NCBI RefSeq assembly: GCF_003063475.1
Contig: NZ_NESP01000001.1
Coordinates: 1,984,001-2,048,000, forward strand
Direction of reading: 5' to 3'
Source of the DNA: Limnohabitans curvus
GTDB lineage: Bacteria > Pseudomonadota > Gammaproteobacteria > Burkholderiales > Burkholderiaceae_C
DNA length: 64,000 nucleotides
A model generated the notes under the pieces. That model was given only the letters and a program-made list of their open reading frames with translations. It made no database searches and was not told the DNA's origin. The first letter of the stretch is position 1, and each line of letters begins with the position of its first letter. Position numbers and translations under genes: made by a program. Shown here piece by piece: positions 1 to 64,000 of this stretch.

Positions 1-121
1 GCACGGCGCCTATCTGTTGCGCCCACTGCGCATACGTCAGGCGCTGCTCGCCATCGACCAGAGCCGTGGCCCCGGGTGCTCGCTCGAAGCTTTGTAAAAA
101 AGTTCTTCCTAAATCAAGCAT
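1..121 (-). CDS. Acyl-CoA synthetase / AMP-dependent ligase, N-terminal part (cut by window edge)
   Basis: Only about 40 N-terminal residues lie in the window. They begin MLDLGRTF and contain VDGEQRLTYAQW, the usual opening of AMP-forming acyl-CoA or aryl-CoA ligases (the LTYAQ block near residue 30). The ATG at 121 overlaps the stop of the 2Fe-2S subunit gene, and a GGAGG lies just upstream on the minus strand, so it is the fourth gene of the hydroxylase operon. By family knowledge such enzymes activate carboxylic acids to CoA thioesters; placement suggests it activates a product or substrate of the hydroxylase. The substrate cannot be told from this fragment. Confidence 0.7.
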   Translation of the reverse strand, partial: MLDLGRTFLQSFERAPGATALVDGEQRLTYAQWAQQIGAV

Positions 122-617
122 GTGCCACCTCCATCAGGGCGCTCACGATGGGCGTGTAGCCTGTGCAGCGGCACAAATGCCCGGAGAGCATCTCGCGCAC
201 CTCCTGTTCGGTGGGTCGGCGGCCCTGCGCGCGCAGACGCTCAAGCCAGTCGGCGCTGGACATCAGGATGCCGGCCGTACAAAAGCCGCACTGAAGCGCG
301 TGGTGTCGTTTGAATGCTGCCTGCAACTCGGACAGCACGCCGTCTTCACCGGCCAGGCCCTCCACGGTGTCGACCCGCCGGCCGTCGGCCTGCACCGCCA
401 GCGTCAGGCAGGAACGGCAGGCCACGCCGTCCAGGCGCACGGTGCAGGCTCCGCACACGCCGTGCTCACATCCGACATGAGTGCCGGTCAGGCCCAGTTC
501 ATGACGCAGGTAGTCGCTTAGCAACATGCGCGGCGCGCTGTGCCCCTGGCGGGTGCGACCGTTGAGTTCGATGGTGACCGGGTGCAACTGAGTCCGGCTG
601 AGAGTGGGGTGTGTCAT
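114..617 (-). CDS. 2Fe-2S subunit of a xanthine dehydrogenase/CO dehydrogenase-type molybdenum hydroxylase (CoxS-like)
   Basis: A 167-residue protein with both iron-sulfur signatures of the family: the plant-type ferredoxin motif CEHGVCGACTVRLDG at about residues 50-65, and the all-helical domain motifs CGFCTAGILM and HLCRCTGY near residues 111-152. It passes electrons from the molybdenum site to FAD. Length is normal for the small subunit. Its ATG overlaps the FAD-subunit stop by four bases (ATGA), which points to translational coupling. No signal peptide, so the enzyme is cytoplasmic. Confidence 0.93.
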   Translation of the reverse strand: MTHPTLSRTQLHPVTIELNGRTRQGHSAPRMLLSDYLRHELGLTGTHVGCEHGVCGACTVRLDGVACRSCLTLAVQADGRRVDTVEGLAGEDGVLSELQAAFKRHHALQCGFCTAGILMSSADWLERLRAQGRRPTEQEVREMLSGHLCRCTGYTPIVSALMEVAHA

Positions 618-1438
618 AGGGGTGTCCTTGCCTGTTCCACAGCCTGGCGCCCCAAGCGGCGCACCAGGTGGCGGCGCGCGGCTGCGCTGATCTGAGGGTC
701 ATCCCGGGCGTCCAGCGCCCAGGCGAATTCGTTGAGCGCATCGTCCAGTGCGCTGCCGTCCAACAGTGGCCATTCCCGTAGCTGCGGCCGGTCGGCCACG
801 CCGCCCACAGCCACGCGCAGGCTTTGGGCATCGGCCACAGCGGCCACCGCGCAGACCGCGAAGTCGCCATGGCGGCGCGAAAATTCGCGAAAGCCGAATC
901 CCTGACCGGGCTGAGCCAGCGGAAAACGCACAGCTTGCAGCAACTCGTCGCCAGCTCGGGCGGTGCTGAGCATGCCGGTGAAGAATTGTTCGGCCGGCAG
1001 CACCCGTTGGCCCTGGTGACGGCGCAGCACCACGCTGCCTTTCAAGGCCAGCAGGCAAAGCGGCAATTCAGCCGAAGGGTCGGCATGCGCCACCGAGCCG
1101 CAGACCGTGCCGCGGTTGCGGATCTGCACATGCGAGATATGCGGAAACACCAGCGGTAGCAGCGGCAGTTCTTGCGTCAGAGTGGGGCGCCATTCCAGCG
1201 CGGCCTGGGTCGCCGAGGCCCCCACCTCAAGCTGGCCATCGCGCACCTCAATGCGAGCCAACGAGGCACTGCGCGAGATGTCAATCAATAACGCGGGCTG
1301 AGCCAAGCGCATGTTGAGTACGGCCATCAGCGACTGGCCGCCGGCCAGGATACGTGCTTCATCGCCGTGCTCCGCCAGCAGCGCGCAGGCCGCCTCCATG
1401 CTGTCGGCGCGTACATAGTCAAACGCTGCGGGCTTCAT
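614..1438 (-). CDS. FAD-binding medium subunit of the molybdenum hydroxylase (CoxM-like)
   Basis: 274 residues from the chosen start MKPAAFDYVRA; a longer reading to 1474 is possible, but 1438 forms an ATGA overlap with the large-subunit stop. Family FAD motifs are visible: ILAGGQSLMAVLNMR (about 31-45) and a TVCGSVAHADPSAELP block (about 100-115), typical of the vanillyl-alcohol-oxidase-fold flavin domain, followed by the CO dehydrogenase flavoprotein C-terminal domain. It takes electrons from the 2Fe-2S subunit. Gene order large-medium-small on the minus strand is a compact three-subunit operon. Confidence 0.93.
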   Translation of the reverse strand: MKPAAFDYVRADSMEAACALLAEHGDEARILAGGQSLMAVLNMRLAQPALLIDISRSASLARIEVRDGQLEVGASATQAALEWRPTLTQELPLLPLVFPHISHVQIRNRGTVCGSVAHADPSAELPLCLLALKGSVVLRRHQGQRVLPAEQFFTGMLSTARAGDELLQAVRFPLAQPGQGFGFREFSRRHGDFAVCAVAAVADAQSLRVAVGGVADRPQLREWPLLDGSALDDALNEFAWALDARDDPQISAAARRHLVRRLGRQAVEQARTPL

Positions 1439-4419
1439 GCGCGCACTCCCAGTAGACGAAGAACGCGGCGCCACCAGACGGGGGGCCTTGACGTGCCGCT
1501 GGCCTGGCGGCCCAGGGACTCGAATAGCTGGGCCACGATGATGCGCGCCGCTCCTTCAAGCATGCGGCTGCCCACCATGGCCACCTTGCCGCCCACCTTG
1601 GCGCGGTAGTCGTAGCGCAGTCGGGTGCCGCCATCGATGGCTTGCAGGGTGACCAAGCCATCGCCTGCACCCGTGCCCAGCGAGGAGCGGCCGCTGCCTG
1701 ACAAGCGCAGGCTGTGTGGTGCATTGATGTCGGAGAGGATGATCTCGGCCTCGTAGCGGGCCTTCACCAGACCTACACCCACGGTAACCTCGGCGCGGTA
1801 ACGGTTGGGTCCGCTCAATTGCAGCGCATGGCAGCCCGGAATGACTTGGGCCAGCGCCACCGGGTCGAGCAGGACTGCGAACACTTGCTCAGGCGGGGCT
1901 GGAATGTCCACCTCGCCCTGCGCTTGCAAGGCCATGCCGTCGCCGGCAGGAAGCGCTGCGGCCGGGCGCGGCATCTCCCGTGGTGCCGGGTCGGCGGGCT
2001 GCAGCAGCGCCAGCACGCGTCCCGGCGTGAGCGGCAGGCGCACATCTTCCTGGTCGCGTTGCGGGCGCAGCGCATCGGCAAAGGCATTGGCTATGCACAC
2101 CGGGGTGCTCATGTTGTTGCCCTCGCCCAGGCCCTTGGCCCCCAGCGGGGTGAAGGGCGAAGGCGTCTCCAGGTGCACGATCACCGGGTCAGGTGTCTCG
2201 CAGGCGGTAGGCATCAGGTAGTCGGCCAACGTGCCAGACTGGAAACTGCCGTCGCCGCCGTAGCGGAACTCCTCCAACAGGGCCGCGCCCAGACCTTGGG
2301 CGAACGCGCCCTGAATCTGGCCGTCAGCCAGTGCCGGGTTGAGCAGCCTTCCAGCGTCATGCCCGGTGATGTAGCGGTCTACTCGCACCGCACCGGTGTC
2401 TGGATCTACCTCTAGGCCGCACATGTCAAACACGAAACCGTAGGCGGCCGATGTGTTGACTCGGTCGGCCGCATCAGGGGCGCTGAGCACCTCCGGCGTC
2501 CAGAAGGCGGTCTCGCGCAGGCCCGGGGTCATGCCTTCGGGCAGCAGGGCCGGAGCCCAGTGAGGGTTGGCCGCTAGGCGGGTGAAGGGCTGGCAGCGCG
2601 CGGGCTGGTTGCTATCGTAGACCTGGCCGCCGGCAAAAACCACCGACTCCGTCGCACAGCCGAATTGCTCGGCCGCGATCCGAGCCAGCTTGTCCCGCAA
2701 TTTGAGTGCTGCCAGATGCACCGTGCCGGCGACGGCACCGGCGAAGCGGCTGGAGTAATTACCTGCGGCCACCGACCAGGCGTCCTTGGCGGTGTCGAAC
2801 TCGACGTTGACCACCACCTGCGCAGGCTGCAGGCCCAGCACATCGGCCACCACTTGGGCGCACACGGTCATGTGACCCTGACCGGCGGGGGCCGAGGCGA
2901 TGGTGACGTTGACCCCGCCCAGCAGGTCCACCGCCACGGTGGCGCTGGCTATCGCGCCGTTCTTGGGCCCGGCCTTGGCCCGCTGCTCAGGGGTGAGCAC
3001 GGTACTGATGTAGCCCATGTTGGAAACCGAAGGCTCCACAATCGCCGCCACGCCAATTCCGTACAGCCGCCCGGCCGCGCGCGCGGCCTGCTGGCGCTGG
3101 TACAGGCCCTGTTCGTTGGCAGCGGCCAGGACCAACTCGGTCATGCGTTCGTAGTTGCCCGAGTCCAGAAGGGCGCCGGCCGGCGCGCGATAAGGGAATT
3201 GATCGGCGCGTACATAGTTGAGGCGACGCAGTGCCACAGGGTCCATGTGCAGCGCCACGGCGATGCGGTCGATCAGCCGCTCCAGTGCGTAGTAGACCTG
3301 GGGGCCGCCAAAGCCGCGCACTAGGCCGGTGGGTGTCTTGTTGGTCACCACCACCCGGTTGCGCACCCGCAAGTGGGCGATGTCATAGGCACCTGTGAGG
3401 CAACCGTGCATACGGTAAAAAGTGGCCGGTTCGGGCGCGCGCAGATAGGCGCCAACCTCGTCGATCTGATCCCAGTGCAAGGCCAGGATGCGGCCGTCCG
3501 AGCGCACATCGGCCGAGATACTGGCCAGTCGCGCCGTGGCCGAGGTTGCAGCACTCAGGTGTTCCAACCGGTCCTCAACCCATTTCACCGGCGCGCCGGC
3601 CTTGCGGGCGGCCAAGCACATCAACACGACATACGGAAAGACCGCCTGCTTGACGCCGAAGCTGCCTCCGGAATCACGCGGCACGCGGTGGCGCAGCTTG
3701 TTGCCAGGCACCTTGAGCGCCAGCGCCATCACCGCATGCAGCGAAAACGGGCCCATGAAGTTGGAGAGCGCGTCGTAGCCTTCGTCTTCGCCCATGTATT
3801 CGGCGATCACCACAGCGCACTCGATGGGTGAGCAACTGTTGCGCGGGTAGTGCACCGTGGTGCTGATGCGCTGGCTATCGGAAAAATGTGTCTCGGGTTC
3901 GCCGTAGCTGAAATGCCGCTCGGAGACAACATTGGAGCCCACGGCCTCGTGCAGCAGCACTGCTCCCTCTGCCACGGCCGCCTCGATCTCCACCACGGCG
4001 GGCAGGGGCTGGTAGTCGACGCGGATCAGGTCCAGGGCATCCTCGGCGATGTAGCGGTCCTGAGCCACCACTACGGCCACCGGTTCGCCCGCATAGCGGA
4101 CCCGGTCCACGGCGAGTGCCCAGTGCTGCATGGGTTGTTTGACACCCACCACGAATGGCTGGGCCCAGCGCTGCACATCCTCGCCGGTGAGCACCGAGTG
4201 CACCCCGGGCAGTCGCAGGGCGGCGCTGATGTCCAAGGCCTGGAGCCGGGCGTGCGCGTGAGGCGATCGCAGCACGGCGGCGTGCAAGGTGCCGGGCTTG
4301 ACACCAAGGTCGTCGGCGTAGGCTCCGCGGCCGCTCAGCAAGGCATGATCTTCCAGGCGCAGCAGGCGCTGGCCTACGAAGGGCGCGTTGCTTGGTGTCT
4401 GGGCCTGGGATGCTTGCAA
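1435..4419 (-). CDS. Molybdopterin-binding large subunit fused to a C-terminal CoxG/SRPBCC domain
   Basis: 994 residues, about 200 more than a usual CoxL-type subunit. Residues 1-805 are the molybdenum-cofactor part: GRGAYADD near 30, GLVRGFGGPQ near 365-374, APAGQGH near 510-516, and GAKGLGEGN near 760-768, where the Glu is the family's catalytic base. Residues about 828-965 look like a carbon-monoxide-dehydrogenase subunit G (SRPBCC) domain (VDIPAPPEQVF, VIPGCHAL, GGTRLRYDYRAKVGGKVA), normally a separate gene used in maturation or membrane attachment. The CODH loop with its catalytic Cys is not present, so this is probably a hydroxylase of an organic substrate. First gene of the operon. Confidence 0.9.
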   Translation of the reverse strand: MQASQAQTPSNAPFVGQRLLRLEDHALLSGRGAYADDLGVKPGTLHAAVLRSPHAHARLQALDISAALRLPGVHSVLTGEDVQRWAQPFVVGVKQPMQHWALAVDRVRYAGEPVAVVVAQDRYIAEDALDLIRVDYQPLPAVVEIEAAVAEGAVLLHEAVGSNVVSERHFSYGEPETHFSDSQRISTTVHYPRNSCSPIECAVVIAEYMGEDEGYDALSNFMGPFSLHAVMALALKVPGNKLRHRVPRDSGGSFGVKQAVFPYVVLMCLAARKAGAPVKWVEDRLEHLSAATSATARLASISADVRSDGRILALHWDQIDEVGAYLRAPEPATFYRMHGCLTGAYDIAHLRVRNRVVVTNKTPTGLVRGFGGPQVYYALERLIDRIAVALHMDPVALRRLNYVRADQFPYRAPAGALLDSGNYERMTELVLAAANEQGLYQRQQAARAAGRLYGIGVAAIVEPSVSNMGYISTVLTPEQRAKAGPKNGAIASATVAVDLLGGVNVTIASAPAGQGHMTVCAQVVADVLGLQPAQVVVNVEFDTAKDAWSVAAGNYSSRFAGAVAGTVHLAALKLRDKLARIAAEQFGCATESVVFAGGQVYDSNQPARCQPFTRLAANPHWAPALLPEGMTPGLRETAFWTPEVLSAPDAADRVNTSAAYGFVFDMCGLEVDPDTGAVRVDRYITGHDAGRLLNPALADGQIQGAFAQGLGAALLEEFRYGGDGSFQSGTLADYLMPTACETPDPVIVHLETPSPFTPLGAKGLGEGNNMSTPVCIANAFADALRPQRDQEDVRLPLTPGRVLALLQPADPAPREMPRPAAALPAGDGMALQAQGEVDIPAPPEQVFAVLLDPVALAQVIPGCHALQLSGPNRYRAEVTVGVGLVKARYEAEIILSDINAPHSLRLSGSGRSSLGTGAGDGLVTLQAIDGGTRLRYDYRAKVGGKVAMVGSRMLEGAARIIVAQLFESLGRQASGTSRPPVWWRRVLRLLGVRA

Positions 4420-4630
4420 TTGTGTCTCCTGGTGCCCACGGCGGGCACTTCTTATTTGTGGAGACGAGTGTCGGCAAGAGCACCGAAATGCACTAACAAG
4501 AAAGTCTGGACTTCATCCCGGGAGTCAGAAAATCATCCAAATCGTCTGGTGACTTTCACCACGCCGGTTGTCGGGGCGCTGCGCCCAACCCCTCACGCCT
4601 CAGCGCAGACCGCTGAACCCCGGTAGCGGC
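4420..4630 (-). promoter_or_regulatory. Promoter region of the molybdenum hydroxylase operon with paired GTCTGG sites
   Basis: This 211-base gap separates the AraC gene end from the hydroxylase start. It holds two similar blocks in the same orientation, GTCTGGACTTCATCC at 4504-4518 and GTCTGGTGACTTTCACC at 4544-4560, offset by 40 bases (about four helical turns), as expected for direct-repeat AraC-family sites. The whole 4504-4556 stretch is partly conserved at 7185-7237, next to the remnant of a second AraC gene, including CATCCAAATCGTCTGGT. Function as the AraC operator is inferred from the repeat and the conservation. Confidence 0.5.
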
Positions 4631-5518
4631 TCAGAGCAAGGTATCGCCGCCGGCCGGAGGCTCGAAGAGGTTGACCTTGCGTCGGTAGTCGGTGGGCGTG
4701 ATACCCAGGTGAGAGCGAAAAAATCGCGCGAAATGACTGGGCTCCGAAAACCCCAGGTCGGCGGCGATGTCGCCCACTGCATCGCGACCCTGAGTGAGTC
4801 GGGACACCGCCGCCTCGAAACGCAGCACATTGGCGTAAACCAAAGGCGAGACTTGGGTGTCACGCTGGAACAGCGTGAAGAAATGGGCTCGCGACAGCCC
4901 CGTCTGCTGCGCCAATGCATCCACGTCAAGCTCACGTGCCACATCCTGCTTCATCAGCGACATCGCCTGGCGGATGCGTGGGTCTATGGCCGCAGGCGGG
5001 CGACTGCGCAGCAGGCTTGCCAGATCCCGCCAGCCAGAGCAGTGTTCTATCACCTCGATGATCAGATCAAACAGCAGATGCTCCAGGCGGCTGGGAGACA
5101 CTTCGTCCGCCCACCAAAGCTCCAACACGAACTCCTCCATGTTCTTGCGCGTGGCGGCATTGAGCTGCACCGTTGACTGCGGAAAGAAGCGTGGGTGGCC
5201 CGATAGGGCGAGCGAGCGTTGAATCTCGGCCAGCCAAGCCGGCTCAATGTATAGCGCCAGAATCAAGGTGCGCTCACCGAGAGGGGCTTTGTGCTCGTAG
5301 GCATGGTGTTCCCAGGCATTGACCAGCACCGCAGTCTCGTCGGTCAGCGGCGCCACCTCGCCGCGCACACGAAAAGCCCCATCCGCTCCGCCGGCCTTTA
5401 TCAGGAGATGGCAGTGGTGATGGGCATGCCCGACCAGCGGCGCGGTCATGTCGAGCAAAGCGACACGACCGAATCGGCCTTGAAATATCTTGACGGCGGA
5501 GGACATGTGTTGGGTCAT
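4631..5518 (-). CDS. AraC-family transcriptional regulator
   Basis: 295 residues from MTQHMSSAVKIF; an alternative ATG lies at 5506 and the longest open frame runs to 5617. N-terminal half is a cupin-like sensor (HAHHHCHLLIKAGG, then a TDETAVLVNAWEHHAYEH block), the C-terminal 100 residues carry two helix-turn-helix units (ALAQQTGLSRAHFFTLF and IAADLGFSEPSHFARFF) and the family end GITPTDYRRKVN. It sits immediately upstream of, and codirectional with, the hydroxylase operon and likely activates it in response to the substrate. A tail fragment of a close paralogue exists at 7242-7316. Confidence 0.9.
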   Translation of the reverse strand: MTQHMSSAVKIFQGRFGRVALLDMTAPLVGHAHHHCHLLIKAGGADGAFRVRGEVAPLTDETAVLVNAWEHHAYEHKAPLGERTLILALYIEPAWLAEIQRSLALSGHPRFFPQSTVQLNAATRKNMEEFVLELWWADEVSPSRLEHLLFDLIIEVIEHCSGWRDLASLLRSRPPAAIDPRIRQAMSLMKQDVARELDVDALAQQTGLSRAHFFTLFQRDTQVSPLVYANVLRFEAAVSRLTQGRDAVGDIAADLGFSEPSHFARFFRSHLGITPTDYRRKVNLFEPPAGGDTLL

Positions 5519-5890
5519 GCAGACGGCGGGGCCTGGCTGCGCCCAGAGCGTGACCCGCCTGCTTGTGCAACAGTATATCCACAATTGGCCTCGCGCCATA
5601 AAACAGCCGCACAGCAAAGCGGGTCTTCGGTCTTCTCAGCAAATAGCAGCACCGATTCTAATTCTGCAAAGAGGCAGGTTAAAGCACTGAAATAAAGCGC
5701 TTCCACATGTTTAGAGCCCCCATCCCTGCCTTCCCCCGAAGGGGAAGGAGTGTTCAGTCGGGTGCAACTGGCGCTTGAACACTTACGCAACTGAAAGTAT
5801 CTTTGTCTCCACCTGCGAACAAGATCACGATCTGGTAAAGCCGGGCTAAACCATTATTGCCATAGCAAGGTCACAGGCCCCGCGTGCAGT
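5519..5890. other. Non-coding stretch between araC-type gene and IS30 remnant
   Basis: No convincing gene in these 372 bases. It must hold the promoter of the AraC gene. It contains a perfect hairpin at 5729-5748 (listed separately) and, further right, sequence that may belong to the left side of the decayed IS30-like element; I could not identify a clean terminal inverted repeat. Confidence 0.5.
5729..5748. repeat. REP-like palindrome (8-bp stem, CGAA loop)
   Basis: CCTTCCCC-CGAA-GGGGAAGG is a perfect 8-bp stem with a tetraloop, without a following T-run on either strand, preceded by CCCCCATCCCTG. This form resembles the short extragenic palindromes common between genes in Burkholderiales rather than a terminator. 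Only one clear copy was seen in the window. Confidence 0.45.
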
Positions 5891-6872
5891 TTGGCGTCAA
5901 ACGGCGTGATCCTGCCGCGGACTAGGACCAGATGCGGGCATAGCTTGACACTCGAGCAAAGAGAAGAGATATCAAGAGGCCTGATGGCAGGTGACTCAAT
6001 ACGCGAGTTAGCGAGGCAACTTGGCCGCTCGCCGTCGACGATCAGTCGTGAGATCGCTCGCAACGGCGGCAGATTGGCCCATCGTGCAGCGAGCTCAGAT
6101 GCGCGCGCTTGGGAGCGAACTCTGCGCCCAAATCAATGCGTCCTAGCTGGCAGTAGCAGTTTGCGGCGTATCGATGCACAGAAGCTGCAAGACGATTGGT
6201 CTCCCCAGCAAATCGCAGGATGGTTGAAGTGCACGTATCAAAATGACAGTGCTATGCAGTTATCCCACGAAACGATCTACCGTAGCCTGTTCATTCAGGC
6301 GCGGGGGGTCCTAAAGAAAGCACTCAACAACTGCTGGGCAGCCACGGGGGCAAATCGTTGATGCGATCTCAATTAGTGAGCGCCCCGCTGAGGTCGAGGA
6401 CCGGGCCATTCCTGGACACTGGGAAGGTGACTTGATCACTGGCTCAAAGAATAGTCACATTGCAACGCTAGTCGAAAGGCATTCCCGATATGTCATGTTG
6501 GTGCATGTCACAGGGAAGGACACGAGCAGCGTGGTGAGCGCTTTGGTTCGGCAGGTCAAGACATTGCCAGAGGGATTGATGTCCACCTTAACTTGGGATC
6601 GTGGCACTGAGCTGGCGCAACACAAACGATTCACTGTGGCTACAGATGTCAGTGTCTACTTCTGTGATCCTCAAAGTCCATGGCAGCGCGGTACGAACGA
6701 AAACACGAATGGTCTGCTGCGCCAATACTTCCGCAAAGGAACCGACCTCTCGCCATTCGACCAGATTCAACTTGATGCAATTGCTTTGCGTTTGAATAAT
6801 CGCCCGCGTAAGACGCTGAACTATGAAACGCCTAGCGCTAGACTCGCAGCAAGTGTTGCATCGACCGGTTGA
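5891..6872 (+). pseudogene. IS30-family transposase, frameshifted and internally deleted
   Basis: The first frame (about 5891-6361) shows the IS30 N-terminal helix-turn-helix (LTLEQREEISRGL, SIRELARQLGRSPSTISREI) and WSPQQIAGWLK. The second frame, open from about position 6354 to 6872, begins QIVDAISISERPAEVEDR and carries the DDE core: GHWEGDL, LTWDRGTE, and PWQRGTNENTNGLLRQYFRKG. The two are one base out of frame, and part of the usual linker between LKK and GQIVDAIS appears missing, so no full-length transposase can be made. Flanking inverted repeats were not recognised. Confidence 0.85.
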
Positions 6873-7182
6873 ATGCACCCAATACACCACGAGCACTTCC
6901 AGGAACTGCTGCGGGAACAGGGTATTACCTGCAGCATGAGCCGTGCTGGCGAGGTCTGGGACAACTCGACGGTGGAAAGCTTCTTCAGTTCATTGAAGGC
7001 GGAGAAGACGGCCAGAAAGGTGTACCGCACCCGAGCCTAGGCCCGTGCCGACGTGTTTGATTACATCGAGCGGTTCTACAACCCCGTGCGCCGTCATTCG
7101 ACGCTCGGATACGTCAGTCCGTTAGAGTTTGAAAAAGCTCGAGAAGCTTAGGTCGGTGTCTACGAGACCGGCAGCAGCCCAC
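6873..7182 (+). pseudogene. IS3-family transposase OrfB, C-terminal remnant with internal stop
   Basis: Reading from 6873 gives the end of an IS3 OrfB: WDNSTVESFFSSLKAEKTA, then an in-frame TAG near 7039, then ARADVFDYIERFYNPVRRHS, LGYVSPLEFEKA and a stop at 7149-7151. The WDN...ESFFSSLK...E block is the last part of the DDE domain. The following GTGTCTACGAGACCGG, ending near 7182, looks like the right terminal repeat. The IS30-like frame ends directly where this begins, so one element probably inserted into the other before both decayed. Confidence 0.8.
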
Positions 7183-7184
7183 AG

Positions 7185-7237
7185 GTCTGGTCTTGGACCA
7201 GCCAGTTGGAAAAGCATCCAAATCGTCTGGTAACTTT
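7185..7237 (-). promoter_or_regulatory. Second copy of the AraC-associated operator-like region
   Basis: Matches 4504-4556: GTCTGGTCTT at 7185-7194 corresponds to GTCTGGACTT at 4504-4513, and 7215-7237 matches 4534-4556 at 22 of 23 positions, with exactly the same 30-base offset between blocks. As in the first copy it lies just downstream of an AraC 3' end. The genes it once served, to the left, have been replaced by IS remnants. Confidence 0.5.
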
Positions 7238-7241
7238 GAAC

Positions 7242-7316
7242 TCAGATTAAGGGCGCTTTGTCGGCTGGCAGGTCAAAAAGATTGACCTTGCGACGGTAAT
7301 CGGTGGGGGTAATGCC
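7242..7316 (-). pseudogene. AraC-family regulator, C-terminal remnant
   Basis: About 24 codons remain, reading GITPTDYRRKVNLFDLPAD and a few more residues before a TGA at 7242-7244. This equals the last part of the regulator at 4631-5518 (GITPTDYRRKVNLFEPPAG). Similarity stops abruptly at about 7316, where a GC-rich hairpin-like sequence begins, so the gene was truncated by a deletion or rearrangement on its 5' side. Confidence 0.8.
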
Positions 7317-7393
7317 CCGCAGCACAGCTGCCCGCGGGGCTGTTTGGCAAGATGAATACCGATACCAGGCCAATTCACAGGCCTTAGCCAGAA

Positions 7394-8851
7394 TCAGAGT
7401 GCGACTACACCAGCGTTTTGGTAGATGTGCTTGATCTCCATGAAATCAATCAAGGCGTCATAGCCGTGCAAGCGCCCCAGGCCGCTGCGGCGATACCCAC
7501 CCGTCTCGGCTTCAGCAAACAACTTGTTGTGCTCATTGAGCCAGACCGTGCCGTTTCGTAGCGCACGGGCTACCCGCATTTGGCGCGCGCCGTCTTGGGT
7601 CCAAACGCTGGCCGACAAGCCGTAATCAGAGTGGTTGGCGCGCTTGACGGCATCTTGTTCGTCTTCAAATTTCTCCAGCACCACAAAGGGGCCGAAAATT
7701 TCATCTTGTACGAAGAAAGCACTGGTGTCGCGGTGTGCCACCAGCGTTGGGGTCATGAAGTGGCCGCTGGCTGACAGCCCATCGGGGCGCCCACCGCGAA
7801 GGATGACCTCGTCTGCCAAGTCGGTTGCTTGCGCAATCGCCTGGCTCACCCGCTGGTGCGAAGGTGCATCAATCAGCGGACCAAGCTGCGCGCCAGCGGC
7901 TAAACCAGGCGCCACCACCAAGGCTTGAAGTGCTTGGCTTAACGCGACCTTCATCTCGTCATACCGCGAAGCGTGAACCAGCACGCGGCGCGCGGCGGTG
8001 CACTGCTGCCCAGAAATGATGGTGGCAGCCGCTGCCAATTGCGGCGCAATTCGTGACACATCCACGTCGTCAAACACCAGGCAGCAAGATTTACCACCAA
8101 GTTCAAGCGAGAGTTTTTTCATCGTTGGCGCAGCTGCAGCCATGATGCGCTGGCCGGTGGCGTTCGAGCCTGTGAAGCTGATCACATCAACGTCGGCAGA
8201 GGTGGTCAGCGCCTGCGCCACCGCATGGCCGCACTCGCTCACCAAGTTAAGTACCCCTCGTGGTAGTTCAGCCACCGCTTGCAAGTCAGCCAAAACAGCC
8301 GCTGTAATCAGCGCGGTTTGTGGCGCTGGCTTGATGACCGTCGTGCAGCCAGCAGCCAGGGCTGGGGTGATCGAGCGAATCAAAAGCACCACCGGTGCAT
8401 TCCACGGCACGATGATGCCCGCCACACCGGCAGGCTCCTTGAGCAAGGTGGAGTAGGCACCAGGTTCAACTTCAAAAACATGGCCAGGGATGAATCGGGT
8501 CAGACCAGCGTAGTAACGGATTTCGGAAATGGCACCTGCCATTTCTCCGCGCGACTGCGCCAGCACCTTGCCGTTTTCCAGCGTCAACAAATGCGCGAGT
8601 TCGTCGGCGTGCGCTTCGAGCCGGTCGGCCCACTTGAGCATCACCATCTGGCGCAGCCTCGGTGACTGCGCCCAGTCGGGGCGCTCGAAAGCGCGGCGTG
8701 CAGCAGCGATTGCAGCTTCGGCGTCCGCACCATCACTGGCGGCGTAGCGGCCAATCACACGGCCATCGGCCGGGTTCACACTGTCCTCGAACTGTCCGCT
8801 TTGCGCGGGCTGCCATTCGTTGTCGATCAGATTAAGCGCTTGGGGGGTCAT
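7394..8851 (-). CDS. NAD(P)-dependent aldehyde dehydrogenase
   Basis: 485 residues, standard for the ALDH superfamily. Visible motifs: IVPWNAPVV (about 145), the KPAPQTAL cofactor block (about 175), FTGSNATGQRI (about 227), LELGGKS with the general-base Glu (about 250), GQQCTAARR with the catalytic Cys (about 285), and EIFGPFVV near 385. It oxidises an aldehyde to a carboxylate. It is the last gene of the catabolic operon, just behind an SDR and a membrane hydroxylase, so it probably handles the aldehyde made from the alcohol they produce. Substrate unknown. Confidence 0.93.
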   Translation of the reverse strand: MTPQALNLIDNEWQPAQSGQFEDSVNPADGRVIGRYAASDGADAEAAIAAARRAFERPDWAQSPRLRQMVMLKWADRLEAHADELAHLLTLENGKVLAQSRGEMAGAISEIRYYAGLTRFIPGHVFEVEPGAYSTLLKEPAGVAGIIVPWNAPVVLLIRSITPALAAGCTTVIKPAPQTALITAAVLADLQAVAELPRGVLNLVSECGHAVAQALTTSADVDVISFTGSNATGQRIMAAAAPTMKKLSLELGGKSCCLVFDDVDVSRIAPQLAAAATIISGQQCTAARRVLVHASRYDEMKVALSQALQALVVAPGLAAGAQLGPLIDAPSHQRVSQAIAQATDLADEVILRGGRPDGLSASGHFMTPTLVAHRDTSAFFVQDEIFGPFVVLEKFEDEQDAVKRANHSDYGLSASVWTQDGARQMRVARALRNGTVWLNEHNKLFAEAETGGYRRSGLGRLHGYDALIDFMEIKHIYQNAGVVAL

Positions 8852-8860
8852 CTCATGTCC

Positions 8861-9643
8861 TCAATGCATCACGGAGCCACCATCAACCACCACGACCTGA
8901 CCGGTCACGAAGTCGCTGGCGGGACTGGCCAAGTACAGCAAGGTGCCGCACAGGTCTTCGGGTGTCACCTCACGTTTGATGGCGCGGCTGGCAATGTTGT
9001 TGGCACTCACCGCGCCTTGCCAAGCCGGGTTGGCCACCGTGTTTTCACTGGCGGTCAGGCCGGGGGCCAGCGTGTTGACCCGGATGCCTGCATCGCCCAA
9101 CTCACGCGCCATGCTGCGGGTCATGGCCACCACCGCGCCCTTGGAGCTGACGTAGTGCAACAACATCGGCGCGCCCTTGAAGACAGTGCCTGAGGCGATG
9201 TTGATGATCTTGCCGTAGCCCTGCGCACGCATGGCGGGCAGCACAGCCTTGCTGCACTCGAAGGGGCCTCGAACGTTGACGGCCATCACCTTGTCCCACT
9301 CAGCGCTGTCGATTTGATCCATCGGTTTGAGTGCCAGGTTGGTGAAAATGCCGGCGTTGTTGACCAGGATGTCGATACGCCCAAACGCACGCATGGCCGC
9401 TTCGGCCATGGCGCGGGCAGACTCCGATGACGTCACATCCACCCGCACATCCAAGGCTTGCCCGCCAGCGGCCTGGATGGCCTCGACCGTGGCCTGGCTA
9501 GGCACAACGTCGGCACAAACCACAGCCGCACCCGCAGCAGACAGGGCTTGGGCATAGCGCGCCCCAATCCCCTGGGCAGCGCCCGTAACGATGGCAACAC
9601 GGTTGGCCAGCGCATTGGCACGTTGATTCAAAGGCTCAGTCAT
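8861..9643 (-). CDS. Short-chain dehydrogenase/reductase (SDR)
   Basis: 260 residues from MTEPLNQRAN; this start has an AAGGAA eight bases upstream, while the longer frame to 9679 would overlap the previous gene. Classical SDR features: TGAAQGIG cofactor loop near residue 21, NNAG near 96, catalytic Ser in INIASG, YxxxK as YVSSK near 162, then PG motif in APGLTAS. Likely an NAD-linked alcohol dehydrogenase. It lies between the di-iron hydroxylase and the aldehyde dehydrogenase, fitting the middle step alcohol to aldehyde. Confidence 0.92.
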   Translation of the reverse strand: MTEPLNQRANALANRVAIVTGAAQGIGARYAQALSAAGAAVVCADVVPSQATVEAIQAAGGQALDVRVDVTSSESARAMAEAAMRAFGRIDILVNNAGIFTNLALKPMDQIDSAEWDKVMAVNVRGPFECSKAVLPAMRAQGYGKIINIASGTVFKGAPMLLHYVSSKGAVVAMTRSMARELGDAGIRVNTLAPGLTASENTVANPAWQGAVSANNIASRAIKREVTPEDLCGTLLYLASPASDFVTGQVVVVDGGSVMH

Positions 9644-9653
9644 CTCGGGTTCC

Positions 9654-10427
9654 TTATTGGTGTGAGCTACTGCGCTCAAGCTGCTGTGCAGCCAATGTGC
9701 GCTTGTCTTCTTCCTTGCGCTGTGCGTCCGACATGCCGTTGAACAGCGTTGCGATCACGCCACTTTTCAAATCGCTGGTGCCAAACAGCGCATCGCAAAT
9801 TGGGAAGGTGAGGTTGAAATTTCGGGTGTGCATGAAATCCGGGTTGTGGTGCAGAACATGCATGCGCCTGACGGTGTTGACCAGGGGCAAACGGTCCAGC
9901 AACGGATGCTCGAGATGCGACAGGGTGTGCAAGCCTTCGTACATGAGAAAGTAGCCAGCCATGCTGATCATCGCGATGTAACCGGCGTTAACCGACCAAA
10001 GTGCAGCCAGCACAAGCGCCAAGGGCAATGCAGCGAAGACGAACAAAACAGGCGCAAAAGGCGGGAACAGCAAAGCACGCCAATCGCGCTGGCCGTGGTA
10101 ATCCAGGGTCTTGTGCGAGAAGAACTGGTGGTGGGTCCCCACATGCCGCTTGTAAGCTGACTTCAGAATGCTCTTGGGGCTGTGCAGCAAATAGCGATGC
10201 GCTGCCCACTCGGCCCAATTGCCGAACAGGAACATGGGCATCATCACAAACACCCACTCTTGCCAGCGCGTTGACGCCAGTTGGCTGGCACAGTACACGA
10301 TGGCCCCCACCGTGAAACACAAGGTAAATGCCAAATGCATTTCACCGCGGTACCAGCCCGGCGTGTTCTCACGGTATTCCTCTCGGAACGCGTGGGAACG
10401 GGCAACAATTTCCTGCTCTCGGTTCAT
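9654..10427 (-). CDS. Membrane di-iron hydroxylase, fatty acid hydroxylase/sterol desaturase superfamily
   Basis: 257 residues from MNREQEIVAR with AGGAG upstream. Hydrophobic segments (about 33-52, 60-75, 128-165) alternate with the His clusters of this superfamily: HRYLLH, HVGTHHQFFSH, HTLSHLEH and HVLHH, which would bind two irons at the membrane. Members hydroxylate or desaturate alkyl groups with oxygen. No dedicated ferredoxin or reductase gene is next to it. Placed after the importer genes and before SDR and ALDH, it may start oxidation of an alkyl or methyl group of the imported compound. Confidence 0.85.
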   Translation of the reverse strand: MNREQEIVARSHAFREEYRENTPGWYRGEMHLAFTLCFTVGAIVYCASQLASTRWQEWVFVMMPMFLFGNWAEWAAHRYLLHSPKSILKSAYKRHVGTHHQFFSHKTLDYHGQRDWRALLFPPFAPVLFVFAALPLALVLAALWSVNAGYIAMISMAGYFLMYEGLHTLSHLEHPLLDRLPLVNTVRRMHVLHHNPDFMHTRNFNLTFPICDALFGTSDLKSGVIATLFNGMSDAQRKEEDKRTLAAQQLERSSSHQ

Positions 10428-10443
10428 GACAAAACTCCTGTAT

Positions 10444-11148
10444 TTAAAGTCCAAGAAACTTGGCAGCAAAGGTGGGATCAGCCAGCAATTGCTCGCGGCT
10501 GCCTTCCAGCACGGTGTGGCCGTTTTCGATCACATAGGCACGCTCGACGAAGTCCAGCGCACGGTGGGTGTTTTGCTCCACCAAAATCATGGTCACGCCT
10601 TCGGCAGCGATGCTGTGAAGTGCTGACAAAATCTCATCAATGAGCTTGGGGGCCACGCCAATGAAGGGCTCGTCCAGCAGCAACAGACGCGGGCGAGACA
10701 TCAGTGCGCGACCTATCGCCACCATCTGCTGCTGGCCTCCACTGAGCTCACCGGCGTTTTGTGTGGCCTTCTCGCGCAGGATCGGAAACAGCTGGTAGAC
10801 CCGCGCCAACGAAGCCGCCCTATCCTTGCGATTGGCCGCGGCATACACCCCCATCTCGAGGTTCTCCAGCACGCTCATCGCGGCAAACAAGCGGCGACCC
10901 TCGGGCACCAGTGCAATCCCCCCCGCCACAGTTTGTGCGGTTGATGGACGCTCCAGCACCTGCCCGTCGTAGGTGATGGTGCCGCTGGCCCGGGGGTACA
11001 GGCCCACAATGGCGCCCATGGTGGTGGATTTACCTGCGCCGTTAGCACCCAGCAGCCCCACTTTCTCACCGCGCCTCACATCCAGAGACACATCCCACAG
11101 CGCCGTGAGCGGCCCGTGGTTCACACGCAAGTTCTTTAAGCTCAGCAT
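10444..11148 (-). CDS. Branched-chain-type ABC importer ATPase (LivF-like)
   Basis: 234 residues with Walker A GANGAGKST (about 34-42), Q-loop region, signature LSGGQQQMV (about 135), Walker B RLLLLDEP (about 153) and switch His in ILVEQN nearby. LivF-type ATPases of the HAAT family work with a LivG ATPase and LivH/LivM permeases. Its start overlaps the end of the permease-ATPase fusion gene by 7 bases. Together with genes to 15007 it forms a full importer, here in a catabolic operon and thus likely for an aromatic or other organic acid rather than leucine. Confidence 0.92.
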   Translation of the reverse strand: MLSLKNLRVNHGPLTALWDVSLDVRRGEKVGLLGANGAGKSTTMGAIVGLYPRASGTITYDGQVLERPSTAQTVAGGIALVPEGRRLFAAMSVLENLEMGVYAAANRKDRAASLARVYQLFPILREKATQNAGELSGGQQQMVAIGRALMSRPRLLLLDEPFIGVAPKLIDEILSALHSIAAEGVTMILVEQNTHRALDFVERAYVIENGHTVLEGSREQLLADPTFAAKFLGL

Positions 11149-12932
11149 GTGTGTTCTCCTGCCTTAGCCTTAGGGGCAGCTGAGCCCAGGTAGGTGCTGA
11201 GCACACGCTCGTTGCGCACCACCTCGGCCAGCGGACCGTCCGCAATCAAGGTGCCTTCCTCCAGCGCGATCACACGATCTACCACCTTCTCCAGCGCTGA
11301 GAAAATATGCTCAACCCAGATCACGGTCATGCCGTAGCGGTCACGCACATGGCGGATGTGGTCGACAAAACGTTGCACCTCTGCAGGCGTGAGTCCTGAG
11401 GCCACCTCATCGACCAACAGCAGGCGGGGCTTGCAGGCAAGCGCACGTGCAAATTCCAGAGCCTTTTTCTCCTGCACCGATAAACCGTCGGCACGTTCAC
11501 GCAGACGATGCCCCAGCTCGGCGTACTCGATGAAGACACGGGCCTCTCGCATCGCATCGCGTGGGGACAGCGGCTGCTCATTGAACATCAGCGGAATGGC
11601 GATGTTCTCTTGCACCGTGAGGTCGCCAAAGGGACGCGGGATCTGGTACGTGCGACCCACACCCAGACGGGCGATTTGGTCACGGCTGCAACCTTTGAGG
11701 TCTTGCCCTGCAAACAACACGCGGCCTGCGGTAGGGGTGTAAACCCGCGAGATGCAGTTAAACAAGGTTGTCTTGCCCGAGCCATTGGGGCCGATCAAGC
11801 CAACGATTTCGCCTGACTGAATCTGCAAGCTCACATCTTTGACCGCCACGTTGCCGCCAAACTGCATGCGCACGTTCTCGAGCTGGATGAGCGGCGTGCT
11901 TCCTACCGCAGCGTAGCGTGGCAGTGGCAGCTCCTTCGATGCGGCAGAAGTCTGCGCTACCGTGGCGGTCTCACCCATGTACTCATGGTGCTCACGCGCC
12001 AGAGCGCGCAACAGCGGCACCTTCTTGACCCAACGCGCGCGCAGAAAACCGCCGGGCATGAAGCGTCCGATGAGCAGCACAATCAGCCCATACAGCGTGG
12101 CTTGGAAACCCTTGACGTTGACCAGCAACCACTGCTGCAAGGTTGCGAGCACCAGCACGCCAACCACTGGACCCCAGCGCAAGCCCGAACCTGCGAAGAG
12201 CACCATCGCCACCGGCACCAGCGCCACGTTCAGACCAAACACCGTGGCTGGGTCGATGTAGCTCATCTGCCAGGCTTGCACTGCACCTGCTACTGCGCCA
12301 AAAGCGGCACTCAGCACCAACACACGTCGCTTGATAGGTGCGATGCGCACACCCACGGTCTCGGCCACTTGCTCGTCGTTACGGATGCTCTTGAGGGCAT
12401 ACCCAAAACGTGAGGCGTTGATGCGCAAGGTGACCATGAACGTCAGCACGCACACACCCAACGCAATCAGGTAAGCCGGCTGCAGCACCTGCGCCACTGG
12501 CAGCACGATGCCATCGGCTCCGTTGGTGATCGGAGTCAGGTTGTAAGCCAGCACCTCCATGAGTGGCAGCAGAGCCAATGTGGCGAAGGCGAAATAGTCA
12601 CCCTGTAATCTGAAAAGCGGCACCGAAATCACCAGCGCAGCCAAGGCCGTGACCACAACCGCAAAGCCGATGGCCACCCACAGCGGCCAATTGCCCACAA
12701 GCAAGATGGCAAAGGCATAAGCCCCAATACCGTAAAAGCAGTAGTGCCCCAGGTTCACGTAGCCCATCTCACCAGCGACCCAGTCCCAGCTTTGACCCAA
12801 AATGTAGGCAATCAACACCGTGAACCCGATGGTGGTCAGGTAAGCATTGCCCAGGAATGGCAAGCTGGCCAGTGCTGCCACACCGAAGGTGCCCAGTGCC
12901 CAGCCAGTCACTGCGTTCAAGCTCTTGCTCAT
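11142..12932 (-). CDS. Permease-ATPase fusion of a branched-chain-type ABC importer (LivM-LivG)
   Basis: 596 residues from MSKSLNAVTGW, chosen because this ATG overlaps the LivH stop (ATGA). Residues about 1-310 are a LivM-type permease with many membrane segments (WVAGEMGYVNLGHYCFYGIG is the family block); residues about 345-590 are a LivG-type ATPase with Walker A GPNGSGKTT, signature LSVQEKKAL (degenerate) and Walker B RLLLVDE. LivM and LivG are usually separate proteins; this fused form is known in parts of the family. With LivF it provides the two different ATPase halves. Confidence 0.92.
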   Translation of the reverse strand: MSKSLNAVTGWALGTFGVAALASLPFLGNAYLTTIGFTVLIAYILGQSWDWVAGEMGYVNLGHYCFYGIGAYAFAILLVGNWPLWVAIGFAVVVTALAALVISVPLFRLQGDYFAFATLALLPLMEVLAYNLTPITNGADGIVLPVAQVLQPAYLIALGVCVLTFMVTLRINASRFGYALKSIRNDEQVAETVGVRIAPIKRRVLVLSAAFGAVAGAVQAWQMSYIDPATVFGLNVALVPVAMVLFAGSGLRWGPVVGVLVLATLQQWLLVNVKGFQATLYGLIVLLIGRFMPGGFLRARWVKKVPLLRALAREHHEYMGETATVAQTSAASKELPLPRYAAVGSTPLIQLENVRMQFGGNVAVKDVSLQIQSGEIVGLIGPNGSGKTTLFNCISRVYTPTAGRVLFAGQDLKGCSRDQIARLGVGRTYQIPRPFGDLTVQENIAIPLMFNEQPLSPRDAMREARVFIEYAELGHRLRERADGLSVQEKKALEFARALACKPRLLLVDEVASGLTPAEVQRFVDHIRHVRDRYGMTVIWVEHIFSALEKVVDRVIALEEGTLIADGPLAEVVRNERVLSTYLGSAAPKAKAGEHTC

Positions 12933-13795
12933 GTCTTCGCTCCCACACCTTTGGGGTAAGCCACCAAAATCAGCAGCATCAGGATGACGCTCAATGCTGG
13001 TGCCCATTCAGGCTTCCAGTAAAGCCCTGTTAAGCCTTCGGCGACACCTAAGAAGATGCCGGCCAGCAAGGCACCGGGCAAGTTCCCGACGCCACCCACC
13101 ACAATGATGGTGAAAGCTTTAACCGTCAGTCCAAAGCCCATGTAGGGATCCACCGGAAACGACAGCACATACAGCACCGCAGCGATGGCCACCGTGGCTG
13201 AACCGAAGGCGAAGGTCAAGGCCTTCAGGCGGGTGCTCTGCACACCGCAAATCTCGGCGCCCACAGGTTCTTGGGTGACCGCACGCACCGCTCGACCGAA
13301 CCACGTGCGCTTGAGGATCACATGCATCATTGCGGTCAGCAAGGCAATGCCCAAAAGAATCAGCAACTGCGTGGTGGAGACCACGATGTCACCAAACTCC
13401 AGGGCCTCGAGCCGCACAGGGATGTTGCGCTGCGTAGCCCCAGCGGCCATCGCCGTCAAATCTGACAGGATCATCAGCGTGCCCACCGTGACCAGCACCG
13501 TACCCACCGTGGCCTCAAAGTGGCTACGCCGAGTTAAGGGGCGCAGCAACACATGGTAGTAAGCGTAGGCGCAGGCGAACATCAGTGGCGCGAGGAGTGC
13601 TGCGATCAGCAGTGGGTGCAACTGCCAGCTGGCAAAGACCAGACTGGCAAGCACGCCGCTGACAGCCAGCAGGGTGCCGTGCGCAAAGTTAAGAATGCGC
13701 ACGACACCGTAGATCAGCGACAGCCCGAACGCGACCAGCGCGTACAGACCGCCGAGCAAGATCCCGCCGATCAGGACTTGGAGCAGGACTTCCAT
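12929..13795 (-). CDS. Branched-chain-type ABC importer permease (LivH-like)
   Basis: 288 residues, strongly hydrophobic with about eight membrane segments. Family hallmarks: GGLYALVAFGLSLIYGVVRI near residues 15-34, NFAHGTLLAVSG after it, and FTIIVVGGVGNLPGALLAGI near 226-245, the coupling loop for the ATPases. Pairs with the LivM part of the neighbouring fusion protein. Lies 12 bases after the binding-protein gene end and overlaps the fusion gene start, so all are probably one transcript. Confidence 0.93.
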   Translation of the reverse strand: MEVLLQVLIGGILLGGLYALVAFGLSLIYGVVRILNFAHGTLLAVSGVLASLVFASWQLHPLLIAALLAPLMFACAYAYYHVLLRPLTRRSHFEATVGTVLVTVGTLMILSDLTAMAAGATQRNIPVRLEALEFGDIVVSTTQLLILLGIALLTAMMHVILKRTWFGRAVRAVTQEPVGAEICGVQSTRLKALTFAFGSATVAIAAVLYVLSFPVDPYMGFGLTVKAFTIIVVGGVGNLPGALLAGIFLGVAEGLTGLYWKPEWAPALSVILMLLILVAYPKGVGAKT

Positions 13796-13807
13796 TGTGA
13801 TGCTCGC

Positions 13808-15007
13808 TTACTGCCAGCTTGGCGAAGGCCAGACCAGCTTGCCCGTCGCAGCCTCGGGCGGCCACACCACATTGACCTTGCCACCGTTCATCTGCACGGT
13901 GAAAGCGCCGGTGTTGGGGAAGCCGCGCTCGTCGAAACTCACATCACCCGCGGGAGACTTGATGGTGGACTTGAAGAGCGCTTCTTTGACCTTCTCACGG
14001 TCAACCACGCCGGCTTTCTCAATGCCCTGGATCATGGCCAGGTAAGAGGTGAGTCGGCCTAAGGTCCAGATGTAGTCAAACATCGACACATCGGAGCGCT
14101 TCATCACCGTCTCCACCAGATCGCTGTAAGCGCCTTTGATGCCGGGGTACCAGCTCAACTCGCCGGTCATGCCCTCGATGTCTTTGCCAACCTGTCGGCT
14201 CAGAGCACCGGTCAACATGGTGTGGTGCACATCCATGGCGCGCACCTTGAGCTGGCGCATTTGCTGCACCAAAGGCACCGAGGCGTTGTCAAACGAGCTC
14301 ACATAAATGATGTCAGCCTTGGCCGCTCGTACCTTGGCGATCAATGCGGTGAAGTCCTTGAGCTCGGCAGAGAACGTCTCGTTGCCCAGCACCTTCAAGC
14401 CCTGCTCTTCGGCCTTCTTGCTCCAAGTTGCCGTAATGCCTTTCATCACCGGGTTGTCGTGGGTGATGAAGAAGATCGTCTGCGGCTTGGGGCTGACGGT
14501 GGTCAACATCTCGAAATAACGTGTCGACCAATTGGGCACCACTGGAAACGGTGTGCCCCATATGTACTTCAGGCCGCGGTCGTAAACCGAGGGTGTGGCC
14601 ACGTTGGCCATCACCATGGGAATCTTGTGCTTGTCAGCCACAGGCGGCACCGGGCCGCCCAGCGACGACCAGTCGGGGCCAACAAAGAAGTCCACCTTGT
14701 CCACGGTAGCCATCTTCTCGAACAGTGCCACGGCTGTGGCCGGCACGCTCTGGTCGTCATAGATGACAAATTTGAGTGGCAGCTTTTTGTTGCACGCCTT
14801 CACGGCGATGCCACCAGACTTGTTCACTTCTTCAGCGAACACCTCGGTCATCTTGCGCCAGCGGTCGGCCAGTGTGGAGAAAGGGCCGGTCTCGGAAATG
14901 GTGGTTCCAAAGACGATAGGCTCTGTGCATGAACCTTGTGCGGCATGCGCAGGCAGGTAAGTTGCCAGCGCCGCAGCGCCCATCATCAGGTGACTGAGTG
15001 TCTTCAT
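13808..15007 (-). CDS. Periplasmic substrate-binding protein of the ABC importer (LivK/HAAT type)
   Basis: 399 residues from MKTLSHLMMG with GAGGAGA upstream. A signal peptide (about residues 1-22, ending THLPAHA-like AHAAQG) precedes a type I periplasmic binding fold: IVFGTTISETGPFSTL, then IYDDQS and FFVGPDWSSLGGPVPPVAD. It would deliver the ligand to the LivH/LivMG/LivF complex. Being sandwiched between ubiX and the permease genes, its ligand is probably the aromatic or unsaturated compound handled by this operon. Not a canonical leucine-binding protein. Confidence 0.9.
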   Translation of the reverse strand: MKTLSHLMMGAAALATYLPAHAAQGSCTEPIVFGTTISETGPFSTLADRWRKMTEVFAEEVNKSGGIAVKACNKKLPLKFVIYDDQSVPATAVALFEKMATVDKVDFFVGPDWSSLGGPVPPVADKHKIPMVMANVATPSVYDRGLKYIWGTPFPVVPNWSTRYFEMLTTVSPKPQTIFFITHDNPVMKGITATWSKKAEEQGLKVLGNETFSAELKDFTALIAKVRAAKADIIYVSSFDNASVPLVQQMRQLKVRAMDVHHTMLTGALSRQVGKDIEGMTGELSWYPGIKGAYSDLVETVMKRSDVSMFDYIWTLGRLTSYLAMIQGIEKAGVVDREKVKEALFKSTIKSPAGDVSFDERGFPNTGAFTVQMNGGKVNVVWPPEAATGKLVWPSPSWQ

Positions 15008-15078
15008 TGCTTGTCTCCTCGTTGTTAAATCGGTGGGGGATCTCATGGGTCAGAAATCAGGCTTCGATCAGCGTGGCG

Positions 15079-15675
15079 TCACGGCGTTGAGCCGTTGAGG
15101 CCCTGCCAGCGTTGCACCAAGTCGCGGTGGTCGATGTCAAAGAGGTCGAGCACGCGGCCTACGGTGTGGTTGACGATGTCGTCCAGCGAAGTCGGGCGGG
15201 TGTAGAAGGCGGGCACTGGCGGGCACACAATGCCGCCCATCTCGGTCACCGCAGTCATGTTGCGCAGGTGCGCCAAGTTAAGCGGTGTCTCGCGGGCCAG
15301 CAGCACCAGGCGGCGGTGCTCCTTGAGCGCCACATCGGCTGCGCGGCTGATGAGGTTATCGGCCAGACCATGGGCGATCTCTGCGAGCGTCTTCATCGAG
15401 CACGGGGCGATCACCATCCCAGCGGTCCGAAACGAGCCACTGGAGACTGCGGCACCAATGTCCTTAACGCTGTGCACCACATCAGCCAGGGCTTCGATGT
15501 CAGCGCGTTTGATGCCCAGCTCCTCAGAGGCCGTCAGCACACCTGAATTGGAAATGATCAGGTGGGTTTCCCACTCAGGCAAAACGCGCAGCTGTTCTAG
15601 CAAGCGCACACCATAGATGGCGCCGCTGGCACCCGTGATGGCCACGATCAAGCGCTTTTTCTGTGATGGGTTCAT
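15079..15675 (-). CDS. ubiX: UbiX-family flavin prenyltransferase
   Basis: 198 residues with the family's Rossmann-like opening VAITGASGAIYGVRLLEQL, SGSFRTAGMVIAPCSMKTLA at about 80-99, and RRLVLLARETPLNLAHLRNM at about 121-140. UbiX makes prenylated FMN from FMN and dimethylallyl phosphate; it is the cofactor used by UbiD decarboxylases. The gene overlaps the UbiD-type gene by four bases, a common pairing, and so is probably a dedicated cofactor supplier rather than the ubiquinone-pathway copy. Confidence 0.95.
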   Translation of the reverse strand: MNPSQKKRLIVAITGASGAIYGVRLLEQLRVLPEWETHLIISNSGVLTASEELGIKRADIEALADVVHSVKDIGAAVSSGSFRTAGMVIAPCSMKTLAEIAHGLADNLISRAADVALKEHRRLVLLARETPLNLAHLRNMTAVTEMGGIVCPPVPAFYTRPTSLDDIVNHTVGRVLDLFDIDHRDLVQRWQGLNGSTP

Positions 15676-17129
15676 GACTGCAAAGCTCCTGTTTGCCAGT
15701 TGATGCGCACACCCACACGCACCTCATTGGCAAGCTCGATCTCGGCCTCTCCAGGAATGCGCACCTTGGTAAACACATGCTCGTGGTAGACCACCGGACG
15801 GGTTGCGTCCAGCCCCATCTTTGCGCTGAGCCCTTGGAGGTGAGTTGGTGGGGCCTCGCCATCCGCAAAATGCTGACCCACCGTGGTGGACGGATCCAGC
15901 ACCGAGCCTTGCGCACCAGGGATCACCACCAAATCGCGGTCGGCTTGGAAGCGCGTAGCCACAGCCCACTCAACTTGCTGCGGCTCATGCACATCGACAT
16001 CGTCATCCACCACGATCACCTGCTTGATGTCGTAGTGCGCACCGAAGGCTGCGCAAATCACGTTCTTGGGCTGCCCCTCGTGGGCCTTGCGGATCTTGAC
16101 GAACAGGTGGTAGCGACCCACACCGCCGACCGACAAGTGCACGTCCAACACATTAGGGAAACTGCGCTGCAGGTGGGCCAGCAAGGTCGCCTCACGCGGG
16201 ATGGAACCAAGAAGCAGGTGCTCTTTTTCTGCGGGCACAATGGTGTGATAAATGGGTTGTTTGCGGTGCGTGATGGCATCGACCTCGATGACCTCGCGGC
16301 GCTCGCGTGCGCTGTAGTACTTGGGGAATTCACCGAACGGCCCTTCAAGCTCGCGTACCCCTGGGAGCAGCCTGCCTTCGATCACGATCTCGCTGTTGGC
16401 TGGCACATGCACGCCATTTGTTTGGCACTTCACCACGGGCAGCGGCGCGCCATGCAGCGCACCCGCAATCTCCAGCTCATCACAGTCGATGGGGGCAATC
16501 GCCTGCGAGGCCAGCAACGTTAGCGGGTCCACACCGATCACCACCGCCACCTCCAGCGCTTGCTGACGCGATTCGGCCTCTTTATAAAAAGCCAACAGGT
16601 GGCGGGGCAACATCAAGATGGCCATGTGCGTGCCCGAGTGCACTTGAATACGGTTGATCGAGACGTTCTGCACACCTGTGACTGGGTTGCGCGCAATCAC
16701 CAGCCCTGCGGTGATGTAAGGGCCGTTGTCGTGCTCGCTGTGGGTAGGTACAGGCAAGAGCTTGAGCACATCCGCGCCAAGGTGCACGACTTGCTGGCAA
16801 GGTGCTTGCGCAGCACTCACCTCTTGGCAGGGCAGTGGCTTTTCCGCGGCCTGTCGAAAGCGCGCCAATAAGCCTGTTTCAGACACGCCCAAGGCCTCTG
16901 CGATCCAACTGCGCTGCGACATGATTCCTGATACAACCGGCACAGTGCCACCACCCGCAGCGGGAAAGAAAGCAGCTTGTCGGCCATCCAACTTTTTGGC
17001 TATCGCAGCCAATCGATGCGTCAAGGGCACGCCCTCGCGTAGCACTGCAAGTCGACCGGTGGACTCCAGATGGGCCAGCCATTCGCGCAGGTCGCGGAAG
17101 GGGGCGGCAGTGGGGGTTTGCTTGTTCAT
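15672..17129 (-). CDS. UbiD-family prenylated-FMN-dependent decarboxylase
   Basis: 485 residues from MNKQTPTAAPF; upstream ATGs at 17150 and 17177 are possible. Family blocks: NVSINRIQVHSGTHMAIL near 170, ELEGPFGEFPKYYS near 270 with conserved Glu, and VIVVDDDVDVHEPQQVEWA near 380. UbiD enzymes reversibly remove or add CO2 on aromatic or alpha,beta-unsaturated acids. The co-operonic ubiX, importer and oxidative genes point to catabolism. The annotation as ubiquinone UbiD would be wrong by context. Just upstream lies a truncated Bug-receptor start, suggesting a deletion created this arrangement. Confidence 0.93.
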   Translation of the reverse strand: MNKQTPTAAPFRDLREWLAHLESTGRLAVLREGVPLTHRLAAIAKKLDGRQAAFFPAAGGGTVPVVSGIMSQRSWIAEALGVSETGLLARFRQAAEKPLPCQEVSAAQAPCQQVVHLGADVLKLLPVPTHSEHDNGPYITAGLVIARNPVTGVQNVSINRIQVHSGTHMAILMLPRHLLAFYKEAESRQQALEVAVVIGVDPLTLLASQAIAPIDCDELEIAGALHGAPLPVVKCQTNGVHVPANSEIVIEGRLLPGVRELEGPFGEFPKYYSARERREVIEVDAITHRKQPIYHTIVPAEKEHLLLGSIPREATLLAHLQRSFPNVLDVHLSVGGVGRYHLFVKIRKAHEGQPKNVICAAFGAHYDIKQVIVVDDDVDVHEPQQVEWAVATRFQADRDLVVIPGAQGSVLDPSTTVGQHFADGEAPPTHLQGLSAKMGLDATRPVVYHEHVFTKVRIPGEAEIELANEVRVGVRINWQTGALQS

Positions 17130-17155
17130 GGCATCAGGCTTTCTCAACATGAGAT

Positions 17156-17380
17156 CTACACCACCGGTTGCTTCCACAGTTTGCTCAACTGGTTGGCCGC
17201 AAGACGTCCCAAGGTGTCGTTAAATCCTCCCGGAGGATAGGGGACGACGATGCGTACCGGCTTACTTGGGAAAGCGGCTGACACAGCGGGACCCTGAGCC
17301 AGTGCATTGGACATTAACAGTATGCCTGCCAGTAGGACTATCCCGAGCCCCTGGGGGCTGGGCGAACTAAACCACTTCAT
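17156..17380 (-). pseudogene. Bug/TctC-type solute receptor, N-terminal remnant
   Basis: 74 codons: a signal peptide (GIVLLAGILLMSNALAQ) followed by the start of the Bug fold, FPSKPVRIVVPYPPGGFND, LGRLAANQLSKLWKQPVV, and a stop exactly where VIDNRPG would normally follow. Full-length members have about 325 residues (compare 49287-50276 and 56598-57575 in this window). It still has the first position after the promoter shared with the UbiD gene, so transcription may continue through it. It could be secreted as a short peptide, but a remnant is more likely. Confidence 0.85.
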
Positions 17381-17535
17381 CTTTTCTCCTCGTTGTCGTC
17401 TTACCCTCTTGAAGGGACAGACTGTTGTATCGAAGAAATTCTAAGAATCAATTTACATCATGTCCACTAATATATACTGATCGCATTAATCATAAATTCT
17501 GATGTTAAATTCACGCAAATAGTTCAAAAATTTCA
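17381..17535. promoter_or_regulatory. Divergent promoter region between the UbiD operon and lysR
   Basis: A 155-base AT-rich gap between two divergent starts, markedly more AT-rich than its surroundings (TAATATATACTGATCGCATT and nearby). LysR regulators typically bind between themselves and a divergent target operon, so this region likely carries the sites for both. I could not single out one convincing inverted repeat. Confidence 0.5.
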
Positions 17536-18447
17536 ATGCAACTCCGACAAATCCAATACTTTCTCGCGCTATATGAGGAGGGGTCCATGACTCGGGCAGC
17601 CAGCCGCATGAATGTGGTGCAACCGGCGCTGAGCATGCAGATGGCCAAGTTGGAAAGCGAGATCGGCCAACAGCTGTTTCATCGCAACACACGGGGACTG
17701 GCGCCTGCCCCGGCCGGCCATCTGATGTACAAGTTGTTTCGCCCTTTGCTGGCTGAATTCGCACAGGCACGTGACCAACTGATGCAGACAGATGGTGAGC
17801 TTAGTGGCCATGTGTCAATTGGGCTCATCGCCAGCGTGGCGCAGGACCTTTTGGCTAAGGTGCTGAAAGAGTTCTCCCAGGCTCACCCGAGAGTCACACT
17901 TGCTCTCAGCGAAGGCTATTCACCTATGTTGTGCAAGGCAGTCACAGAAGGGCAACTGGATGCTGCAATCATCAATCAGCCGAGGCGCCAGTTGGCACTC
18001 AAAAGCCACCCTTTGCTGAGCGAGGACTTTGTTCTGGTCACAGGTCACAAGCACCCACCGCTGGCTGATATCCTAATTACTCGCGAAGTGGTGGAGCTGA
18101 AGTTGGCATTGCCTACGCGCTTACACGGGTTACGGGATATTCTGGACAGTATCACTCAAGCAGAGGGCATCGCTCTAGCTCCAGCACTGGAAGTGGACTC
18201 TATTAACGCATTGTTGCAACTGGTGGAGATGGACACCTATGCCGCGCTTTTACCGCGAATAGCTATTCGTAGTCGGCTGCATGACGGCAGCCTTCGCGCG
18301 CACACGCTGGTAGACCCTCCGCTGACAAGGCAGGTAGTTTGCGTGACTCACCCGCTGCGTCCACTCAGCCCCGCGGCAGCCGCATTCATAACTTTGCTTG
18401 AGCAGCACGCCCAATCCAAAGTTGCTCAAAACACCACTACACCGTGA
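17536..18447 (+). CDS. LysR-family transcriptional regulator
   Basis: 303 residues. N-terminal winged helix-turn-helix of the LysR type: LRQIQYFLALYEEGSMTRAA, RMNVVQPALSMQMAKLE, GQQLFHR and LAPAPAGH, then a periplasmic-binding-like sensor domain (VSIGLIASVAQ onward). Transcribed away from the UbiD/importer operon, which is its expected target. Resembles regulators of nitrogen assimilation and aromatic acid genes, but the ligand is unknown. Confidence 0.93.
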   Translation: MQLRQIQYFLALYEEGSMTRAASRMNVVQPALSMQMAKLESEIGQQLFHRNTRGLAPAPAGHLMYKLFRPLLAEFAQARDQLMQTDGELSGHVSIGLIASVAQDLLAKVLKEFSQAHPRVTLALSEGYSPMLCKAVTEGQLDAAIINQPRRQLALKSHPLLSEDFVLVTGHKHPPLADILITREVVELKLALPTRLHGLRDILDSITQAEGIALAPALEVDSINALLQLVEMDTYAALLPRIAIRSRLHDGSLRAHTLVDPPLTRQVVCVTHPLRPLSPAAAAFITLLEQHAQSKVAQNTTTP

Positions 18448-18468
18448 TGTCTGCTTAAAGGAGTCCCT

Positions 18469-19071
18469 ATGACCCCACTCACCCCGTCGCGTCCGGTTGA
18501 GCTAGACACCTCGTTGTGGCGATATGCCCAAACGCTATACCGACGTCAAGGCGTCTCATCAGCCTGCTTGGAACTGCAATCACGCATCGGGTTGGATGTT
18601 TGCGTGCTCATATTCGCGCTGTACGCGACCCACGGCCACCGCGCCCTGAGCCCTGAAGCCCTGGCAAACGCCGATAAGGGTCTAAAAGCTTGGCGGGAGC
18701 AGGTGGTGCTACCACTGCGACAAATCCGCCAAGCTATGAAATTAGGCGTACATGAGGTTGGATCAGAACTTAATAACTGGGTACGCGAGCAGGTGAAGAT
18801 CACGGAATTGAGCGCCGAGCAGGTGGCCATTGCCTACCTGGACAGGCAGATCGTGTGCTTGCCAAACGCCAATGAATCTCAAGATATGCACTTGCGTGGT
18901 TTCGAACATACTCTGCAGTGCGTGCTTGCACACTTTGCACAAATGAATGGCCATTTGCTTGGGACCTTGGAAGTGCCTGATGTGCGTATCGCCGCAGAGC
19001 TACTGGTTGGCGAAGCGGAGGGTTTGCAACATGCTGAGGCCGACGAAATCAGCTGGGACTCGAAAGATTGA
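18469..19071 (+). CDS. TIGR02444 / DUF2390 family protein
   Basis: 200 residues. The N-terminal half matches the uncharacterised family: LDTSLWRYAQTLYRRQGVSS, LELQSRIGLDVCVLIFALY and a WREQVVLPLRQIRQAMK block. Members are usually about 160-180 residues and of unknown function. The C-terminal part (about 145-200, ending in an acidic tail) looks variable. A GGAG ribosome site precedes the ATG, and it starts 21 bases after lysR, so the two may be cotranscribed. Confidence 0.75.
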   Translation: MTPLTPSRPVELDTSLWRYAQTLYRRQGVSSACLELQSRIGLDVCVLIFALYATHGHRALSPEALANADKGLKAWREQVVLPLRQIRQAMKLGVHEVGSELNNWVREQVKITELSAEQVAIAYLDRQIVCLPNANESQDMHLRGFEHTLQCVLAHFAQMNGHLLGTLEVPDVRIAAELLVGEAEGLQHAEADEISWDSKD

Positions 19072-19121
19072 AGCTGCAAATAAAAAAGCTAAACCGCACT
19101 CCTTAATTTGTAACGTTTGAA

Positions 19122-19307
19122 GTGCTCGAAATATCGAGTTCAGCAGAATTCGACGAAATCAAGGCCGCCTACAAGAAAAAAATTTGGCAGTACCACTCGG
19201 ACAAAGTCTCTAAGCTCGCCCCCGAATTTAAAGAGATGGCAGAGCGGAAATCTAAACAAATTCATGCGGCTTACGAGTTCATCGCTCGGCGCCATGAGGG
19301 CTCTTGA
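19122..19307 (+). pseudogene. J-domain fragment with HPD changed to HSD
   Basis: About 61 codons from a GTG: VLEISSSAEFDEIKAAYKKK, then IWQYHSDKVSKLAPEF, then KSKQIHAAYEFIARRH. This is a DnaJ J-domain (helices II-IV), but the essential HPD tripeptide that stimulates Hsp70 reads His-Ser-Asp (a CCG to TCG change), and the N-terminal helix and the rest of a DnaJ-type protein are absent. No ribosome site is evident. I regard it as a decayed end of a longer J-protein gene cut by rearrangement. Confidence 0.65.
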
Positions 19308-19602
19308 CTTTACGGCGACTCTGCTAGAGCCACGGCCGCAGGTCACAGGCCCTGGCCAAGCAAAGTTTGCAGGCATGGCCCTTTGACATCAGCAGGTACA
19401 GCTTGACGCTGCGCACTTTTTTTCGATGCGGTTGAGCTTTTTTTCTTGACGCCGAACTGCGGCCCAACTCTTATAAAAGACTGGGCTACTTTGGGGAGGA
19501 ATTCGGGGAGGAATCCGGGGAATAACGGGGCTTGAAAAAATGTAAATACCAATGAAATCAAGGACTTGCAAGCCCCGACATTCCCCCAAGCGCCCCTCCC
19601 GA
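19308..19602. other. Non-coding rearranged stretch with 12-bp repeats
   Basis: No gene supported. It contains two copies of GGGGAGGAAT (19493-19502 and 19505-19514) and a third partial copy, GGGGAATAACGGGG, from 19517, all with 12-base spacing. Such short direct repeats occur as arm-type sites near attachment sites of integrated elements, which fits the tRNA remnant just to the right. No integrase gene remains here. Confidence 0.4.
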
Positions 19603-19626
19603 TTGGGTTCGAGCCCCATCAGCCAC
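19603..19626 (+). other. tRNA-His 3'-end remnant, possible attachment site
   Basis: The sequence TTGGGTTCGAGCCCCATC followed by AGCCAC matches the T-arm and 3' acceptor strand I recall for proteobacterial tRNA-His (5' acceptor GGTGGCT pairs with AGCCAC). The first T-stem pair is lost and CCCA is replaced by AAAG, and there is no 5' half, so it is not a working tRNA. Such 3' fragments are left when integrative elements recombine into tRNA genes. Confidence 0.45.
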
Positions 19627-19667
19627 AAAGAGTTGAAATCCCAGTAAATACAAATGCGGGGTACAGG

Positions 19668-19818
19668 TTGAATCGCCCCGGGTTTTGAGGAGGCTCAACC
19701 TTTTGAGAAGATTGAGCCATGAACAAGAAGTCAAACAAGTTCTCCCCCGAGGTCAAAGAGCGTGCAGTGCGCATGGTGCAGGAGCACCGAGGCGAGTACC
19801 CGTCACTTCAGGCGCTTC
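19668..19818 (+). mobile_element. IS3-family left end with truncated OrfA start
   Basis: TTGAATCGCCCCGGGTTTTG starts an IS3-type terminal repeat, followed by a GGCTCAA/TTGAGCC inverted pair and the ATG at 19719. About 33 codons match IS3 OrfA ([30 protein letters not shown]), after which the reading departs from the family. The rest of the element is missing. Confidence 0.65.
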
Positions 19819-19974
19819 ATGACAATTCGGCCAGCACGAGGGGCAGCGCTTTGGACGTCATTCAAAATGCGGTTGGGACAGTGGACCTAAGATCTGCTGT
19901 AACCATCTGCCCAGTTTGGTGCTCCTATGGAATGTCACCGACCTTCTCCCAATTCCTTTTGCAAAGCCTCATAA

Positions 19975-20640
19975 ATGCCCGCTGCTGGCCATGAGAAGTC
20001 TTACCGTCGCCGAGGTCGCCCACCTGCTTCGCAAGCCGGTCAGTTTGATGAACGCATCTTGCAGGTGGCAACTTCTTTGTTCCTGGATCGGGGCTTTGGC
20101 CGCACTACCTTGGATCTGGTGGCGCAGCATGCCGAAGTGGGAAAGTCCAGCCTCTACGCCCGCTATCCCAGTAAGGGCGACTTGTTCGCTGCAGTAGTCA
20201 CCCGCTCAATCCAGACGATGTTTGACCACTTGGCACCGGTGCCCGAGGGGCTGAAGCTTGGGCAACGCTTACAGGCCGTCGGCGAGGCACTGATCGAAGG
20301 TATGTTGCATCCGCGCTGTGTGGCGTTCATGCGCATCACGGCTGCGGAGGCAGATAACTTCCCCGACCTTGCCCTGACTGCATACCGGGTCAGCTTTGAC
20401 GGTGCCGTCTTTTACGTGTTGAAGGGACTTGGCGCTGCCAACCTAAACGCTGCCGATCCGAGGCTCATCACACTGGCCCAGCGCTTTGTTGAGGTGGTTG
20501 TTCAGCCGCTGTCTTTCCAGGCGGCCTTCGGAGTGGATGCAGCCTTACTCCGGCTACGTGCGTCACAGTGTGTGCATGACGCTGTCGAACTGCTCCAAGA
20601 GAGGTTCGCGATGACCAACTGGGAACAACCCAGAACATAA
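19975..20640 (+). CDS. TetR-family transcriptional regulator
   Basis: 221 residues. The DNA-binding part is clear: [40 protein letters not shown], then [12 protein letters not shown] (about residues 24-78). A basic N-terminal extension (YRRRGRPP) precedes it, common in this family. The ligand domain is not recognisable. It is followed by the photolyase in the same direction, 162 bases later; a link to it is possible but not shown. No ribosome site stands out, so the exact start is uncertain. Confidence 0.88.
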
Positions 20641-20641
20641 A

Positions 20642-20664
20642 GGACGACTTCGTCCATTATTGTT
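20642..20664 (+). terminator. Possible weak terminator after tetR
   Basis: GGACG-ACTT-CGTCC forms a 5-bp stem with a tetraloop two bases after the tetR stop, followed by ATTATTGTT. The stem is short and the T-tract is interrupted. Confidence 0.3.
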
Positions 20665-20802
20665 AGACTGCTTGTTTTTGCCGTCAACGGAAACCCCTCA
20701 TGCGCGCCTTGCTGCCCAGATTAAGGTTGAAGTAATGCGCGACCTAAATCGCTTTTTTGGTTTCAGTCTGCCTTTAACCCGGCAAGGCCTGAGTTGTCGC
20801 TG

Positions 20803-22338
20803 ATGACCCCATCGGGTATGCCGCAGGTGGTCTGGTTCAAGCGCGATCTTCGTGTGGAAGACCATACGGCTCTCGCACGCGCCACAGCCGCAGGGCCGGT
20901 GTTGTCTGTCTACGCCGTCGAGCTCGACCATTGGCACCAGCCTTGCACCGGTGATCGACAGTGGCAGTTTGTGCGCGAATGCCTGTTGAGTCTGGACGTG
21001 CAACTCAAATCGTTGGGCACTGCGCTGGAAGTTCACGTTGCGCCAGTCATCCAGATGCTGGATGCGCTGTACCTGCGGCTGGGCCCCTTCACGCTGCACA
21101 GCCACCAGGAAACCGGCGGTCTTTGGACGTATGCACGAGACCGTGCGGTCGCCGCCTGGTGCCGGGATCATGACGTTCGCTGGCACGAGTATCCGCAAAA
21201 CGGGGTGGTTCGTCCCGTGTCGCGCCGTGGTCGACGATTCAAGGAGCATTGGGACGCTTGGGCAGCGGTGCCTCTGGAGCGCCTGCCGGCCCATCTCTTG
21301 TGGCTGGAGCCTACCAACGGCCAGACGGTGTTGCTGCTGCCGAGGGCCATCAAGACCCACTCCTTGCCATGCGCTGGCCGACAGAAAGGCGGCCTGCAAC
21401 CCGCGCGTGAACTGCTGGACAGCTTCCTGGACGGACGCGGACAAGGCTACGGCGCCAACATGAGCTCGCCCGCCACTGCCGAGCATGGAGGCTCGCGCCT
21501 GAGCCCGCATATCGCGCACGGTAGCCTGAGTCTGCGTCAGATCGCGCAGACCATGCTTGAGGCCCGCGAAGCCGCACCCCGGACGCACTGGCATCGCCAA
21601 CTCCATAGCTATGTGACGCGGCTCTGGTGGCATTGCTACGCGTTACAGGTGCTGGAAAACCAGCCGGAGATGGAACGCCAGGCTTTGGTGCCCGAAATGG
21701 AGCAGCTGCCGCGCCCTATGGACTTAGCGCGATTCGATGCATGGCGGCTCGGCCGCACGGGTTGGCCGATGGTCGATGCCTGCATGCGATTCCTGCACCA
21801 CCACGGTTGGCTCAACTTCCGCATGCGCGCCATGCTGGTGACGGTGGCCACGCATACCCTGTCCTTGCCGTGGCGACCCGTGGCCGACTGGCTGGCGCAG
21901 ATGTTCGTCGACTTCGAGCCAGGCATTCACTACACCCAGATCCAGATGCACAGCTGCATGGCCGCCAGCCCGGTGCTGCGCTTGTACAACCCGGTCACAC
22001 AGGCGCGTGAGCTGGACCCGCAGGGGCACTTCGTGCGCCGTTGGGTGCCTGAGCTGGCGGCGGTGCCCGACGAATGGATCGTCATGCCCTGGGCGATGCC
22101 AGCGACATTGCGACATCGGTTCGGCTTGGAAGGTGCTGGCGACTACCCTGCTTCCTTGGTCGACTTCGAGCAAGTGCACCGCACCGTCAAGGCCGAGATC
22201 GCCGCCCTGCGGTCCAGCCTCGGATTGCAGGCGGCCCCTGGGTTCAACGAGCGATCCCGCCAAGCTGCACGCGGTCGGCGCACTCCTGCGCTGAAGCAGG
22301 CGGACGCCAAACCGTCTGCGCAGATCAGTCTCTTCTAA
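20803..22338 (+). CDS. Photolyase/cryptochrome-family flavoprotein
   Basis: 511 residues from MTPSGMPQVVWFKRD. The N-terminal alpha/beta antenna domain (about 1-135) opens VVWFKRDLRVEDHTAL; the C-terminal FAD domain carries GGSRLSPHIAHGSLS, GRTGWPMVDACMRFLHHHGW, LNFRMRAMLV and VDFEPGIHYTQIQMHSC. The family either repairs UV-made pyrimidine dimers with blue light or acts as a photoreceptor. The FAD domain fits a bacterial photolyase-like subgroup distinct from classical PhrB; which activity it has cannot be told. GC content looks higher than that of neighbours, suggesting separate origin. Confidence 0.88.
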   Translation: MTPSGMPQVVWFKRDLRVEDHTALARATAAGPVLSVYAVELDHWHQPCTGDRQWQFVRECLLSLDVQLKSLGTALEVHVAPVIQMLDALYLRLGPFTLHSHQETGGLWTYARDRAVAAWCRDHDVRWHEYPQNGVVRPVSRRGRRFKEHWDAWAAVPLERLPAHLLWLEPTNGQTVLLLPRAIKTHSLPCAGRQKGGLQPARELLDSFLDGRGQGYGANMSSPATAEHGGSRLSPHIAHGSLSLRQIAQTMLEAREAAPRTHWHRQLHSYVTRLWWHCYALQVLENQPEMERQALVPEMEQLPRPMDLARFDAWRLGRTGWPMVDACMRFLHHHGWLNFRMRAMLVTVATHTLSLPWRPVADWLAQMFVDFEPGIHYTQIQMHSCMAASPVLRLYNPVTQARELDPQGHFVRRWVPELAAVPDEWIVMPWAMPATLRHRFGLEGAGDYPASLVDFEQVHRTVKAEIAALRSSLGLQAAPGFNERSRQAARGRRTPALKQADAKPSAQISLF

Positions 22339-22377
22339 CTTCACGATGACGCACAAGTGCGACCAAGGCCGCCGTTT

Positions 22378-23063
22378 ATGAAATTTTCAAGCCGAACACT
22401 CTCTTTTCTGACCGAAGCTGGCCAGCAGACCGATCCGAACTGGTTGGAGGAAAACCAAGCTGCCTATGAAGCCCATGTCAGGGGGCCGTTCATTGACCTG
22501 GCCGAGAGGCTCAAGACGGCACTCCAGCCAATCGTTTCGGATTACCACTTCCCGGTCAAAGGGATCGGCCGGATCAAGAAAACTGCCAACCATGTGGTCA
22601 GTGGCGGCCCTTGCTGCAAAGACTGGCTGTCGATTTCCATCTCTAAGCCGTCGGAGTCTCGCTTTGAGCGCAACCCGCATTTGTTTTTTGGCATTCTTCC
22701 CAACATCCCGCCTTACAAGGGAGTCGTGGTGGCGGGTGGGCTTTTCATGCCCTCCGGCCCGCAGTTGAAAAGGGTCAGAAATGCCATTGCACGGGACGCG
22801 CAAGCTTTTCATGCTTTGTTTGCCGATCCTGCATTCAAGGCTCGCTTCGAGACCGACTTTTCACGTGAAGAAGTGGCGTCCCGCCCGCCACGAGGGTTCA
22901 ACCCAGATCATTCGGATATGGAGTGGTTAAAACTCAAGGATTTTTGGTGGTGAAGAAACTCAGCACGACCGAGTTCACCTCTGCGGACCTGGTGCCGTCG
23001 GTGGCGGAGGACTTCAAGCAACTGATCCGTCTAAATCGTTTACTGGAGGATGTGCTCACGTAG
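22378..23063 (+). pseudogene. DUF2461 family protein gene with a one-base frameshift near its 3' end
   Basis: The intact frame MKFSSRTLSFL runs to a TGA at 22951-22953 after WLKLKDFWW. Family proteins (about 220-230 residues) continue past this point. If one T is added to the five-T run at 22941-22945, the frame continues VVKKLSTTEFTSADLVPSVA and ends at a TAG at 23061-23063, giving a normal C terminus. So a single-base deletion, real or a sequencing error, truncates the protein by about 38 residues. Upstream parts (FFGILPNIPPYKGVV, SGPQLKRVRNAI) are well kept. Function of the family is unknown. Confidence 0.75.
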
Positions 23064-23400
23064 CTCACCGCCCCATCGCACCTTCACACAGAGTGGGCGG
23101 CGCCAGCCCAGCTTCAAGCGTCAGGTCTGAGTCGAACTCCGACCCCGGAGAGCGCGGTGCGAGTTGATCGAAAAGCTGCGGAGCGTTGCGGCCATTGAGC
23201 AGGGGAGGGCAGGTGTACGTACCTTTTCGCACCCTCCGCAGGGCTCATACGCCTGTTATCAGGTAAAGTCCTGCGCGGATTTGAACCGTGGTCCGCACCC
23301 ACCACCAAAATAAAAACCCACAGTTTTGCGACTGTGGGTTTTTTCTTTGTGCCGTCACTTTGAGTGTCAAGTTGACAGGTTCCATGTTGTCTAAAGATTC
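23064..23400. other. Intergenic region, no gene seen except a terminator
   Basis: About 340 bases with no supported gene. The open frame on the minus strand at 23114-23308 has no family features. It holds the terminator at 23313-23346 and, at the right end, the start of the repeat cluster before the winged-helix gene. Confidence 0.5.
23313..23346 (+). terminator. Strong rho-independent terminator
   Basis: AAAACCCACAGT-TTTGCG-ACTGTGGGTTTTTT: an 11-bp stem followed by a T-run, and A-rich before it, so it could work in both directions. On the plus strand no intact gene ends close to it, suggesting the gene it served has been lost. Confidence 0.85.
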
Positions 23401-23426
23401 AGACAGTCTGAGACAGAAAAAGACAG
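23387..23426 (+). promoter_or_regulatory. Three AGACAG repeats in 10-bp phase
   Basis: AGACAG begins at 23401, 23411 and 23421, exactly one helical turn apart, and the complementary form TTGTCT lies at 23387-23392. Phased copies on one face of the helix are typical of cooperative protein binding. They sit just upstream of the small winged-helix gene, so autoregulation is the simplest reading. Confidence 0.5.
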
Positions 23427-23442
23427 TTTTCAGCCTGTTTTA

Positions 23443-23745
23443 TTGAATGGCAAGTTGTCATTTCAAAGGACAACTCTTGCCCTGAGTCATATGCACGACA
23501 TGACGTTGACAGTCAAAACAGCAATGGCCCTTAGTTCAATTGCAAGTTCTGCAACGATTCAGCGAAAAATCGATGTTTTATGCAAATTTGGGCTGATTGA
23601 TAAAGTTTTTGACGATAAAAATCGCAGAACAAAGTACCTCGTTCCCACCGCAGTCGCTAACCAGTACTTTTCTAGCCTTGGTGATGCAATGAAGCAATCA
23701 CTGATGCCAGGCAAAGTTACCGATGAAGATGTAATCGTCCGATAA
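23443..23745 (+). CDS. Small winged-helix (MarR-like) DNA-binding protein
   Basis: 100 residues if the TTG at 23443 is used, 84 from the ATG at 23491. The middle reads SSATIQRKIDVLCKFGLIDK, then VFDDKNRRTKYLVPTAVANQ, which has the recognition-helix plus wing pattern of MarR-like regulators (SxxTxxRxIdxLxxxGLI...D.R.K.L.PT). It lacks the usual long dimer helices, so it may be a minimal regulator. No partner gene is adjacent. AT-rich compared with its surroundings, which suggests acquired DNA. Confidence 0.6.
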   Translation: MNGKLSFQRTTLALSHMHDMTLTVKTAMALSSIASSATIQRKIDVLCKFGLIDKVFDDKNRRTKYLVPTAVANQYFSSLGDAMKQSLMPGKVTDEDVIVR

Positions 23746-23834
23746 ATTGACCATAGGCTGTGCGTACTGAAAAATGCCCGAGAACAGCGCAGGCGTTTGT
23801 TCGTTGCCTCAAGTTCTCGTCGTTTTGATCCGGT

Positions 23835-24407
23835 TTAAGGTTTGATGTGGCGAAACGATTTCACGGTTCGTATTGCCAAACTCGCACACGCCAGCACAAG
23901 CACGGTGCCAAACCAATCGCCTGCCGCCATGACCAATGCGTTGGTGATCAGGCTGTCTGTCTGACCTGTCCCAAAAAACCAAACTTGGTGCAGGAGACCA
24001 TTAGTCAAGGCAAAGAGCACCGTGAGTTTGAAAAAGGCTTTGCTATTGAGGCCAGTTAGCCCTGTGTTGAGCTGAAAGAAACGAATCGCGATGAAGCGCG
24101 CCAAGTAAGGTGAACCACCAGAGATCAGCGAGGTTCCCAGATTGAACACATGGGCATCGGACGCGCCAAACATGTAGTTGATGGCGATAGAACCCAGCGT
24201 GATGCCCAGTGCGCCCATGTGCGTCAGCACCAGCACAAACAACAGGCGCAAGCCGCTCGGGAGGTAGAGCCAGTTGACGCCTTGAGAAAACTCAAACCAT
24301 TCGAAGTAATGGGCGTTCAGTTGGTAAGCATAAAAATAGGCAACAGCACATGCGAAAGTAACGATGGCTTGGTTTTCAATGCTGAGTTTGTTCGACGACT
24401 GCATCAA
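23835..24407 (-). CDS. Integral membrane protein, MASE1-like
   Basis: 190 residues, nearly all membrane segments (about five), with WLYLPSGLRLLFVLVLTHMG near residue 46, a pattern like that of MASE1 sensor domains, which normally precede a signalling output domain. Here the protein stops after the membrane part (RTVKSFRHIKP), so no kinase, GGDEF or other output is attached. Function unknown. The neighbours (terC and a winged-helix gene) offer no clear link. Confidence 0.55.
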   Translation of the reverse strand: MMQSSNKLSIENQAIVTFACAVAYFYAYQLNAHYFEWFEFSQGVNWLYLPSGLRLLFVLVLTHMGALGITLGSIAINYMFGASDAHVFNLGTSLISGGSPYLARFIAIRFFQLNTGLTGLNSKAFFKLTVLFALTNGLLHQVWFFGTGQTDSLITNALVMAAGDWFGTVLVLACASLAIRTVKSFRHIKP

Positions 24408-24458
24408 GCCATTCTAAGTACAAGAGATGGCTTGATGTATGCATGCTGATGCGCGTCG

Positions 24459-25196
24459 TTAAGGCATGTTCTGGTGCAGTTGGACCACGTTTTTGGCGCG
24501 TTTGCGGAAGCGGATGTTGAGCATCTCCACAATCACCGAGAACGCCATCGCGAAGTAGATGTAGCCTTTTGGAATGTGGTGGCCCAAACCTTCGGCCATC
24601 AACACCACGCCCACCACGACCAAGAAGGTCAGGGCCAGCATTTTGATGGACGGGTGGTTTGACACAAAGCGGCCAATGCCCGAAGCAAACGCCATCATCA
24701 AACCCACAGACGCGATGACGGCGGCAATCATGATGGCCACCTCGTCCACCATGCCCACGGCGGTGATGATGGAGTCGAGCGAGAACACCAAGTCGATCAC
24801 CATGATTTGCAAGATGATGGCGAACATGGTGGCTTTGACCGCGCTGCCTCCGTGATCTTCTTCACCTTCGAGGGATTGGTGAATTTCACCAGTGCTTTTC
24901 CAAATCAGGAACAGGCCGCCTGAAATCAAAATCAGGTCACGGCCAGAAATATCTTTGCCAAACGCGGTGAACAAAGGCTCGACCAAACCCACAATGACCG
25001 ACAGCAGCAGCAGCAAGCCGATGCGCATGAACATGGCCATGAACAGGCCAATGCGGCGCGCCAACTCACGCTTCTCTGGGGGCAATTTGTCCACCAAGAT
25101 AGAAATGAAGATGATGTTGTCAATGCCCAGCACCAGTTCGAGTGCGGTCAGCGTGGCAAAGGCAATCCACGCTTGTGGGTCGGTCAAGAGTTCCAT
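24459..25196 (-). CDS. TerC-family integral membrane protein
   Basis: 245 residues with about seven membrane helices. Family signatures: LTALELVLGIDNIIFISILV near 15-34 and VIDLVFSLDSIITAVGMVDE near 133-152, each holding the conserved Asp residues proposed to bind metal; RIGLFMAMFMRIGLLL lies between. TerC proteins are linked to manganese export and to tellurite resistance in other bacteria. A charged loop (GEEDHGG) separates the halves. It is a single gene with its own surroundings, so housekeeping metal homeostasis is likely. Confidence 0.92.
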   Translation of the reverse strand: MELLTDPQAWIAFATLTALELVLGIDNIIFISILVDKLPPEKRELARRIGLFMAMFMRIGLLLLLSVIVGLVEPLFTAFGKDISGRDLILISGGLFLIWKSTGEIHQSLEGEEDHGGSAVKATMFAIILQIMVIDLVFSLDSIITAVGMVDEVAIMIAAVIASVGLMMAFASGIGRFVSNHPSIKMLALTFLVVVGVVLMAEGLGHHIPKGYIYFAMAFSVIVEMLNIRFRKRAKNVVQLHQNMP

Positions 25197-25238
25197 GTGG
25201 TACTTTCTAATTCAGATGCACCGGATGGTAGCGATCGC

Positions 25239-25267
25239 CTAAAAGTCCACAAACTGTGGGCTTTTAG
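25239..25267. terminator. Bidirectional-looking terminator between enoyl-CoA hydratase and terC
   Basis: CTAAAAGTCCACA-AAC-TGTGGGCTTTTAG is an inverted repeat lying just after the enoyl-CoA hydratase stop on the minus strand, with a T-run on both strands. It would end that transcript before terC. Confidence 0.75.
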
Positions 25268-25274
25268 CGCGGGC

Positions 25275-26054
25275 TTATTGGTGTTTGAAGTCGGCAGGGC
25301 GTTTGTTGACAAACGCGTCCATGCCTTCTTTTTGGTCGGCAGTGGCAAACAAGGCGTGGAACAGGCGGCGTTCAAACATCACGCCATCGGCCAAGGTGCC
25401 TTCAAACGCGCGGTTGACCGACTCTTTGGCGGCCATGGCGGCGATTTGCGAGTAGCCGCAAATCATCAGCGCTGCACCCAAGGTTTCTTCCATCAATTTG
25501 TCCAGCGGCACCACGCGGCTGACCAAGCCAGCGCGTTCGGCCTCGGTCGCGTCCATCATGCGGCCTGTCAAAGCCAGGTCCATGGCTTTGGATTTACCCA
25601 CCGCGCGAGGCAAGCGTTGCGTGCCGCCCGCGCCTGGGATGATGCCGAGCTTGATTTCGGGTTGGCCAAACTTGGCGTTGTCAGCGGCGATGATGAAGTC
25701 GCACATCATCGCCAACTCGCAGCCACCACCCAAAGCAAAGCCGCTTACCGCCGCAATGACGGGTTTGCGGATGCTGCGGATGGTTTCCCAATCGCGGGTG
25801 ATGTAGTCGTTTTTGTACACGTCAGCAAAGCTGTAGGTGGCCATGGCGCCAATGTCAGCGCCTGCGGCAAATGCTTTTTCGCTGCCGGTGATGACCATGC
25901 AGCCGATGGCTTCGTTGGCATCAAAGTCTTTGAGGGCTTGGCCCAACTCCACCATCAAACCGGCGTTCAGCGCATTGAGCTGCTTGGGGCGGTTGAGGGT
26001 GATGACGCCCACTTTGTCGGCTTCGGTGTGGATGGTGATGAATTCGTAGCTCAT
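25275..26054 (-). CDS. Enoyl-CoA hydratase (crotonase family)
   Basis: 259 residues, standard length. Crotonase motifs: ITLNRPKQLNALNAGLM near 18-34, AFAAGADIGAM near 60-70 (oxyanion hole), and SGFALGGGCELAMMCDFIIA near 103-122 followed by GQPEIKLGIIPGAGGTQRL, where the two catalytic Glu residues of true hydratases are present (CELAMM and PEIKLG). It hydrates trans-2-enoyl-CoA in fatty acid or phenylacetate-type oxidation. Single gene with its own terminator. Confidence 0.93.
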   Translation of the reverse strand: MSYEFITIHTEADKVGVITLNRPKQLNALNAGLMVELGQALKDFDANEAIGCMVITGSEKAFAAGADIGAMATYSFADVYKNDYITRDWETIRSIRKPVIAAVSGFALGGGCELAMMCDFIIAADNAKFGQPEIKLGIIPGAGGTQRLPRAVGKSKAMDLALTGRMMDATEAERAGLVSRVVPLDKLMEETLGAALMICGYSQIAAMAAKESVNRAFEGTLADGVMFERRLFHALFATADQKEGMDAFVNKRPADFKHQ

Positions 26055-26104
26055 GCGGATGCTCCCAAACGTGTGAAAAGGTGAGTTGAAAATCGTGATC
26101 TGAA

Positions 26105-27895
26105 CTATAGGCCTAGCCAGCGACTGAGCAGTTTGGGGTTGTCCTGCATGAGACGCCAGGTGCTATTGGCTTTGGCGTCAGGCAAAGCGAGGTTCAGACG
26201 CAGCAACTGGCGGTCGCGGCTGATCAGGGCGGTGACTTTTTTGGCCGCGCCTGCGTAAAGCAGCAAATCGTCGAGTTTTTTGAGGCGCCAAGCAGAGGGT
26301 GCTTTGCCCGCCACGTCCACGCCCAGCCACTCATCGCCCGGTGCAAAGCCAGCCTTGTGCGCTGCGCTGCCGTTGAGCACAGTTTTGATTTGCACGCTGT
26401 GGTCTTCCGCCACACGCAAGCCCAAGCGTTGGGCCAGCTGAGCGGGGTCGTGCTGCACCTTCACGCCGTGTGCGGCCAGCAGTTTTTCTAGCGGCAAGTC
26501 GCGTGTGCCGTGCACCCATGCTTTGAACTCGGTGTGCCACGAGCGGCCTGTGAGTTCTTTGAGCACCGCCAATACATCGGCTTCGCTCATCGGACCTTCG
26601 TGCTTGCCTGTGCAGCAACGCGCCCACAAGGCGCGCATCACATCGTCCAGCGACACGCTGTGGTTTTTCACGCCGTGCTGGCGCAGTGTGAGGTCTAGAC
26701 ACAAAGCGACCAGCGCGCCCTTGGTGTAGTAGCTCACGGTGAGGTTGGGGCTGTTGGCGTCTTGGCGGTAGTACTTGGTCCACGCTTCAAAGCTTGATTG
26801 CGCCACGCTGTGGACCTCGCGGCCCGGTGTTTGCAGCACTTGGTTGATGGTTTTGTTGAGCAGCTTCAAGTACTGCGCATCGTCAATCAGCCCTGCGCGG
26901 CGCAGCAGCAAATCGTCGTAGTAGCTGGTGAAGCCTTCAAAGAACCACAGCAGCTCGGTGTAGTTTTCTTGGCGGTAGTCGTAGCGCGCAAATTCGGCGG
27001 GGCGCAAGCGTTTCACGTTCCAGGTGTGGAAGTACTCGTGGCTGATGAGGCCCAAGAGCGTGGTGTAGCCCTCGCTTTGCTTGGCGTCGCTTGGTTTGTT
27101 GTCGTTGAGTCGCGGCAAGTCGGCACGGTTGCAAATGAGCGCCGTAGAGTTGCGGTGCTCCAAGCCTCCATAGCCGTCGGCCACGGCGTTGAGCATGAAC
27201 ACGTAGTGTGTGTGTGGCGTGGCCGAGCGTTTGTGGCCGTGCCAAAAACGAATGGCGGTTTCGCAAATCTTTTGTGTGTCGCGCAGCAAACGTTCGCCAT
27301 CAAACGTGGGCGTGGCGCCCGCCACCACAAAGCGGTGTTCGATGCCGCAGGCTTTGAAGCTGCCGCTCCAAAACGCACCCATTTCTACGGGGCAGTCCAC
27401 CAGTTCGTCGTAGTCGGCGGCCACATAGGTGCCAAAGCCTTGGCGGTCGGTTTTGACGGGCGTGAGGCCGGTGGCCACTTGCCATGTCTTGTGTGTGTTG
27501 AAAGAGTCAGCCACCAGTTCTAGCTGGTGGGGCACATCCGCTTGGCCTTCGACTTGCAAGCACAAGCTGGTGCCGTTGAAGAAGCCGCGTTGGGTGGTCA
27601 GCCAAGCGGTACGCACCGAGTCGTCATGCGCATGCACTTGGTAGTGCAGTGTGAGGGGTGTGTTGGCTTCGCAGCCGATCACCCACGTGGCTTTGTCGAG
27701 CTGTTGCACAGTCACGTTGCGCTTGCCTTGGCGTGCGCTGAGGCCGGTGATTTGCTTGGCAAATTCGCGCACCATGTAGCTGCCCGCAATCCACACCGGC
27801 AGCGACACGCGCTGGCCTGCGGTGGGTTGGGCGATGGTGAGTGTCACGCCATACAGGTGGGCGTGCAGGTCTGCGGCTTCGATGCGGTAGTGCAT
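26105..27895 (-). CDS. M61-family metallopeptidase (glycyl aminopeptidase type) with PDZ domain
   Basis: 596 residues from MHYRIEAADLHAHLYGVTLT; the longer open frame to 28249 overlaps the next gene and is not used. The beta-rich N-terminal domain is followed by the zinc motif in LISHEYFHTWNVKRLRP (HExxH) near residue 270 and the downstream WFFEGFTSYYDDLLLRRAGL with the third ligand Glu. The C-terminal part (about 470-560) looks like a PDZ domain (GSAAHKAGFAPGDEWLGVD). No signal peptide, so likely cytoplasmic peptide turnover. Stop of the neighbour DUF3429 gene is 2 bases before the ATG. Confidence 0.92.
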   Translation of the reverse strand: MHYRIEAADLHAHLYGVTLTIAQPTAGQRVSLPVWIAGSYMVREFAKQITGLSARQGKRNVTVQQLDKATWVIGCEANTPLTLHYQVHAHDDSVRTAWLTTQRGFFNGTSLCLQVEGQADVPHQLELVADSFNTHKTWQVATGLTPVKTDRQGFGTYVAADYDELVDCPVEMGAFWSGSFKACGIEHRFVVAGATPTFDGERLLRDTQKICETAIRFWHGHKRSATPHTHYVFMLNAVADGYGGLEHRNSTALICNRADLPRLNDNKPSDAKQSEGYTTLLGLISHEYFHTWNVKRLRPAEFARYDYRQENYTELLWFFEGFTSYYDDLLLRRAGLIDDAQYLKLLNKTINQVLQTPGREVHSVAQSSFEAWTKYYRQDANSPNLTVSYYTKGALVALCLDLTLRQHGVKNHSVSLDDVMRALWARCCTGKHEGPMSEADVLAVLKELTGRSWHTEFKAWVHGTRDLPLEKLLAAHGVKVQHDPAQLAQRLGLRVAEDHSVQIKTVLNGSAAHKAGFAPGDEWLGVDVAGKAPSAWRLKKLDDLLLYAGAAKKVTALISRDRQLLRLNLALPDAKANSTWRLMQDNPKLLSRWLGL

Positions 27896-27897
27896 TT

Positions 27898-28350
27898 TTA
27901 AGTCGCTGCCGCGCCGAGCAAGCAGGCCAAGGTGGACACCACGGTCAGGCGAAAGCGCATGGTCATCCAATCGCGCAAGCCCGCTTCGGGCCAAGTTTTG
28001 CGATCGACCAAATAGCAAGCCACCAGCAGCACGGCCAACAAAGGCAAGCCCGCGTAGGCCGGCATCATGACCGCGATCCACGACACCAGCGAAGGGACCA
28101 CGCCCCACACCATGTGCAGCTTGCGTTGCGGTGCGTTGTGACGCAGACCAATGCCCCAATGGATACCGCCTAAAAAGGAGGCAATGGTGGCGCCATACGC
28201 GCTGAGCGCAATCGCCACAAAGGGGTGCGCTTCGGGGGTGACGATCCACATGAAAAAGGCGAGCACCACAAACGGAATCAGGCCTGCGTAGCCCAAGCGT
28301 TCAATAAATTGACCTGCATTGCTGTCAGGGGTGATGGGGGAATGAACCAT
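27898..28350 (-). CDS. DUF3429 integral membrane protein
   Basis: 150 residues with about four to five membrane segments. Family-like stretch: IERLGYAGLIPFVVLAFFMW, SAYGATIASFLGGIHWGIGL and GVVPSLVSWIAVMMP. No catalytic motif. Located between dsbC and the M61 peptidase with almost no spacing to the latter, so it may share a transcript with it. Function unknown. Confidence 0.8.
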   Translation of the reverse strand: MVHSPITPDSNAGQFIERLGYAGLIPFVVLAFFMWIVTPEAHPFVAIALSAYGATIASFLGGIHWGIGLRHNAPQRKLHMVWGVVPSLVSWIAVMMPAYAGLPLLAVLLVACYLVDRKTWPEAGLRDWMTMRFRLTVVSTLACLLGAAAT

Positions 28351-28364
28351 GGTGATGTACTCGT

Positions 28365-29090
28365 TTATTTGGTGGCGTCAGCTAGCAGTTTTTCAATTTG
28401 CGTGCTGTTGATGGCACCTGGCACGCGTGTGCCGTCTTGCGCCACCAGCGTGGGTGTGCCGGTGATTTTGTATTTGCGGCCAAAGTCCAAATTGCGGTCA
28501 ATCGCCGCGGTGTTGCACTGCGCGGCGGCAGGTGCCATGTCTTTTTGCATGAGGTTGACCCATGCGGCGGCTGGGTCTTTGGCGCACCACACGTTGCGTG
28601 ATTTTTCGACAGAGCCGGGGCCCAGCACGGGCATCAAAAACAAATACACCGTCACGTTGTCAATTTTGGCCAAGTCGCGCTCGAAGCGTTTGCAGTAACC
28701 GCAGTTGGGGTCTTCAAACACGGCGAGCTTGCGTTTGCCGTTGCCGTGGACGATGGTGATGGCGTCTTTCAGTGGCAGGGCGTTGAAGTCGACCGCGCTC
28801 AGTTTGGCTTCGCGTTCTTCGGTCAGGTTGCGTTTGCTTTTGGTGTCAATCAAGTTGCCTTGAATGAGGAAGTTGCCTTGGGCGTCGCTGTAATAAATCT
28901 CGTTGGTGCTCAGGCGCAACTCGTAAATGCCTGCCAATGGGGTGGGCGTGATTTCTTCAATCTTGGGAATTTGTGGAATGCGCTCGCTCAGGTTTTTGCG
29001 AATGGTGGCTTCGTGGCCTTGGGCCCAAACACTGGTGATGCTCAGCGCAAGCAATGCAGCGGCAGAGAGTTGGCGAAAGGTGCGTTGCAT
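28365..29090 (-). CDS. dsbC: Periplasmic disulfide isomerase DsbC
   Basis: 241 residues from MQRTFRQLSAAALLALSITS, a signal peptide ending at VWAQG. The N-terminal dimerisation domain is followed by a thioredoxin fold with FEDPNCGYCKRFERDLAKID, giving the CGYC active site, and the cis-Pro loop in TGTPTLVAQDG. It shuffles wrong disulfides in exported proteins and needs DsbD for reduction (not in this window). Length normal. Upstream ATG at 29156 would only add a non-signal extension. Confidence 0.94.
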   Translation of the reverse strand: MQRTFRQLSAAALLALSITSVWAQGHEATIRKNLSERIPQIPKIEEITPTPLAGIYELRLSTNEIYYSDAQGNFLIQGNLIDTKSKRNLTEEREAKLSAVDFNALPLKDAITIVHGNGKRKLAVFEDPNCGYCKRFERDLAKIDNVTVYLFLMPVLGPGSVEKSRNVWCAKDPAAAWVNLMQKDMAPAAAQCNTAAIDRNLDFGRKYKITGTPTLVAQDGTRVPGAINSTQIEKLLADATK

Positions 29091-29128
29091 GTGTGCGTTG
29101 CCTCGTGTGGGTGAAAAGGGGCGGGCGG

Positions 29129-30250
29129 TTAGCCCATGGCTTGGTGCATGGCCCAAGCTTTGACGGTGGCCAGGCTGTTAAAGCCATTCATGCCCCAGTT
29201 GCGCAGCGCTTGCACGCCGGGGTTGGGGTGGGCAAACAAGCGTTGCAAGCCATCGCACGCCACCCAAGTGGGCACCATGTCGGCTTTGCGGGCACGCTCG
29301 TAGCGGCGCATGAAGTAACGGTCGCCCACGCTGCGCCAGTAGTCTTTGGCCTCGCGGGCTTTCAGCACATTCGCCAGCTCGGCCACATCGGCCAAGCCGA
29401 GGTTGAGGCCCAAGCCAGCCAGCGGGTGAATGTTGTGGGCTGCATCGCCTGCCAATGCCCAAGCGCTGCCGTCTGCAAAGCTGCCGGTCCAGCGATCGGC
29501 ACAGGCCAACTGCAAGGGCCACATGGCGCGTTCGCTGGTGAGCGCGATTTGGCCCAGCACGCCGTTGCTGGCGTGTTCAAGTTCAATGCCAAAAGCTTCG
29601 GGGCTCAGCGCCAACATGTCTTTGGCGCGTTCGGGTGGCAGCGACCACACCAAGCTGGCCGTGTCGCCCTGCGCACCGCCCAAAGGCAGCAACGCCAAAA
29701 TTTCTAATCCGTGTACGCCTTGGGTGAACCACTGCAGCGCTTGTTGGCGGTGCGGCGTGCTGCAACGCACGCGGGCGGCCACGGCGTGTTGTTGGTAAGG
29801 CAATACCTCAAAGTTCACGCCCAGCTCAGCGCGGGTGGCGCTGGCGCGGCCTTCGCACACCACGGTCAAAGCAGCGGGTTCGGGGGCGGTGAGCGGGGTA
29901 ATTTCGGCTTGGTAACGCACGGCTTCGGCCAGTTGGGCTTCGAGCACGGGCACGTCCACGATCCAAGTCAGGCCTTCGGGCGTGGGGCTTTCAAAGTGGG
30001 TAAAGCCGCCATCGTCGCCCCACACACGCATGTGCTGCACGGGGGTGGCGTGCATGGCGTCGGGCCAGCAGCGCAAACCAGACAGCAAGTCACGAGAAGC
30101 GCTGTTGAGTGAGTAAGCCCTAACGTCTTGCGTGGTTTTGGGGGCTGAGGTGACCAATCCCACGCGTAGTTTTTGGCGTGCGAGCAGCAGGGCCAAGGTG
30201 CGTCCCACCATGCCATCGCCGCGAATACAAACGTCCAGTTTTTGAGCCAT
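29129..30250 (-). CDS. FAD-dependent aromatic monooxygenase, UbiH/UbiF-like
   Basis: 373 residues from MAQKLDVCIRGDGMVGRTLA; the longer open frame to 31156 covers the opposite-strand MOSC gene and is rejected. FAD motifs: GDGMVGRTLALLLA (GxGxxG), and GDAAHNIHPLAGLGLNLGLA near residue 275, the GD motif typical of ubiquinone hydroxylases. It probably adds a hydroxyl in ubiquinone synthesis; a catabolic flavin hydroxylase is less likely. Immediately upstream of dsbC on the same strand, an order common in Comamonadaceae. Confidence 0.9.
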   Translation of the reverse strand: MAQKLDVCIRGDGMVGRTLALLLARQKLRVGLVTSAPKTTQDVRAYSLNSASRDLLSGLRCWPDAMHATPVQHMRVWGDDGGFTHFESPTPEGLTWIVDVPVLEAQLAEAVRYQAEITPLTAPEPAALTVVCEGRASATRAELGVNFEVLPYQQHAVAARVRCSTPHRQQALQWFTQGVHGLEILALLPLGGAQGDTASLVWSLPPERAKDMLALSPEAFGIELEHASNGVLGQIALTSERAMWPLQLACADRWTGSFADGSAWALAGDAAHNIHPLAGLGLNLGLADVAELANVLKAREAKDYWRSVGDRYFMRRYERARKADMVPTWVACDGLQRLFAHPNPGVQALRNWGMNGFNSLATVKAWAMHQAMG

Positions 30251-30283
30251 GAAGTCGATTGTAGGAGGGCGGCACAATGCCGT

Positions 30284-31183
30284 ATGACCTCTGTTGAATT
30301 TGAAGCACGCATTGCCGCCTTGTGGGTGTTTCCCATCAAGTCGTGCGCAGGTATTTCGGTGACGCAGGCGGTGCTCACCCCCACTGGGCTGGTCCACGAC
30401 CGCGCATGGATGGTGGTGGACGCCGAGGGCGAGATGCTGACCCAGCGCGAACTGCCGCGCATGGCGTTGGTTCAGCCAGAGCTGGTGCATTCTGGGACGG
30501 GCGTGACCGAGCTGGTGTTGCACGCCAGCGGCATGGTGGCTTTGCATTTGCCAACTGTGAGCGTGCAAGGTGCCAGCCCACAAGCGCGCCCCACCACCGT
30601 TCGCGTGTGGGATGACGCGGTGCCCGCGTTCGACATGGGCACTGCTGCCAGCGCATGGTTGACGGAGTTTTTGGGTGAAAGCCTGGGGCCGCTGCGCTTG
30701 GTGCGTTTTGATGAACGCCACAAACGCGTGGCCAGCCGCAAGTGGGCCCAAGGCGTCGAAGCCCTGAACCAATTCAGTGATGGATTTCCGGTGCTCGTTG
30801 CCAGCACTGCCTCGCTGGATGAACTCAACACACGCTTGGCCCAGCAAGGGGTGGACGCTGTGGATATGCGACGTTTTCGTGCCAACTTGGTGTTGTCGGG
30901 CGTACATGCCCATGACGAAGACCGCGTGGGCGTGATGACCCTCGACACCGACACAGGCCCCGTGCAACTGCACCCCGTCAAGCCCTGTCCCCGTTGCCCC
31001 ATTCCTAACATTGACCCCGACACGGGCACTTCGGCCCCTGTTGTCAGCGACACCTTGCAGATATACCGCCAAGACGCGCGGGTCAACGGTGCTGTCACCT
31101 TTGGCATGAACACCATCCCGCTCAGTGGCGTTGGACAAACCTTGCGCGTGGGGCAAGTGGTGTCAGCGCCCTGGTCGTTTTAA
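30284..31183 (+). CDS. MOSC-domain protein with N-terminal beta-barrel
   Basis: 299 residues from MTSVEFEARIAALWVFPIKS. The MOSC N-terminal barrel is visible in WVFPIKSCAGISV, LTPTGLVHDRAWMVVD, and the MOSC core in FPVLVASTASLDELN, MRRFRANLVLSG, and a C-terminal VKPCPRCPIPNID, which contains the conserved Cys. MOSC proteins are molybdenum-cofactor sulfur carriers or cofactor-dependent reductases (mARC/YcbX type). An iron-sulfur extension is not present. The window holds two molybdenum hydroxylase sets, so a role in cofactor handling is possible. Confidence 0.9.
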   Translation: MTSVEFEARIAALWVFPIKSCAGISVTQAVLTPTGLVHDRAWMVVDAEGEMLTQRELPRMALVQPELVHSGTGVTELVLHASGMVALHLPTVSVQGASPQARPTTVRVWDDAVPAFDMGTAASAWLTEFLGESLGPLRLVRFDERHKRVASRKWAQGVEALNQFSDGFPVLVASTASLDELNTRLAQQGVDAVDMRRFRANLVLSGVHAHDEDRVGVMTLDTDTGPVQLHPVKPCPRCPIPNIDPDTGTSAPVVSDTLQIYRQDARVNGAVTFGMNTIPLSGVGQTLRVGQVVSAPWSF

Positions 31184-31195
31184 AGCCAAGGCTGG

Positions 31196-31576
31196 TTATT
31201 TGCTGGGCACGGGTCTGACGATTTCGCGCAACATGCCGCCTTCGCGCACGCTGCCTTCTGTGCGGCCTTCACCTCGCATGCGCGCTTCACATGCGGCACG
31301 TTCGTCGCCCGCATGCGCGTCGCATCGCTGCGATTGGTTGCGTTGCACCGCCGAGGCCGGTGCCTCGTCGAGCTTGTTGCGTTTGGCTTCTGCCAAGGCA
31401 TTGCGGGCTTCTAAGCGACAGGTCTTCAATTCTTCTGCGGACGTCAGGCGGGCGCATTCGGCCATTTCTTCTTTGTAGCGCGCTTGTGCCTCGGCCAGCG
31501 TGTCAGCCTGTGCAGTGAATGAACCCAGGGCGAGCAATAGGCTGGTCAAGCCAAGCCAGCGTGAGGTGTGTGTCAT
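31196..31576 (-). CDS. Small exported protein of unknown function
   Basis: 126 residues. A signal peptide (residues about 1-24, LGSFTAQADT cleavage zone) is followed by an Ala/Glu-rich helical region (LAEAQARYKEEMAECARLTS, KTCRLEARNALAEAKR), and a Cys pair (RCDAHAGDERAACEAR) that could form a disulfide. The C terminus is basic. No recognisable domain; probably periplasmic. It faces ychF across a 139-base gap and converges with the MOSC gene. Confidence 0.65.
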   Translation of the reverse strand: MTHTSRWLGLTSLLLALGSFTAQADTLAEAQARYKEEMAECARLTSAEELKTCRLEARNALAEAKRNKLDEAPASAVQRNQSQRCDAHAGDERAACEARMRGEGRTEGSVREGGMLREIVRPVPSK

Positions 31577-31715
31577 AGCCGTGTTTCCTTTTTGATTTCA
31601 AGGCGTAGGTTACCGAATGTGCGGCAAAACATCTGTGCGGTGCATCGCAGAGTGACAGCCGGGTCCTGCCGTTTGAGGGCTTAGTACAATCTGAGGCAGT
31701 TACAAGGATATTTTT

Positions 31716-32807
31716 ATGAGTTTGAAATGCGGCATCGTGGGCTTGCCCAACGTTGGCAAATCCACCCTGTTCAACGCCCTGACCAAAGCGGGCATCGCTG
31801 CGGAAAACTATCCGTTTTGCACCATTGAGCCCAACACCGGCGTGGTCGAAGTGCCGGACCCTCGTTTGCAGCAGTTGGCCGAGATCATCACGCCCGAGCG
31901 CATCGTGCCGGCGATTGTGGAATTTGTGGACATCGCTGGCCTCGTGGCTGGCGCCAGCACAGGCGAAGGCTTGGGCAACAAGTTTTTGGCTCACATCCGC
32001 GAAACCGACGCCATCGTCAACGTGGTGCGCTGCTTTGAAGACGACAACGTGATCCACGTCGCCAACAAGGTGGACCCGATTGCCGACATCGAAGTCATCC
32101 AGACCGAGCTGTGCTTGGCCGACTTGGCGGCCGTCGAAAAAGCGATTCACCGCGTGAGCAAAATCGCCCGCTCCGGCGACAAAGAAGCCGTCAAGCAAAT
32201 GGCCATTCTCGAAAAGTGCCAAACCGCGCTCAACGACACCAAGCCCGTGCGCACCATCGACTTCAGCAAAGAAGAGCTGGTCGAACTCAAGCAGTTCTTC
32301 TTCATCACCGCCAAGCCCGCCATGTTTGTGGCCAACGTGTCCGAAGACGGCTTTGAGAACAACCCCTTCTTAGACCGCCTCAAGGCCTTTGCCCAAGCGC
32401 AAAACGCGCCCGTGGTGGCCATCTGCGCCAAGATCGAAGCCGAGTTGTCTGAGATGGAAGATGCGGACCGCTTGGAGTTCCTCAAAGAACTCGGCCAAGA
32501 CGAGCCAGGCCTGAACCGCTTGATTCGCTCTGCGTACACGCTCTTAGGCCTGCAAACCTATTTCACCGCTGGTGTGAAAGAAGTGCGCGCATGGACCATC
32601 CACGTGGGCGACACCGGCCCACAAGCCGCTGGCGTGATCCACACCGATTTCGAAAAGGGCTATATCCGCGCCCAGACCATCGCGTTTGACGACTTCATCG
32701 CCTTCAAAGGCGAACAAGGCGCCAAAGACGCAGGCAAGATGCGCGCCGAAGGCAAGGAATACGTGGTGAAAGACGGCGATGTGATGAACTTTTTGTTCAG
32801 CTCTTAA
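31716..32807 (+). CDS. ychF: Ribosome-associated GTPase/ATPase YchF
   Basis: 363 residues, the conserved Obg-family length. Motifs: [20 protein letters not shown] (G1), [10 protein letters not shown] (G2), [20 protein letters not shown] (G3), and NVSED in place of NKxD, the change that makes YchF favour ATP. The TGS domain is at the C terminus ([20 protein letters not shown]). Binds ribosomes and is linked to stress responses. Followed by a strong terminator. Confidence 0.97.
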
Positions 32808-32824
32808 GCCCACAGCGTCCCATG

Positions 32825-32851
32825 AAAAAGCCCTCCGAAGAGGGCTTTTTT
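32825..32851 (+). terminator. Rho-independent terminator after ychF
   Basis: AAAAAGCCCTC-CGAA-GAGGGCTTTTTTT: an 11-bp stem with a stable CGAA tetraloop and a long T-run, between the convergent ychF and accD genes; the A-run upstream lets it act on the minus strand also. Confidence 0.92.
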
Positions 32852-32872
32852 TATGCAAGGCCGTGACTGAAA

Positions 32873-33745
32873 TTAAGCCACAGCATCCGCTGGCTGGCGC
32901 TGCAACATGGCCAGTGTGCTGGCAATGGTTTTACGCAGTTCGCGGCGGTCGCAAATCATGTCGATGGCGCCTTTTTGCTGCAAGAACTCGGCGCGTTGGA
33001 AGCCTGCGGGCAAGGTCACGCGCACGGTGTTTTCAATCACGCGAGGACCGGCAAAGCCAATCAGGGCATTGGGTTCGGCGATGACCACGTCACCCACAAA
33101 CGCGAAGCCGGCTGACACGCCACCCATGGTGGGGTCGGTCAACACAGCGATGTATGGCAAACCTTTTTTGGCCAAGCGGGTGAGCGAGGCGTTGGTCTTG
33201 GCCATTTGCATGAGCGAGAGCAAGCCCTCTTGCATGCGCGCGCCACCGGTGGCGGTGAAACAAATGAACGGTACTTTTTGTTCGATGGCGGTGTGCACGC
33301 CGCGCACAAAGCGCTCGCCCACGACCGAGCCCATCGAGCCGCCCATGAAGTCGAATTCAAAGCAGGCCACGACCACATTGATGTTGTGCACCGCACCGCC
33401 CATGACCACCAAGGCGTCTGTTTCGCCTGTGTTTTGCATGGCTTCTTTGAGGCGCTCGGGGTATTTGCGGCTGTCCTTGAATTTCAAGGCGTCCACAGGC
33501 AGCACTTCTTGACCGATTTCGTAGCGGCCTTCGGCGTCCAGGAACATGTCCAAACGGTCGCGCGCGCTGGTGCGGTGGTGGTGGCTGCAGGTGGGGCAGA
33601 CGTTTTGGTTGGCTTGCAAGTCGCTCTTGTAGAGCACGGTCTCACAGCTGGGGCACTTCACCCACACGCCTTCGGGCACGCTGCGGCGCTCAGAGGGTTC
33701 TGTGTGTTGAATTTTTGGGGGAAGCAGTTTTTCGAGCCAACTCAT
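32873..33745 (-). CDS. accD: Acetyl-CoA carboxylase carboxyltransferase subunit beta
   Basis: 290 residues from [12 protein letters not shown]. The zinc ribbon is clear, CPSC near residue 30 and CPTC near 50, followed by the carboxyltransferase fold ([47 protein letters not shown]). With AccA it transfers CO2 from biotin to acetyl-CoA, the first step of fatty acid synthesis. The upstream extension to 33922 is an artefact of the open frame. Order trpA-accD is usual in proteobacteria. Confidence 0.97.
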
Positions 33746-33818
33746 GGTGAGCCTTTCGTCAGTTCTTTTGGAATGGATTGATTTTAACGGGCGGGGTAGG
33801 TATCGTTTTGAGAGACGT

Positions 33819-34628
33819 TCAAGCGTCCAAAGCCTGGCGAATGCCCGCCAAAAATGCGTGCGCAGCAGCCACTTCTTGGCCTGCTGGCGCGGCTTCAAGC
33901 AGCTGGATGATGCGGCTGCCAATCACCACGGCATCGGCCACGCGGCCCACGGCTTTGGCGGTGGCGGCATCGCGAATGCCAAAGCCCACACCCACGGGGA
34001 TGTGCACATGCTGGCGAATGCGCGGCAGCATGGCTTCGACGGCGTCGGTGTCGAGGTTGCCAGCGCCGGTCACGCCTTTGAGCGAGACGTAATACACATA
34101 GCCGCTGGCAATGCGCGCCACTTGTTCCATGCGCTTGTCGGTGCTGGTGGGCGCGAGCAAGAAGATCAGGTCCATGCTGTGGGCGCGCAGCGTAGCAGCG
34201 AACTCTTCGCATTCTTCCGGTGGGTAGTCGACGATGAGCACGCCGTCCACGCCTGCAGCAGACGCGTCTTTGACGAACGAATCTGCGCCGTGCTTGAGGT
34301 TGTAGCACTCCACGGGGTTGGCGTAGCCCATCAGCACCACGGGGGTGGTGGTGTTGGTTTGGCGGAACTCACGCACCATGTCCAGCACTTGGGTGGTGCC
34401 AATGCCAAAACGCAGCGCGGCTTCGCCTGCTTTTTGAATCACAGCACCATCGGCCATGGGGTCGCTAAAGGGAACGCCCAGTTCGATGATGTCAGCGCCT
34501 GCATCCACCATGCCGTGCATGAGGGCGGGCGTGATGTTGGCTTGTGGGAAACCTGCCATCACGTAGGGGATGAGGGCTTTGCGGCCTTGGGCCTTGAGGG
34601 CGGCGAGGGTGGCGTCAATACGGCTCAT
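33819..34628 (-). CDS. trpA: Tryptophan synthase alpha subunit
   Basis: 269 residues from [16 protein letters not shown]. Catalytic residues: the Glu in [12 protein letters not shown] (near 49) and Asp in the later [13 protein letters not shown] (near 130); GVTGAG and [12 protein letters not shown] phosphate-binding loops follow. It cleaves indole-glycerol phosphate to indole, which passes to TrpB. TrpB ends 8 bases upstream, typical of the trpFBA cluster. Confidence 0.97.
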
Positions 34629-34636
34629 GGTGCGGT

Positions 34637-35926
34637 TCACTTCACAAATTTCATGGTTTGTTCTGTCGGGCCGCCTTTGACCGATTGGCCTTGGCAGCTG
34701 GGGCGGCAGAAGAAGTCTGCGTTGCTCAGGTCGGCCACGGTGCCAATGTCTTTGTCGCCACGGCCTGAGAGGTTGACCAAGATGGATTGCTCGGGCTTCA
34801 TGGTCTTGGCCAGTTTCATGGCGTAGGCCACGGCATGGCTTGATTCCAGCGCAGGGATGATGCCCTCGGTGCGGCACAGGTAGTGGAAGGCTTCTAACGC
34901 TTCTTTGTCGGTGATGCCCACATACTCAGCGCGACCAATGTCTTTAAGAAACGCGTGCTCGGGGCCCACGCCGGGGTAGTCGAGGCCAGCGCTCACGCTG
35001 TGCGTTTCGGTGATTTGGCCGTTCTCGTCTTGCAAGATGTAAGTGCGGTTGCCGTGCAACACGCCGGGCGCGCCCAGCTGCAACGAGCACGAGTGACGGT
35101 CGGTGTCCATGCCTTCGCCAGCGGCCTCCACGCCAATGAGGCGTGTGTTGGCGTGGTCGATGTAGGGGTAGAAGATGCCCATGGCATTGCTGCCGCCGCC
35201 CACGCAGGCAACCACGGCATCGGGTTGTTGTTCCGCCATCTTGAGGCTCTTGAACATCTCCGGCATTTGCGTGAGGCACTCTTCGCCAATCACGCTTTGG
35301 AAGTCGCGCACCATCATCGGGTAGGGGTGAGGCCCCGCCACCGTGCCGATGATGTAGAAGGTGTTGTCCACGTTGGCCACCCAGTCGCGCATGGCTTCGT
35401 TCAGTGCATCTTTGAGGGTGCGGCTGCCGCTCTCCACGGGCACCACAGTGGCGCCCAAGAGCTTCATGCGGTACACGTTGGGGCTTTGACGTTTGACGTC
35501 TTCAGCACCCATGTAGACCACGCATTCCAAACCGTAGCGGGCGCAAATGGTGGCGGTGGCCACGCCGTGTTGGCCTGCGCCTGTTTCGGCAATCACGCGG
35601 GGCTTGCCCATGCGCTTGGCGAGCATGGCTTGGCCGATGGTGTTGTTGATCTTGTGAGCGCCGGTGTGGTTCAGGTCTTCACGCTTCAAGAAGATTTGCG
35701 CACCACCCATTTCGCGGCTCATGCGGGCTGCGTGGTAGATGGGCGAAGGGCGGCCTACGAAGTGGGCCAGCTCTGACTTGAACTCAGCGATGAATTCGGG
35801 GTCGTGCTGGTATTTGGCGTAGGCCTCTTTCAGCTCTTCGATGGCGTGGGTCAGCGTTTCGCTGATGAAGCTGCCGCCGTAAATGCCAAAGTGGCCTTTG
35901 GCGTCGGGTTGTTGGTAGTTCGACAT
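34637..35926 (-). CDS. trpB: Tryptophan synthase beta subunit
   Basis: 429 residues. PLP lysine in [18 protein letters not shown] near 93, phosphate-binding GGGSNAMG near 240, and LNHTGAHK before. Joins indole and serine to tryptophan in complex with TrpA. The C-terminal end ([11 protein letters not shown]) is about 25 residues longer than the usual conserved end; harmless. Part of the trpF-trpB-trpA-accD block. Confidence 0.97.
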
Positions 35927-35993
35927 AGATAGCCTACAAAAATTGCCTTGGGGCTTACGCGCCCAAGTGCTTCAAACAAAACAGGAGGAGTGC

Positions 35994-36674
35994 TTAGAGC
36001 GGGTGCTCTGCGTCGGCGGCGCGTACGGCTCGGACGAATTCGTGAATCTTGGCCGCATCTTTGATGCCTTTGGCTGATTCGACGCCTGAGCTCACGTCCA
36101 CTGCCAATGAATGGCCGTGGTTACGCAACGCGCGAATGCCATCGGTCACGTTGGCAGCGTTGAGTCCACCAGACAAGACGAGGTGAGCGTTGACGTTTGG
36201 AGGAAGCTGTGACCAATTGAATGTTTTGCCGCCGCCGCCGTAACCGTCGACATGGGCGTCGAGCAGCACCGCTTGGGCGTCTGAGTAATCTTGTGCGTAT
36301 TTTAAGAGGTCGAAAGCTTCTTCGCCCGCAGGGGTTTCTAGCGGAATGCGGGCAGCCCGAATCCAGCGGCGGCCTAGGGTGCGGGCAATCTTGCGGCAGT
36401 GGTCGGGTGTTTCGTCGCCGTGGAACTGCAGCCACGCGCCTGGCACTTGCACACACGCGTGGGCAATGGCCTCGGAGGTTTCATTCACAAACAGCAGCAC
36501 GGGCGTGACGAAGGCGGGCAGGCGCAAGGCCAGCTCGGCGGCACGCTCCACCGTCACAGCGCGGGGGCTGGGGGCGTACATGACAAAGCCAATGGCGTCT
36601 ACGCCTGCGGCCACGGCGTCGTCGACGTCTTGCTCACGGGTGAGTCCACAAATTTTGATACGCGTGCGGTTCAT
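35994..36674 (-). CDS. trpF: Phosphoribosylanthranilate isomerase
   Basis: 226 residues. N-terminal KICGLTREQDVDDA carries the catalytic Cys, LQFHGDETPDHC is the FHGDE block, and LSGGLNAANV with DVSSGVESAKGIKD hold the phosphate-binding loops. Third step of tryptophan synthesis. The ATG overlaps the truA stop by four bases (ATGA). Confidence 0.96.
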   Translation of the reverse strand: MNRTRIKICGLTREQDVDDAVAAGVDAIGFVMYAPSPRAVTVERAAELALRLPAFVTPVLLFVNETSEAIAHACVQVPGAWLQFHGDETPDHCRKIARTLGRRWIRAARIPLETPAGEEAFDLLKYAQDYSDAQAVLLDAHVDGYGGGGKTFNWSQLPPNVNAHLVLSGGLNAANVTDGIRALRNHGHSLAVDVSSGVESAKGIKDAAKIHEFVRAVRAADAEHPL

Positions 36675-37468
36675 GGCAACCCATCATACGCAGGGGTACG
36701 GTCAGGCAAATCCCACTGCGCGTCGTAGCGGGGGCCCAAGAAATACAAGCCATCGGGGCTGAAGGTGGGGGCGGCGGCATCGCGGTCGCGGGCGGCCAGC
36801 ACGTCGGCCATCCACTCGGGTGGTTTGTCGCCTGTGCCAATCTTCACAAAGCAGCCCATGAGGTTGCGAATCATGTGGTGCAAAAACGCGCTGGCTTCAA
36901 ACTCAAAGCGCCACACGGCTGAGCCGGGCTGGGTGCTTTTGCGGGTGATGTCGATGCGCGTCATGGTTTTGACGGGTGTGAGGGCTTGGCAGCTGGAGGC
37001 GCGAAACGAGGTGAAGTCGTGTTCGCCCATCAGGTACTGCGCGGCTTTTTGCATGGCTTCAAGCTCGAGCGGGCGGTACACCCAGCCTACACGTCCCACT
37101 TCGACGCTGGGGCGCACGGCTGATTCGAGCACCACATAGGCATATCGGCGCGCAATGGCGCTGCCACGGCAGTGAAATTCACGCGGCATTTCGCGTGCCC
37201 ATTGCACCGCAATGTCGAGCGGCAAATAGCGGTTGGTGCCGCGCACCCACGAGTAGGGCGTGCGGTCAAGCTCGGTGTCAAAGTGAATCACTTGCATGAG
37301 GCCATGCACACCGGCATCGGTGCGGCCTGCACACAAGGTAGAGACGGGAGTTTGGGTGAACTTGGACAAGGCTTTTTCAAGCTTGTCCTGCACTGTTTTG
37401 CCAGAGAGTTGGCTCTGCCAGCCTTCGTAGGCTTGGCCGTTGTAGCTCAAGCCCATGGCGATGCGCAT
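36671..37468 (-). CDS. truA: tRNA pseudouridine synthase A
   Basis: 265 residues. Active-site Asp in TLCAGRTDAGVHGL near residue 52, plus GTNRYLPLDIAVQWAREM and FLHHMIRNLMGCFVKIG. Makes pseudouridine at positions 38-40 of the tRNA anticodon arm. Sits five bases after fimV, as in related genomes. Confidence 0.96.
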   Translation of the reverse strand: MRIAMGLSYNGQAYEGWQSQLSGKTVQDKLEKALSKFTQTPVSTLCAGRTDAGVHGLMQVIHFDTELDRTPYSWVRGTNRYLPLDIAVQWAREMPREFHCRGSAIARRYAYVVLESAVRPSVEVGRVGWVYRPLELEAMQKAAQYLMGEHDFTSFRASSCQALTPVKTMTRIDITRKSTQPGSAVWRFEFEASAFLHHMIRNLMGCFVKIGTGDKPPEWMADVLAARDRDAAAPTFSPDGLYFLGPRYDAQWDLPDRTPAYDGLP

Positions 37469-37473
37469 GCGGC

Positions 37474-39078
37474 TTAGCCTCGTTCAGCCAGCCACTGGAG
37501 GGCTTTTTCTTTGTCAGCACCAGAGGCTTCTATCGCCACCTCTTCCATCAAGGCACGGCTGGTGTGCAGTTGGCCCAGGTTCCACAGCTCGTCAGCCAAG
37601 TCGATGCGCACTTGGTAGGGGCTGGGATAACCGGCATCGTCGAGGTCCAAAGAAATGTTGGGCATTTCCATGGTGGGGCGTGCGGGTTGCTCGGCGCTGT
37701 AAGTGCGTTCTTCTTCGTGCGCATGGTCGTGTGGGTGTTCATGCGCATCGTGCATGTGCGTGGCGACTTCGTGGATGTAGCCACGTTCAACAGGGTTTTG
37801 GCCGTCAAACTCAGGCAAGTCCAGATTGAACTTCACGTTCAGTGGTGGCAAGCCTTGAATGTCGTCGTCGCTTTTGTTCAAAGCACGACGGCGCCACAAA
37901 CCGACCAACACCAAAATGGCAATCAGGCTGCCAGCACCCACGGGGGTGAGGCTGTGTTCGCGCAGTTCGTTCAGCCATTCGCCATTGGCTGAGGCTGCAC
38001 TGGCAGGCACTTCCACGGGCAATGCGCCGCCTGCAGAGGCTGCTTCAGACGCAGGGCTCGTTGCATTGGTCACGGTGGCTGCTGCAATCTTGCCGAGTTC
38101 GGCAATGTTGCGGCTCAACTCGGCAGCGCGGGTGGCCACGTCTTGGGCTTCGCGTTGCTGGGCAATGCTGTCGGCAGCAGCGTCTTTGCTGCCGGGTTTG
38201 GCCAAGGTCAACTTGTCTTGGTTGGTCTTGGCATTTTTGTTTTGTACCTGAGCTTCAAGCTTGCCTGCGGTATCGCGGGCCGCCTTGGGCACGGTGCCGC
38301 CGGGGGCGCGTGCGGCCAACTCGGCGCGGTAGGCTTCAAAGTCTTTGGTCTGAATTTGGATAGCTTTGCGCGCTTCTTCGCGCGACACAGCTTTGGCTTC
38401 TTGCTCCGTGGGCAAGGTCAGCAAAGCGCCTTCCTTCATGCGGTTGACGTTGGACTCGACAAACGCATCGGGGTTGCTGCGCAACAAGGCCAGCAACATT
38501 TGTTCTAAAGACACGCCTTCTGGCGTTTTGCCTGCGGTCAGCTCGCTGGCGGTGTCGCCGCGTTTGACGGTGATAGGTTGTGCGGTTTTGCCCGCAGCGG
38601 CACCAGCCGAAACGGGTAAGGCCGCGATGGGTTTTGCGTTTGACTTGCCATCATCCAACGACAAGCTGATGTCGCGCAGCAGGCGACCTGTCGCCCATCG
38701 CAAATCAATCAACACATCGAGTGAATTGTTATGAATGGCTTGCTTGCTGCTCACCTTCAGATAGAGTTTTCCGTTGTCGCGACGCAACAGTTGTACTTGA
38801 ATCTCAAGTGGCACGCCGTTGCTGACGGGCAGCTCCATCTTGGCCGCTTTGTAAATTTCTTGGCTGGCGATCCCCGCTTGCAACTCGGTTTGTTCAACAG
38901 CAGTGATGTCGCTGATGTCGATCTCTGCGCGCAGAGCCTCGCCCTGCTTGCTTTGTACGACAGGGCGGCTCAAGGTGAGTGCCTGCGCACTGCCGAAAAC
39001 CGACAGTGACAGGGCTGCCCACAGCGCTGAACGCTGGAACAAATTGGAAGCAGTGCGGGGGGCTTTTTTCATAGCCAA
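37474..39078 (-). CDS. fimV: FimV/HubP-family polar or motility protein, short form
   Basis: 534 residues; many FimV proteins exceed 800. Signal peptide residues about 1-33 (LSVFGSAQALTLSRP), N-terminal FimV domain (EALRAEIDISDI, SNGVPLEIQVQLLRRDNGKL), a LysM-like section (ITVKRGDTASELTAGKTPEG), a coiled-coil-prone Ala/Lys stretch, one membrane segment near residue 390 (GSLIAILVLVGLWRRR), then a cytoplasmic His-rich segment (HMHDAHEHPHDHAHEEE) and the FimV C-terminal helix bundle (RIDLADELWNLGQLHTSRAL). Such proteins organise the pole, pili or chemoreceptors. The His cluster is unusual. Confidence 0.85.
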   Translation of the reverse strand: MAMKKAPRTASNLFQRSALWAALSLSVFGSAQALTLSRPVVQSKQGEALRAEIDISDITAVEQTELQAGIASQEIYKAAKMELPVSNGVPLEIQVQLLRRDNGKLYLKVSSKQAIHNNSLDVLIDLRWATGRLLRDISLSLDDGKSNAKPIAALPVSAGAAAGKTAQPITVKRGDTASELTAGKTPEGVSLEQMLLALLRSNPDAFVESNVNRMKEGALLTLPTEQEAKAVSREEARKAIQIQTKDFEAYRAELAARAPGGTVPKAARDTAGKLEAQVQNKNAKTNQDKLTLAKPGSKDAAADSIAQQREAQDVATRAAELSRNIAELGKIAAATVTNATSPASEAASAGGALPVEVPASAASANGEWLNELREHSLTPVGAGSLIAILVLVGLWRRRALNKSDDDIQGLPPLNVKFNLDLPEFDGQNPVERGYIHEVATHMHDAHEHPHDHAHEEERTYSAEQPARPTMEMPNISLDLDDAGYPSPYQVRIDLADELWNLGQLHTSRALMEEVAIEASGADKEKALQWLAERG

Positions 39079-39093
39079 AGATATTACTTTGTT

Positions 39094-40224
39094 TTACGCC
39101 TCGAGCAGGATGCGCAACATGCGGCGCAATGGCTCGGCAGCGCCCCACAAAAGCTGATCACCCACGGTGAACGCGCCCAAGTAGTCGTTGCCCATCGCCA
39201 TTTTGTGCAAACGGCCCACGGGAACTGTCAAAGTGCCGGTTACGGCAGCGGGTGTCAGGTCGCGTTCGCTGATTTCGCGCACGTTGGGCACCACTTTGAC
39301 CCAATCGTTCGCGCTGGCCAAGATGCTTTCGATCTCGTCCATGGGCACGTCTTTTTTCAGCTTGATGGTCAAGCCTTGTGAGTGGCAGCGCATGGCACCA
39401 ATGCGCACGCACAAACCGTCGATGGGGATCGAGCCTGCTGTACGGAATGCTGGGTTGCCCAAGATCTTGTTGCACTCGGCGCCGCCTTTCCACTCTTCCT
39501 TGCTTTGGCCGTTTTCGACAGGTACGTCAATCCAAGGGATCAAGCTGCCAGCCAAGGCGGTGTTGCGGAAGTTTTTGGTGGGGAACTCAGCGCTGCGCAT
39601 GGTGGCCGACACTTTGCGGTCGATGTCCAAGATGGCAGAAGAGGGGTTGGCCAAGTCGTCTTTGACGGCGTCGTGCAAAGCGCCCATTTGGCTCAGCAGC
39701 TCGCGCATGTTTTGTGCGCCCGCGCCCGAAGCAGCCTGGTAAGTCATGGCGCTGACCCACTCGACCATGTTGTGTTGGAACAAGCCGCCCAAGCCCATGA
39801 GCATCAAGCTCACGGTGCAGTTGCCGCCGATCCAGTTTTTGCCGCCTTTGCCCAAGGCCGCGTCAATCACGTTGCGGTTGACTGGGTCGAGCACGATGAT
39901 GGCGTCGTCGGCCATGCGCAAGCTAGAGGCTGCGTCAATCCAGTGGCCGTTCCAGCCCGCAGCGCGCAACTTGGGGTACACCTCTTTGGTGTAGTCGCCG
40001 CCTTGGCAGGTGATGATGATCTCGCAGCGCTTCAGCGCGTCGATGTTGTTGGCGTCTTGGAGCGTGGTTTCGTTTTTGGCTTGCGCGGGGGCTTTGCCAC
40101 CTGCGTTCGACGTGGAGAAGAACACGGGTTCGATCAGATCGAAATCTTTTTCTTGAACCATGCGGTCGATCAGCACCGAGCCGACCATGCCACGCCAACC
40201 GACTAAACCTACTAACTTGCTCAT
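39094..40224 (-). CDS. asd: Aspartate-semialdehyde dehydrogenase
   Basis: 376 residues; begins [19 protein letters not shown] with the cofactor loop GWRGMVGS. Catalytic Cys is in [17 protein letters not shown] near 135, the His in the later [16 protein letters not shown]. Makes aspartate semialdehyde, the branch point to lysine, threonine, methionine and isoleucine. Its 5' region (40225-40440) carries a short ORF rich in Ile/Thr/Lys and terminator-like hairpins, suggesting attenuation control. Lies in the leuB-asd-fimV-truA block common in this group. Confidence 0.97.
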
Positions 40225-40245
40225 TTTTCAACGCCTTTTCAAATG

Positions 40246-40311
40246 TAGAAAACAGTGCCAGACCTGGCTGTTTGCCCGGCTCGTCTGGCCGGGGGGCGCA
40301 CGACGAACCGG
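40246..40311 (-). promoter_or_regulatory. Attenuator-like hairpin set upstream of asd
   Basis: On the minus strand, after the leader ORF stop: stem CCGGTTCGTC/GACGAGCCGG (40311-40302 with 40285-40276; 10 bp with one G-U), then a terminator-like stem AACAGCCA...TGGC(AC)TGTT followed by TTTTC (40272-40247). GCCAGAC (40289-40283) is exactly complementary to GTCTGGC (40263-40257), linking arm regions of the two hairpins in a competing 7-bp pair. This is the layout of a peptide-coupled attenuator. Seen by eye only; folding energies not computed. Confidence 0.6.
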
Positions 40312-40317
40312 AGCTGA

Positions 40318-40419
40318 TTAGCCCTTAATGGTCGTGGTTTTGATGGTGATTGCACGCGCGCGCGCCGCCACCAGTGCGGGGGTAGCGAAGTTCAGAGAGA
40401 ACGAGCGGGCGTGAAACAT
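40318..40419 (-). CDS. Putative leader peptide of asd (Ile/Thr/Lys-rich)
   Basis: A 33-codon ORF beginning MFHARSFSLNF and ending AITIKTTTIKG, then TAA. Seven of the last eleven residues are Ile or Thr and two are Lys, all products of the pathway that asd feeds. It is directly followed by the attenuator-like hairpins. A -10-like TACAAT (40432-40427) lies only seven bases before the ATG and no Shine-Dalgarno is present, so the mRNA may be leaderless, starting at or near the ATG. Homologues were not searched. Not long enough to be picked up by usual gene finders. Confidence 0.6.
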   Translation of the reverse strand: MFHARSFSLNFATPALVAARARAITIKTTTIKG

Positions 40420-40426
40420 AGGGGCG

Positions 40427-40432
40427 ATTGTA
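40427..40432 (-). promoter_or_regulatory. -10 element for the asd leader transcript
   Basis: TACAAT, on the minus strand, ends seven bases upstream of the leader ATG. No good -35 is found at 16-18 bases; the antitoxin promoter lies divergently about 60 bases away. Confidence 0.4.
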
Positions 40433-40472
40433 TCGGATGGGGGCTTGGGGCTAGCTGACACGTACTCTTTGA

Positions 40473-40506
40473 TTGACTTGCATCGCAAAAGCGATACACT
40501 TTTCGC
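40473..40506 (+). promoter_or_regulatory. Promoter and inverted-repeat operator of the toxin-antitoxin pair
   Basis: TTGACT (40473-40478), 16 bases, TACACT (40495-40500), a good sigma-70 promoter. The inverted pair CGCAAAAG/CTTTTCGC (40484-40506) overlaps the -10, as expected for autorepression by the antitoxin. The ATG begins seven bases after the -10 with no ribosome site, so the transcript may be leaderless. Confidence 0.6.
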
Positions 40507-40788
40507 ATGAAATCAGCCACCCTTCCTTCCATTCGCGTTGAGCCCGAGTTTCGTACGGCGGTGGAGTCGCTTTTGCATGAAGGCGAAAGTCTGTCGCAGT
40601 TCGTGGAAAACGCGGTGCGCGACACGTTGATGCAGCGGCAGCATCAGTCAGAGTTTTTGGCGCGTGGTATTCAATCTTTAGAGACGGCACGCCAAAGCAA
40701 CGACTATGTCGAAGCCGATGACATGCTCGCGCAGTTGCGTGACCAATTGGCCAAAGCGCGTTCGCAAGTTCATTCACGCCGTGCATGA
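40507..40788 (+). CDS. Ribbon-helix-helix antitoxin
   Basis: 93 residues. The N-terminal segment SIRVEPEFRTAVESLLHEGE, then SLSQFVENAVRDTLMQRQ is a ribbon-helix-helix DNA-binding unit; the C-terminal half is a helix (EADDMLAQLRDQLAKARSQ) that likely wraps the toxin. The toxin ATG overlaps its stop by four bases (ATGA), typical of such pairs. It would repress its own promoter at 40473-40506 and neutralise the RelE/ParE-like partner. Confidence 0.82.
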   Translation: MKSATLPSIRVEPEFRTAVESLLHEGESLSQFVENAVRDTLMQRQHQSEFLARGIQSLETARQSNDYVEADDMLAQLRDQLAKARSQVHSRRA

Positions 40789-41105
40789 CGTTTAAAGTTC
40801 GACTGACGCGCGAAGCTGAAGCCGATTTGCTTCGGCTTTTTGATTTCTTGCTTCAACGCGAACTGGCTCGCGAAGGTGGCGGTGATTTGACTTTGGCTGA
40901 CAAGGCGATCACAGCCATTCAAAGTGGGTTTGCCACTTTAAAAACATCGCCTTTCACTTGTCGTAAAGCAGAGCAGAGCCCGTTCTTGCGCGAGTTGATC
41001 ATTCCGTTTGGGGCTACCGGCTATGTGGCCTTGTTTGAAATATCAGACAGCCAAACGGTGGTGATTGCGGCTGTTCGGCATCAGCGCGAGAGCGATTACC
41101 ACTGA
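40785..41105 (+). CDS. RelE/ParE-superfamily toxin
   Basis: 106 residues. The ParE-like pattern is visible: VRLTREAEADLLRLFDFLLQ, a mid region (AITAIQSGFATLKTSPFTCR), and the end YVALFEISDSQTVVIAAVRH with RHQRESDY. ParE-type members poison gyrase, RelE-type members cut mRNA; this protein's end (AVRHQRE) is closer to ParE, but I cannot decide. Translationally coupled to the antitoxin and followed by a strong terminator. Inserted in the otherwise conserved leuB-asd neighbourhood. Confidence 0.82.
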   Translation: MTFKVRLTREAEADLLRLFDFLLQRELAREGGGDLTLADKAITAIQSGFATLKTSPFTCRKAEQSPFLRELIIPFGATGYVALFEISDSQTVVIAAVRHQRESDYH

Positions 41106-41112
41106 GCCAATA

Positions 41113-41141
41113 AAAAAACGCGCCTTCAAGGCGCGTTTTTC
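41113..41141. terminator. Bidirectional terminator between toxin and leuB
   Basis: AAAAACGCGCC-TTCAA-GGCGCGTTTTT: a perfect GC-rich stem with A-run and T-run on each side, serving both the toxin-antitoxin pair and leuB, which converge here. Confidence 0.9.
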
Positions 41142-41162
41142 ATGGGCGAGGCATGAGGTGAA

Positions 41163-42248
41163 TTAACGCAAAGCCTTCACCACCGCATCACCCATTTGCG
41201 AAGTGCCCACTTTGGTGGTGCCTTCGCTGTAAATGTCGGGGGTCCGCAGGCCTTGGGCCAACACCGCTTTCACGGCGGTCTCGATGCGGTCAGCAGCTGC
41301 CGCTTGGTTCAAGCTGAAGCGCAACATCATGGCGGCGCTGAGGATGGTGGCCAAGGGGTTGGCCACGCCTTTGCCAGCGATGTCGGGGGCACTGCCGTGG
41401 CTGGGTTCGTACAAACCTTGGTTCTTTGAGTTCAAAGAAGCAGAAGGCAGCATGCCAATTGAGCCAGTCAGCATGGATGCTTCGTCGCTCAAGATATCGC
41501 CAAACATGTTGCCAGTCACCACCACGTCAAAGCGCTTGGGCTCTTTGACCAGTTGCATGGCGGCGTTGTCCACGTACATGTGATCCAGCGCAATGTCTGG
41601 GTACTCTTTGCCCACTTCGCTCACCACGTCTTTCCAGAATTGGAAGGTTTCCAGCACGTTGGCTTTGTCCACGCTGGTCACGCGGCCTTCTTTGCCTGCG
41701 GCTTTGCGCTTGCGGGCGGCTTGGAAAGCCACGTGGGCAATGCGTTCGATCTCGGGCTTGCTGTAGCGCATGGTGTCAAACGCTTCTTCCGCACCTGGGA
41801 AGTGACCGTCCGTGGCCACGCGGCGACCGCGGGGTTGGCCAAAGTAAATGTCGCCCGTCAGTTCGCGGATGATCAAAATGTCCAAGCCAGAAATCAGCTC
41901 AGGCTTCAAGCTCGATGCGCCCACCAATTGCTCGTAGCAAATGGCAGGGCGGAAGTTGGCGAACAGACCCATGTTTTTGCGCAGACCCAAAATGGCTTGC
42001 TCGGGGCGCAGAGGGCGGTCGAGGGTGTCGTATTTCCAATCGCCCACCGCGCCGAACAGCACCGCGTCAGAGGCCATGGCCAGCTTCAAAGTGGATTCAG
42101 GCAAGGGGTGGCCATGCGCGTCAAACGCGGCGCCACCGACCAAGGCGGTTTCCATCTCGAACTTCAAGTCCAAGACATTCAAAACTCTGACGGCTTCTGC
42201 GACGATTTCGGTACCGATGCCATCACCGGGGAGGATTGCGATTTTCAT
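41163..42248 (-). CDS. leuB: 3-isopropylmalate dehydrogenase
   Basis: 361 residues. [16 protein letters not shown] at the N terminus, substrate loop [14 protein letters not shown] near 145, and [16 protein letters not shown] [15 protein letters not shown] near 195, then [13 protein letters not shown] with the metal-binding Asp and [14 protein letters not shown]. Oxidatively decarboxylates 3-isopropylmalate in leucine synthesis. Third gene of leuC-leuD-leuB. Confidence 0.97.
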
Positions 42249-42269
42249 GTGTTCTTCTTCTCTGTGGAT

Positions 42270-42914
42270 TTACATCGTGTGAGCCAACCAAGGCTTGGTG
42301 GCCAAGCGTTCGGCTTCAAAGGCTTTGATCTTGTCGGACTGGCGCAGGGTCAGGCCAATGTCGTCAAAGCCGTTGAGCAAGCAGTATTTGCGGAAGGCTT
42401 GCACGTCAAACGGAATGGTCTCGCCTTGGGGGCGCACGATGACTTGGTTTTCAAGGTCAATCGTTAACTCATAGCCTGGGAAGGCATGCACTTCGTTGAA
42501 CAACAGGTCAATCGCAGCTTCGGGCAACACAATGGGCAGCAAGCCGTTTTTGAAACAGTTGTTGAAGAAGATGTCGGCAAAGCTAGGCGCGATGACTGCG
42601 CGGAAGCCGTATTGGTCAATCGCCCAAGGTGCGTGTTCGCGTGACGAGCCGCAGCCAAAGTTCTTGCGGGCCAAGAGTACAGATGCGCCTTTGTAGCGGG
42701 GCTGGTTCAGCACGAAGTCGGGGTTAGGTTTGCGGCTGGCGGGGTCTTGGCCGGGCTCGCCGTGGTCCAAATAGCGCCATTCGTCAAACAAGTTGGGGCC
42801 AAAGCCCGTCTTGCGGATGGACTTCAAAAACTGCTTGGGGATGATGGCGTCGGTGTCGACGTTCTCGCGGTCCATGGGGGCCACGATGCCTTTGTGTAAG
42901 GTGAATTTCTGCAT
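42270..42914 (-). CDS. leuD: 3-isopropylmalate dehydratase small subunit
   Basis: 214 residues. Family blocks: [12 protein letters not shown] near 19-30 and [19 protein letters not shown] near 80-98. With LeuC it isomerises 2- to 3-isopropylmalate. Its ATG overlaps by one base the stop of a tiny entericidin-like gene, so both are read from the leu transcript. Confidence 0.97.
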
Positions 42915-43048
42915 TATTTTTTCTTCGCTGCGTCTTCAATGGCCGTACCGGCCTTTTGCACATCTTGGCCAATGCCGCGCATGGTGTTGCAAGCGCTGAG
43001 GCCCACCACGGCCACGAGGGCTAATGCGATCAACAGAAGTTTGTTCAT
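42914..43048 (-). CDS. Entericidin-like small lipoprotein
   Basis: 44 residues: a lipoprotein signal [20 protein letters not shown] with lipobox LSAC (Cys at 20), followed by [14 protein letters not shown] and a Lys tail. This is the pattern of entericidin A/B (EcnA/B) peptides: small envelope lipoproteins with C-terminal amphipathic helix, linked in enterobacteria to an antidote/toxin pair and stationary-phase lysis. Here there is one gene, not two, placed between leuC and leuD. The stop overlaps the leuD start by one base (TAATG). GGAG lies upstream of the ATG. Confidence 0.85.
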
Positions 43049-43063
43049 AGCGATGCTCCTGAG

Positions 43064-44485
43064 TTACGCGAACTTGCGCACGTCCACAAAGTGGCCGTGA
43101 ATGGCGGCAGCGGCTGCCATAGCGGGGCTGACCAAATGGGTGCGGCCCCCGTTGCCTTGACGGCCTTCGAAGTTGCGGTTGCTGGTCGACGCACAGCGTT
43201 CGCCGGGCTCTAAGCGGTCGGCGTTCATGGCCAAACACATGGAGCAACCGGGCTCGCGCCACTCAAAGCCAGCGGCTTTGAAAATCTCGTGCAGACCTTC
43301 GGCTTCGGCTTGTGCTTTGACCAAGCCAGAGCCGGGAACCACCAAAGCGAGCTTGATGTTCTTGGCCACTTTTTGACCGAGCTTTTTCACCACCGCGGCG
43401 GCTTCGCGCATGTCTTCAATGCGGCTGTTGGTGCAAGAGCCAATGAACACTTTGTCCACAAACAAATCGTTCAGCGCTTTGCCTGGCTGCAGGTCCATGT
43501 ACGTCAACGCACGTTCAATCGCACCGCGCTTGTTGGCGTCTTTTTCTTTGTCGGGGTCAGGCACGATGCCGTTGATGTCCAGCACCATTTCGGGCGACGT
43601 GCCCCAAGTGACTTGCGGCAAGATGTCTTCGGCCTTGAGCTCGACCACGGCGTCAAACTTAGCGTCAGGGTCAGAGTGCAAGGTTTTCCAATACGCCACG
43701 GCTTGGTCCCATTCCACGCCCGTGGGGGACAAAGGACGGCCTTTGACGTACTCGATGGTTTTGTCGTCCACCGCCACCAAGCCCGCGCGCGCACCGCCTT
43801 CGATGGCCATGTTGCACACCGTCATGCGGCCTTCCATGCTGAGTGAGCGAATGGCAGAGCCCGAAAACTCAATGGTGTAGCCCGTGCCGCCGGCGGTGCC
43901 GATTTTGCCGATGATGGCCAGCACCACGTCTTTGCCGGTCACGCCTTTGGCCAGCGTGCCTTCGACTTTGATGAGCATGTTCTTGGCTTTTTTGGCCAAC
44001 AAGGTTTGCGTGGCCATGACGTGCTCGACCTCAGAGGTGCCGATGCCGTGGGCCAACGCCGCAAACGCGCCATGGGTGGAGGTGTGGCTGTCGCCGCACA
44101 CCACGGTCATACCGGGCAGGGTGGCGCCGTTTTCAGGGCCAATCACATGGATGATGCCTTGACGCTTGGACATGAACGGGAAGAACGCGGCAGAGCCGAA
44201 CTCGGCCATGTTGCTGTCCAGCGTGGTGATTTGTTCTTTGCTGATGGGGTCGGTGATGCCGTCGTAGCCCAGTTCCCAGCCGGTGGTGGGCGTGTTGTGG
44301 TCGGCAGTGGCCACGATCGAGCTGACGCGCCAGACCTTGCGGCCCGCTTGGCGAATGCCCTCAAACGCTTGTGGGCTGGTGACTTCGTGCACCAAATGGC
44401 GGTCGATGTAGAGGATGGACGTGCCATCTTCTTCGGTGTGGACGACGTGCTCGTCCCAAATCTTGTCGTAAAGGGTGCGTCCCAT
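43064..44485 (-). CDS. leuC: 3-isopropylmalate dehydratase large subunit
   Basis: 473 residues. The three iron-sulfur Cys ligands appear in [14 protein letters not shown] near 347 and [11 protein letters not shown] near 410, plus [19 protein letters not shown] [16 protein letters not shown] near 130. Aconitase-superfamily 4Fe-4S enzyme of leucine synthesis. First gene of the leu cluster in this window; upstream is a divergent porin. Confidence 0.97.
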
Positions 44486-44620
44486 GAGTCTTCCTTAAAT
44501 GGAGCCTGCGATTTTATGCGGGCGCGCGGGTGCTGATTCATGGAAATGAAATAAAGCCTTCCTACAATGAGCCGTCGGCGACATTGGTTGATGTTTGCTC
44601 GCTTTACTTTTCCGTCTTTC

Positions 44621-45985
44621 ATGCCTCATTTTCCGCTTCAACAACTCGCCGTTTCGGTGCTGTGCAGCTTGGCTGCGGTGGGGGTGTGGGCGCAATCTGC
44701 GCCAGTGGCTGAAACCGAAGACACCACGGCCCGCTATCAGCTCACCTACAACTGGCAGCACCACAACGCGTTCAAGGCTGGCTATTCGGGGGCGAACAGC
44801 TTGTCCTCGCAAAGTGAGCGCATGTACACCTTCAGCACCACCGCACACTGGGGCTTTCGCCCGTGGCAAGACGGTGAGTTGTATTTCAACCCCGAAGTCG
44901 CGGCGGGCATCCCGTTTTCTGGCAACTTGGTAGGCTTGGGCGGCTTTACCAATGGTGAAATCACCCGCGCTGGCGGCAGTACGCCCAAGCTCTATCGCCA
45001 GCGCCTGTTTGTGCGCCAAACTTGGAACCAGGGTGGCGAGCAAGAAAAAGTCGATTCCGATTTCAACCAAATGGCGGGCCTGGTCGACAAAAACCGCTTT
45101 GTGTTGACCGCGGGTAATTTCTCGACCTTGGACGTGTTTGACGACAACGCCTATGCCAAAGACCCGCGCACCCAATTTATGAACTGGGGCAACTGGACCT
45201 ACGCCTCTTACGACTACGCGGCAGATGCCCGTGGCTTTGGCTGGGGCTTTGCGGGCGAGTGGTATCAAGACAACTGGGTGCTGCGCTTTGGCCGCATGAC
45301 CGGTCCCAAAGAGCCCAATGGTTTACCTGTGGACTTTGCTTTGGGCAAACACTATGGCGACCAAGTGGAAGTTGAACGCGGTCATATGTTGGCCGATCAG
45401 CCGGGCAAAGTGCGTGTGCTGGCGTGGCGCAATCGCGCGCAAGTGGCCAGTTTCAACGATGCGACGCAGTGGCTGCAAAGCCACCCGGGTTTACAAACCA
45501 CACCGCAGGCACTGATCGATGTGCGCGGCGGCGAAAAAATCAAATACGGTTTGGGCGTCAACATCGAGCAAGCCATCAGCCCGAGCGTGGGGTTTTTCTT
45601 GCGTGCCATGAAAGCCGATGGCCGCACCGAAACTTACGCTTTCACCGAAGCGGATGGGTCGCTGTCGACGGGGCTTGTTTTCAAAGGCGGCTTGTGGGGA
45701 CGTACCGACGATGCGGTGGGCGTGGCCTTCATGCGCAACACCTTGTCGCCTGAACGTCGCGGCTTTTTGGCCGCTGGAGGCATGTCGTACTTCATTGGCG
45801 ATGCGGCAGGCGCCACGCAAACGCTGAGTTACAGGCCTGAGCAAGTTTTGGAGGCTTTCTACAGCTTCCAAATGACGCGTGGGACTTGGCTGACGGCGGA
45901 TTACCAACGCATTCAAAACCCTGCCTACAACGCCGACCGTGGGCCGGTTCATGTGTATGCGGCGCGTTTGCACGCCGAGTTTTAA
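44621..45985 (+). CDS. OprB-like carbohydrate-selective porin
   Basis: 454 residues from MPHFPLQQLAVSVLCSLAAV, a signal peptide ending at VWAQS. The mature part has alternating aromatic beta strands, ends in a C-terminal Phe (RLHAEF) as outer-membrane barrels do, and resembles the OprB group (SRMYTFSTTAHWGFRPWQDG-like segment, WGNWTYASYDYAADARGFGW). It would let sugars or other small solutes cross the outer membrane. No transport or sugar genes adjoin it; regulator unknown. Confidence 0.8.
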   Translation: MPHFPLQQLAVSVLCSLAAVGVWAQSAPVAETEDTTARYQLTYNWQHHNAFKAGYSGANSLSSQSERMYTFSTTAHWGFRPWQDGELYFNPEVAAGIPFSGNLVGLGGFTNGEITRAGGSTPKLYRQRLFVRQTWNQGGEQEKVDSDFNQMAGLVDKNRFVLTAGNFSTLDVFDDNAYAKDPRTQFMNWGNWTYASYDYAADARGFGWGFAGEWYQDNWVLRFGRMTGPKEPNGLPVDFALGKHYGDQVEVERGHMLADQPGKVRVLAWRNRAQVASFNDATQWLQSHPGLQTTPQALIDVRGGEKIKYGLGVNIEQAISPSVGFFLRAMKADGRTETYAFTEADGSLSTGLVFKGGLWGRTDDAVGVAFMRNTLSPERRGFLAAGGMSYFIGDAAGATQTLSYRPEQVLEAFYSFQMTRGTWLTADYQRIQNPAYNADRGPVHVYAARLHAEF

Positions 45986-46887
45986 GCCGGCGTTAACGCC
46001 TTCAAAAGCAGCTGCGCCGACGGCGACAACGCGCGCTTGGGGTTGAACGCCACCGCCAGTTGGCGCTGTGCCCAAGGGTCTTTGAGACGCACCACCTTCA
46101 GCTTGAGCGCTTGCACTTGGCTGGCGCAGGCACCTAGGGGCAGCACGCCGATGCCTAGGCCTGCGGCAATCATGTGGCACATGGCATCAAAGCTTCTGAC
46201 TTGCACGCGCAGGTGCATGTGTTGGCCCTCTTTCTCTGCGACGCGTGATGTGAGTTCTAGCAACGAGCTGCCTTGGTTCAGACCCACAAAGTCGTATTGC
46301 AGACAGGTTTTGAAATCCACTTTTTTTTGTTTGGCCAGTGGGTGGCTCGCATGGCACAGCAGCACCAGCTCGTTCGTTTGAAAAGGCACCACGGTCAGCC
46401 CGTCCATCGGCGTTTCATTGGCCAACACGCCAATGTCTGCGATGCCGTCGATCAAGGCGCGTGCAATGTCGCCGCTGAGCTGCTCTTCCAGTTCCACCAC
46501 GATGTCGGCATGGCTTGATAAAAAGTCATGCAGGATGCTCGGCAGGTATTCGGTGAGAGACGACATATTGGCCCACAAACGCACATGGCCGCGGATGCCT
46601 TGCGAGTAATCGCTCAACTCGCTGTTGAAACGCTCCAAACCTTGAAACAAGCGAATGCAGTGTTGCAAAGCCAAATGCCCTGCGGGGGTGAGCTGCACCC
46701 CTTTCTTGCTGCGCTCTAAGAGCTGCGAGCCCGTGGCTGATTCGAAGTCAGACAAGCGGCGGCTGGCCGCAGACAGGGCCAAATGGCAAGTTTCAGCTCC
46801 TTTGGTGATGCTGCCGCTTTGCGCCACCGCGCAGAAAAGGCGCAGCGTGACAAAGTCGAACCGGCTTAAGTTGAAGCTTTTTTTCAT
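45982..46887 (-). CDS. LysR-family transcriptional regulator
   Basis: 301 residues. N-terminal HTH: LRLFCAVAQSGSITKGAETC, then HLALSAASRRLSDFESATGS, QLLERSKKGVQLTPAGHLAL; sensor domain follows. Divergent from the CaiB/HMG-CoA lyase operon, its expected target, with a perfect inverted repeat in the gap at 46901-46921. It ends within four bases of the porin stop. Confidence 0.92.
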   Translation of the reverse strand: MKKSFNLSRFDFVTLRLFCAVAQSGSITKGAETCHLALSAASRRLSDFESATGSQLLERSKKGVQLTPAGHLALQHCIRLFQGLERFNSELSDYSQGIRGHVRLWANMSSLTEYLPSILHDFLSSHADIVVELEEQLSGDIARALIDGIADIGVLANETPMDGLTVVPFQTNELVLLCHASHPLAKQKKVDFKTCLQYDFVGLNQGSSLLELTSRVAEKEGQHMHLRVQVRSFDAMCHMIAAGLGIGVLPLGACASQVQALKLKVVRLKDPWAQRQLAVAFNPKRALSPSAQLLLKALTPA

Positions 46888-46900
46888 GGCGTGATTTTCA

Positions 46901-46921
46901 TCCTTCGCGAAACGCGAAGGA
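46901..46921. promoter_or_regulatory. LysR operator candidate
   Basis: TCCTTCGCG-AAA-CGCGAAGGA is a perfect 9-bp inverted repeat lying 14 bases before the lysR start and about 80 before the CoA-transferase start. It includes the T-N11-A form of LysR sites (TCGCG-AAA-CGCGA). Confidence 0.6.
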
Positions 46922-47000
46922 AATTCTACGCAATAGCAATTCCTTGTTCAGTGGTTTGTTTTTATAGTCCCGTCATGTTTGATTTATCCCCTTTAAAACC

Positions 47001-48188
47001 ATGAGCGCGTTGACAGGACTCAAAGTGGTCGAACTCGGCCAACTCATCGCCGGCCCTTTCGCCGCCAAAACGCTGGCCGACTTTGGTGCCGATGTGGTGA
47101 AGATTGAAACGCCCAAGACGGGCGACCCGTTGCGCAAGTGGCGCTTGCTCAAAGACGGCACGTCTGTGTGGTGGCAAGTGCAATCGCGCAACAAACGCTC
47201 GGTGGCGCTGGACTTGAAAGACGTGGCCGCGCAAGACATCGTGCGCCAACTGGTCAAAGACGCGGACGTGTTGATTGAAAACTTTCGCCCGGGTGCGATG
47301 GAAGGCTGGGGCCTTGGCCCCGACGAACTGTTGGCCCTCAACCCGCGCCTCATCATGTTGCGCATCAGCGGTTACGGACAGACTGGGCCTTACCGCGACA
47401 AGCCCGGCTTTGGCGTGGTGGCCGAGGCCATGAGCGGTTTGCGCCACCTTACCGCCGAGCCTGGCCGCGTGCCGGTGCGTGTGGGCGTGAGCATTGGCGA
47501 CACCTTGGCCTCGCTGCATGGCGTGATCGGCATTTTGATGGCGCTGCAAGAGCGCCAAACAAGCGGCCAGGGCCAAGTGATTGACGTGGCTTTGTATGAG
47601 GCGGTGTTCAACTGCATGGAAAGTTTGTTGCCCGAGTACAGCGCTTTTGGCGCCGTGCGCGAAGCAGCGGGCAGTGCCTTGCCCGGTATCGCACCAAGCA
47701 ACGCCTACCGTTGCCAGGACGAAGGTTATGTGTTGATTGCAGGCAACGGCGACAGCATTTTCAAACGCCTCATGCACACGATGGGCAGGGATGATTTGGG
47801 CAACGACCCCGAGTTGACCGACAACGCCGGACGCGTCAAACGCGTGGTAGAAATTGATGCCGCCATTGGTGTGTGGACCGCCCAACGCACGGTGGCGCAG
47901 GTGCTGGAGGCGTTGGACCAAGCCGCCGTGCCCGCCGGCCGCATCTACACCGTGGCCGACATTGCGGCAGACCCGCATTACCAAGCGCGCGGCATGATTC
48001 AACACGTGCAGATGGACGACGGCACATCGCTGGCTGTGCCCGGCATCATTCCCAAACTCTCGCGCACACCAGGCAGCCATCGCCGCAATGCGCCCACCAT
48101 TGGCCAAGACACAGATGCGGTGCTCAACGAAATTGGTTTGACGCCCACACAAATTCAAGCCCTCAAAGACAAAGGCATCGTCGCATGA
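47001..48188 (+). CDS. CaiB/BaiF-type (class III) CoA-transferase
   Basis: 395 residues. Family blocks: LKVVELGQLIAGPFAAKTLA, DFGADVVKIETPKTGDPLRK, the WWQVQSRNKRSVALDLK segment, and VIDVALYEAVFNCMESLLPE near the mid-protein active-site region. Class III enzymes move CoA between two acids through enzyme-bound intermediates. The HMG-CoA-lyase-like gene overlaps its stop, so the product is likely a branched hydroxyacyl-CoA that the lyase splits. Donor and acceptor acids unknown. Confidence 0.92.
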   Translation: MSALTGLKVVELGQLIAGPFAAKTLADFGADVVKIETPKTGDPLRKWRLLKDGTSVWWQVQSRNKRSVALDLKDVAAQDIVRQLVKDADVLIENFRPGAMEGWGLGPDELLALNPRLIMLRISGYGQTGPYRDKPGFGVVAEAMSGLRHLTAEPGRVPVRVGVSIGDTLASLHGVIGILMALQERQTSGQGQVIDVALYEAVFNCMESLLPEYSAFGAVREAAGSALPGIAPSNAYRCQDEGYVLIAGNGDSIFKRLMHTMGRDDLGNDPELTDNAGRVKRVVEIDAAIGVWTAQRTVAQVLEALDQAAVPAGRIYTVADIAADPHYQARGMIQHVQMDDGTSLAVPGIIPKLSRTPGSHRRNAPTIGQDTDAVLNEIGLTPTQIQALKDKGIVA

Positions 48189-49114
48189 CACGTATTTATT
48201 TCAATGAAGTTGTCACCCGAGACGGCTTCCAAATCGAACCCAACTTCATCGCCACCGACGACAAAATTGCGCTCATCGACGCACTCAGCCAATGCGGCTA
48301 CGCCAAGATTGAAGCCACTTCCTTCACGTCACCCAAAGCCATTCCCATGCTGCGCGATGCCGAAGAAGTGATGGGACGCATCACCCGCGTGCCTGGCGTT
48401 GAGTACACCGTGCTGGTGCCCAATTTGCGCGGCGCCGAACGTGCGCTCGAATCACGTGCGGATGAGCTCAACTTGGTCATGTCCACATCTGAGACGCACA
48501 ACCTTGCCAATTTGCGCATGACGCGTGAGCAGAGCTTTGCGTCTTTGGCCGAGGTGGTGCGTCATGTGGATGGCCGAACGCCGATCAACGTGTCGTTGTC
48601 GACGTGCTTTGGCTGCCCGATGGAGGGCGATGTACCTCAGGCGGTGGTGGAGCAGTTCGCGCAACGCTTTGCCGATTTAGGCGTGCGTGGCCTCACCATT
48701 TGCGACACCACGGGCATGGCGCATCCAGCGCAAGTGAGCCGCATGGTGGAGGCGTTGCAGCAGCAACTGCCACACACGCAACTCACACTGCACTTTCACA
48801 ACACGCGCGGCATGGGCTTGGCCAATGTGCTGGCGGCAGTGCAAGGCGGCATTACCCGTTTGGATGGCTCGTTGGGCGGTTTGGGTGGGTGTCCGTATGC
48901 ACCGGGTGCAAGTGGCAATATTTGCAGTGAAGATGCCATTCACATGCTGGATGCCATGGGCTACGACACGGGCATTGACCTCACGAAGTTGCTGAACGTG
49001 GCGCGCCATTTGCCGGCCATCGTGGGTCACGATGTGCCAGGCCAAGTGGCCAAAGCAGGGCGCATCACCGACCTGCACCCAGCACCTGCTTATGCGTCTG
49101 AACTCAAGGGCTGA
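48185..49114 (+). CDS. Hydroxymethylglutaryl-CoA lyase-like enzyme
   Basis: 309 residues from MTRIYFNEVVTRDGFQIEPN. HMG-CoA lyase motifs: the VTRDGFQIEPNFI opening with metal-binding Asp, GLTICDTTGMAHPAQ, LHFHNTRGMGLANVLAA with His ligands, and GGLGGCPYAPGASGNICSED with the catalytic Cys. It would cleave a 3-hydroxy-acyl-CoA to acetyl-CoA or similar plus a ketone. It overlaps the CaiB-type gene by four bases, and behind it lies a Bug receptor tail, a typical trio for import, activation and cleavage of a dicarboxylate. Confidence 0.92.
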   Translation: MTRIYFNEVVTRDGFQIEPNFIATDDKIALIDALSQCGYAKIEATSFTSPKAIPMLRDAEEVMGRITRVPGVEYTVLVPNLRGAERALESRADELNLVMSTSETHNLANLRMTREQSFASLAEVVRHVDGRTPINVSLSTCFGCPMEGDVPQAVVEQFAQRFADLGVRGLTICDTTGMAHPAQVSRMVEALQQQLPHTQLTLHFHNTRGMGLANVLAAVQGGITRLDGSLGGLGGCPYAPGASGNICSEDAIHMLDAMGYDTGIDLTKLLNVARHLPAIVGHDVPGQVAKAGRITDLHPAPAYASELKG

Positions 49115-49122
49115 ACGCTGAA

Positions 49123-49257
49123 GTGAACAAGATTTTGCAGATGCCAGAAGTGCGCAACAAGGCCGAAGATTCCGACACCTCGGTCGAGGCCTTCACGCCT
49201 GCACAGTTAGGCGAATTCACACGCAAAGAACTGGACTATTGGGGCGGTGTCATCTAG
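49123..49257 (+). pseudogene. Bug/TctC-type receptor, C-terminal remnant
   Basis: 45 codons, VNKILQMPEVRNKAEDSDTS, then PAQLGEFTRKELDYWGG before a stop, match the C-terminal helices of Bug receptors (usually NKAL..PEVR..L...G.E...TPE.F..F...E...W). The first 280 residues are gone. Probably once the third gene of the CaiB/lyase operon. Confidence 0.75.
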
Positions 49258-49286
49258 TCAGCCAAGATCACGGCTGACTGAGGTCC

Positions 49287-50276
49287 TTATTCGATGCGAA
49301 TACCTGCAGCCTTGACCAGCTGCGCTGCGGCAAGGGTTTCTGCATCTAAATATTTTTCAAACGCATCTTGCTGCATTGGCATGGCGGCAGCGCCTAGTTT
49401 TTCTAGACGTTCTTTCACATCAGGCATGGCCAGTACGCTCATCACACCTGCATGCAGTTTTTGCACGATAGGTTTGGGTGTTTTGGCGGTCACGAACAAC
49501 CCCACCCAGAAGGTGTAGGCCGCGCTGGCAAAGCCTGCCTCGGAGATGGATGGCACATTGGGTAGCAATGGCGAACGCTGTGCTGTGCTCACTGCCAAGG
49601 CTTGTAGACGGCCACTTTGAATCAAGGGCAGCGCTGACACCAGCGGGGCAAAGAACCAGTCGATGCGGCCCGATGCAGTTTCGGTCAAGGCTTCGGGCGT
49701 GCCGCGGTAGGGCACATGCTGGGCTTGAACGCCCGCAGCCACCCGAAACTTTTCGGCATTCATGTGTGTGGCTGAGCCGTTGCCTGCCGATGCGTAGTTC
49801 AGGACGCCGGGCTGCGCCTTGGCTTTGGCCACCAGGTCAGCCACATCTTTGTAGCCCTTGCTTGGGGACACCACGATCACATTGGGCAAGCTCGCCAAAG
49901 GGCTGATGCCGTCAAAGTCTTTGAGTGTGTCGTAGCTGAGCTTGGGGTACAGCGCTGGGTTGACCACATGCCCCGAGCTGTGAACCAACATGGTGTAACC
50001 ATCGGCTGGCGCTTTGGCGACCAACGCGGCGCCTACGGTGCCACCTGCACCCGTTTTATTGTCGATGACGATTTGTGCGCCTAAGAGGGGGCCGAGCTTT
50101 TCAGCGACGGTGCGGGCAATCACATCCGTGCCGCTGCCTGCGGTGAACGGCACGATGAAGGTGACGGCTTTGTCTTTGGGCCACTCGGATTGCGCAAAGC
50201 TGGGCAGTGCAGTGCCTGCGGCCAAAGCCGCGGCCCATTGCAAACTCTGTCGACGGGTGAAGGGGGTGTTGTGCAT
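49287..50276 (-). CDS. Bug/TctC-type periplasmic solute receptor
   Basis: 329 residues. Tat-like or Sec signal at the N terminus (TRRQSLQWAAALAAGTALPS, FAQSEWP). Bug signatures: VTFIVPFTAGSGTDVIAR, IVIDNKTGAGGTVGAALVAK and PADGYTMLVHSSG. Bug proteins bind carboxylates, often with the TctAB permease; no tctAB is in the window. Last gene of the minus-strand set with cupin, MDR, BKACE, SDR and dioxygenase, so the ligand is likely the compound degraded by these. Confidence 0.92.
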   Translation of the reverse strand: MHNTPFTRRQSLQWAAALAAGTALPSFAQSEWPKDKAVTFIVPFTAGSGTDVIARTVAEKLGPLLGAQIVIDNKTGAGGTVGAALVAKAPADGYTMLVHSSGHVVNPALYPKLSYDTLKDFDGISPLASLPNVIVVSPSKGYKDVADLVAKAKAQPGVLNYASAGNGSATHMNAEKFRVAAGVQAQHVPYRGTPEALTETASGRIDWFFAPLVSALPLIQSGRLQALAVSTAQRSPLLPNVPSISEAGFASAAYTFWVGLFVTAKTPKPIVQKLHAGVMSVLAMPDVKERLEKLGAAAMPMQQDAFEKYLDAETLAAAQLVKAAGIRIE

Positions 50277-50305
50277 GGTTTTGTCTCCGGTTGTTTTCTA
50301 TTGAC

Positions 50306-50665
50306 TTAAGCAGCGGGGGGATCAAAAGGCATGGCCAACAAGATCCGCGCTTCTTGCTGGGTGTGATTGATGATTTGACGTTTTTCCCCGGGGGCGAAGC
50401 GGCACGAGTCAAAGGTGTGCAGCACTTCGCGTGTCTCGACACCGTTGAGCTCACTCACCAGCGTGAGTTCACCTTGCAGCACCACATAATGTTTTTCAAT
50501 GGGCGAGCCGTCCAGGGAGGTGTGGCCACCGGGTTTCAAGATGGATAAACCCATCCAGAGTTGAACTGCAGGGCCCGCTTCGCGCCCTTGCAAACGTAAA
50601 CACTGCATATCGAAGTGGTTAGGCGCAACATATTCAGGCGCTTGGTTGAGTCGGGTGATGTTCAT
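50306..50665 (-). CDS. Small cupin-domain protein
   Basis: 119 residues. A single cupin fold: GGHTSLDGSPIEKHYVVLQG (partial first motif) and CRFAPGEKRQIINHTQQEA. The usual HxHx(3-4)E metal triad is incomplete (the first motif has GGHTSLDG and EKHY), so metal binding is uncertain. In a catabolic operon it might bind an intermediate, isomerise or stabilise it; function is not known. Confidence 0.75.
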   Translation of the reverse strand: MNITRLNQAPEYVAPNHFDMQCLRLQGREAGPAVQLWMGLSILKPGGHTSLDGSPIEKHYVVLQGELTLVSELNGVETREVLHTFDSCRFAPGEKRQIINHTQQEARILLAMPFDPPAA

Positions 50666-50680
50666 GAGGGGCTCTGCGTT

Positions 50681-51676
50681 TTAAGGGTTAAAGACCACGC
50701 GGCGGCTGGCGCCACTCAGCACTTCTTTGTAGACCGCCAACACTTGGTCGAGCGAGAACACCGCATCGGGACTCACGACAAAGGGTTGCAGCGTGCCCGC
50801 TTCAAAACCAGCGCGCATGGCTTCCATGCGTTCGTTGGTTTCGATGCAATTCAGCGCCAAGGTGTCGATGCCCACATAGGTGTGCATGCCACGGTAGAAC
50901 GTGAAGATGTCGAACGGCACGGGACGTTCGATGGTGGAAATAAAAATTTGCGTCGCGCCTTTGGCCATGGCTTTGTTGGCGGCTTCGAAGTAGGGGCTGC
51001 CCACCGTGTTGAACACAAGGTGTGCGCCCTTGCCATCGCTGAGCTCGCGCATGCGTGCGGCCACGTCTTCGGTTTTGGCGTCGATGGTGTGCACGCCCTT
51101 CGACGGACCATCCCACGCACCGCCGCCGCGACGCACGGCAATCACATGGGCACCTGCTTGTGCGGCGAGTTGCACGGCTGCTTGGCCGACTTTGCCGTTG
51201 GCACCCATGACCGCCACGGTTTGTCCGCGTTGCGGCATGCCGCTGCGACGAAACCCTTCGTAGGCGGTGATGAAGGGAACGCCGACCGAGCCTGCTTCTT
51301 CAAAGCTCAAGTTCTTGGGTTTTTCGCGCAAGGCAGCTTCGGGTAGTACCAACCAACCCGCGTGTGAACCATCGCGTGTGATGCCCACATCTCCGCCTGA
51401 ACCCCACACTTCTTTGCCTATCCATGCACTGGGGCCATCCACCACCACGCCTGCAAAGTCGCGGCCCGGGGTGCGCGGAAAAACGGCTTGCGGCATGATG
51501 CCCAAGGCCGCTTTCACATCACTGGGGTTCACGCCTGCGCTGCGTACACGCACCAAGGCCTCACCCTTTTGCAACGTGGGTGGTGTTTGTTTTTCAAGGG
51601 TGGGTGCCAGTTCGTCGGCCGAGGCTGCTTTGGCGTTCACGCGCACGGCGCGCAAGTCTTCTTTTTGAATCGACAT
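50681..51676 (-). CDS. MDR-superfamily quinone/enone oxidoreductase
   Basis: 331 residues. N-terminal catalytic fold (GEALVRVRSAGVNPSDVKAA, PRTPGRDFAGVVVDG) and Rossmann part with AVMGANGKVGQAAVQLAAQA near 175-195. No structural zinc Cys cluster, so it belongs to the quinone oxidoreductase/enoyl reductase side, which reduces carbon-carbon double bonds with NADPH. In this operon it stands between BKACE and cupin genes; a role reducing the maleylacetate-like product of ring cleavage is plausible. Confidence 0.9.
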   Translation of the reverse strand: MSIQKEDLRAVRVNAKAASADELAPTLEKQTPPTLQKGEALVRVRSAGVNPSDVKAALGIMPQAVFPRTPGRDFAGVVVDGPSAWIGKEVWGSGGDVGITRDGSHAGWLVLPEAALREKPKNLSFEEAGSVGVPFITAYEGFRRSGMPQRGQTVAVMGANGKVGQAAVQLAAQAGAHVIAVRRGGGAWDGPSKGVHTIDAKTEDVAARMRELSDGKGAHLVFNTVGSPYFEAANKAMAKGATQIFISTIERPVPFDIFTFYRGMHTYVGIDTLALNCIETNERMEAMRAGFEAGTLQPFVVSPDAVFSLDQVLAVYKEVLSGASRRVVFNP

Positions 51677-51697
51677 TCCTTGTGTTCCTTCTTTGTA

Positions 51698-52582
51698 TCA
51701 AGCGCGGCTGGGCAAGTTCAGCATCGCGCGTGCTTCGCGTGGGTTGGCCAATTCGCCACCCAAGTCATGGATGATGCGTTTGGCTTTCGTTACCAACTCG
51801 GCATTGCTTTTGGCCAACACACCTTTTTCCAAATAGATGTTGTCTTCCATGCCAACGCGCACATGGCCACCGGCAAACCAAGCTTGCGCGACGATGGGAA
51901 ATTCAAATCGCCCAATGCCAAAGGCAGACCAAATGGCGCCTGCAGGCAGCAAGCTGCGGGCGTACAGCAAAGTTTCAGGGGAGGGGGAAAAACCGTACTT
52001 CACACCCGTTACAAAAGTCCACATGCCGGGGCCTTCGAGCGTGCCATCTGCAATCAGGTCGCGTGCCAAATGCATGTCACCGGAATCAAAAATTTCAAGC
52101 TCCGGCTTGACGCCTGCCTTGCGCATGATCTTGGCCATGATGCGCACGTTGCGCGGGGTGTTGATCACCACATCGCCACCTGAGTTCATGGTGTTGAGGT
52201 CCAGCGAGCACACATCGGGTTTGAGAATGCGCACATGTTCTACGCGCTTTTCGGGTTGTACCAAGGTCGATCCTGGTGCTGCGACACGTGGGTCATCAAC
52301 GCTGGGGATGAAGCGGCCACCAGGACCGGTGGTGAGGTTGATGATCAGCTCTGGGTTGGCGCGGCGCACTTTGTCAAACACGTCGCGGTAGAGCTCTAGA
52401 TCCATGGATGGTTTGCCTGTCTTGGGGTCGCGCACATGGATGTGTACGGCGGCGGCACCGGCTTCGGCCGCAGCCAAACATTCGTCGGCAATCTGCGCTG
52501 GCGTGACTGGCAAATGTGGGGTTTGGTCAGGCGTTGTGATGTTGCCGGTGACGGCACAGGTGAGAAATGTTTTTTGGCTCAT
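51698..52582 (-). CDS. Beta-keto acid cleavage enzyme (BKACE, DUF849)
   Basis: 294 residues from MSQKTFLTCAVTGN; the upstream ATG at 52600 lies right at the SDR stop. Family features: LTCAVTGNITTPDQTPHLPV, AAAVHIHVRDPKTGKPS with zinc-binding His-x-His, DVCSLDLNTMN and HVRVGMEDNIYLEKGVLA near the C terminus with the conserved Glu. BKACE enzymes react a beta-keto acid with acetyl-CoA to give acetoacetate and a CoA thioester. This would let a 3-oxoacid from ring cleavage enter metabolism directly. Confidence 0.93.
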   Translation of the reverse strand: MSQKTFLTCAVTGNITTPDQTPHLPVTPAQIADECLAAAEAGAAAVHIHVRDPKTGKPSMDLELYRDVFDKVRRANPELIINLTTGPGGRFIPSVDDPRVAAPGSTLVQPEKRVEHVRILKPDVCSLDLNTMNSGGDVVINTPRNVRIMAKIMRKAGVKPELEIFDSGDMHLARDLIADGTLEGPGMWTFVTGVKYGFSPSPETLLYARSLLPAGAIWSAFGIGRFEFPIVAQAWFAGGHVRVGMEDNIYLEKGVLAKSNAELVTKAKRIIHDLGGELANPREARAMLNLPSRA

Positions 52583-52600
52583 GTCAGTTTTACTTTCCAA

Positions 52601-53368
52601 TCAAAGGTGGCGACCACCGTCGACCACGATGCGCGTGCCCGTGACGTAACGCATGGTGGTGGCGCAGGCTTGCACCACAGCGGCCACATCATCTGCAGTG
52701 CCAATGCGACGCAGCGGAATGGTGGGGGCCACTTTGTCGTTGAAGTCGGCACCACGTCCTGGCACAAAGGTGGAGTCGATCACGCCGGGTGAGACCGAGA
52801 TCACGCGCACATGAGGTGCAAAGGCTTTGGCCAAGGCATCGCCCACCACGTCGATGCTGGCTTTGGCTGCGACATAAGCCAAATTGCTGCCTGTCCCTGT
52901 GAAGCCCGCAATGGAGGAGATGTTGACGATCAAGCCGTCTTCTGATTTTTTCAGCAGCGGCATGAAGGCGCGAATGGTGGCGATCACACCGCGAAAGTTG
53001 ACTTTCAAAATGTCGTCAATCAGTTCGTCGGTCAGAGCGCCTAGGTCGTTGGCAGGCACGGCTTTGGTGTAGCCCGCGCTATTGACGAGGATGTGGACCA
53101 CGCCGCACAGTGCCGCTACCTGATCGGCAACGGCTTGGAGCGAGGCGCTGTCGGTGACTTGCGCTTTAAAAGTCAGGTGACCTGAGCCAGGCAGAGCTGC
53201 CGCTTTGGCTGCTGCTGATTCGGGCGCTTCAGAGTTGTAGAGCAACACACAGCGTGCGCCAAGTTTGGCCAAGCGGTGTGCGCTGGCCAAACCAATGGCG
53301 CCAGTACCACCGGTGATGACGGCGACACTGCCGGTCAATGAGTCTGTGGGTTCAAAGTGGGAGGTCAT
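52601..53368 (-). CDS. Short-chain dehydrogenase/reductase
   Basis: 255 residues. SDR motifs: VAVITGGTGAIGLASAHRLA near 15-34 (TGGTGAIG), LVNSAG near 94 (an S replaces N in NNAG), INISSIAG near 148, YVAAKASIDV near 165 and SPGVIDSTF. The YxxxK active site is intact. Substrate unknown; in the set it could oxidise a diol or alcohol feeding the dioxygenase. Confidence 0.9.
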   Translation of the reverse strand: MTSHFEPTDSLTGSVAVITGGTGAIGLASAHRLAKLGARCVLLYNSEAPESAAAKAAALPGSGHLTFKAQVTDSASLQAVADQVAALCGVVHILVNSAGYTKAVPANDLGALTDELIDDILKVNFRGVIATIRAFMPLLKKSEDGLIVNISSIAGFTGTGSNLAYVAAKASIDVVGDALAKAFAPHVRVISVSPGVIDSTFVPGRGADFNDKVAPTIPLRRIGTADDVAAVVQACATTMRYVTGTRIVVDGGRHL

Positions 53369-53396
53369 AGTGTTCTAGTTCTTCTGGGTAAAAAAA

Positions 53397-54314
53397 TCAA
53401 GGAATGGGGGGATGGGGAAAAGTCATCTCGCCCGCCACTAAGTGAAAGTCGTGCGTCAAATGGGCTTGGCGTTGGTCATTGACAGTGCGTTCTTCATATT
53501 GGCCCACCAGCGGTGCGGTGACACCAAACACAGGATCACTGGTGAGGTTTTCGTCACCATCGGCAAACACTTGCGTGATGAGCACTTTGTGACCTGGCGT
53601 GGACACCATGAAATGCAAATGCGCGGGTCGGTTGGGGTGGCGCAGTTGCGCGCGTAACAAGTCACCACACGGACCATGGGTGGGTACGGGGTAGCCAGCG
53701 GGGCGCACAGTTTTGAAGAAATACGCACCGTGGGCATCGGTTTTGAAACGGCCGCGCAGGTTCATGTTCTCTTGTGCATCGTCTTGGTTTTCGTACAGGC
53801 CGACCGGGGAGGCGTGCCACACGTCAACGGTGGCATTTGGCAAGGGTTGTCCGTGCTTGTCGTACACCACGCCACGGACTTCGAGGGGGGTACCTTGCGT
53901 TTTGCCGCGCGCAATGTTGTCGCCCGATTCGCAAAACGGGGCGTTCGCTCGCCAAAACGGGCCAAGCAATGCGGCGTGTGAGGCGGCTTCTTCGACCGTG
54001 TGGTCATCGTGCTGAAGATCGTTGGCGGGGTTGTTCAAAACCGCCACCAAAGAGGACACGCCCAGCAAGTCAGCGGCCAAGATGACTTCGTTGGTTTTTT
54101 CACCTGTGGCCTGCCCAATGTCAATCAAGAACTTCACCGCGCGCTCGAACTCTGCTTCTGTGACTTGTTTCTCCAGAATAAAGGCGTGCAAGTGTGAGGT
54201 GAGCGAGGCCATCAGTTCACGCAGACGGGCATCAGGCGTGCGGGACATGGCTTGAATGACCAAGGGCAAGATGGATTCTGGGGTGGTCGGTAGTGCAAGG
54301 GGTGGGGACGACAT
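53397..54314 (-). CDS. Intradiol ring-cleavage dioxygenase (catechol/hydroxyquinol type)
   Basis: 305 residues. N-terminal helical dimer domain of catechol 1,2-dioxygenases (about 25-100), then the beta-sandwich: GPFWRANAPFCESGDNIAR, DVWHASPVGLYENQ (iron Tyr), RPAGYPVPTHGPCG (second Tyr region), and RPAHLHFMVSTPGH (two iron His). The iron is Fe(III), and the enzyme opens a catechol or hydroxyquinol ring to a muconate or maleylacetate. First gene after the LacI-type regulator, on the other strand. Which ring is cleaved cannot be told from motifs. Confidence 0.92.
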   Translation of the reverse strand: MSSPPLALPTTPESILPLVIQAMSRTPDARLRELMASLTSHLHAFILEKQVTEAEFERAVKFLIDIGQATGEKTNEVILAADLLGVSSLVAVLNNPANDLQHDDHTVEEAASHAALLGPFWRANAPFCESGDNIARGKTQGTPLEVRGVVYDKHGQPLPNATVDVWHASPVGLYENQDDAQENMNLRGRFKTDAHGAYFFKTVRPAGYPVPTHGPCGDLLRAQLRHPNRPAHLHFMVSTPGHKVLITQVFADGDENLTSDPVFGVTAPLVGQYEERTVNDQRQAHLTHDFHLVAGEMTFPHPPIP

Positions 54315-54350
54315 GGGGAATTCCTAGACGGCACAAAGAGTTTCAAAAGT

Positions 54351-54366
54351 TTGCAACCGGTTGCAA
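54351..54366. promoter_or_regulatory. LacI-type operator 1
   Basis: TTGCAACCGGTTGCAA is a perfect 16-base palindrome with the central CG typical of LacI/GalR sites, 37 bases upstream of the dioxygenase start. A second copy at 54431-54446 matches at 13 of 16 positions, 80 bases away (a multiple of the helical turn, allowing looping). Confidence 0.8.
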
Positions 54367-54430
54367 GTTGATGTCATCCTAAGCACTACTGACTCAAAGA
54401 GAAACCGCCGTTTACCCTAATTTGTCGCTC

Positions 54431-54446
54431 AAGCGACCGGTTGCAA
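54431..54446. promoter_or_regulatory. LacI-type operator 2
   Basis: AAGCGACCGGTTGCAA, the half-changed copy of operator 1, just 13 bases before the lacI-type gene start, so it probably mediates autorepression. The right half-site TTGCAA is intact and the left is degenerate. Confidence 0.7.
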
Positions 54447-54458
54447 TAAACTCGTCTG

Positions 54459-55508
54459 ATGTCCAGATCGCCTGTTCCAACTTTGCAAGACTTAGCCCTG
54501 CACTTAGGTGTGCATAAGTCGACGGTCTCGCGGGCCATGGATGCTGAGCGTCGTCATTTGGTGGCGGCTGAGTTGCTGCAACGCATTGAGGCGGCTGCAC
54601 GTGAGTTGGGCTATCGCCCCAACCATGCGGCGTCGGCCTTGAGCCGAGGGCGCTCCAAAACGGTGGGTGTGTTGTTGCCCGATATCACCAATCCCGTATT
54701 TCCGCCCATCTTGCGTGGCATTGAAGATGCTTTGGATGAGGAGGGCTACTTTGCGCTCTTGGCCAATACCTCCCGCCCTGACAACAGTGTGGATGCCGCA
54801 CAGGTCGCAGTCGAGCGCATGCAAGCACAACGCGTGGAAGGCTTCTTGGTTGCAACCGCCACACGTGACGATGCGTGGTTAGACAGTCTGCGACAAAGCG
54901 GTGCGCGAATCGTGCTGATCAACCGCACCGATGGACGCGGACATTTGCCTGCGGTGATCAGTGATGACATGCTGGGCATGCGCTTGGCGGTTGATCACTT
55001 GGTTGGCTTAGGCCACAAAAAAATTGCACATCTTGCTGGCCCCGAGACCTTGTCGACAGGGCTTGCGCGGCGTTTGGGCTTTGAGCAAGCCATGCGCGAG
55101 CACGGTTTAGGCGCCAAAGCCATTGCCTGTGCAGACGCCTATTCTGTTGAGAGTGGCGAAATCGCCATGCATGCCTTGTTGAGCAAACGCAGCAAAACGC
55201 AGTTCACAGCGGTGGTTGCTGCCAATGATTTATTGGCCTTGGGTGGTTTGCAGGCGTTGAAACTTGCAGGGCTCAGCGTGCCAAGTGATGTCTCTGTGGT
55301 CGGGCACAACGACATGCAACTGCTTGATCAAGTCAATCCGCCGTTGTCCTCGGTGCGCATCCAACATTACGAAATGGGATTTCGGGCGGCGCGATTGTTG
55401 ATCGACGCGTTGCGTGAACGTCCTGGAAGCCAAGAGGCAACGGTGGTCTTGCGCCCGCAGCTTGTGTTGCGTGCTTCGACCACTGTGCCGATATCCAGCC
55501 CAACTTAA
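54459..55508 (+). CDS. LacI/GalR-family transcriptional regulator
   Basis: 349 residues. HTH and hinge helix at the N terminus: TLQDLALHLGVHKSTVSRAM and LGYRPNHAASALSRGRS, then the periplasmic-binding-protein-like sensor (VGVLLPDITNPVFPPILRGI). It faces the dioxygenase operon across a gap with two matching operators. Expected to repress it until an aromatic-pathway compound binds. Confidence 0.94.
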   Translation: MSRSPVPTLQDLALHLGVHKSTVSRAMDAERRHLVAAELLQRIEAAARELGYRPNHAASALSRGRSKTVGVLLPDITNPVFPPILRGIEDALDEEGYFALLANTSRPDNSVDAAQVAVERMQAQRVEGFLVATATRDDAWLDSLRQSGARIVLINRTDGRGHLPAVISDDMLGMRLAVDHLVGLGHKKIAHLAGPETLSTGLARRLGFEQAMREHGLGAKAIACADAYSVESGEIAMHALLSKRSKTQFTAVVAANDLLALGGLQALKLAGLSVPSDVSVVGHNDMQLLDQVNPPLSSVRIQHYEMGFRAARLLIDALRERPGSQEATVVLRPQLVLRASTTVPISSPT

Positions 55509-56575
55509 GCGCGGCCCAGTATGCGCAGTGCGTTGCGACTTTCGATGGCCGTGAGGTCGTTCATGCTGAAGCCCATGGCCATGAGACCTTTCACATGGTC
55601 AAGCGAGGTGCGGTAAGGGAAGTCGGTGCCAAACACCACCTGCGACACGTCGACCAAATTCAAGAGGGAAAGCAATGCGCCAGGGTGCGATGCTTGCGCT
55701 GTGTCGTAGTAAAAACTGCGCAAGGTGGGCAGCACTTGGTCGCTGGGCAAGATCTTGCCAAAGTTGGCATTGAGCTTTGGCAACATGACGAGTCGCTCGA
55801 CCAAGAACGGCATGGTGCCACCCGCATGCGAGAAGATGAACTTGATGTCTTTGCAGCGCGTGGCCGTGCCGCTGAACAACAAGCTGGTGATGGTGCGCGT
55901 GGTGTCTGTGGCGAATTCAATCGTTGAGCCGGGAACGCCTTCTTGCAAGTTTTGGCAACACTGTGTGTTCGACGGGTGGGTGTAGACGATGAGTTTGCGA
56001 CGGTTGATCTCATCCATGATGGGCGCAAATGCTTTGTCGCCTAACCACTTGCCGTTGTAGCTGGTGAGCATGGCAATGCCGTTGGCTTTGAGCACATCGC
56101 AGCTGTAGGCAATCTCAGCCAGTGCGCCATCCACATCAAGCATGGGCAGCGTGGCAAAGAAGCCAAACTGGTTAGGGTAGTCGCGTGCGAGTTGTGCGCC
56201 GTACTCGTTGCTGATGCGTGCCATGCTGCGCATGGTGGCCACATCACCAAAACCAGCGGCGGGGGTGGTGGGCGAGGTGAGGGTGTAGGTCACGCCGGCT
56301 TTGGCCATGTCGTCCATGGTTTTGTTGAGCGACCAGTTGCGTGCGGGGGGCTCGGCCAGTTTGCGCGCTTCTAACTCTTTCAAGGACGCAGGTGCCCACA
56401 CATGGTGATGCACGTCGACCAAGGCACGTTTGGCAACGGCGGGCAAGGGTGCGTCTTTAGATGTGGTGGCGCACGAAGGCAACACGGTGGCGGCAGTGGC
56501 CGTGAGCAGGCCTGTCAAAAAGCTGCGGCGTGGCGCGCAGTGGTTGCAAGAACTGTCGGTGGTGGTGTGAAACAT
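55505..56575 (-). CDS. Amidohydrolase-family (ACMSD/gamma-resorcylate decarboxylase type) enzyme with Tat/lipoprotein signal
   Basis: 356 residues. The N terminus has a twin-Arg motif (RRSFLTGLLT) and then VLPSCATTS, a lipobox-like Cys, so it may be a Tat-exported lipoprotein. The catalytic domain starts LVDVHHHVWAPA (the metal His-x-His), with KFIFSHAGGTMPFLVERL and VFGTDFPYRTSLDH carrying further metal ligands. Family members decarboxylate or hydrolyse aromatic acids and lactones. Export of such an enzyme is unusual. It converges with the lacI-type gene, overlapping its stop by four bases. Confidence 0.8.
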   Translation of the reverse strand: MFHTTTDSSCNHCAPRRSFLTGLLTATAATVLPSCATTSKDAPLPAVAKRALVDVHHHVWAPASLKELEARKLAEPPARNWSLNKTMDDMAKAGVTYTLTSPTTPAAGFGDVATMRSMARISNEYGAQLARDYPNQFGFFATLPMLDVDGALAEIAYSCDVLKANGIAMLTSYNGKWLGDKAFAPIMDEINRRKLIVYTHPSNTQCCQNLQEGVPGSTIEFATDTTRTITSLLFSGTATRCKDIKFIFSHAGGTMPFLVERLVMLPKLNANFGKILPSDQVLPTLRSFYYDTAQASHPGALLSLLNLVDVSQVVFGTDFPYRTSLDHVKGLMAMGFSMNDLTAIESRNALRILGRA

Positions 56576-56597
56576 CGAAGCCTCCTAGGTGTTTGAT

Positions 56598-57575
56598 TTA
56601 CTGTGTGAAGTCCACACGCGTGGCTAACTTCTTGTTCATCGCAATTTCGTCAGCGATGACTTTGCTGAACTCAGCAGAGCTAGAGCCCACGGTGGTAAAA
56701 CCTTGTTCTGCAAACGCGCGTTTGATGTCTGGGTCTTCCAAGAGTTTGTTGACTTCGGTGCGCATGCGTGCAACCTGCTCGGCAGGCACGCCCGCAGGAA
56801 ACCAAAAGCCGTACCAAGGGGTGTAAACAAAGCCCTTCACTGCCGCTTCATCAATGGTGGGCACATCAGGCAATTCACTCCAACGTTTGCGTGCGGTGAT
56901 GGCCAAGGCCTTGAGCTTGCCTGACTTGACCAAAGGCAGCACGGCGGTGGGCGCACCAATGACAAAGTCAATGCGGCCTGCCACCAAATCGTTGAGCGAT
57001 TGGCTCACGCCCTTGAAGGGCACGTGGGTCATCTTTACATCTGCGCTGGTACACAAAAACTCAGCTGCAAAGTGCATCACGTTGCCCACACCGCCAGAAC
57101 CAAAGGTGTACTTGCCGGGGTTGACTTTGGCATCGGCCAGCAACTCTTTCAAGTTTTTCACGGGCAGGTCAGGCCGTGCGGCCACTACAAACCCCACGCT
57201 GTTGGCAACCAACGTGATGGGCGCGAAATCTTTGATGGGGTCGTAGGGCAAGCTGGCCGACACAACGGGCAAGCTGGCGTGGCTGGACGATGTGTTGAGC
57301 ATCGTGTAGCCATCGGGTGCTGACTTGGCTACCACGTCGGTGCCAATGGCGCCGCCCGCACCGGCACGGTTGTCGATCACCAAGGGCTGCCCTAAGGCCT
57401 GCGACAAACGCGGGGCCAAGGTGCGGCCGATGAAATCCATCGGCCCACCCGCTGCGTAGGGGATGACCATTTTGATGGGGTGGTTGGGGTAGTCGCGTGT
57501 AGTGCTAGTTTGCGCCATGCTGGACAACGCGCCAACGCACAGTGCGAGTGCCCCCAGTGTGTTGATTAATTTCAT
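56598..57575 (-). CDS. Bug/TctC-type periplasmic solute receptor
   Basis: 325 residues with a signal peptide (ALALCVGALSSMAQTS). Bug hallmarks: IKMVIPYAAGGPMDFIGRTL, PLVIDNRAGAGGAIGTDVVA, and SAPDGYTMLNTSSSHAS. It sits between the Tat-type amidohydrolase and the molybdenum hydroxylase large subunit, overlapping the latter's end by four bases. Likely captures their substrate or product in the periplasm. No TctA/TctB permease genes are nearby. Confidence 0.93.
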   Translation of the reverse strand: MKLINTLGALALCVGALSSMAQTSTTRDYPNHPIKMVIPYAAGGPMDFIGRTLAPRLSQALGQPLVIDNRAGAGGAIGTDVVAKSAPDGYTMLNTSSSHASLPVVSASLPYDPIKDFAPITLVANSVGFVVAARPDLPVKNLKELLADAKVNPGKYTFGSGGVGNVMHFAAEFLCTSADVKMTHVPFKGVSQSLNDLVAGRIDFVIGAPTAVLPLVKSGKLKALAITARKRWSELPDVPTIDEAAVKGFVYTPWYGFWFPAGVPAEQVARMRTEVNKLLEDPDIKRAFAEQGFTTVGSSSAEFSKVIADEIAMNKKLATRVDFTQ

Positions 57576-59815
57576 GCAGTTCCTTTTTTGTCCAAGCCTT
57601 GCTTCACGCGCTCAGGCGTGAGCGGCAGTCGGCGAAACCTTACCCCCGTAGCATCAAACACCGCATTGGCCAGCGCTGCACTGGTGGGGCCCTGCGATGC
57701 TTCGCCCGTCCCTAAGAACGGGGCTCCTGGACGGTTGACCAACACCACTTCCACCGGAGGAATTTCTGAGAAGGTCAGGATGGGGTAGCTGTTCCAGTCG
57801 GTGGACAAAATTTGTGTGTCATCAAACTTCACTTCTTCTTTCAACGACCAGCTCAAAGACTGAATCAAGCCGCCTTCAATTTGGTTGCTCACGCCATCTG
57901 GGTTCACGATATGGCCTGAGTCCGCTGCAGCCACGGCGCGCATAACACGAATGCGCCCATTGCGTGGGTTGACCTCTACCTCTAAGGCTACCGCGCAGTA
58001 GCCGGCAATGTTTTTGTAGCGCGCAAAGCCAATGCCGCGACCTCGGTTGATTGTTTTCTTCCAACTGTTCCAACCAAACTTGTCGGCAGCTTGTTGCAAC
58101 ACGTCGCGTGCACGTTCATCTTTTAAGAAACGCAGGCGATAGGTGAGTGGGTCGATGTTGGCGGCTAGTGCCAGTTCATCCATGAAGGACTCAATCGCAA
58201 ACACGTTGGCGTAAGCTCCCAGTCCGCGTGTGGAAGACACACGCACAGGCATGTCTGTGATGAAGTGCGTCAGCACCTGGTGGCCTGCAAAGTCATACAA
58301 AGCGATGCCATTGCGATCGGCTGCATAGTTGGGTGGTCCGCCGTTGGTGGGCACGGGCTGGACGAACGGTTTTTCTAGGTAACGGGCTGACAACAAATTG
58401 CCTGGTTCACCACCAGGTCGTGTGCCATGCGGTGTGGACCAAATTTGTAAGTCCCAATCCAGCACGTTACCGTTGGCGTCGACACCCGCTTTGGTTTGAA
58501 TCACCATGGCCGACCCGTAGGGCTCCCACTTGTGTTCTTGTTCGCGTGTGTATTGCAAACGCACGGGCTTGCCTGGCACAGCCATGGCCAAAAGCGCGGC
58601 ATCAGCCGCCGCGTCGTCGGCCATGTTGTGGCCATAGCAGCCCGCACCTTGCATGTGTTGGCAACGCACTTTGCTGGGTTCAAGGCCCAACATTTTGGCA
58701 ATGGCGATACTGGTTTCAAACACCGATTGGCTGTGGGTTTGAATCAGCATCACACCATCGGCGCCCATCGTGGCAATGGCTGCCGATGTACCAATGGAGG
58801 CATGCATGTGGTACGGGCGGTAGTAGGTGGCTTCGATGGTTTTGGCGGGTGTTTCGCCGCCGACACGTGGTTGCACTTTGGTGTTGATGACGCGGTTGGG
58901 CTTGGTGGTGCGCAGCCAATCAAAAATACCGTCGTGCGTGGGCAGCTTCTTTTCAACTTCCCATTTGGCAGAGGCATTCAGTGCGTTGGCAGCCGCCAAG
59001 GCTTGTTCTTCGCGTTGGGCCACCACACCTAAGAAGCTGCCATTGCGCACCACTTTCACCACGCCTGGCATTTTTTGCACGCTAGCTGCGTTGACCGACA
59101 GCAGCTTGGCCGCGTAGGTGGGGGGGCGCACCAAATGACCAAACAGCATGCCCGCAGGGCGGTGCTCTTGCAAAAATTTGGCTTCACCCAAGATCTTGGG
59201 CGTCAAGTCAACGCGGTGCACGGGTTGACCGATGTAGCGATGTTGGGAGGCGGGTTTGGGCTTGATGGTGCCCGTTGCCTCGCGGTTGAGTGACTCGCCC
59301 ACGATCAAATCCCAATATGCAACGTTGCTGCCATTGGATGCCAAGACCTTGCCGTCTTGCACCGTCAAACTGTTGACGGGTTGATTCAGTTTTTCAGCGG
59401 CCAGTTCAAGCAAGATGGCGCGCACTTCAGCCGATGCGTGCTGCACCGCCGTCGCACAGTAAGGCATGGAAAACGAGCCTGCTGTCACGCCTTCGTTGGG
59501 CACCAGTGCGGTATCGCCCGAGATAACCTGAACGCGGTTCAAGTCGATGTCGAGTTCATCGGCGCAGATTTGCGAAACGGCCGTCAAGATGCCTTGTCCC
59601 AATTCAACTTTGCCAACCAGCAGCGTGACGGTTTGATTGGCATTCACGCGCAACCATGCGCTGAGCTTGCGGTTGGTTTGTAAATCACCAGGCAAACGGG
59701 GGGTGTTTGGGTTCGCTTGTGACAGCGCACTGTCGAGCGGGATGGCAAACGCCAAAGACAAATATCCGGTGGTCTTCAGAAATCCACGACGGCTGGCTGT
59801 GAGTTCTTTGTGCAT
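57572..59815 (-). CDS. Molybdopterin-binding large subunit, isoquinoline 1-oxidoreductase (IorB) type
   Basis: 747 residues from MHKELTASRRGFLKTTGYLS; GGAGG lies seven bases upstream of this ATG (the ATG at 59821 is too close). The twin-Arg signal SRRGFLKT marks Tat export. Family motifs: GKVELGQGILTAVSQICADE near 75-94 and VTAGSFSMPY, the later GCYGHNMADDAAADAALLA and the end SEIPPVEVVLVN with FLGTGEASQGP holding the catalytic Glu. IorB-type enzymes oxidise N-heterocycles, nicotinate or aldehydes. It pairs with the 2Fe-2S subunit next door and lacks a FAD subunit, as IorAB do. Confidence 0.92.
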   Translation of the reverse strand: MHKELTASRRGFLKTTGYLSLAFAIPLDSALSQANPNTPRLPGDLQTNRKLSAWLRVNANQTVTLLVGKVELGQGILTAVSQICADELDIDLNRVQVISGDTALVPNEGVTAGSFSMPYCATAVQHASAEVRAILLELAAEKLNQPVNSLTVQDGKVLASNGSNVAYWDLIVGESLNREATGTIKPKPASQHRYIGQPVHRVDLTPKILGEAKFLQEHRPAGMLFGHLVRPPTYAAKLLSVNAASVQKMPGVVKVVRNGSFLGVVAQREEQALAAANALNASAKWEVEKKLPTHDGIFDWLRTTKPNRVINTKVQPRVGGETPAKTIEATYYRPYHMHASIGTSAAIATMGADGVMLIQTHSQSVFETSIAIAKMLGLEPSKVRCQHMQGAGCYGHNMADDAAADAALLAMAVPGKPVRLQYTREQEHKWEPYGSAMVIQTKAGVDANGNVLDWDLQIWSTPHGTRPGGEPGNLLSARYLEKPFVQPVPTNGGPPNYAADRNGIALYDFAGHQVLTHFITDMPVRVSSTRGLGAYANVFAIESFMDELALAANIDPLTYRLRFLKDERARDVLQQAADKFGWNSWKKTINRGRGIGFARYKNIAGYCAVALEVEVNPRNGRIRVMRAVAAADSGHIVNPDGVSNQIEGGLIQSLSWSLKEEVKFDDTQILSTDWNSYPILTFSEIPPVEVVLVNRPGAPFLGTGEASQGPTSAALANAVFDATGVRFRRLPLTPERVKQGLDKKGTA

Positions 59816-59817
59816 GA

Positions 59818-60273
59818 TCATGCCTCCTTCGCTGCGCGCAGCACGGCACGAACAATCCGGTTGTGCGCTCCGCATCGGCACAAGTTGCCATCGAGTGCCG
59901 TGCGCACCTCGGCATCGGTGGGGCGTGGGTTTCGGTCGAGCAGGGCTTGTGCCTGAATGATCATGCCCGAGGTGCAATAACCGCATTGCGCCGCTTGTTC
60001 GTCGATGAAGGCTTGTTGCAAGCGGCTGGGTTTGTCGCCTTCTTTCATGCCAGAGAGTGTGGTGACACTGCGCCCAGCAACGGACGCGACTGGCGCAACA
60101 CATGACTTCATGGGGTTGCCATCAACCATGACCAAACAGGCATTACATTGTGCTTTGCCACATCCAAATTTTGTGCCGTTGATTTTTAAATCATTGGACA
60201 AAACATTCAGCAACGGAGTGTTGTTGGGGGCAGTCGTTTGAACCGCCTGTCCATTGAGTTTGAACTGAACCAT
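59818..60273 (-). CDS. 2Fe-2S small subunit, IorA type
   Basis: 151 residues. Ferredoxin-like motif GCGKAQCNACLVMVDGNPMK near 38-57, helical-domain motif CGYCTSGMIIQAQALL near 97-112 and NLCRCGAHNRI near 130-140. Lacks a signal peptide of its own; it would leave the cell with the Tat-marked large subunit as a folded pair. Electrons likely go to a cytochrome or quinone, not to FAD, since no flavin subunit is present. Confidence 0.94.
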   Translation of the reverse strand: MVQFKLNGQAVQTTAPNNTPLLNVLSNDLKINGTKFGCGKAQCNACLVMVDGNPMKSCVAPVASVAGRSVTTLSGMKEGDKPSRLQQAFIDEQAAQCGYCTSGMIIQAQALLDRNPRPTDAEVRTALDGNLCRCGAHNRIVRAVLRAAKEA

Positions 60274-60332
60274 GCAAGGCTCCTGAAGGATGGGATGGCG
60301 GATCCTATCGACAGCTTCTTGGCAGGTGAGTC

Positions 60333-60357
60333 ACCATGGCAACACGAGGGCCATGGT
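60333..60357. promoter_or_regulatory. Inverted repeat upstream of the IorAB-type operon
   Basis: ACCATGGC-(9 bases)-GCCATGGT is a perfect 8-bp inverted repeat, 60 bases upstream of the small-subunit start and after the exbD stop. Possible operator or RNA stem; no T-run on either side. Confidence 0.45.
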
Positions 60358-60375
60358 CTTAGTGATTACCCGAAT

Positions 60376-60798
60376 TTAGGGCGCGGCAAATTGCTTCGTG
60401 CCCACAATCCCAATCTTGGTCAGGCCCTGACGTTGGGCGCTGGCCAACACACCGGCCACCGCTTCGTACTTGGCTTTGCCTTGTGCTTTGATGTGCAGCT
60501 CAGGTTGTGGCTCTTGGGCTTTGGCCTCTAACAGCAGTATGTCGAGTGCCGCGCGGTCGGCCAAGGGTTTGCCGTTCCAGTTGACCACGCTGCGTGCGTC
60601 CACCTCGATGCGAACCACATTCGGTTTCTTGGTTTGTGGTGTGGCGCTTTGAGGCATGTCGAGGTTGACCGAATGCTGCTGCACGGGAATGGTGATGATG
60701 AGCATGATGAGCAACACCAACATCACGTCGATCAACGGCGTGGTGTTGATGTCCATCATCACTTCGGGCTCGTCTGGGGTTTGCAGATTCATCGCCAT
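60376..60798 (-). CDS. exbD: ExbD/TolR-family energy-transducing protein (second copy)
   Basis: 140 residues: short cytoplasmic N terminus, one membrane helix (INTTPLIDVMLVLLIMLIIT) with the conserved Asp that takes part in proton flow, and a periplasmic domain ending TKIGIVGTKQFAAP. The exbD copies here share the membrane motif but differ elsewhere. Works with ExbB and TonB to energise outer-membrane receptors; tandem exbD pairs are known where the TonB system has two forms. Confidence 0.92.
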   Translation of the reverse strand: MAMNLQTPDEPEVMMDINTTPLIDVMLVLLIMLIITIPVQQHSVNLDMPQSATPQTKKPNVVRIEVDARSVVNWNGKPLADRAALDILLLEAKAQEPQPELHIKAQGKAKYEAVAGVLASAQRQGLTKIGIVGTKQFAAP

Positions 60799-60800
60799 GC

Positions 60801-61223
60801 TTATTTCCCCTGCGGGTCTGTGACAAAACGGACTTTCGTCAAACCCGCCACTTGCGCGGCATACAGCACGCGGCCCACGGCTTCAAAGTCAGTTTTGGCA
60901 TCACCGCGAATTTGCACTTCGGGCTGCGGTGTTTTCTCGGCAAAGGTTTGCAGCTGCTTGATGAGGTCTGCGTTGCTACGCACGGGCGCGTCATACAAAT
61001 AGGCTTGGCCCTGCGCGTTGACCGACAGAATGATGTTGTCGGGCTTGGTCTCGCGCGGTTGTTGCACCTCGTGCGGCAGCTCTACTTTCACCGACGTGGT
61101 CACCACCGGAATGGTGATGAGAAAGATGATGAGCAGCACCAACATCACGTCCACCAAAGGCGTGGTGTTGATGGTGGTCAACAGTTCATCGTCGCCCTCG
61201 CTGGGGCCTAGGTGCATGGCCAT
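60801..61223 (-). CDS. exbD: ExbD/TolR-family energy-transducing protein (first copy)
   Basis: 140 residues. Membrane helix INTTPLVDVMLVLLIIFLIT near residues 18-37 with the conserved Asp, then a periplasmic domain ending TKVRFVTDPQGK. The stop is two bases before the next exbD start and it begins three bases after the exbB stop, so one transcript. A Tol rather than Ton role is less likely because the upstream gene is tonB. Confidence 0.92.
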   Translation of the reverse strand: MAMHLGPSEGDDELLTTINTTPLVDVMLVLLIIFLITIPVVTTSVKVELPHEVQQPRETKPDNIILSVNAQGQAYLYDAPVRSNADLIKQLQTFAEKTPQPEVQIRGDAKTDFEAVGRVLYAAQVAGLTKVRFVTDPQGK

Positions 61224-61226
61224 GAT

Positions 61227-61964
61227 TTACTTATTCGCTGAACCCAAGAGGACTGCATGCAAGTCAGCGCCAAAGGCATGCACTTCTTCCATCGCCACTT
61301 TGTTGCGTCGCACCAACCAGTTGTAGCCCAACACCGCAGGCACAGCCACGGCCAAACCAATGGCCGTCATGATGAGCGACTCGCCCACAGGGCCCGCCAC
61401 TTTGTCGATGCTGGCTTGGCCCGACATGCCAATCTTCACCAGCGCGTTGTAAATGCCCCAGACCGTGCCGAACAAACCGACGAAGGGGGCGGTCGAACCC
61501 ACGGTGGCCAACACAGCCAAGCCATCTTGCATGCGGCTTTGCACGTTGTTCATGGCGCGTTGGATGCTCATGGTCACCCAGTCGTTGAAGTTGATGTTGC
61601 CCAACAAGCCGGTGTGCTTGCCTGCGCTCTCCAACCCTTTTTCAGCAATGAAGCGGAAAGGGCTGTCTGCTTCTAAGCCGTCGGTGCCTTGGCGTACATC
61701 GCCTGCATGCCAGAAGTTGTCTTGCGCCGTTTGGGCATAGCGCATGACGCGGTTTTGCTCAGCCAGTTTGGTGAAGATGACATACCAACTGCCCATGCTC
61801 ATGATGACCAAAATCAGCAGCGTGGCTTTGGCCACCACATCGCCTTGTGCCCACAGGGCGGACAAGCCATAAGGGTTCTCAACCACGTCTTCGGCCAAAG
61901 CGCTGGCGCTGAACGCCAGCGTGGTCAGTGCCGCAGCGGTGCGTGTGAAGGTGTGTTGAAACAT
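61227..61964 (-). CDS. exbB: ExbB/TolQ-family proton-channel protein
   Basis: 245 residues from MFQHTFTRTAAALTTLAFSA. It seems to have a signal-like N-terminal segment (SASALAE) followed by the usual three membrane helices: AKATLLILVIMSMGSWYVIF, TVGSTAPFVGLFGTVWGIYN and ALIMTAIGLAVAVPAVLGYN. These are the MotA/TolQ/ExbB motifs. Five ExbB form a ring around ExbD. The signal-like start occurs in several ExbB proteins. Confidence 0.93.
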   Translation of the reverse strand: MFQHTFTRTAAALTTLAFSASALAEDVVENPYGLSALWAQGDVVAKATLLILVIMSMGSWYVIFTKLAEQNRVMRYAQTAQDNFWHAGDVRQGTDGLEADSPFRFIAEKGLESAGKHTGLLGNINFNDWVTMSIQRAMNNVQSRMQDGLAVLATVGSTAPFVGLFGTVWGIYNALVKIGMSGQASIDKVAGPVGESLIMTAIGLAVAVPAVLGYNWLVRRNKVAMEEVHAFGADLHAVLLGSANK

Positions 61965-61991
61965 CGGTTTTTCCTTTGGTGTGTGAGGCAC

Positions 61992-62648
61992 TTATTCCAA
62001 GCGCCATGTGTATTTGATGCTGGCCCAGCTTTGCTCAGGCTTGCCATCCACTGTGCCTGGGCGGAACTGGCATTTAGACAGGGCGTTGCGCGCAGCTTCA
62101 TCCAAGCGGTTGAAGCCGGATGTTTTTTCAATGTCGGCTTGAATGACCTTGCCATCCACACCAATCAAAAACTTCAGCGTCACGGTGCCTTCTTCTTCCA
62201 TGCGGCGCGAGGCGCTGGGGTAGTCGGGCTTGGCGCAGTGCGCGCCTGGCTGAATAACAGCACCCGTGCGAATGGCTGGCGCTGCGGGGGCAGCTGCAGG
62301 TGGTGTCGCGGTTTGGGTGATGGCCGGTGCGGTGCTGGTGGGCGCAGGGGGCGGCGGTGCTGGTGTTTTGGGGGGCGGCGTTTTAGGCGCAGGCGCGGGT
62401 GGGGGCGGTGCCTCTGACATCAACACGGCTTCGACCGTGTTCTCGGTCATGCGTACGACTTTGCGAGCCAATCCTGACGAGATCGCCCACAACAGCAACA
62501 GATGCAGTAACACCACCAGCGTGATGCCAGTCAGATGCTTGCGTGGGGAGCGCTGACGTGCAGCGTAGGGCGACGTTGCGATGTGTGCGCCAGATACTGC
62601 GTGTGAAGAAGACGGGTGAGACAAACGAGGATGCTCTGAAAGTTTCAC
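61992..62648 (-). CDS. tonB: TonB-type energy transducer
   Basis: 218 residues. Cytoplasmic N terminus, one membrane helix (GITLVVLLHLLLLWAISSGL), a Pro-rich periplasmic spacer (PAPAPKTPPPKTPAPPPPAP) and a C-terminal TonB domain (CAKPDYPSASRRMEEEGTVT, then LKFLIGVDGKVIQADIEKTS). First gene of tonB-exbB-exbD-exbD. No TonB-dependent receptor gene is in the window. Confidence 0.94.
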   Translation of the reverse strand: MKLSEHPRLSHPSSSHAVSGAHIATSPYAARQRSPRKHLTGITLVVLLHLLLLWAISSGLARKVVRMTENTVEAVLMSEAPPPPAPAPKTPPPKTPAPPPPAPTSTAPAITQTATPPAAAPAAPAIRTGAVIQPGAHCAKPDYPSASRRMEEEGTVTLKFLIGVDGKVIQADIEKTSGFNRLDEAARNALSKCQFRPGTVDGKPEQSWASIKYTWRLE

Positions 62649-62705
62649 TCATTTTAGGTGGGCTGCATGTCACGCTGTATGCAGCCCCTATAAAGCAAGG
62701 TGGTT

Positions 62706-63032
62706 TTACACCTGCTTCATGCTGCCTTTGATCTTGCCGCCGCGTTCGATTTCGATTTCGCCATAAGTCACATCACCTGTGATCTTGCCGCTAGAGCGCA
62801 CGATCAACACATTTTTGCTAGAGATCGACTCGTTCAATTCGCCTTTGACGTCAATGAAGTCGGCTTCGGTGGTGCCAGTGACCACGCCCGCTGCGCCAAT
62901 CAACACGTCTTTGGCTACCAAGTCGCCTTCCACGGTGCCAGAAATGATGGCTTGGTTGGGGGCGTTGATGGAGCCTTTGAACACCACACCGGCGCCAATA
63001 AAAATGCTCTTGTCTTTTGTGCCTTCGCTCAT
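62706..63032 (-). CDS. Bactofilin-family cytoskeletal protein
   Basis: 108 residues of short beta-helix repeats: FIGAGVVFKGSINAPNQAII, SGTVEGDLVAKDVLIGAAGV and VRSSGKITGDVTYGEIEIER. This is the DUF583/bactofilin core with very short ends. Bactofilins polymerise without nucleotides and anchor cell-wall or motility factors at the pole or curvature. The neighbour is a ParA-like ATPase, a pairing often seen. Confidence 0.85.
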   Translation of the reverse strand: MSEGTKDKSIFIGAGVVFKGSINAPNQAIISGTVEGDLVAKDVLIGAAGVVTGTTEADFIDVKGELNESISSKNVLIVRSSGKITGDVTYGEIEIERGGKIKGSMKQV

Positions 63033-63176
63033 GGGGTGCTCTTTCGAAAAATAAGTTTTAGCAAGTTTAGACGTTTATTGTCATTTTTCGCAAATGAATA
63101 CACTTTACGGTGTACGCTTTGTGGCGTATTTGACGCACCTTTTGATTCCAGCCATTTCTCTTAATCCCATACGCCT

Positions 63177-63803
63177 ATGAAAGTTGTTGTCGTTGCCAAC
63201 CCCAAAGGCGGTGCTGGCAAATCCACGTTGTCTACCAATATTGCGGGTTACTTTGCATCGCAAGGCCATCAGGTCATGCTGGGCGATGCCGACACGCAGC
63301 AATCGTCGAAGTTTTGGCTCAGTCAACGGCCTGAGACATTGCCACGCATTTCGACGTGGGAATACCAGCCCGACTTGGTGCTCACCGCCAAACCGCCACG
63401 CGGCACCACGCATGTGGTGATTGATACCCCGGGCGGCATCAGCGGTTGGCGTTTGCAAGAGGTGATTGAACGTGCTGACAAAGTCATCGTGCCGGTGATG
63501 CCCAGCGTGTTTGACATGCAAGCCACGAATGAGTTTTTGTTGCAGTTGGTGCAAATCACAGAAAAGCTGCCCACCCGAGTCGCGGTGGTGGGCAACCGCG
63601 TGGACACACGCACCATTTCTGCCGCCAACTTGCGCAAGTTCATCGAGTCCTTGCAAGTGCCCGTGTTGAGCTATTTGCGTGACACCCAATACTATTTACA
63701 CATGGCGGCGCACGGCTTGTCGATGTTTGACATCACGCCTTCTAAAGTTCAAAAAGATTTGGAGCAGTGGGTGCCAATTTGCCACTGGCTCGATCAGGAC
63801 TGA
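63177..63803 (+). CDS. ParA-family (MinD/ParA) ATPase
   Basis: 208 residues. Deviant Walker A NPKGGAGKSTLSTNIAGYFA near 10-29, DADTQQSSKFW near 41-51 and VVIDTPGGISGW near 80-91. Small orphan ParA-type ATPases position proteins or DNA in the cell. No parB or centromere-like repeats follow, so not a plasmid partition locus. Together with the bactofilin it may position polar structures. Confidence 0.88.
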   Translation: MKVVVVANPKGGAGKSTLSTNIAGYFASQGHQVMLGDADTQQSSKFWLSQRPETLPRISTWEYQPDLVLTAKPPRGTTHVVIDTPGGISGWRLQEVIERADKVIVPVMPSVFDMQATNEFLLQLVQITEKLPTRVAVVGNRVDTRTISAANLRKFIESLQVPVLSYLRDTQYYLHMAAHGLSMFDITPSKVQKDLEQWVPICHWLDQD

Positions 63804-63807
63804 TCGC

Positions 63808-63829
63808 CCGCCTAAGGTCGCTTAGGCGG
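63808..63829. terminator. Palindromic hairpin between convergent parA and FlaG-like genes
   Basis: CCGCCTAAG-GTCG-CTTAGGCGG, a perfect 9-bp stem right after the parA stop, without a clear T-run. It overlaps the last codons of the minus-strand gene. Transcript ends of both genes could use it. Confidence 0.5.
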
Positions 63830-64000
63830 CGTTATCGACGTAGCGGCCTTTGAAGCCATGCGCACTGAATGTCATGGCTTTGAACCCATGGAAGTCAAGT
63901 TGGCGGATGGGCTCGCCCGATGGCTGGTTGACCACTTTCACCGACAAGGTGCTGGATGATTTGTCGAAAGAGTAATTGAGCTGGCTCTTGTCCTGCGCTT
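63822..64000 (-). CDS. FlaG-like protein, C-terminal part (cut by window edge)
   Basis: The last 59 codons of a minus-strand gene ending in stop TAA (63824-63822). The reading SQLNYSFDKSSSTLSVKVVN, then QPSGEPIRQLDFHGFKAMTF resembles the FlaG C-terminal fold (LxFSxDxxxxxxVVKVxDxxTGExIRQI), with an extra tail ending RYVDNAA. Flagellar FlaG limits filament length. The identification rests on this short pattern only. Confidence 0.5.
   Translation of the reverse strand, partial: AQDKSQLNYSFDKSSSTLSVKVVNQPSGEPIRQLDFHGFKAMTFSAHGFKGRYVDNAA

Follow-up and report, generated by a model that had tools for sequence, protein, structure and literature searches.

Is asd of Limnohabitans curvus governed by a ribosome that reads threonine, lysine and isoleucine codons ahead of the gene and, if so, at which step of its expression? 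This question is raised by a 64,000-nt stretch of the genome (contig NZ_NESP01000001.1; hereafter the window, i.e. the whole stretch of DNA that was analysed), in which a short open reading frame (ORF) and several inverted repeats precede asd. The gene occupies a branch point and is needed for making lysine, threonine, methionine and isoleucine. The original prediction was a ribosome-stalling attenuator of a kind not known to be described for asd in this group; in agreement with its second part, searches of an open-access library found no description of an asd leader peptide or of the LeuB-tail arrangement presented below. From sequence comparison and RNA folding, we consider it quite likely that the element is a ribosome-sensed attenuator of asd, which would act mainly at translation initiation.

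The asd leader of Limnohabitans curvus

The genes and leader features of the window are the following.

39094..40224, minus strand: asd, aspartate-semialdehyde dehydrogenase, the regulated gene (NCBIfam TIGR01745 asd_gamma, 636 bits, cutoff 403)
40318..40419, minus strand: leader ORF MFHARSFSLNFATPALVAARARAITIKTTTIKG, 33 codons and TAA, its stop 93 nt upstream of the asd start
40321..40350, minus strand: control codons ITIKTTTIKG, from the sequence
40427..40432, minus strand: -10 element TACAAT, 7 nt upstream of the leader ATG
40507-41105, plus strand: ParE-type toxin gene (Pfam PF05016) with a small gene of the YlcI/YnfO family (NF041551) ahead of it
41163..42248, minus strand: leuB, with an ordinary end in this genome (TIGR00169 leuB, 489 bits, cutoff 353)

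The 33-codon ORF announced upstream of asd, ending in AITIKTTTIKG, is present. Among the 3220 stops in the six frames of the window, a single one is preceded by at least eight Thr, Lys or Ile (T/K/I) codons in ten, against a background of 20 stops with at least five in ten. The leader peptide exists as a single copy in the genome. When 26 leaders are aligned, T28 to T30 and G33 are invariant, and K27 and I31 nearly so. The choice of synonyms is also particular: AAA represents 118 of the 200 Lys control codons versus 613 of 3681 Lys codons in asd, and ATT 100 of the 199 Ile control codons versus 465 of 3898. Both codons, preferred here, belong to the less used synonyms in asd. The N-terminal half of the stand-alone leaders (40390-40419, minus strand, in the window) is conserved as well, with MFxARPFxLN in many genomes, and this conservation exceeds what control codons alone would need.

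TACAAT was confirmed seven bases before the ATG, and this spacing leaves no room for a Shine-Dalgarno (SD) sequence. Of 114 stand-alone leaders, 98 have a TANAAT element 6-9 nt upstream of an in-frame start, the distance at which the histogram of positions has its peak. Conservation of codons among relatives had been proposed as a check; the leader ORF and the position of its promoter are both conserved beyond chance. The sequence predicts a transcript starting at the leader ATG or within about 2 nt of it, i.e. a leaderless leader. The promoter geometry expected for such a leader is supported by its conservation among stand-alone leaders; the transcript 5' end stands as a prediction.

On the strand opposite to leuB and asd, the ParE-type gene and the NF041551 gene probably form a toxin-antitoxin pair that was inserted between these two genes. 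The asd protein of the window is 83.6% identical to that of Thauera and 82.4% to that of Azonexus. Within its own family, a small clade of six relatives apart, the identity does not exceed 72.9%. In six comparisons, the leader DNA is 76-84% identical to leaders whose asd is just 66-71% identical. As asd is nearer to Thauera than to most of the family and the leader is more conserved than asd, these identities are most simply read as a replacement of asd in this lineage beneath a leader that was kept.

Control codons at the end of LeuB

The family was sampled with 299 genomes, of which 286 were fetched and 283 classified. Seven of the 13 left out had no asd match at E 1e-50, and six had partial genes or contig ends; three fetched loci (L156, L232 and L407) were not classifiable and lie outside the 283. 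Control codons, defined as at least five T/K/I within the last ten codons, were found upstream of asd in 235 of the 283 genomes, in two forms: a C-terminal tail of LeuB in 121 and a stand-alone Thr/Lys/Ile leader ORF in 114. The remaining 48 genomes have neither, a class with some misfits, namely a short control-codon ORF just below the threshold (L205), a locus cut by a contig end (L383), Thr/Lys codons without a stop (L371) and a relic-like hairpin without a tail (L288).

In the tail-bearing genomes, leuB is located just upstream of asd and the control codons constitute the C-terminus of LeuB, as in the protein ends MGDAVVAAITKTTIKG, MGDAVVAAITTTTKTIKS and MGDAVVAAITGKTITKS, each directly followed by the stop. 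This stop lies 73-148 nt upstream of asd, and tblastn identified the reading frame of the tail as LeuB in 121 of 121 cases. Tails vary in residue order and length between genomes, a variation that favours codon content over a fixed arrest motif as the feature that would be read. Some tails (in L237, L238, L240, L241 and L242) include codons for Met, the fourth aspartate-family amino acid (TTMTKTIKG).

Tailed LeuB proteins are present among the public annotated sequences of Hydrogenophaga laconesensis, Variovorax paradoxus, V. boronicumulans, Roseateles oligotrophus, Paucibacter oligotrophus and Pelomonas. Hydrogenophaga has both forms, H. pseudoflava carrying the stand-alone leader (L086, L096). 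Three protein searches seeded with tail-bearing LeuBs gave the tail in 119 of 120, 119 of 119 and 102 of 119 of the best-listed matches (best 120 each), counts that document occurrence and not frequency.

That the tail belongs to annotated proteins could mean that it works at the protein level, in stability, as a degradation tag or in assembly, with its nearness to asd being incidental. This is very improbable. The tail occurs together with the RNA core described below, and it is found in none of the 60 stand-alone and none of the 42 'neither' genomes in which the LeuB end is visible. Its composition matches that of the stand-alone control codons (T, K and I are 0.34, 0.22 and 0.16 of residues), and many LeuB proteins have an ordinary end without a tail.

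The LeuB-tail form is the new part of this finding. As we read these sequences, LeuB likely serves as the sensor of an attenuator through Thr/Lys/Ile codons added at the 3' end of its gene, which would gate asd translation; the module would switch between such a tail and a leaderless mini-ORF, and in the lineage of the window asd would have been replaced under the retained module. On an asd tree with an outgroup, at least 37 architecture changes were counted, and sampled reconstructions gave averages of 7.8 changes from LeuB tail to stand-alone leader, 1.0 in the reverse direction and 15.6 tail losses, but these counts were not relied on because asd has moved between lineages.

A search with the single sequence detected the 33-codon ORF in 20 of 200 family genomes, and in a first collection the leader was directly upstream of asd at 38 of 101 loci (at one of the loci collected, L025, a contig cut leaves the leader end alone visible). 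The covariance model R1, built on stand-alone leaders, matched 196 of the 299 family genomes and 9 of 300 genomes of an order-wide sample, all nine from the same family. The model R2, built on 61 diverse sequences, matched 242 of 299 and 25 of 300, respectively; 16 of these 25 matches are outside the family and weak, and of the 11 loci examined among them, two adjoin asd. By its sequence distribution, the leader element upstream of asd is a family-wide cis element.

Outside the family, T/K/I-rich ORFs precede asd in 2 of 28 order genomes examined (L416 and L420) and likewise at L262 and L268, L268 and L420 being one genome. L068 and L069, from Rhodocyclales, have T/K-rich ORFs of a different kind. 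The ORFs of these other Burkholderiales families (L262, L268/L420, L416, L068 and L069) differ in sequence, e.g. MSSVRLINSKQQPGKLTPAGRIASIKRTTTIITKTVMKG, and are possibly independent asd leaders.

The RNA core and its predicted output

The elements from the leader stop to the asd start are listed in the order of transcription.

40311..40324, minus strand: P0, a small inverted repeat around the stop codon, GGGCTAATCAGCTC
40302..40311, minus strand: 5' strand of the long (ON) hairpin, CCGGTTCGTC, with covariation
40295..40299, minus strand: anti-SD core GCGCC within the long-hairpin loop, pairing with GGCGU of the asd SD region
40288..40293, minus strand: 5' strand of the short (OFF) hairpin, CCCGGC, with covariation
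40275..40285, minus strand: 3' strand common to the long and short hairpins, GACGAGCCGGG, of which GACGAGCC is nearly invariant
40250..40273, minus strand: hairpin 4 with a T-run (CAG..CTG, TTTT), whose sequence varies between genomes
40222..40239, minus strand: asd ribosome-binding region AAAAGGCGTTGAAAAATG, which contains the start codon of asd

The 10-bp hairpin expected after the ORF is present (40311-40302 with 40285-40276) and conserved beyond chance. In both forms, the core has CYGGTTCGTC as its 5' strand and GACGAGCCRGG as its 3' strand, and the pyrimidine-rich loop between them contains CGCCCT or GCGCC. The 3' strand can pair either with the far strand, giving the long hairpin, or with the near CCYGG, giving the short one. 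The two helices, which have this strand in common, are mutually exclusive. In 155 sequences, the long helix is 96.8% and the short helix 96.2% paired, above 300 of 300 shuffles, and P0 is paired in 90.0% of cells (shuffles max 89.4%). Since RNAalifold found few informative pairs in 38 close sequences, a wider set was collected. In 61 diverse sequences, the long helix is 96.5% paired and shows two-sided changes in 7 cells (3 pairs); the short helix is 90.0% paired, with 11 such cells (4 pairs). The compensatory changes to be tested for among relatives are thus seen in both stems, with covariation scores far above those of slid registers and each matched by none of 500 shuffles, although the shuffles, like the Fisher tests, ignore kinship. 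The leader of the window folds with a z of -2.55 relative to shuffles, of which 4 of 200 were as good. Among 136 classified loci held out from the building of R2, the RNA core was found in 84 of 89 with control codons and in 3 of 47 without. Rfam covariance models at gathering score gave no match in the window and none in 20 loci, and the sole match of a permissive scan was RF03084 (18.8 bits, cutoff 41.2). In L288 (about 1404-1466), the R2 hairpin core stands beside a LeuB without a tail (ending in KALK), which looks like the relic of a lost attenuator.

Two other pairings were dropped. The 7-bp complementary pair (3:4), supposed to compete with both hairpins, exists in the window (40289-40283 with 40263-40257), but its conservation among relatives is not above shuffles (0.823 paired; shuffles mean 0.815, max 0.838). 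The pair between the control codons and segment 2 (1:2, CACGAC:GTCGTG) exceeds shuffles in stand-alone leaders, with 86.7% paired versus a maximum of 86.4%, yet is 57.6% paired in LeuB-tail sequences and was not retained as a universal feature.

The anti-SD sits between the strands of the two hairpins and matches the asd SD. A column-wise test on a MAFFT alignment was negative (0.770 versus a shuffle mean of 0.772), which we believe is due to SD columns being out of register in the alignment, and it was replaced by an alignment-free test. In 152 sequences, the score was 15.47 with the own SD versus 14.99 with the SDs of other genomes (max of 200 permutations 15.29), and in 220 sequences 14.45 versus 13.69 (max of 200 permutations 13.93); for the stand-alone group alone the margin is slim, 15.56 versus a maximum of 15.52. 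Anti-SD windows slid by -14, +14 and +26 nt scored 9.2-10.6. CCCT loops accompany 91 of 108 SDs of the AGGGC type and 6 of 24 of the AGGCG or AGGCGC types. An SD of the AGGGC/AGGCG type is present in 98 of 114 stand-alone and 71 of 121 LeuB-tail genomes (169 of 235 together), versus 5 of 48 with neither form. In the window, the helix between anti-SD and SD has five pairs only, one of them G-U.

Folding was then computed with a moving ribosome edge. When a stop codon occupies its A site, a ribosome extends about 12 nt past the first base of that codon. If the RNA is uncovered from the stop onwards, the long hairpin (mean -27.9 kcal/mol) beats the short one (mean -15.2 kcal/mol) in 152 of 152 sequences; covering 13 nt makes the two even, the long one winning in 78 of 152. 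In the genome of the window, the probability of SD:anti-SD pairing is 0.00 for ribosome edges up to stop+9 and 0.99 at stop+12. Its mean over stand-alone leaders goes from 0.20 at stop+0 to 0.90 at stop+12, with an increase of more than 0.2 in 95 of 112 and a decrease in none, versus 0.18 to 0.25 (stop+0 to stop+13) in a control with shuffled bodies. The change is weak in LeuB-tail genomes, from a mean of 0.56 at stop+0 to 0.75 at stop+12, up in 39 and down in 7 of 108. Given the reach of the ribosome, the flip falls between a stalled and a terminating ribosome. The RNA folding that had been suggested as a check thus predicts, for the leader of the window, a switch between alternative structures. 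This switch is seen when the folded RNA ends just past the asd start codon; no clean switch in SD accessibility is obtained once 35 nt of the asd coding sequence are added (stand-alone 53 up and 41 down of 142; LeuB-tail 4 up and 9 down of 35).

Hairpin 4 had been regarded as terminator-like. Hairpin and T-run are indeed present, but neither the consensus scan nor the hairpin-plus-T search called a terminator in the genome of the window, so that the terminator reading is unsupported for this genome and was kept as a rival. By a crude criterion (a hairpin of -5 kcal/mol or better, then at least 4 T in 6) with mononucleotide shuffles as control, terminator-like hairpins were found in 34 of 114 stand-alone sequences (3 of 114 shuffled) and in 6 of 121 LeuB-tail sequences (1 shuffled). 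Termination is consequently not supported as the general output, the signal being confined to a minority of genomes and not found in that of the window.

Classical transcription attenuation, with hairpin 4 as an intrinsic terminator whose formation is decided by the leader ribosome, would be in line with the T-run, the excess of terminator-like hairpins in stand-alone leaders and the 1:2 pairing. It appears unlikely, as LeuB-tail genomes share the RNA core and so rarely have such a hairpin, and as hairpin 4 does not overlap the conserved switch, to which the 7-bp pair would have been the link. Translational control fits better than transcription termination because the anti-SD/SD switch is common to both architectures. 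Both outputs may coexist, with SD sequestration everywhere and a terminator in some of the stand-alone lineages, where asd has its own promoter. The common anti-SD/SD core combined with the excess of terminator-like hairpins would agree with this, as would the 6-T runs of L154 and the TTTTTT-like ends seen in related rows. It depends, however, on the crude criterion and its mononucleotide control, and we hold it to be a real possibility, though short of an even chance. Termination may be an added output in some lineages. Of the attenuator as first proposed, the Thr/Lys/Ile leader and the conservation of its codons and stems are supported; a general role for termination and the competing 7-bp pair are not.

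Proposed mechanism and known systems

In the translational mechanism that we propose, a ribosome would read Thr/Lys/Ile-rich codons just before a stop located about 70-160 nt upstream of asd. When charged tRNA for these amino acids is scarce, the ribosome would stall upstream of the stop. The RNA past the stop would then be free to fold into the long hairpin, which would lock the anti-SD in its loop and leave the asd SD open (ON). A ribosome reaching the stop codon would cover the base of the long hairpin with its front edge; the short hairpin would form and the anti-SD would pair with the asd SD (OFF). The control codons of the window belong to a 33-codon leader preceded by a leaderless promoter of its own. 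Most commonly in the family, they form the C-terminal tail of LeuB instead, and the ribosome finishing LeuB would be the sensor. We infer the stalling, the amino acids sensed in vivo, and the direction and size of the effect on asd; the codons in both architectures, the covarying alternative hairpins, the SD/anti-SD match and the predicted flip are computed.

Leader peptides are usually seen as separate, disposable mini-genes, whereas here the same codons also end a working enzyme. The 121 tails and 114 leaderless mini-ORFs in 283 genomes would offer a natural series for the origin, fusion and release of an attenuator. If the mechanism is true, asd would be a codon-based control point for Lys, Thr and Ile. 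For annotation, this is a warning that the C-terminal extension of an enzyme can be regulatory and not enzymatic. It will be of interest to look for further operons in which the coding sequence of the upstream protein closes with codons for a product of the downstream pathway.

In Escherichia coli, thrABC is controlled by transcription termination through thrL (Rfam Thr_leader). The asd element resembles this leader by Thr/Ile-rich control codons before an aspartate-family gene and by alternative hairpins, but the gene is asd, Lys codons are added, the output is an anti-SD/SD pairing and there is often no separate leader gene. In erm attenuators, the state with an untranslated leader is not ON; unlike these, the genome of the window is predicted to be ON without leader translation. 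The likeness to translational attenuators of the erm/cat type (cf. PMC11264731) is that a ribosome stalled on a leader frees a downstream SD by an RNA switch. These attenuators respond to antibiotics, whereas the asd element would respond to amino-acid supply via codon content.

A leaderless leader had been thought unusual for an attenuator, but it is not without precedent: according to PMC7298713 and PMC11857589, respectively, the 5' end of the transcript lies at or beside the ATG of the leader ORF in Sinorhizobium meliloti trpL and Corynebacterium glutamicum ilvL, which have no SD. Both are transcription attenuators of trp and ilv genes, whereas the present element would act on asd by an SD switch, with a 5' end that is predicted. 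In SecM-SecA and MifM, the SD of the following gene becomes accessible when a ribosome translates the last part of an upstream protein. A similar arrangement is known from CutF-cutO of Rhodobacter (PMC9973294), where a stem-loop encloses the SD of the following gene and is opened by translation through the end of a complete upstream protein. SecM, MifM and CutF are sensors of export or copper with stalling motifs. LeuB, in contrast, is a metabolic enzyme, and the predicted cue is the scarcity of charged tRNA at the codons added to its tail.
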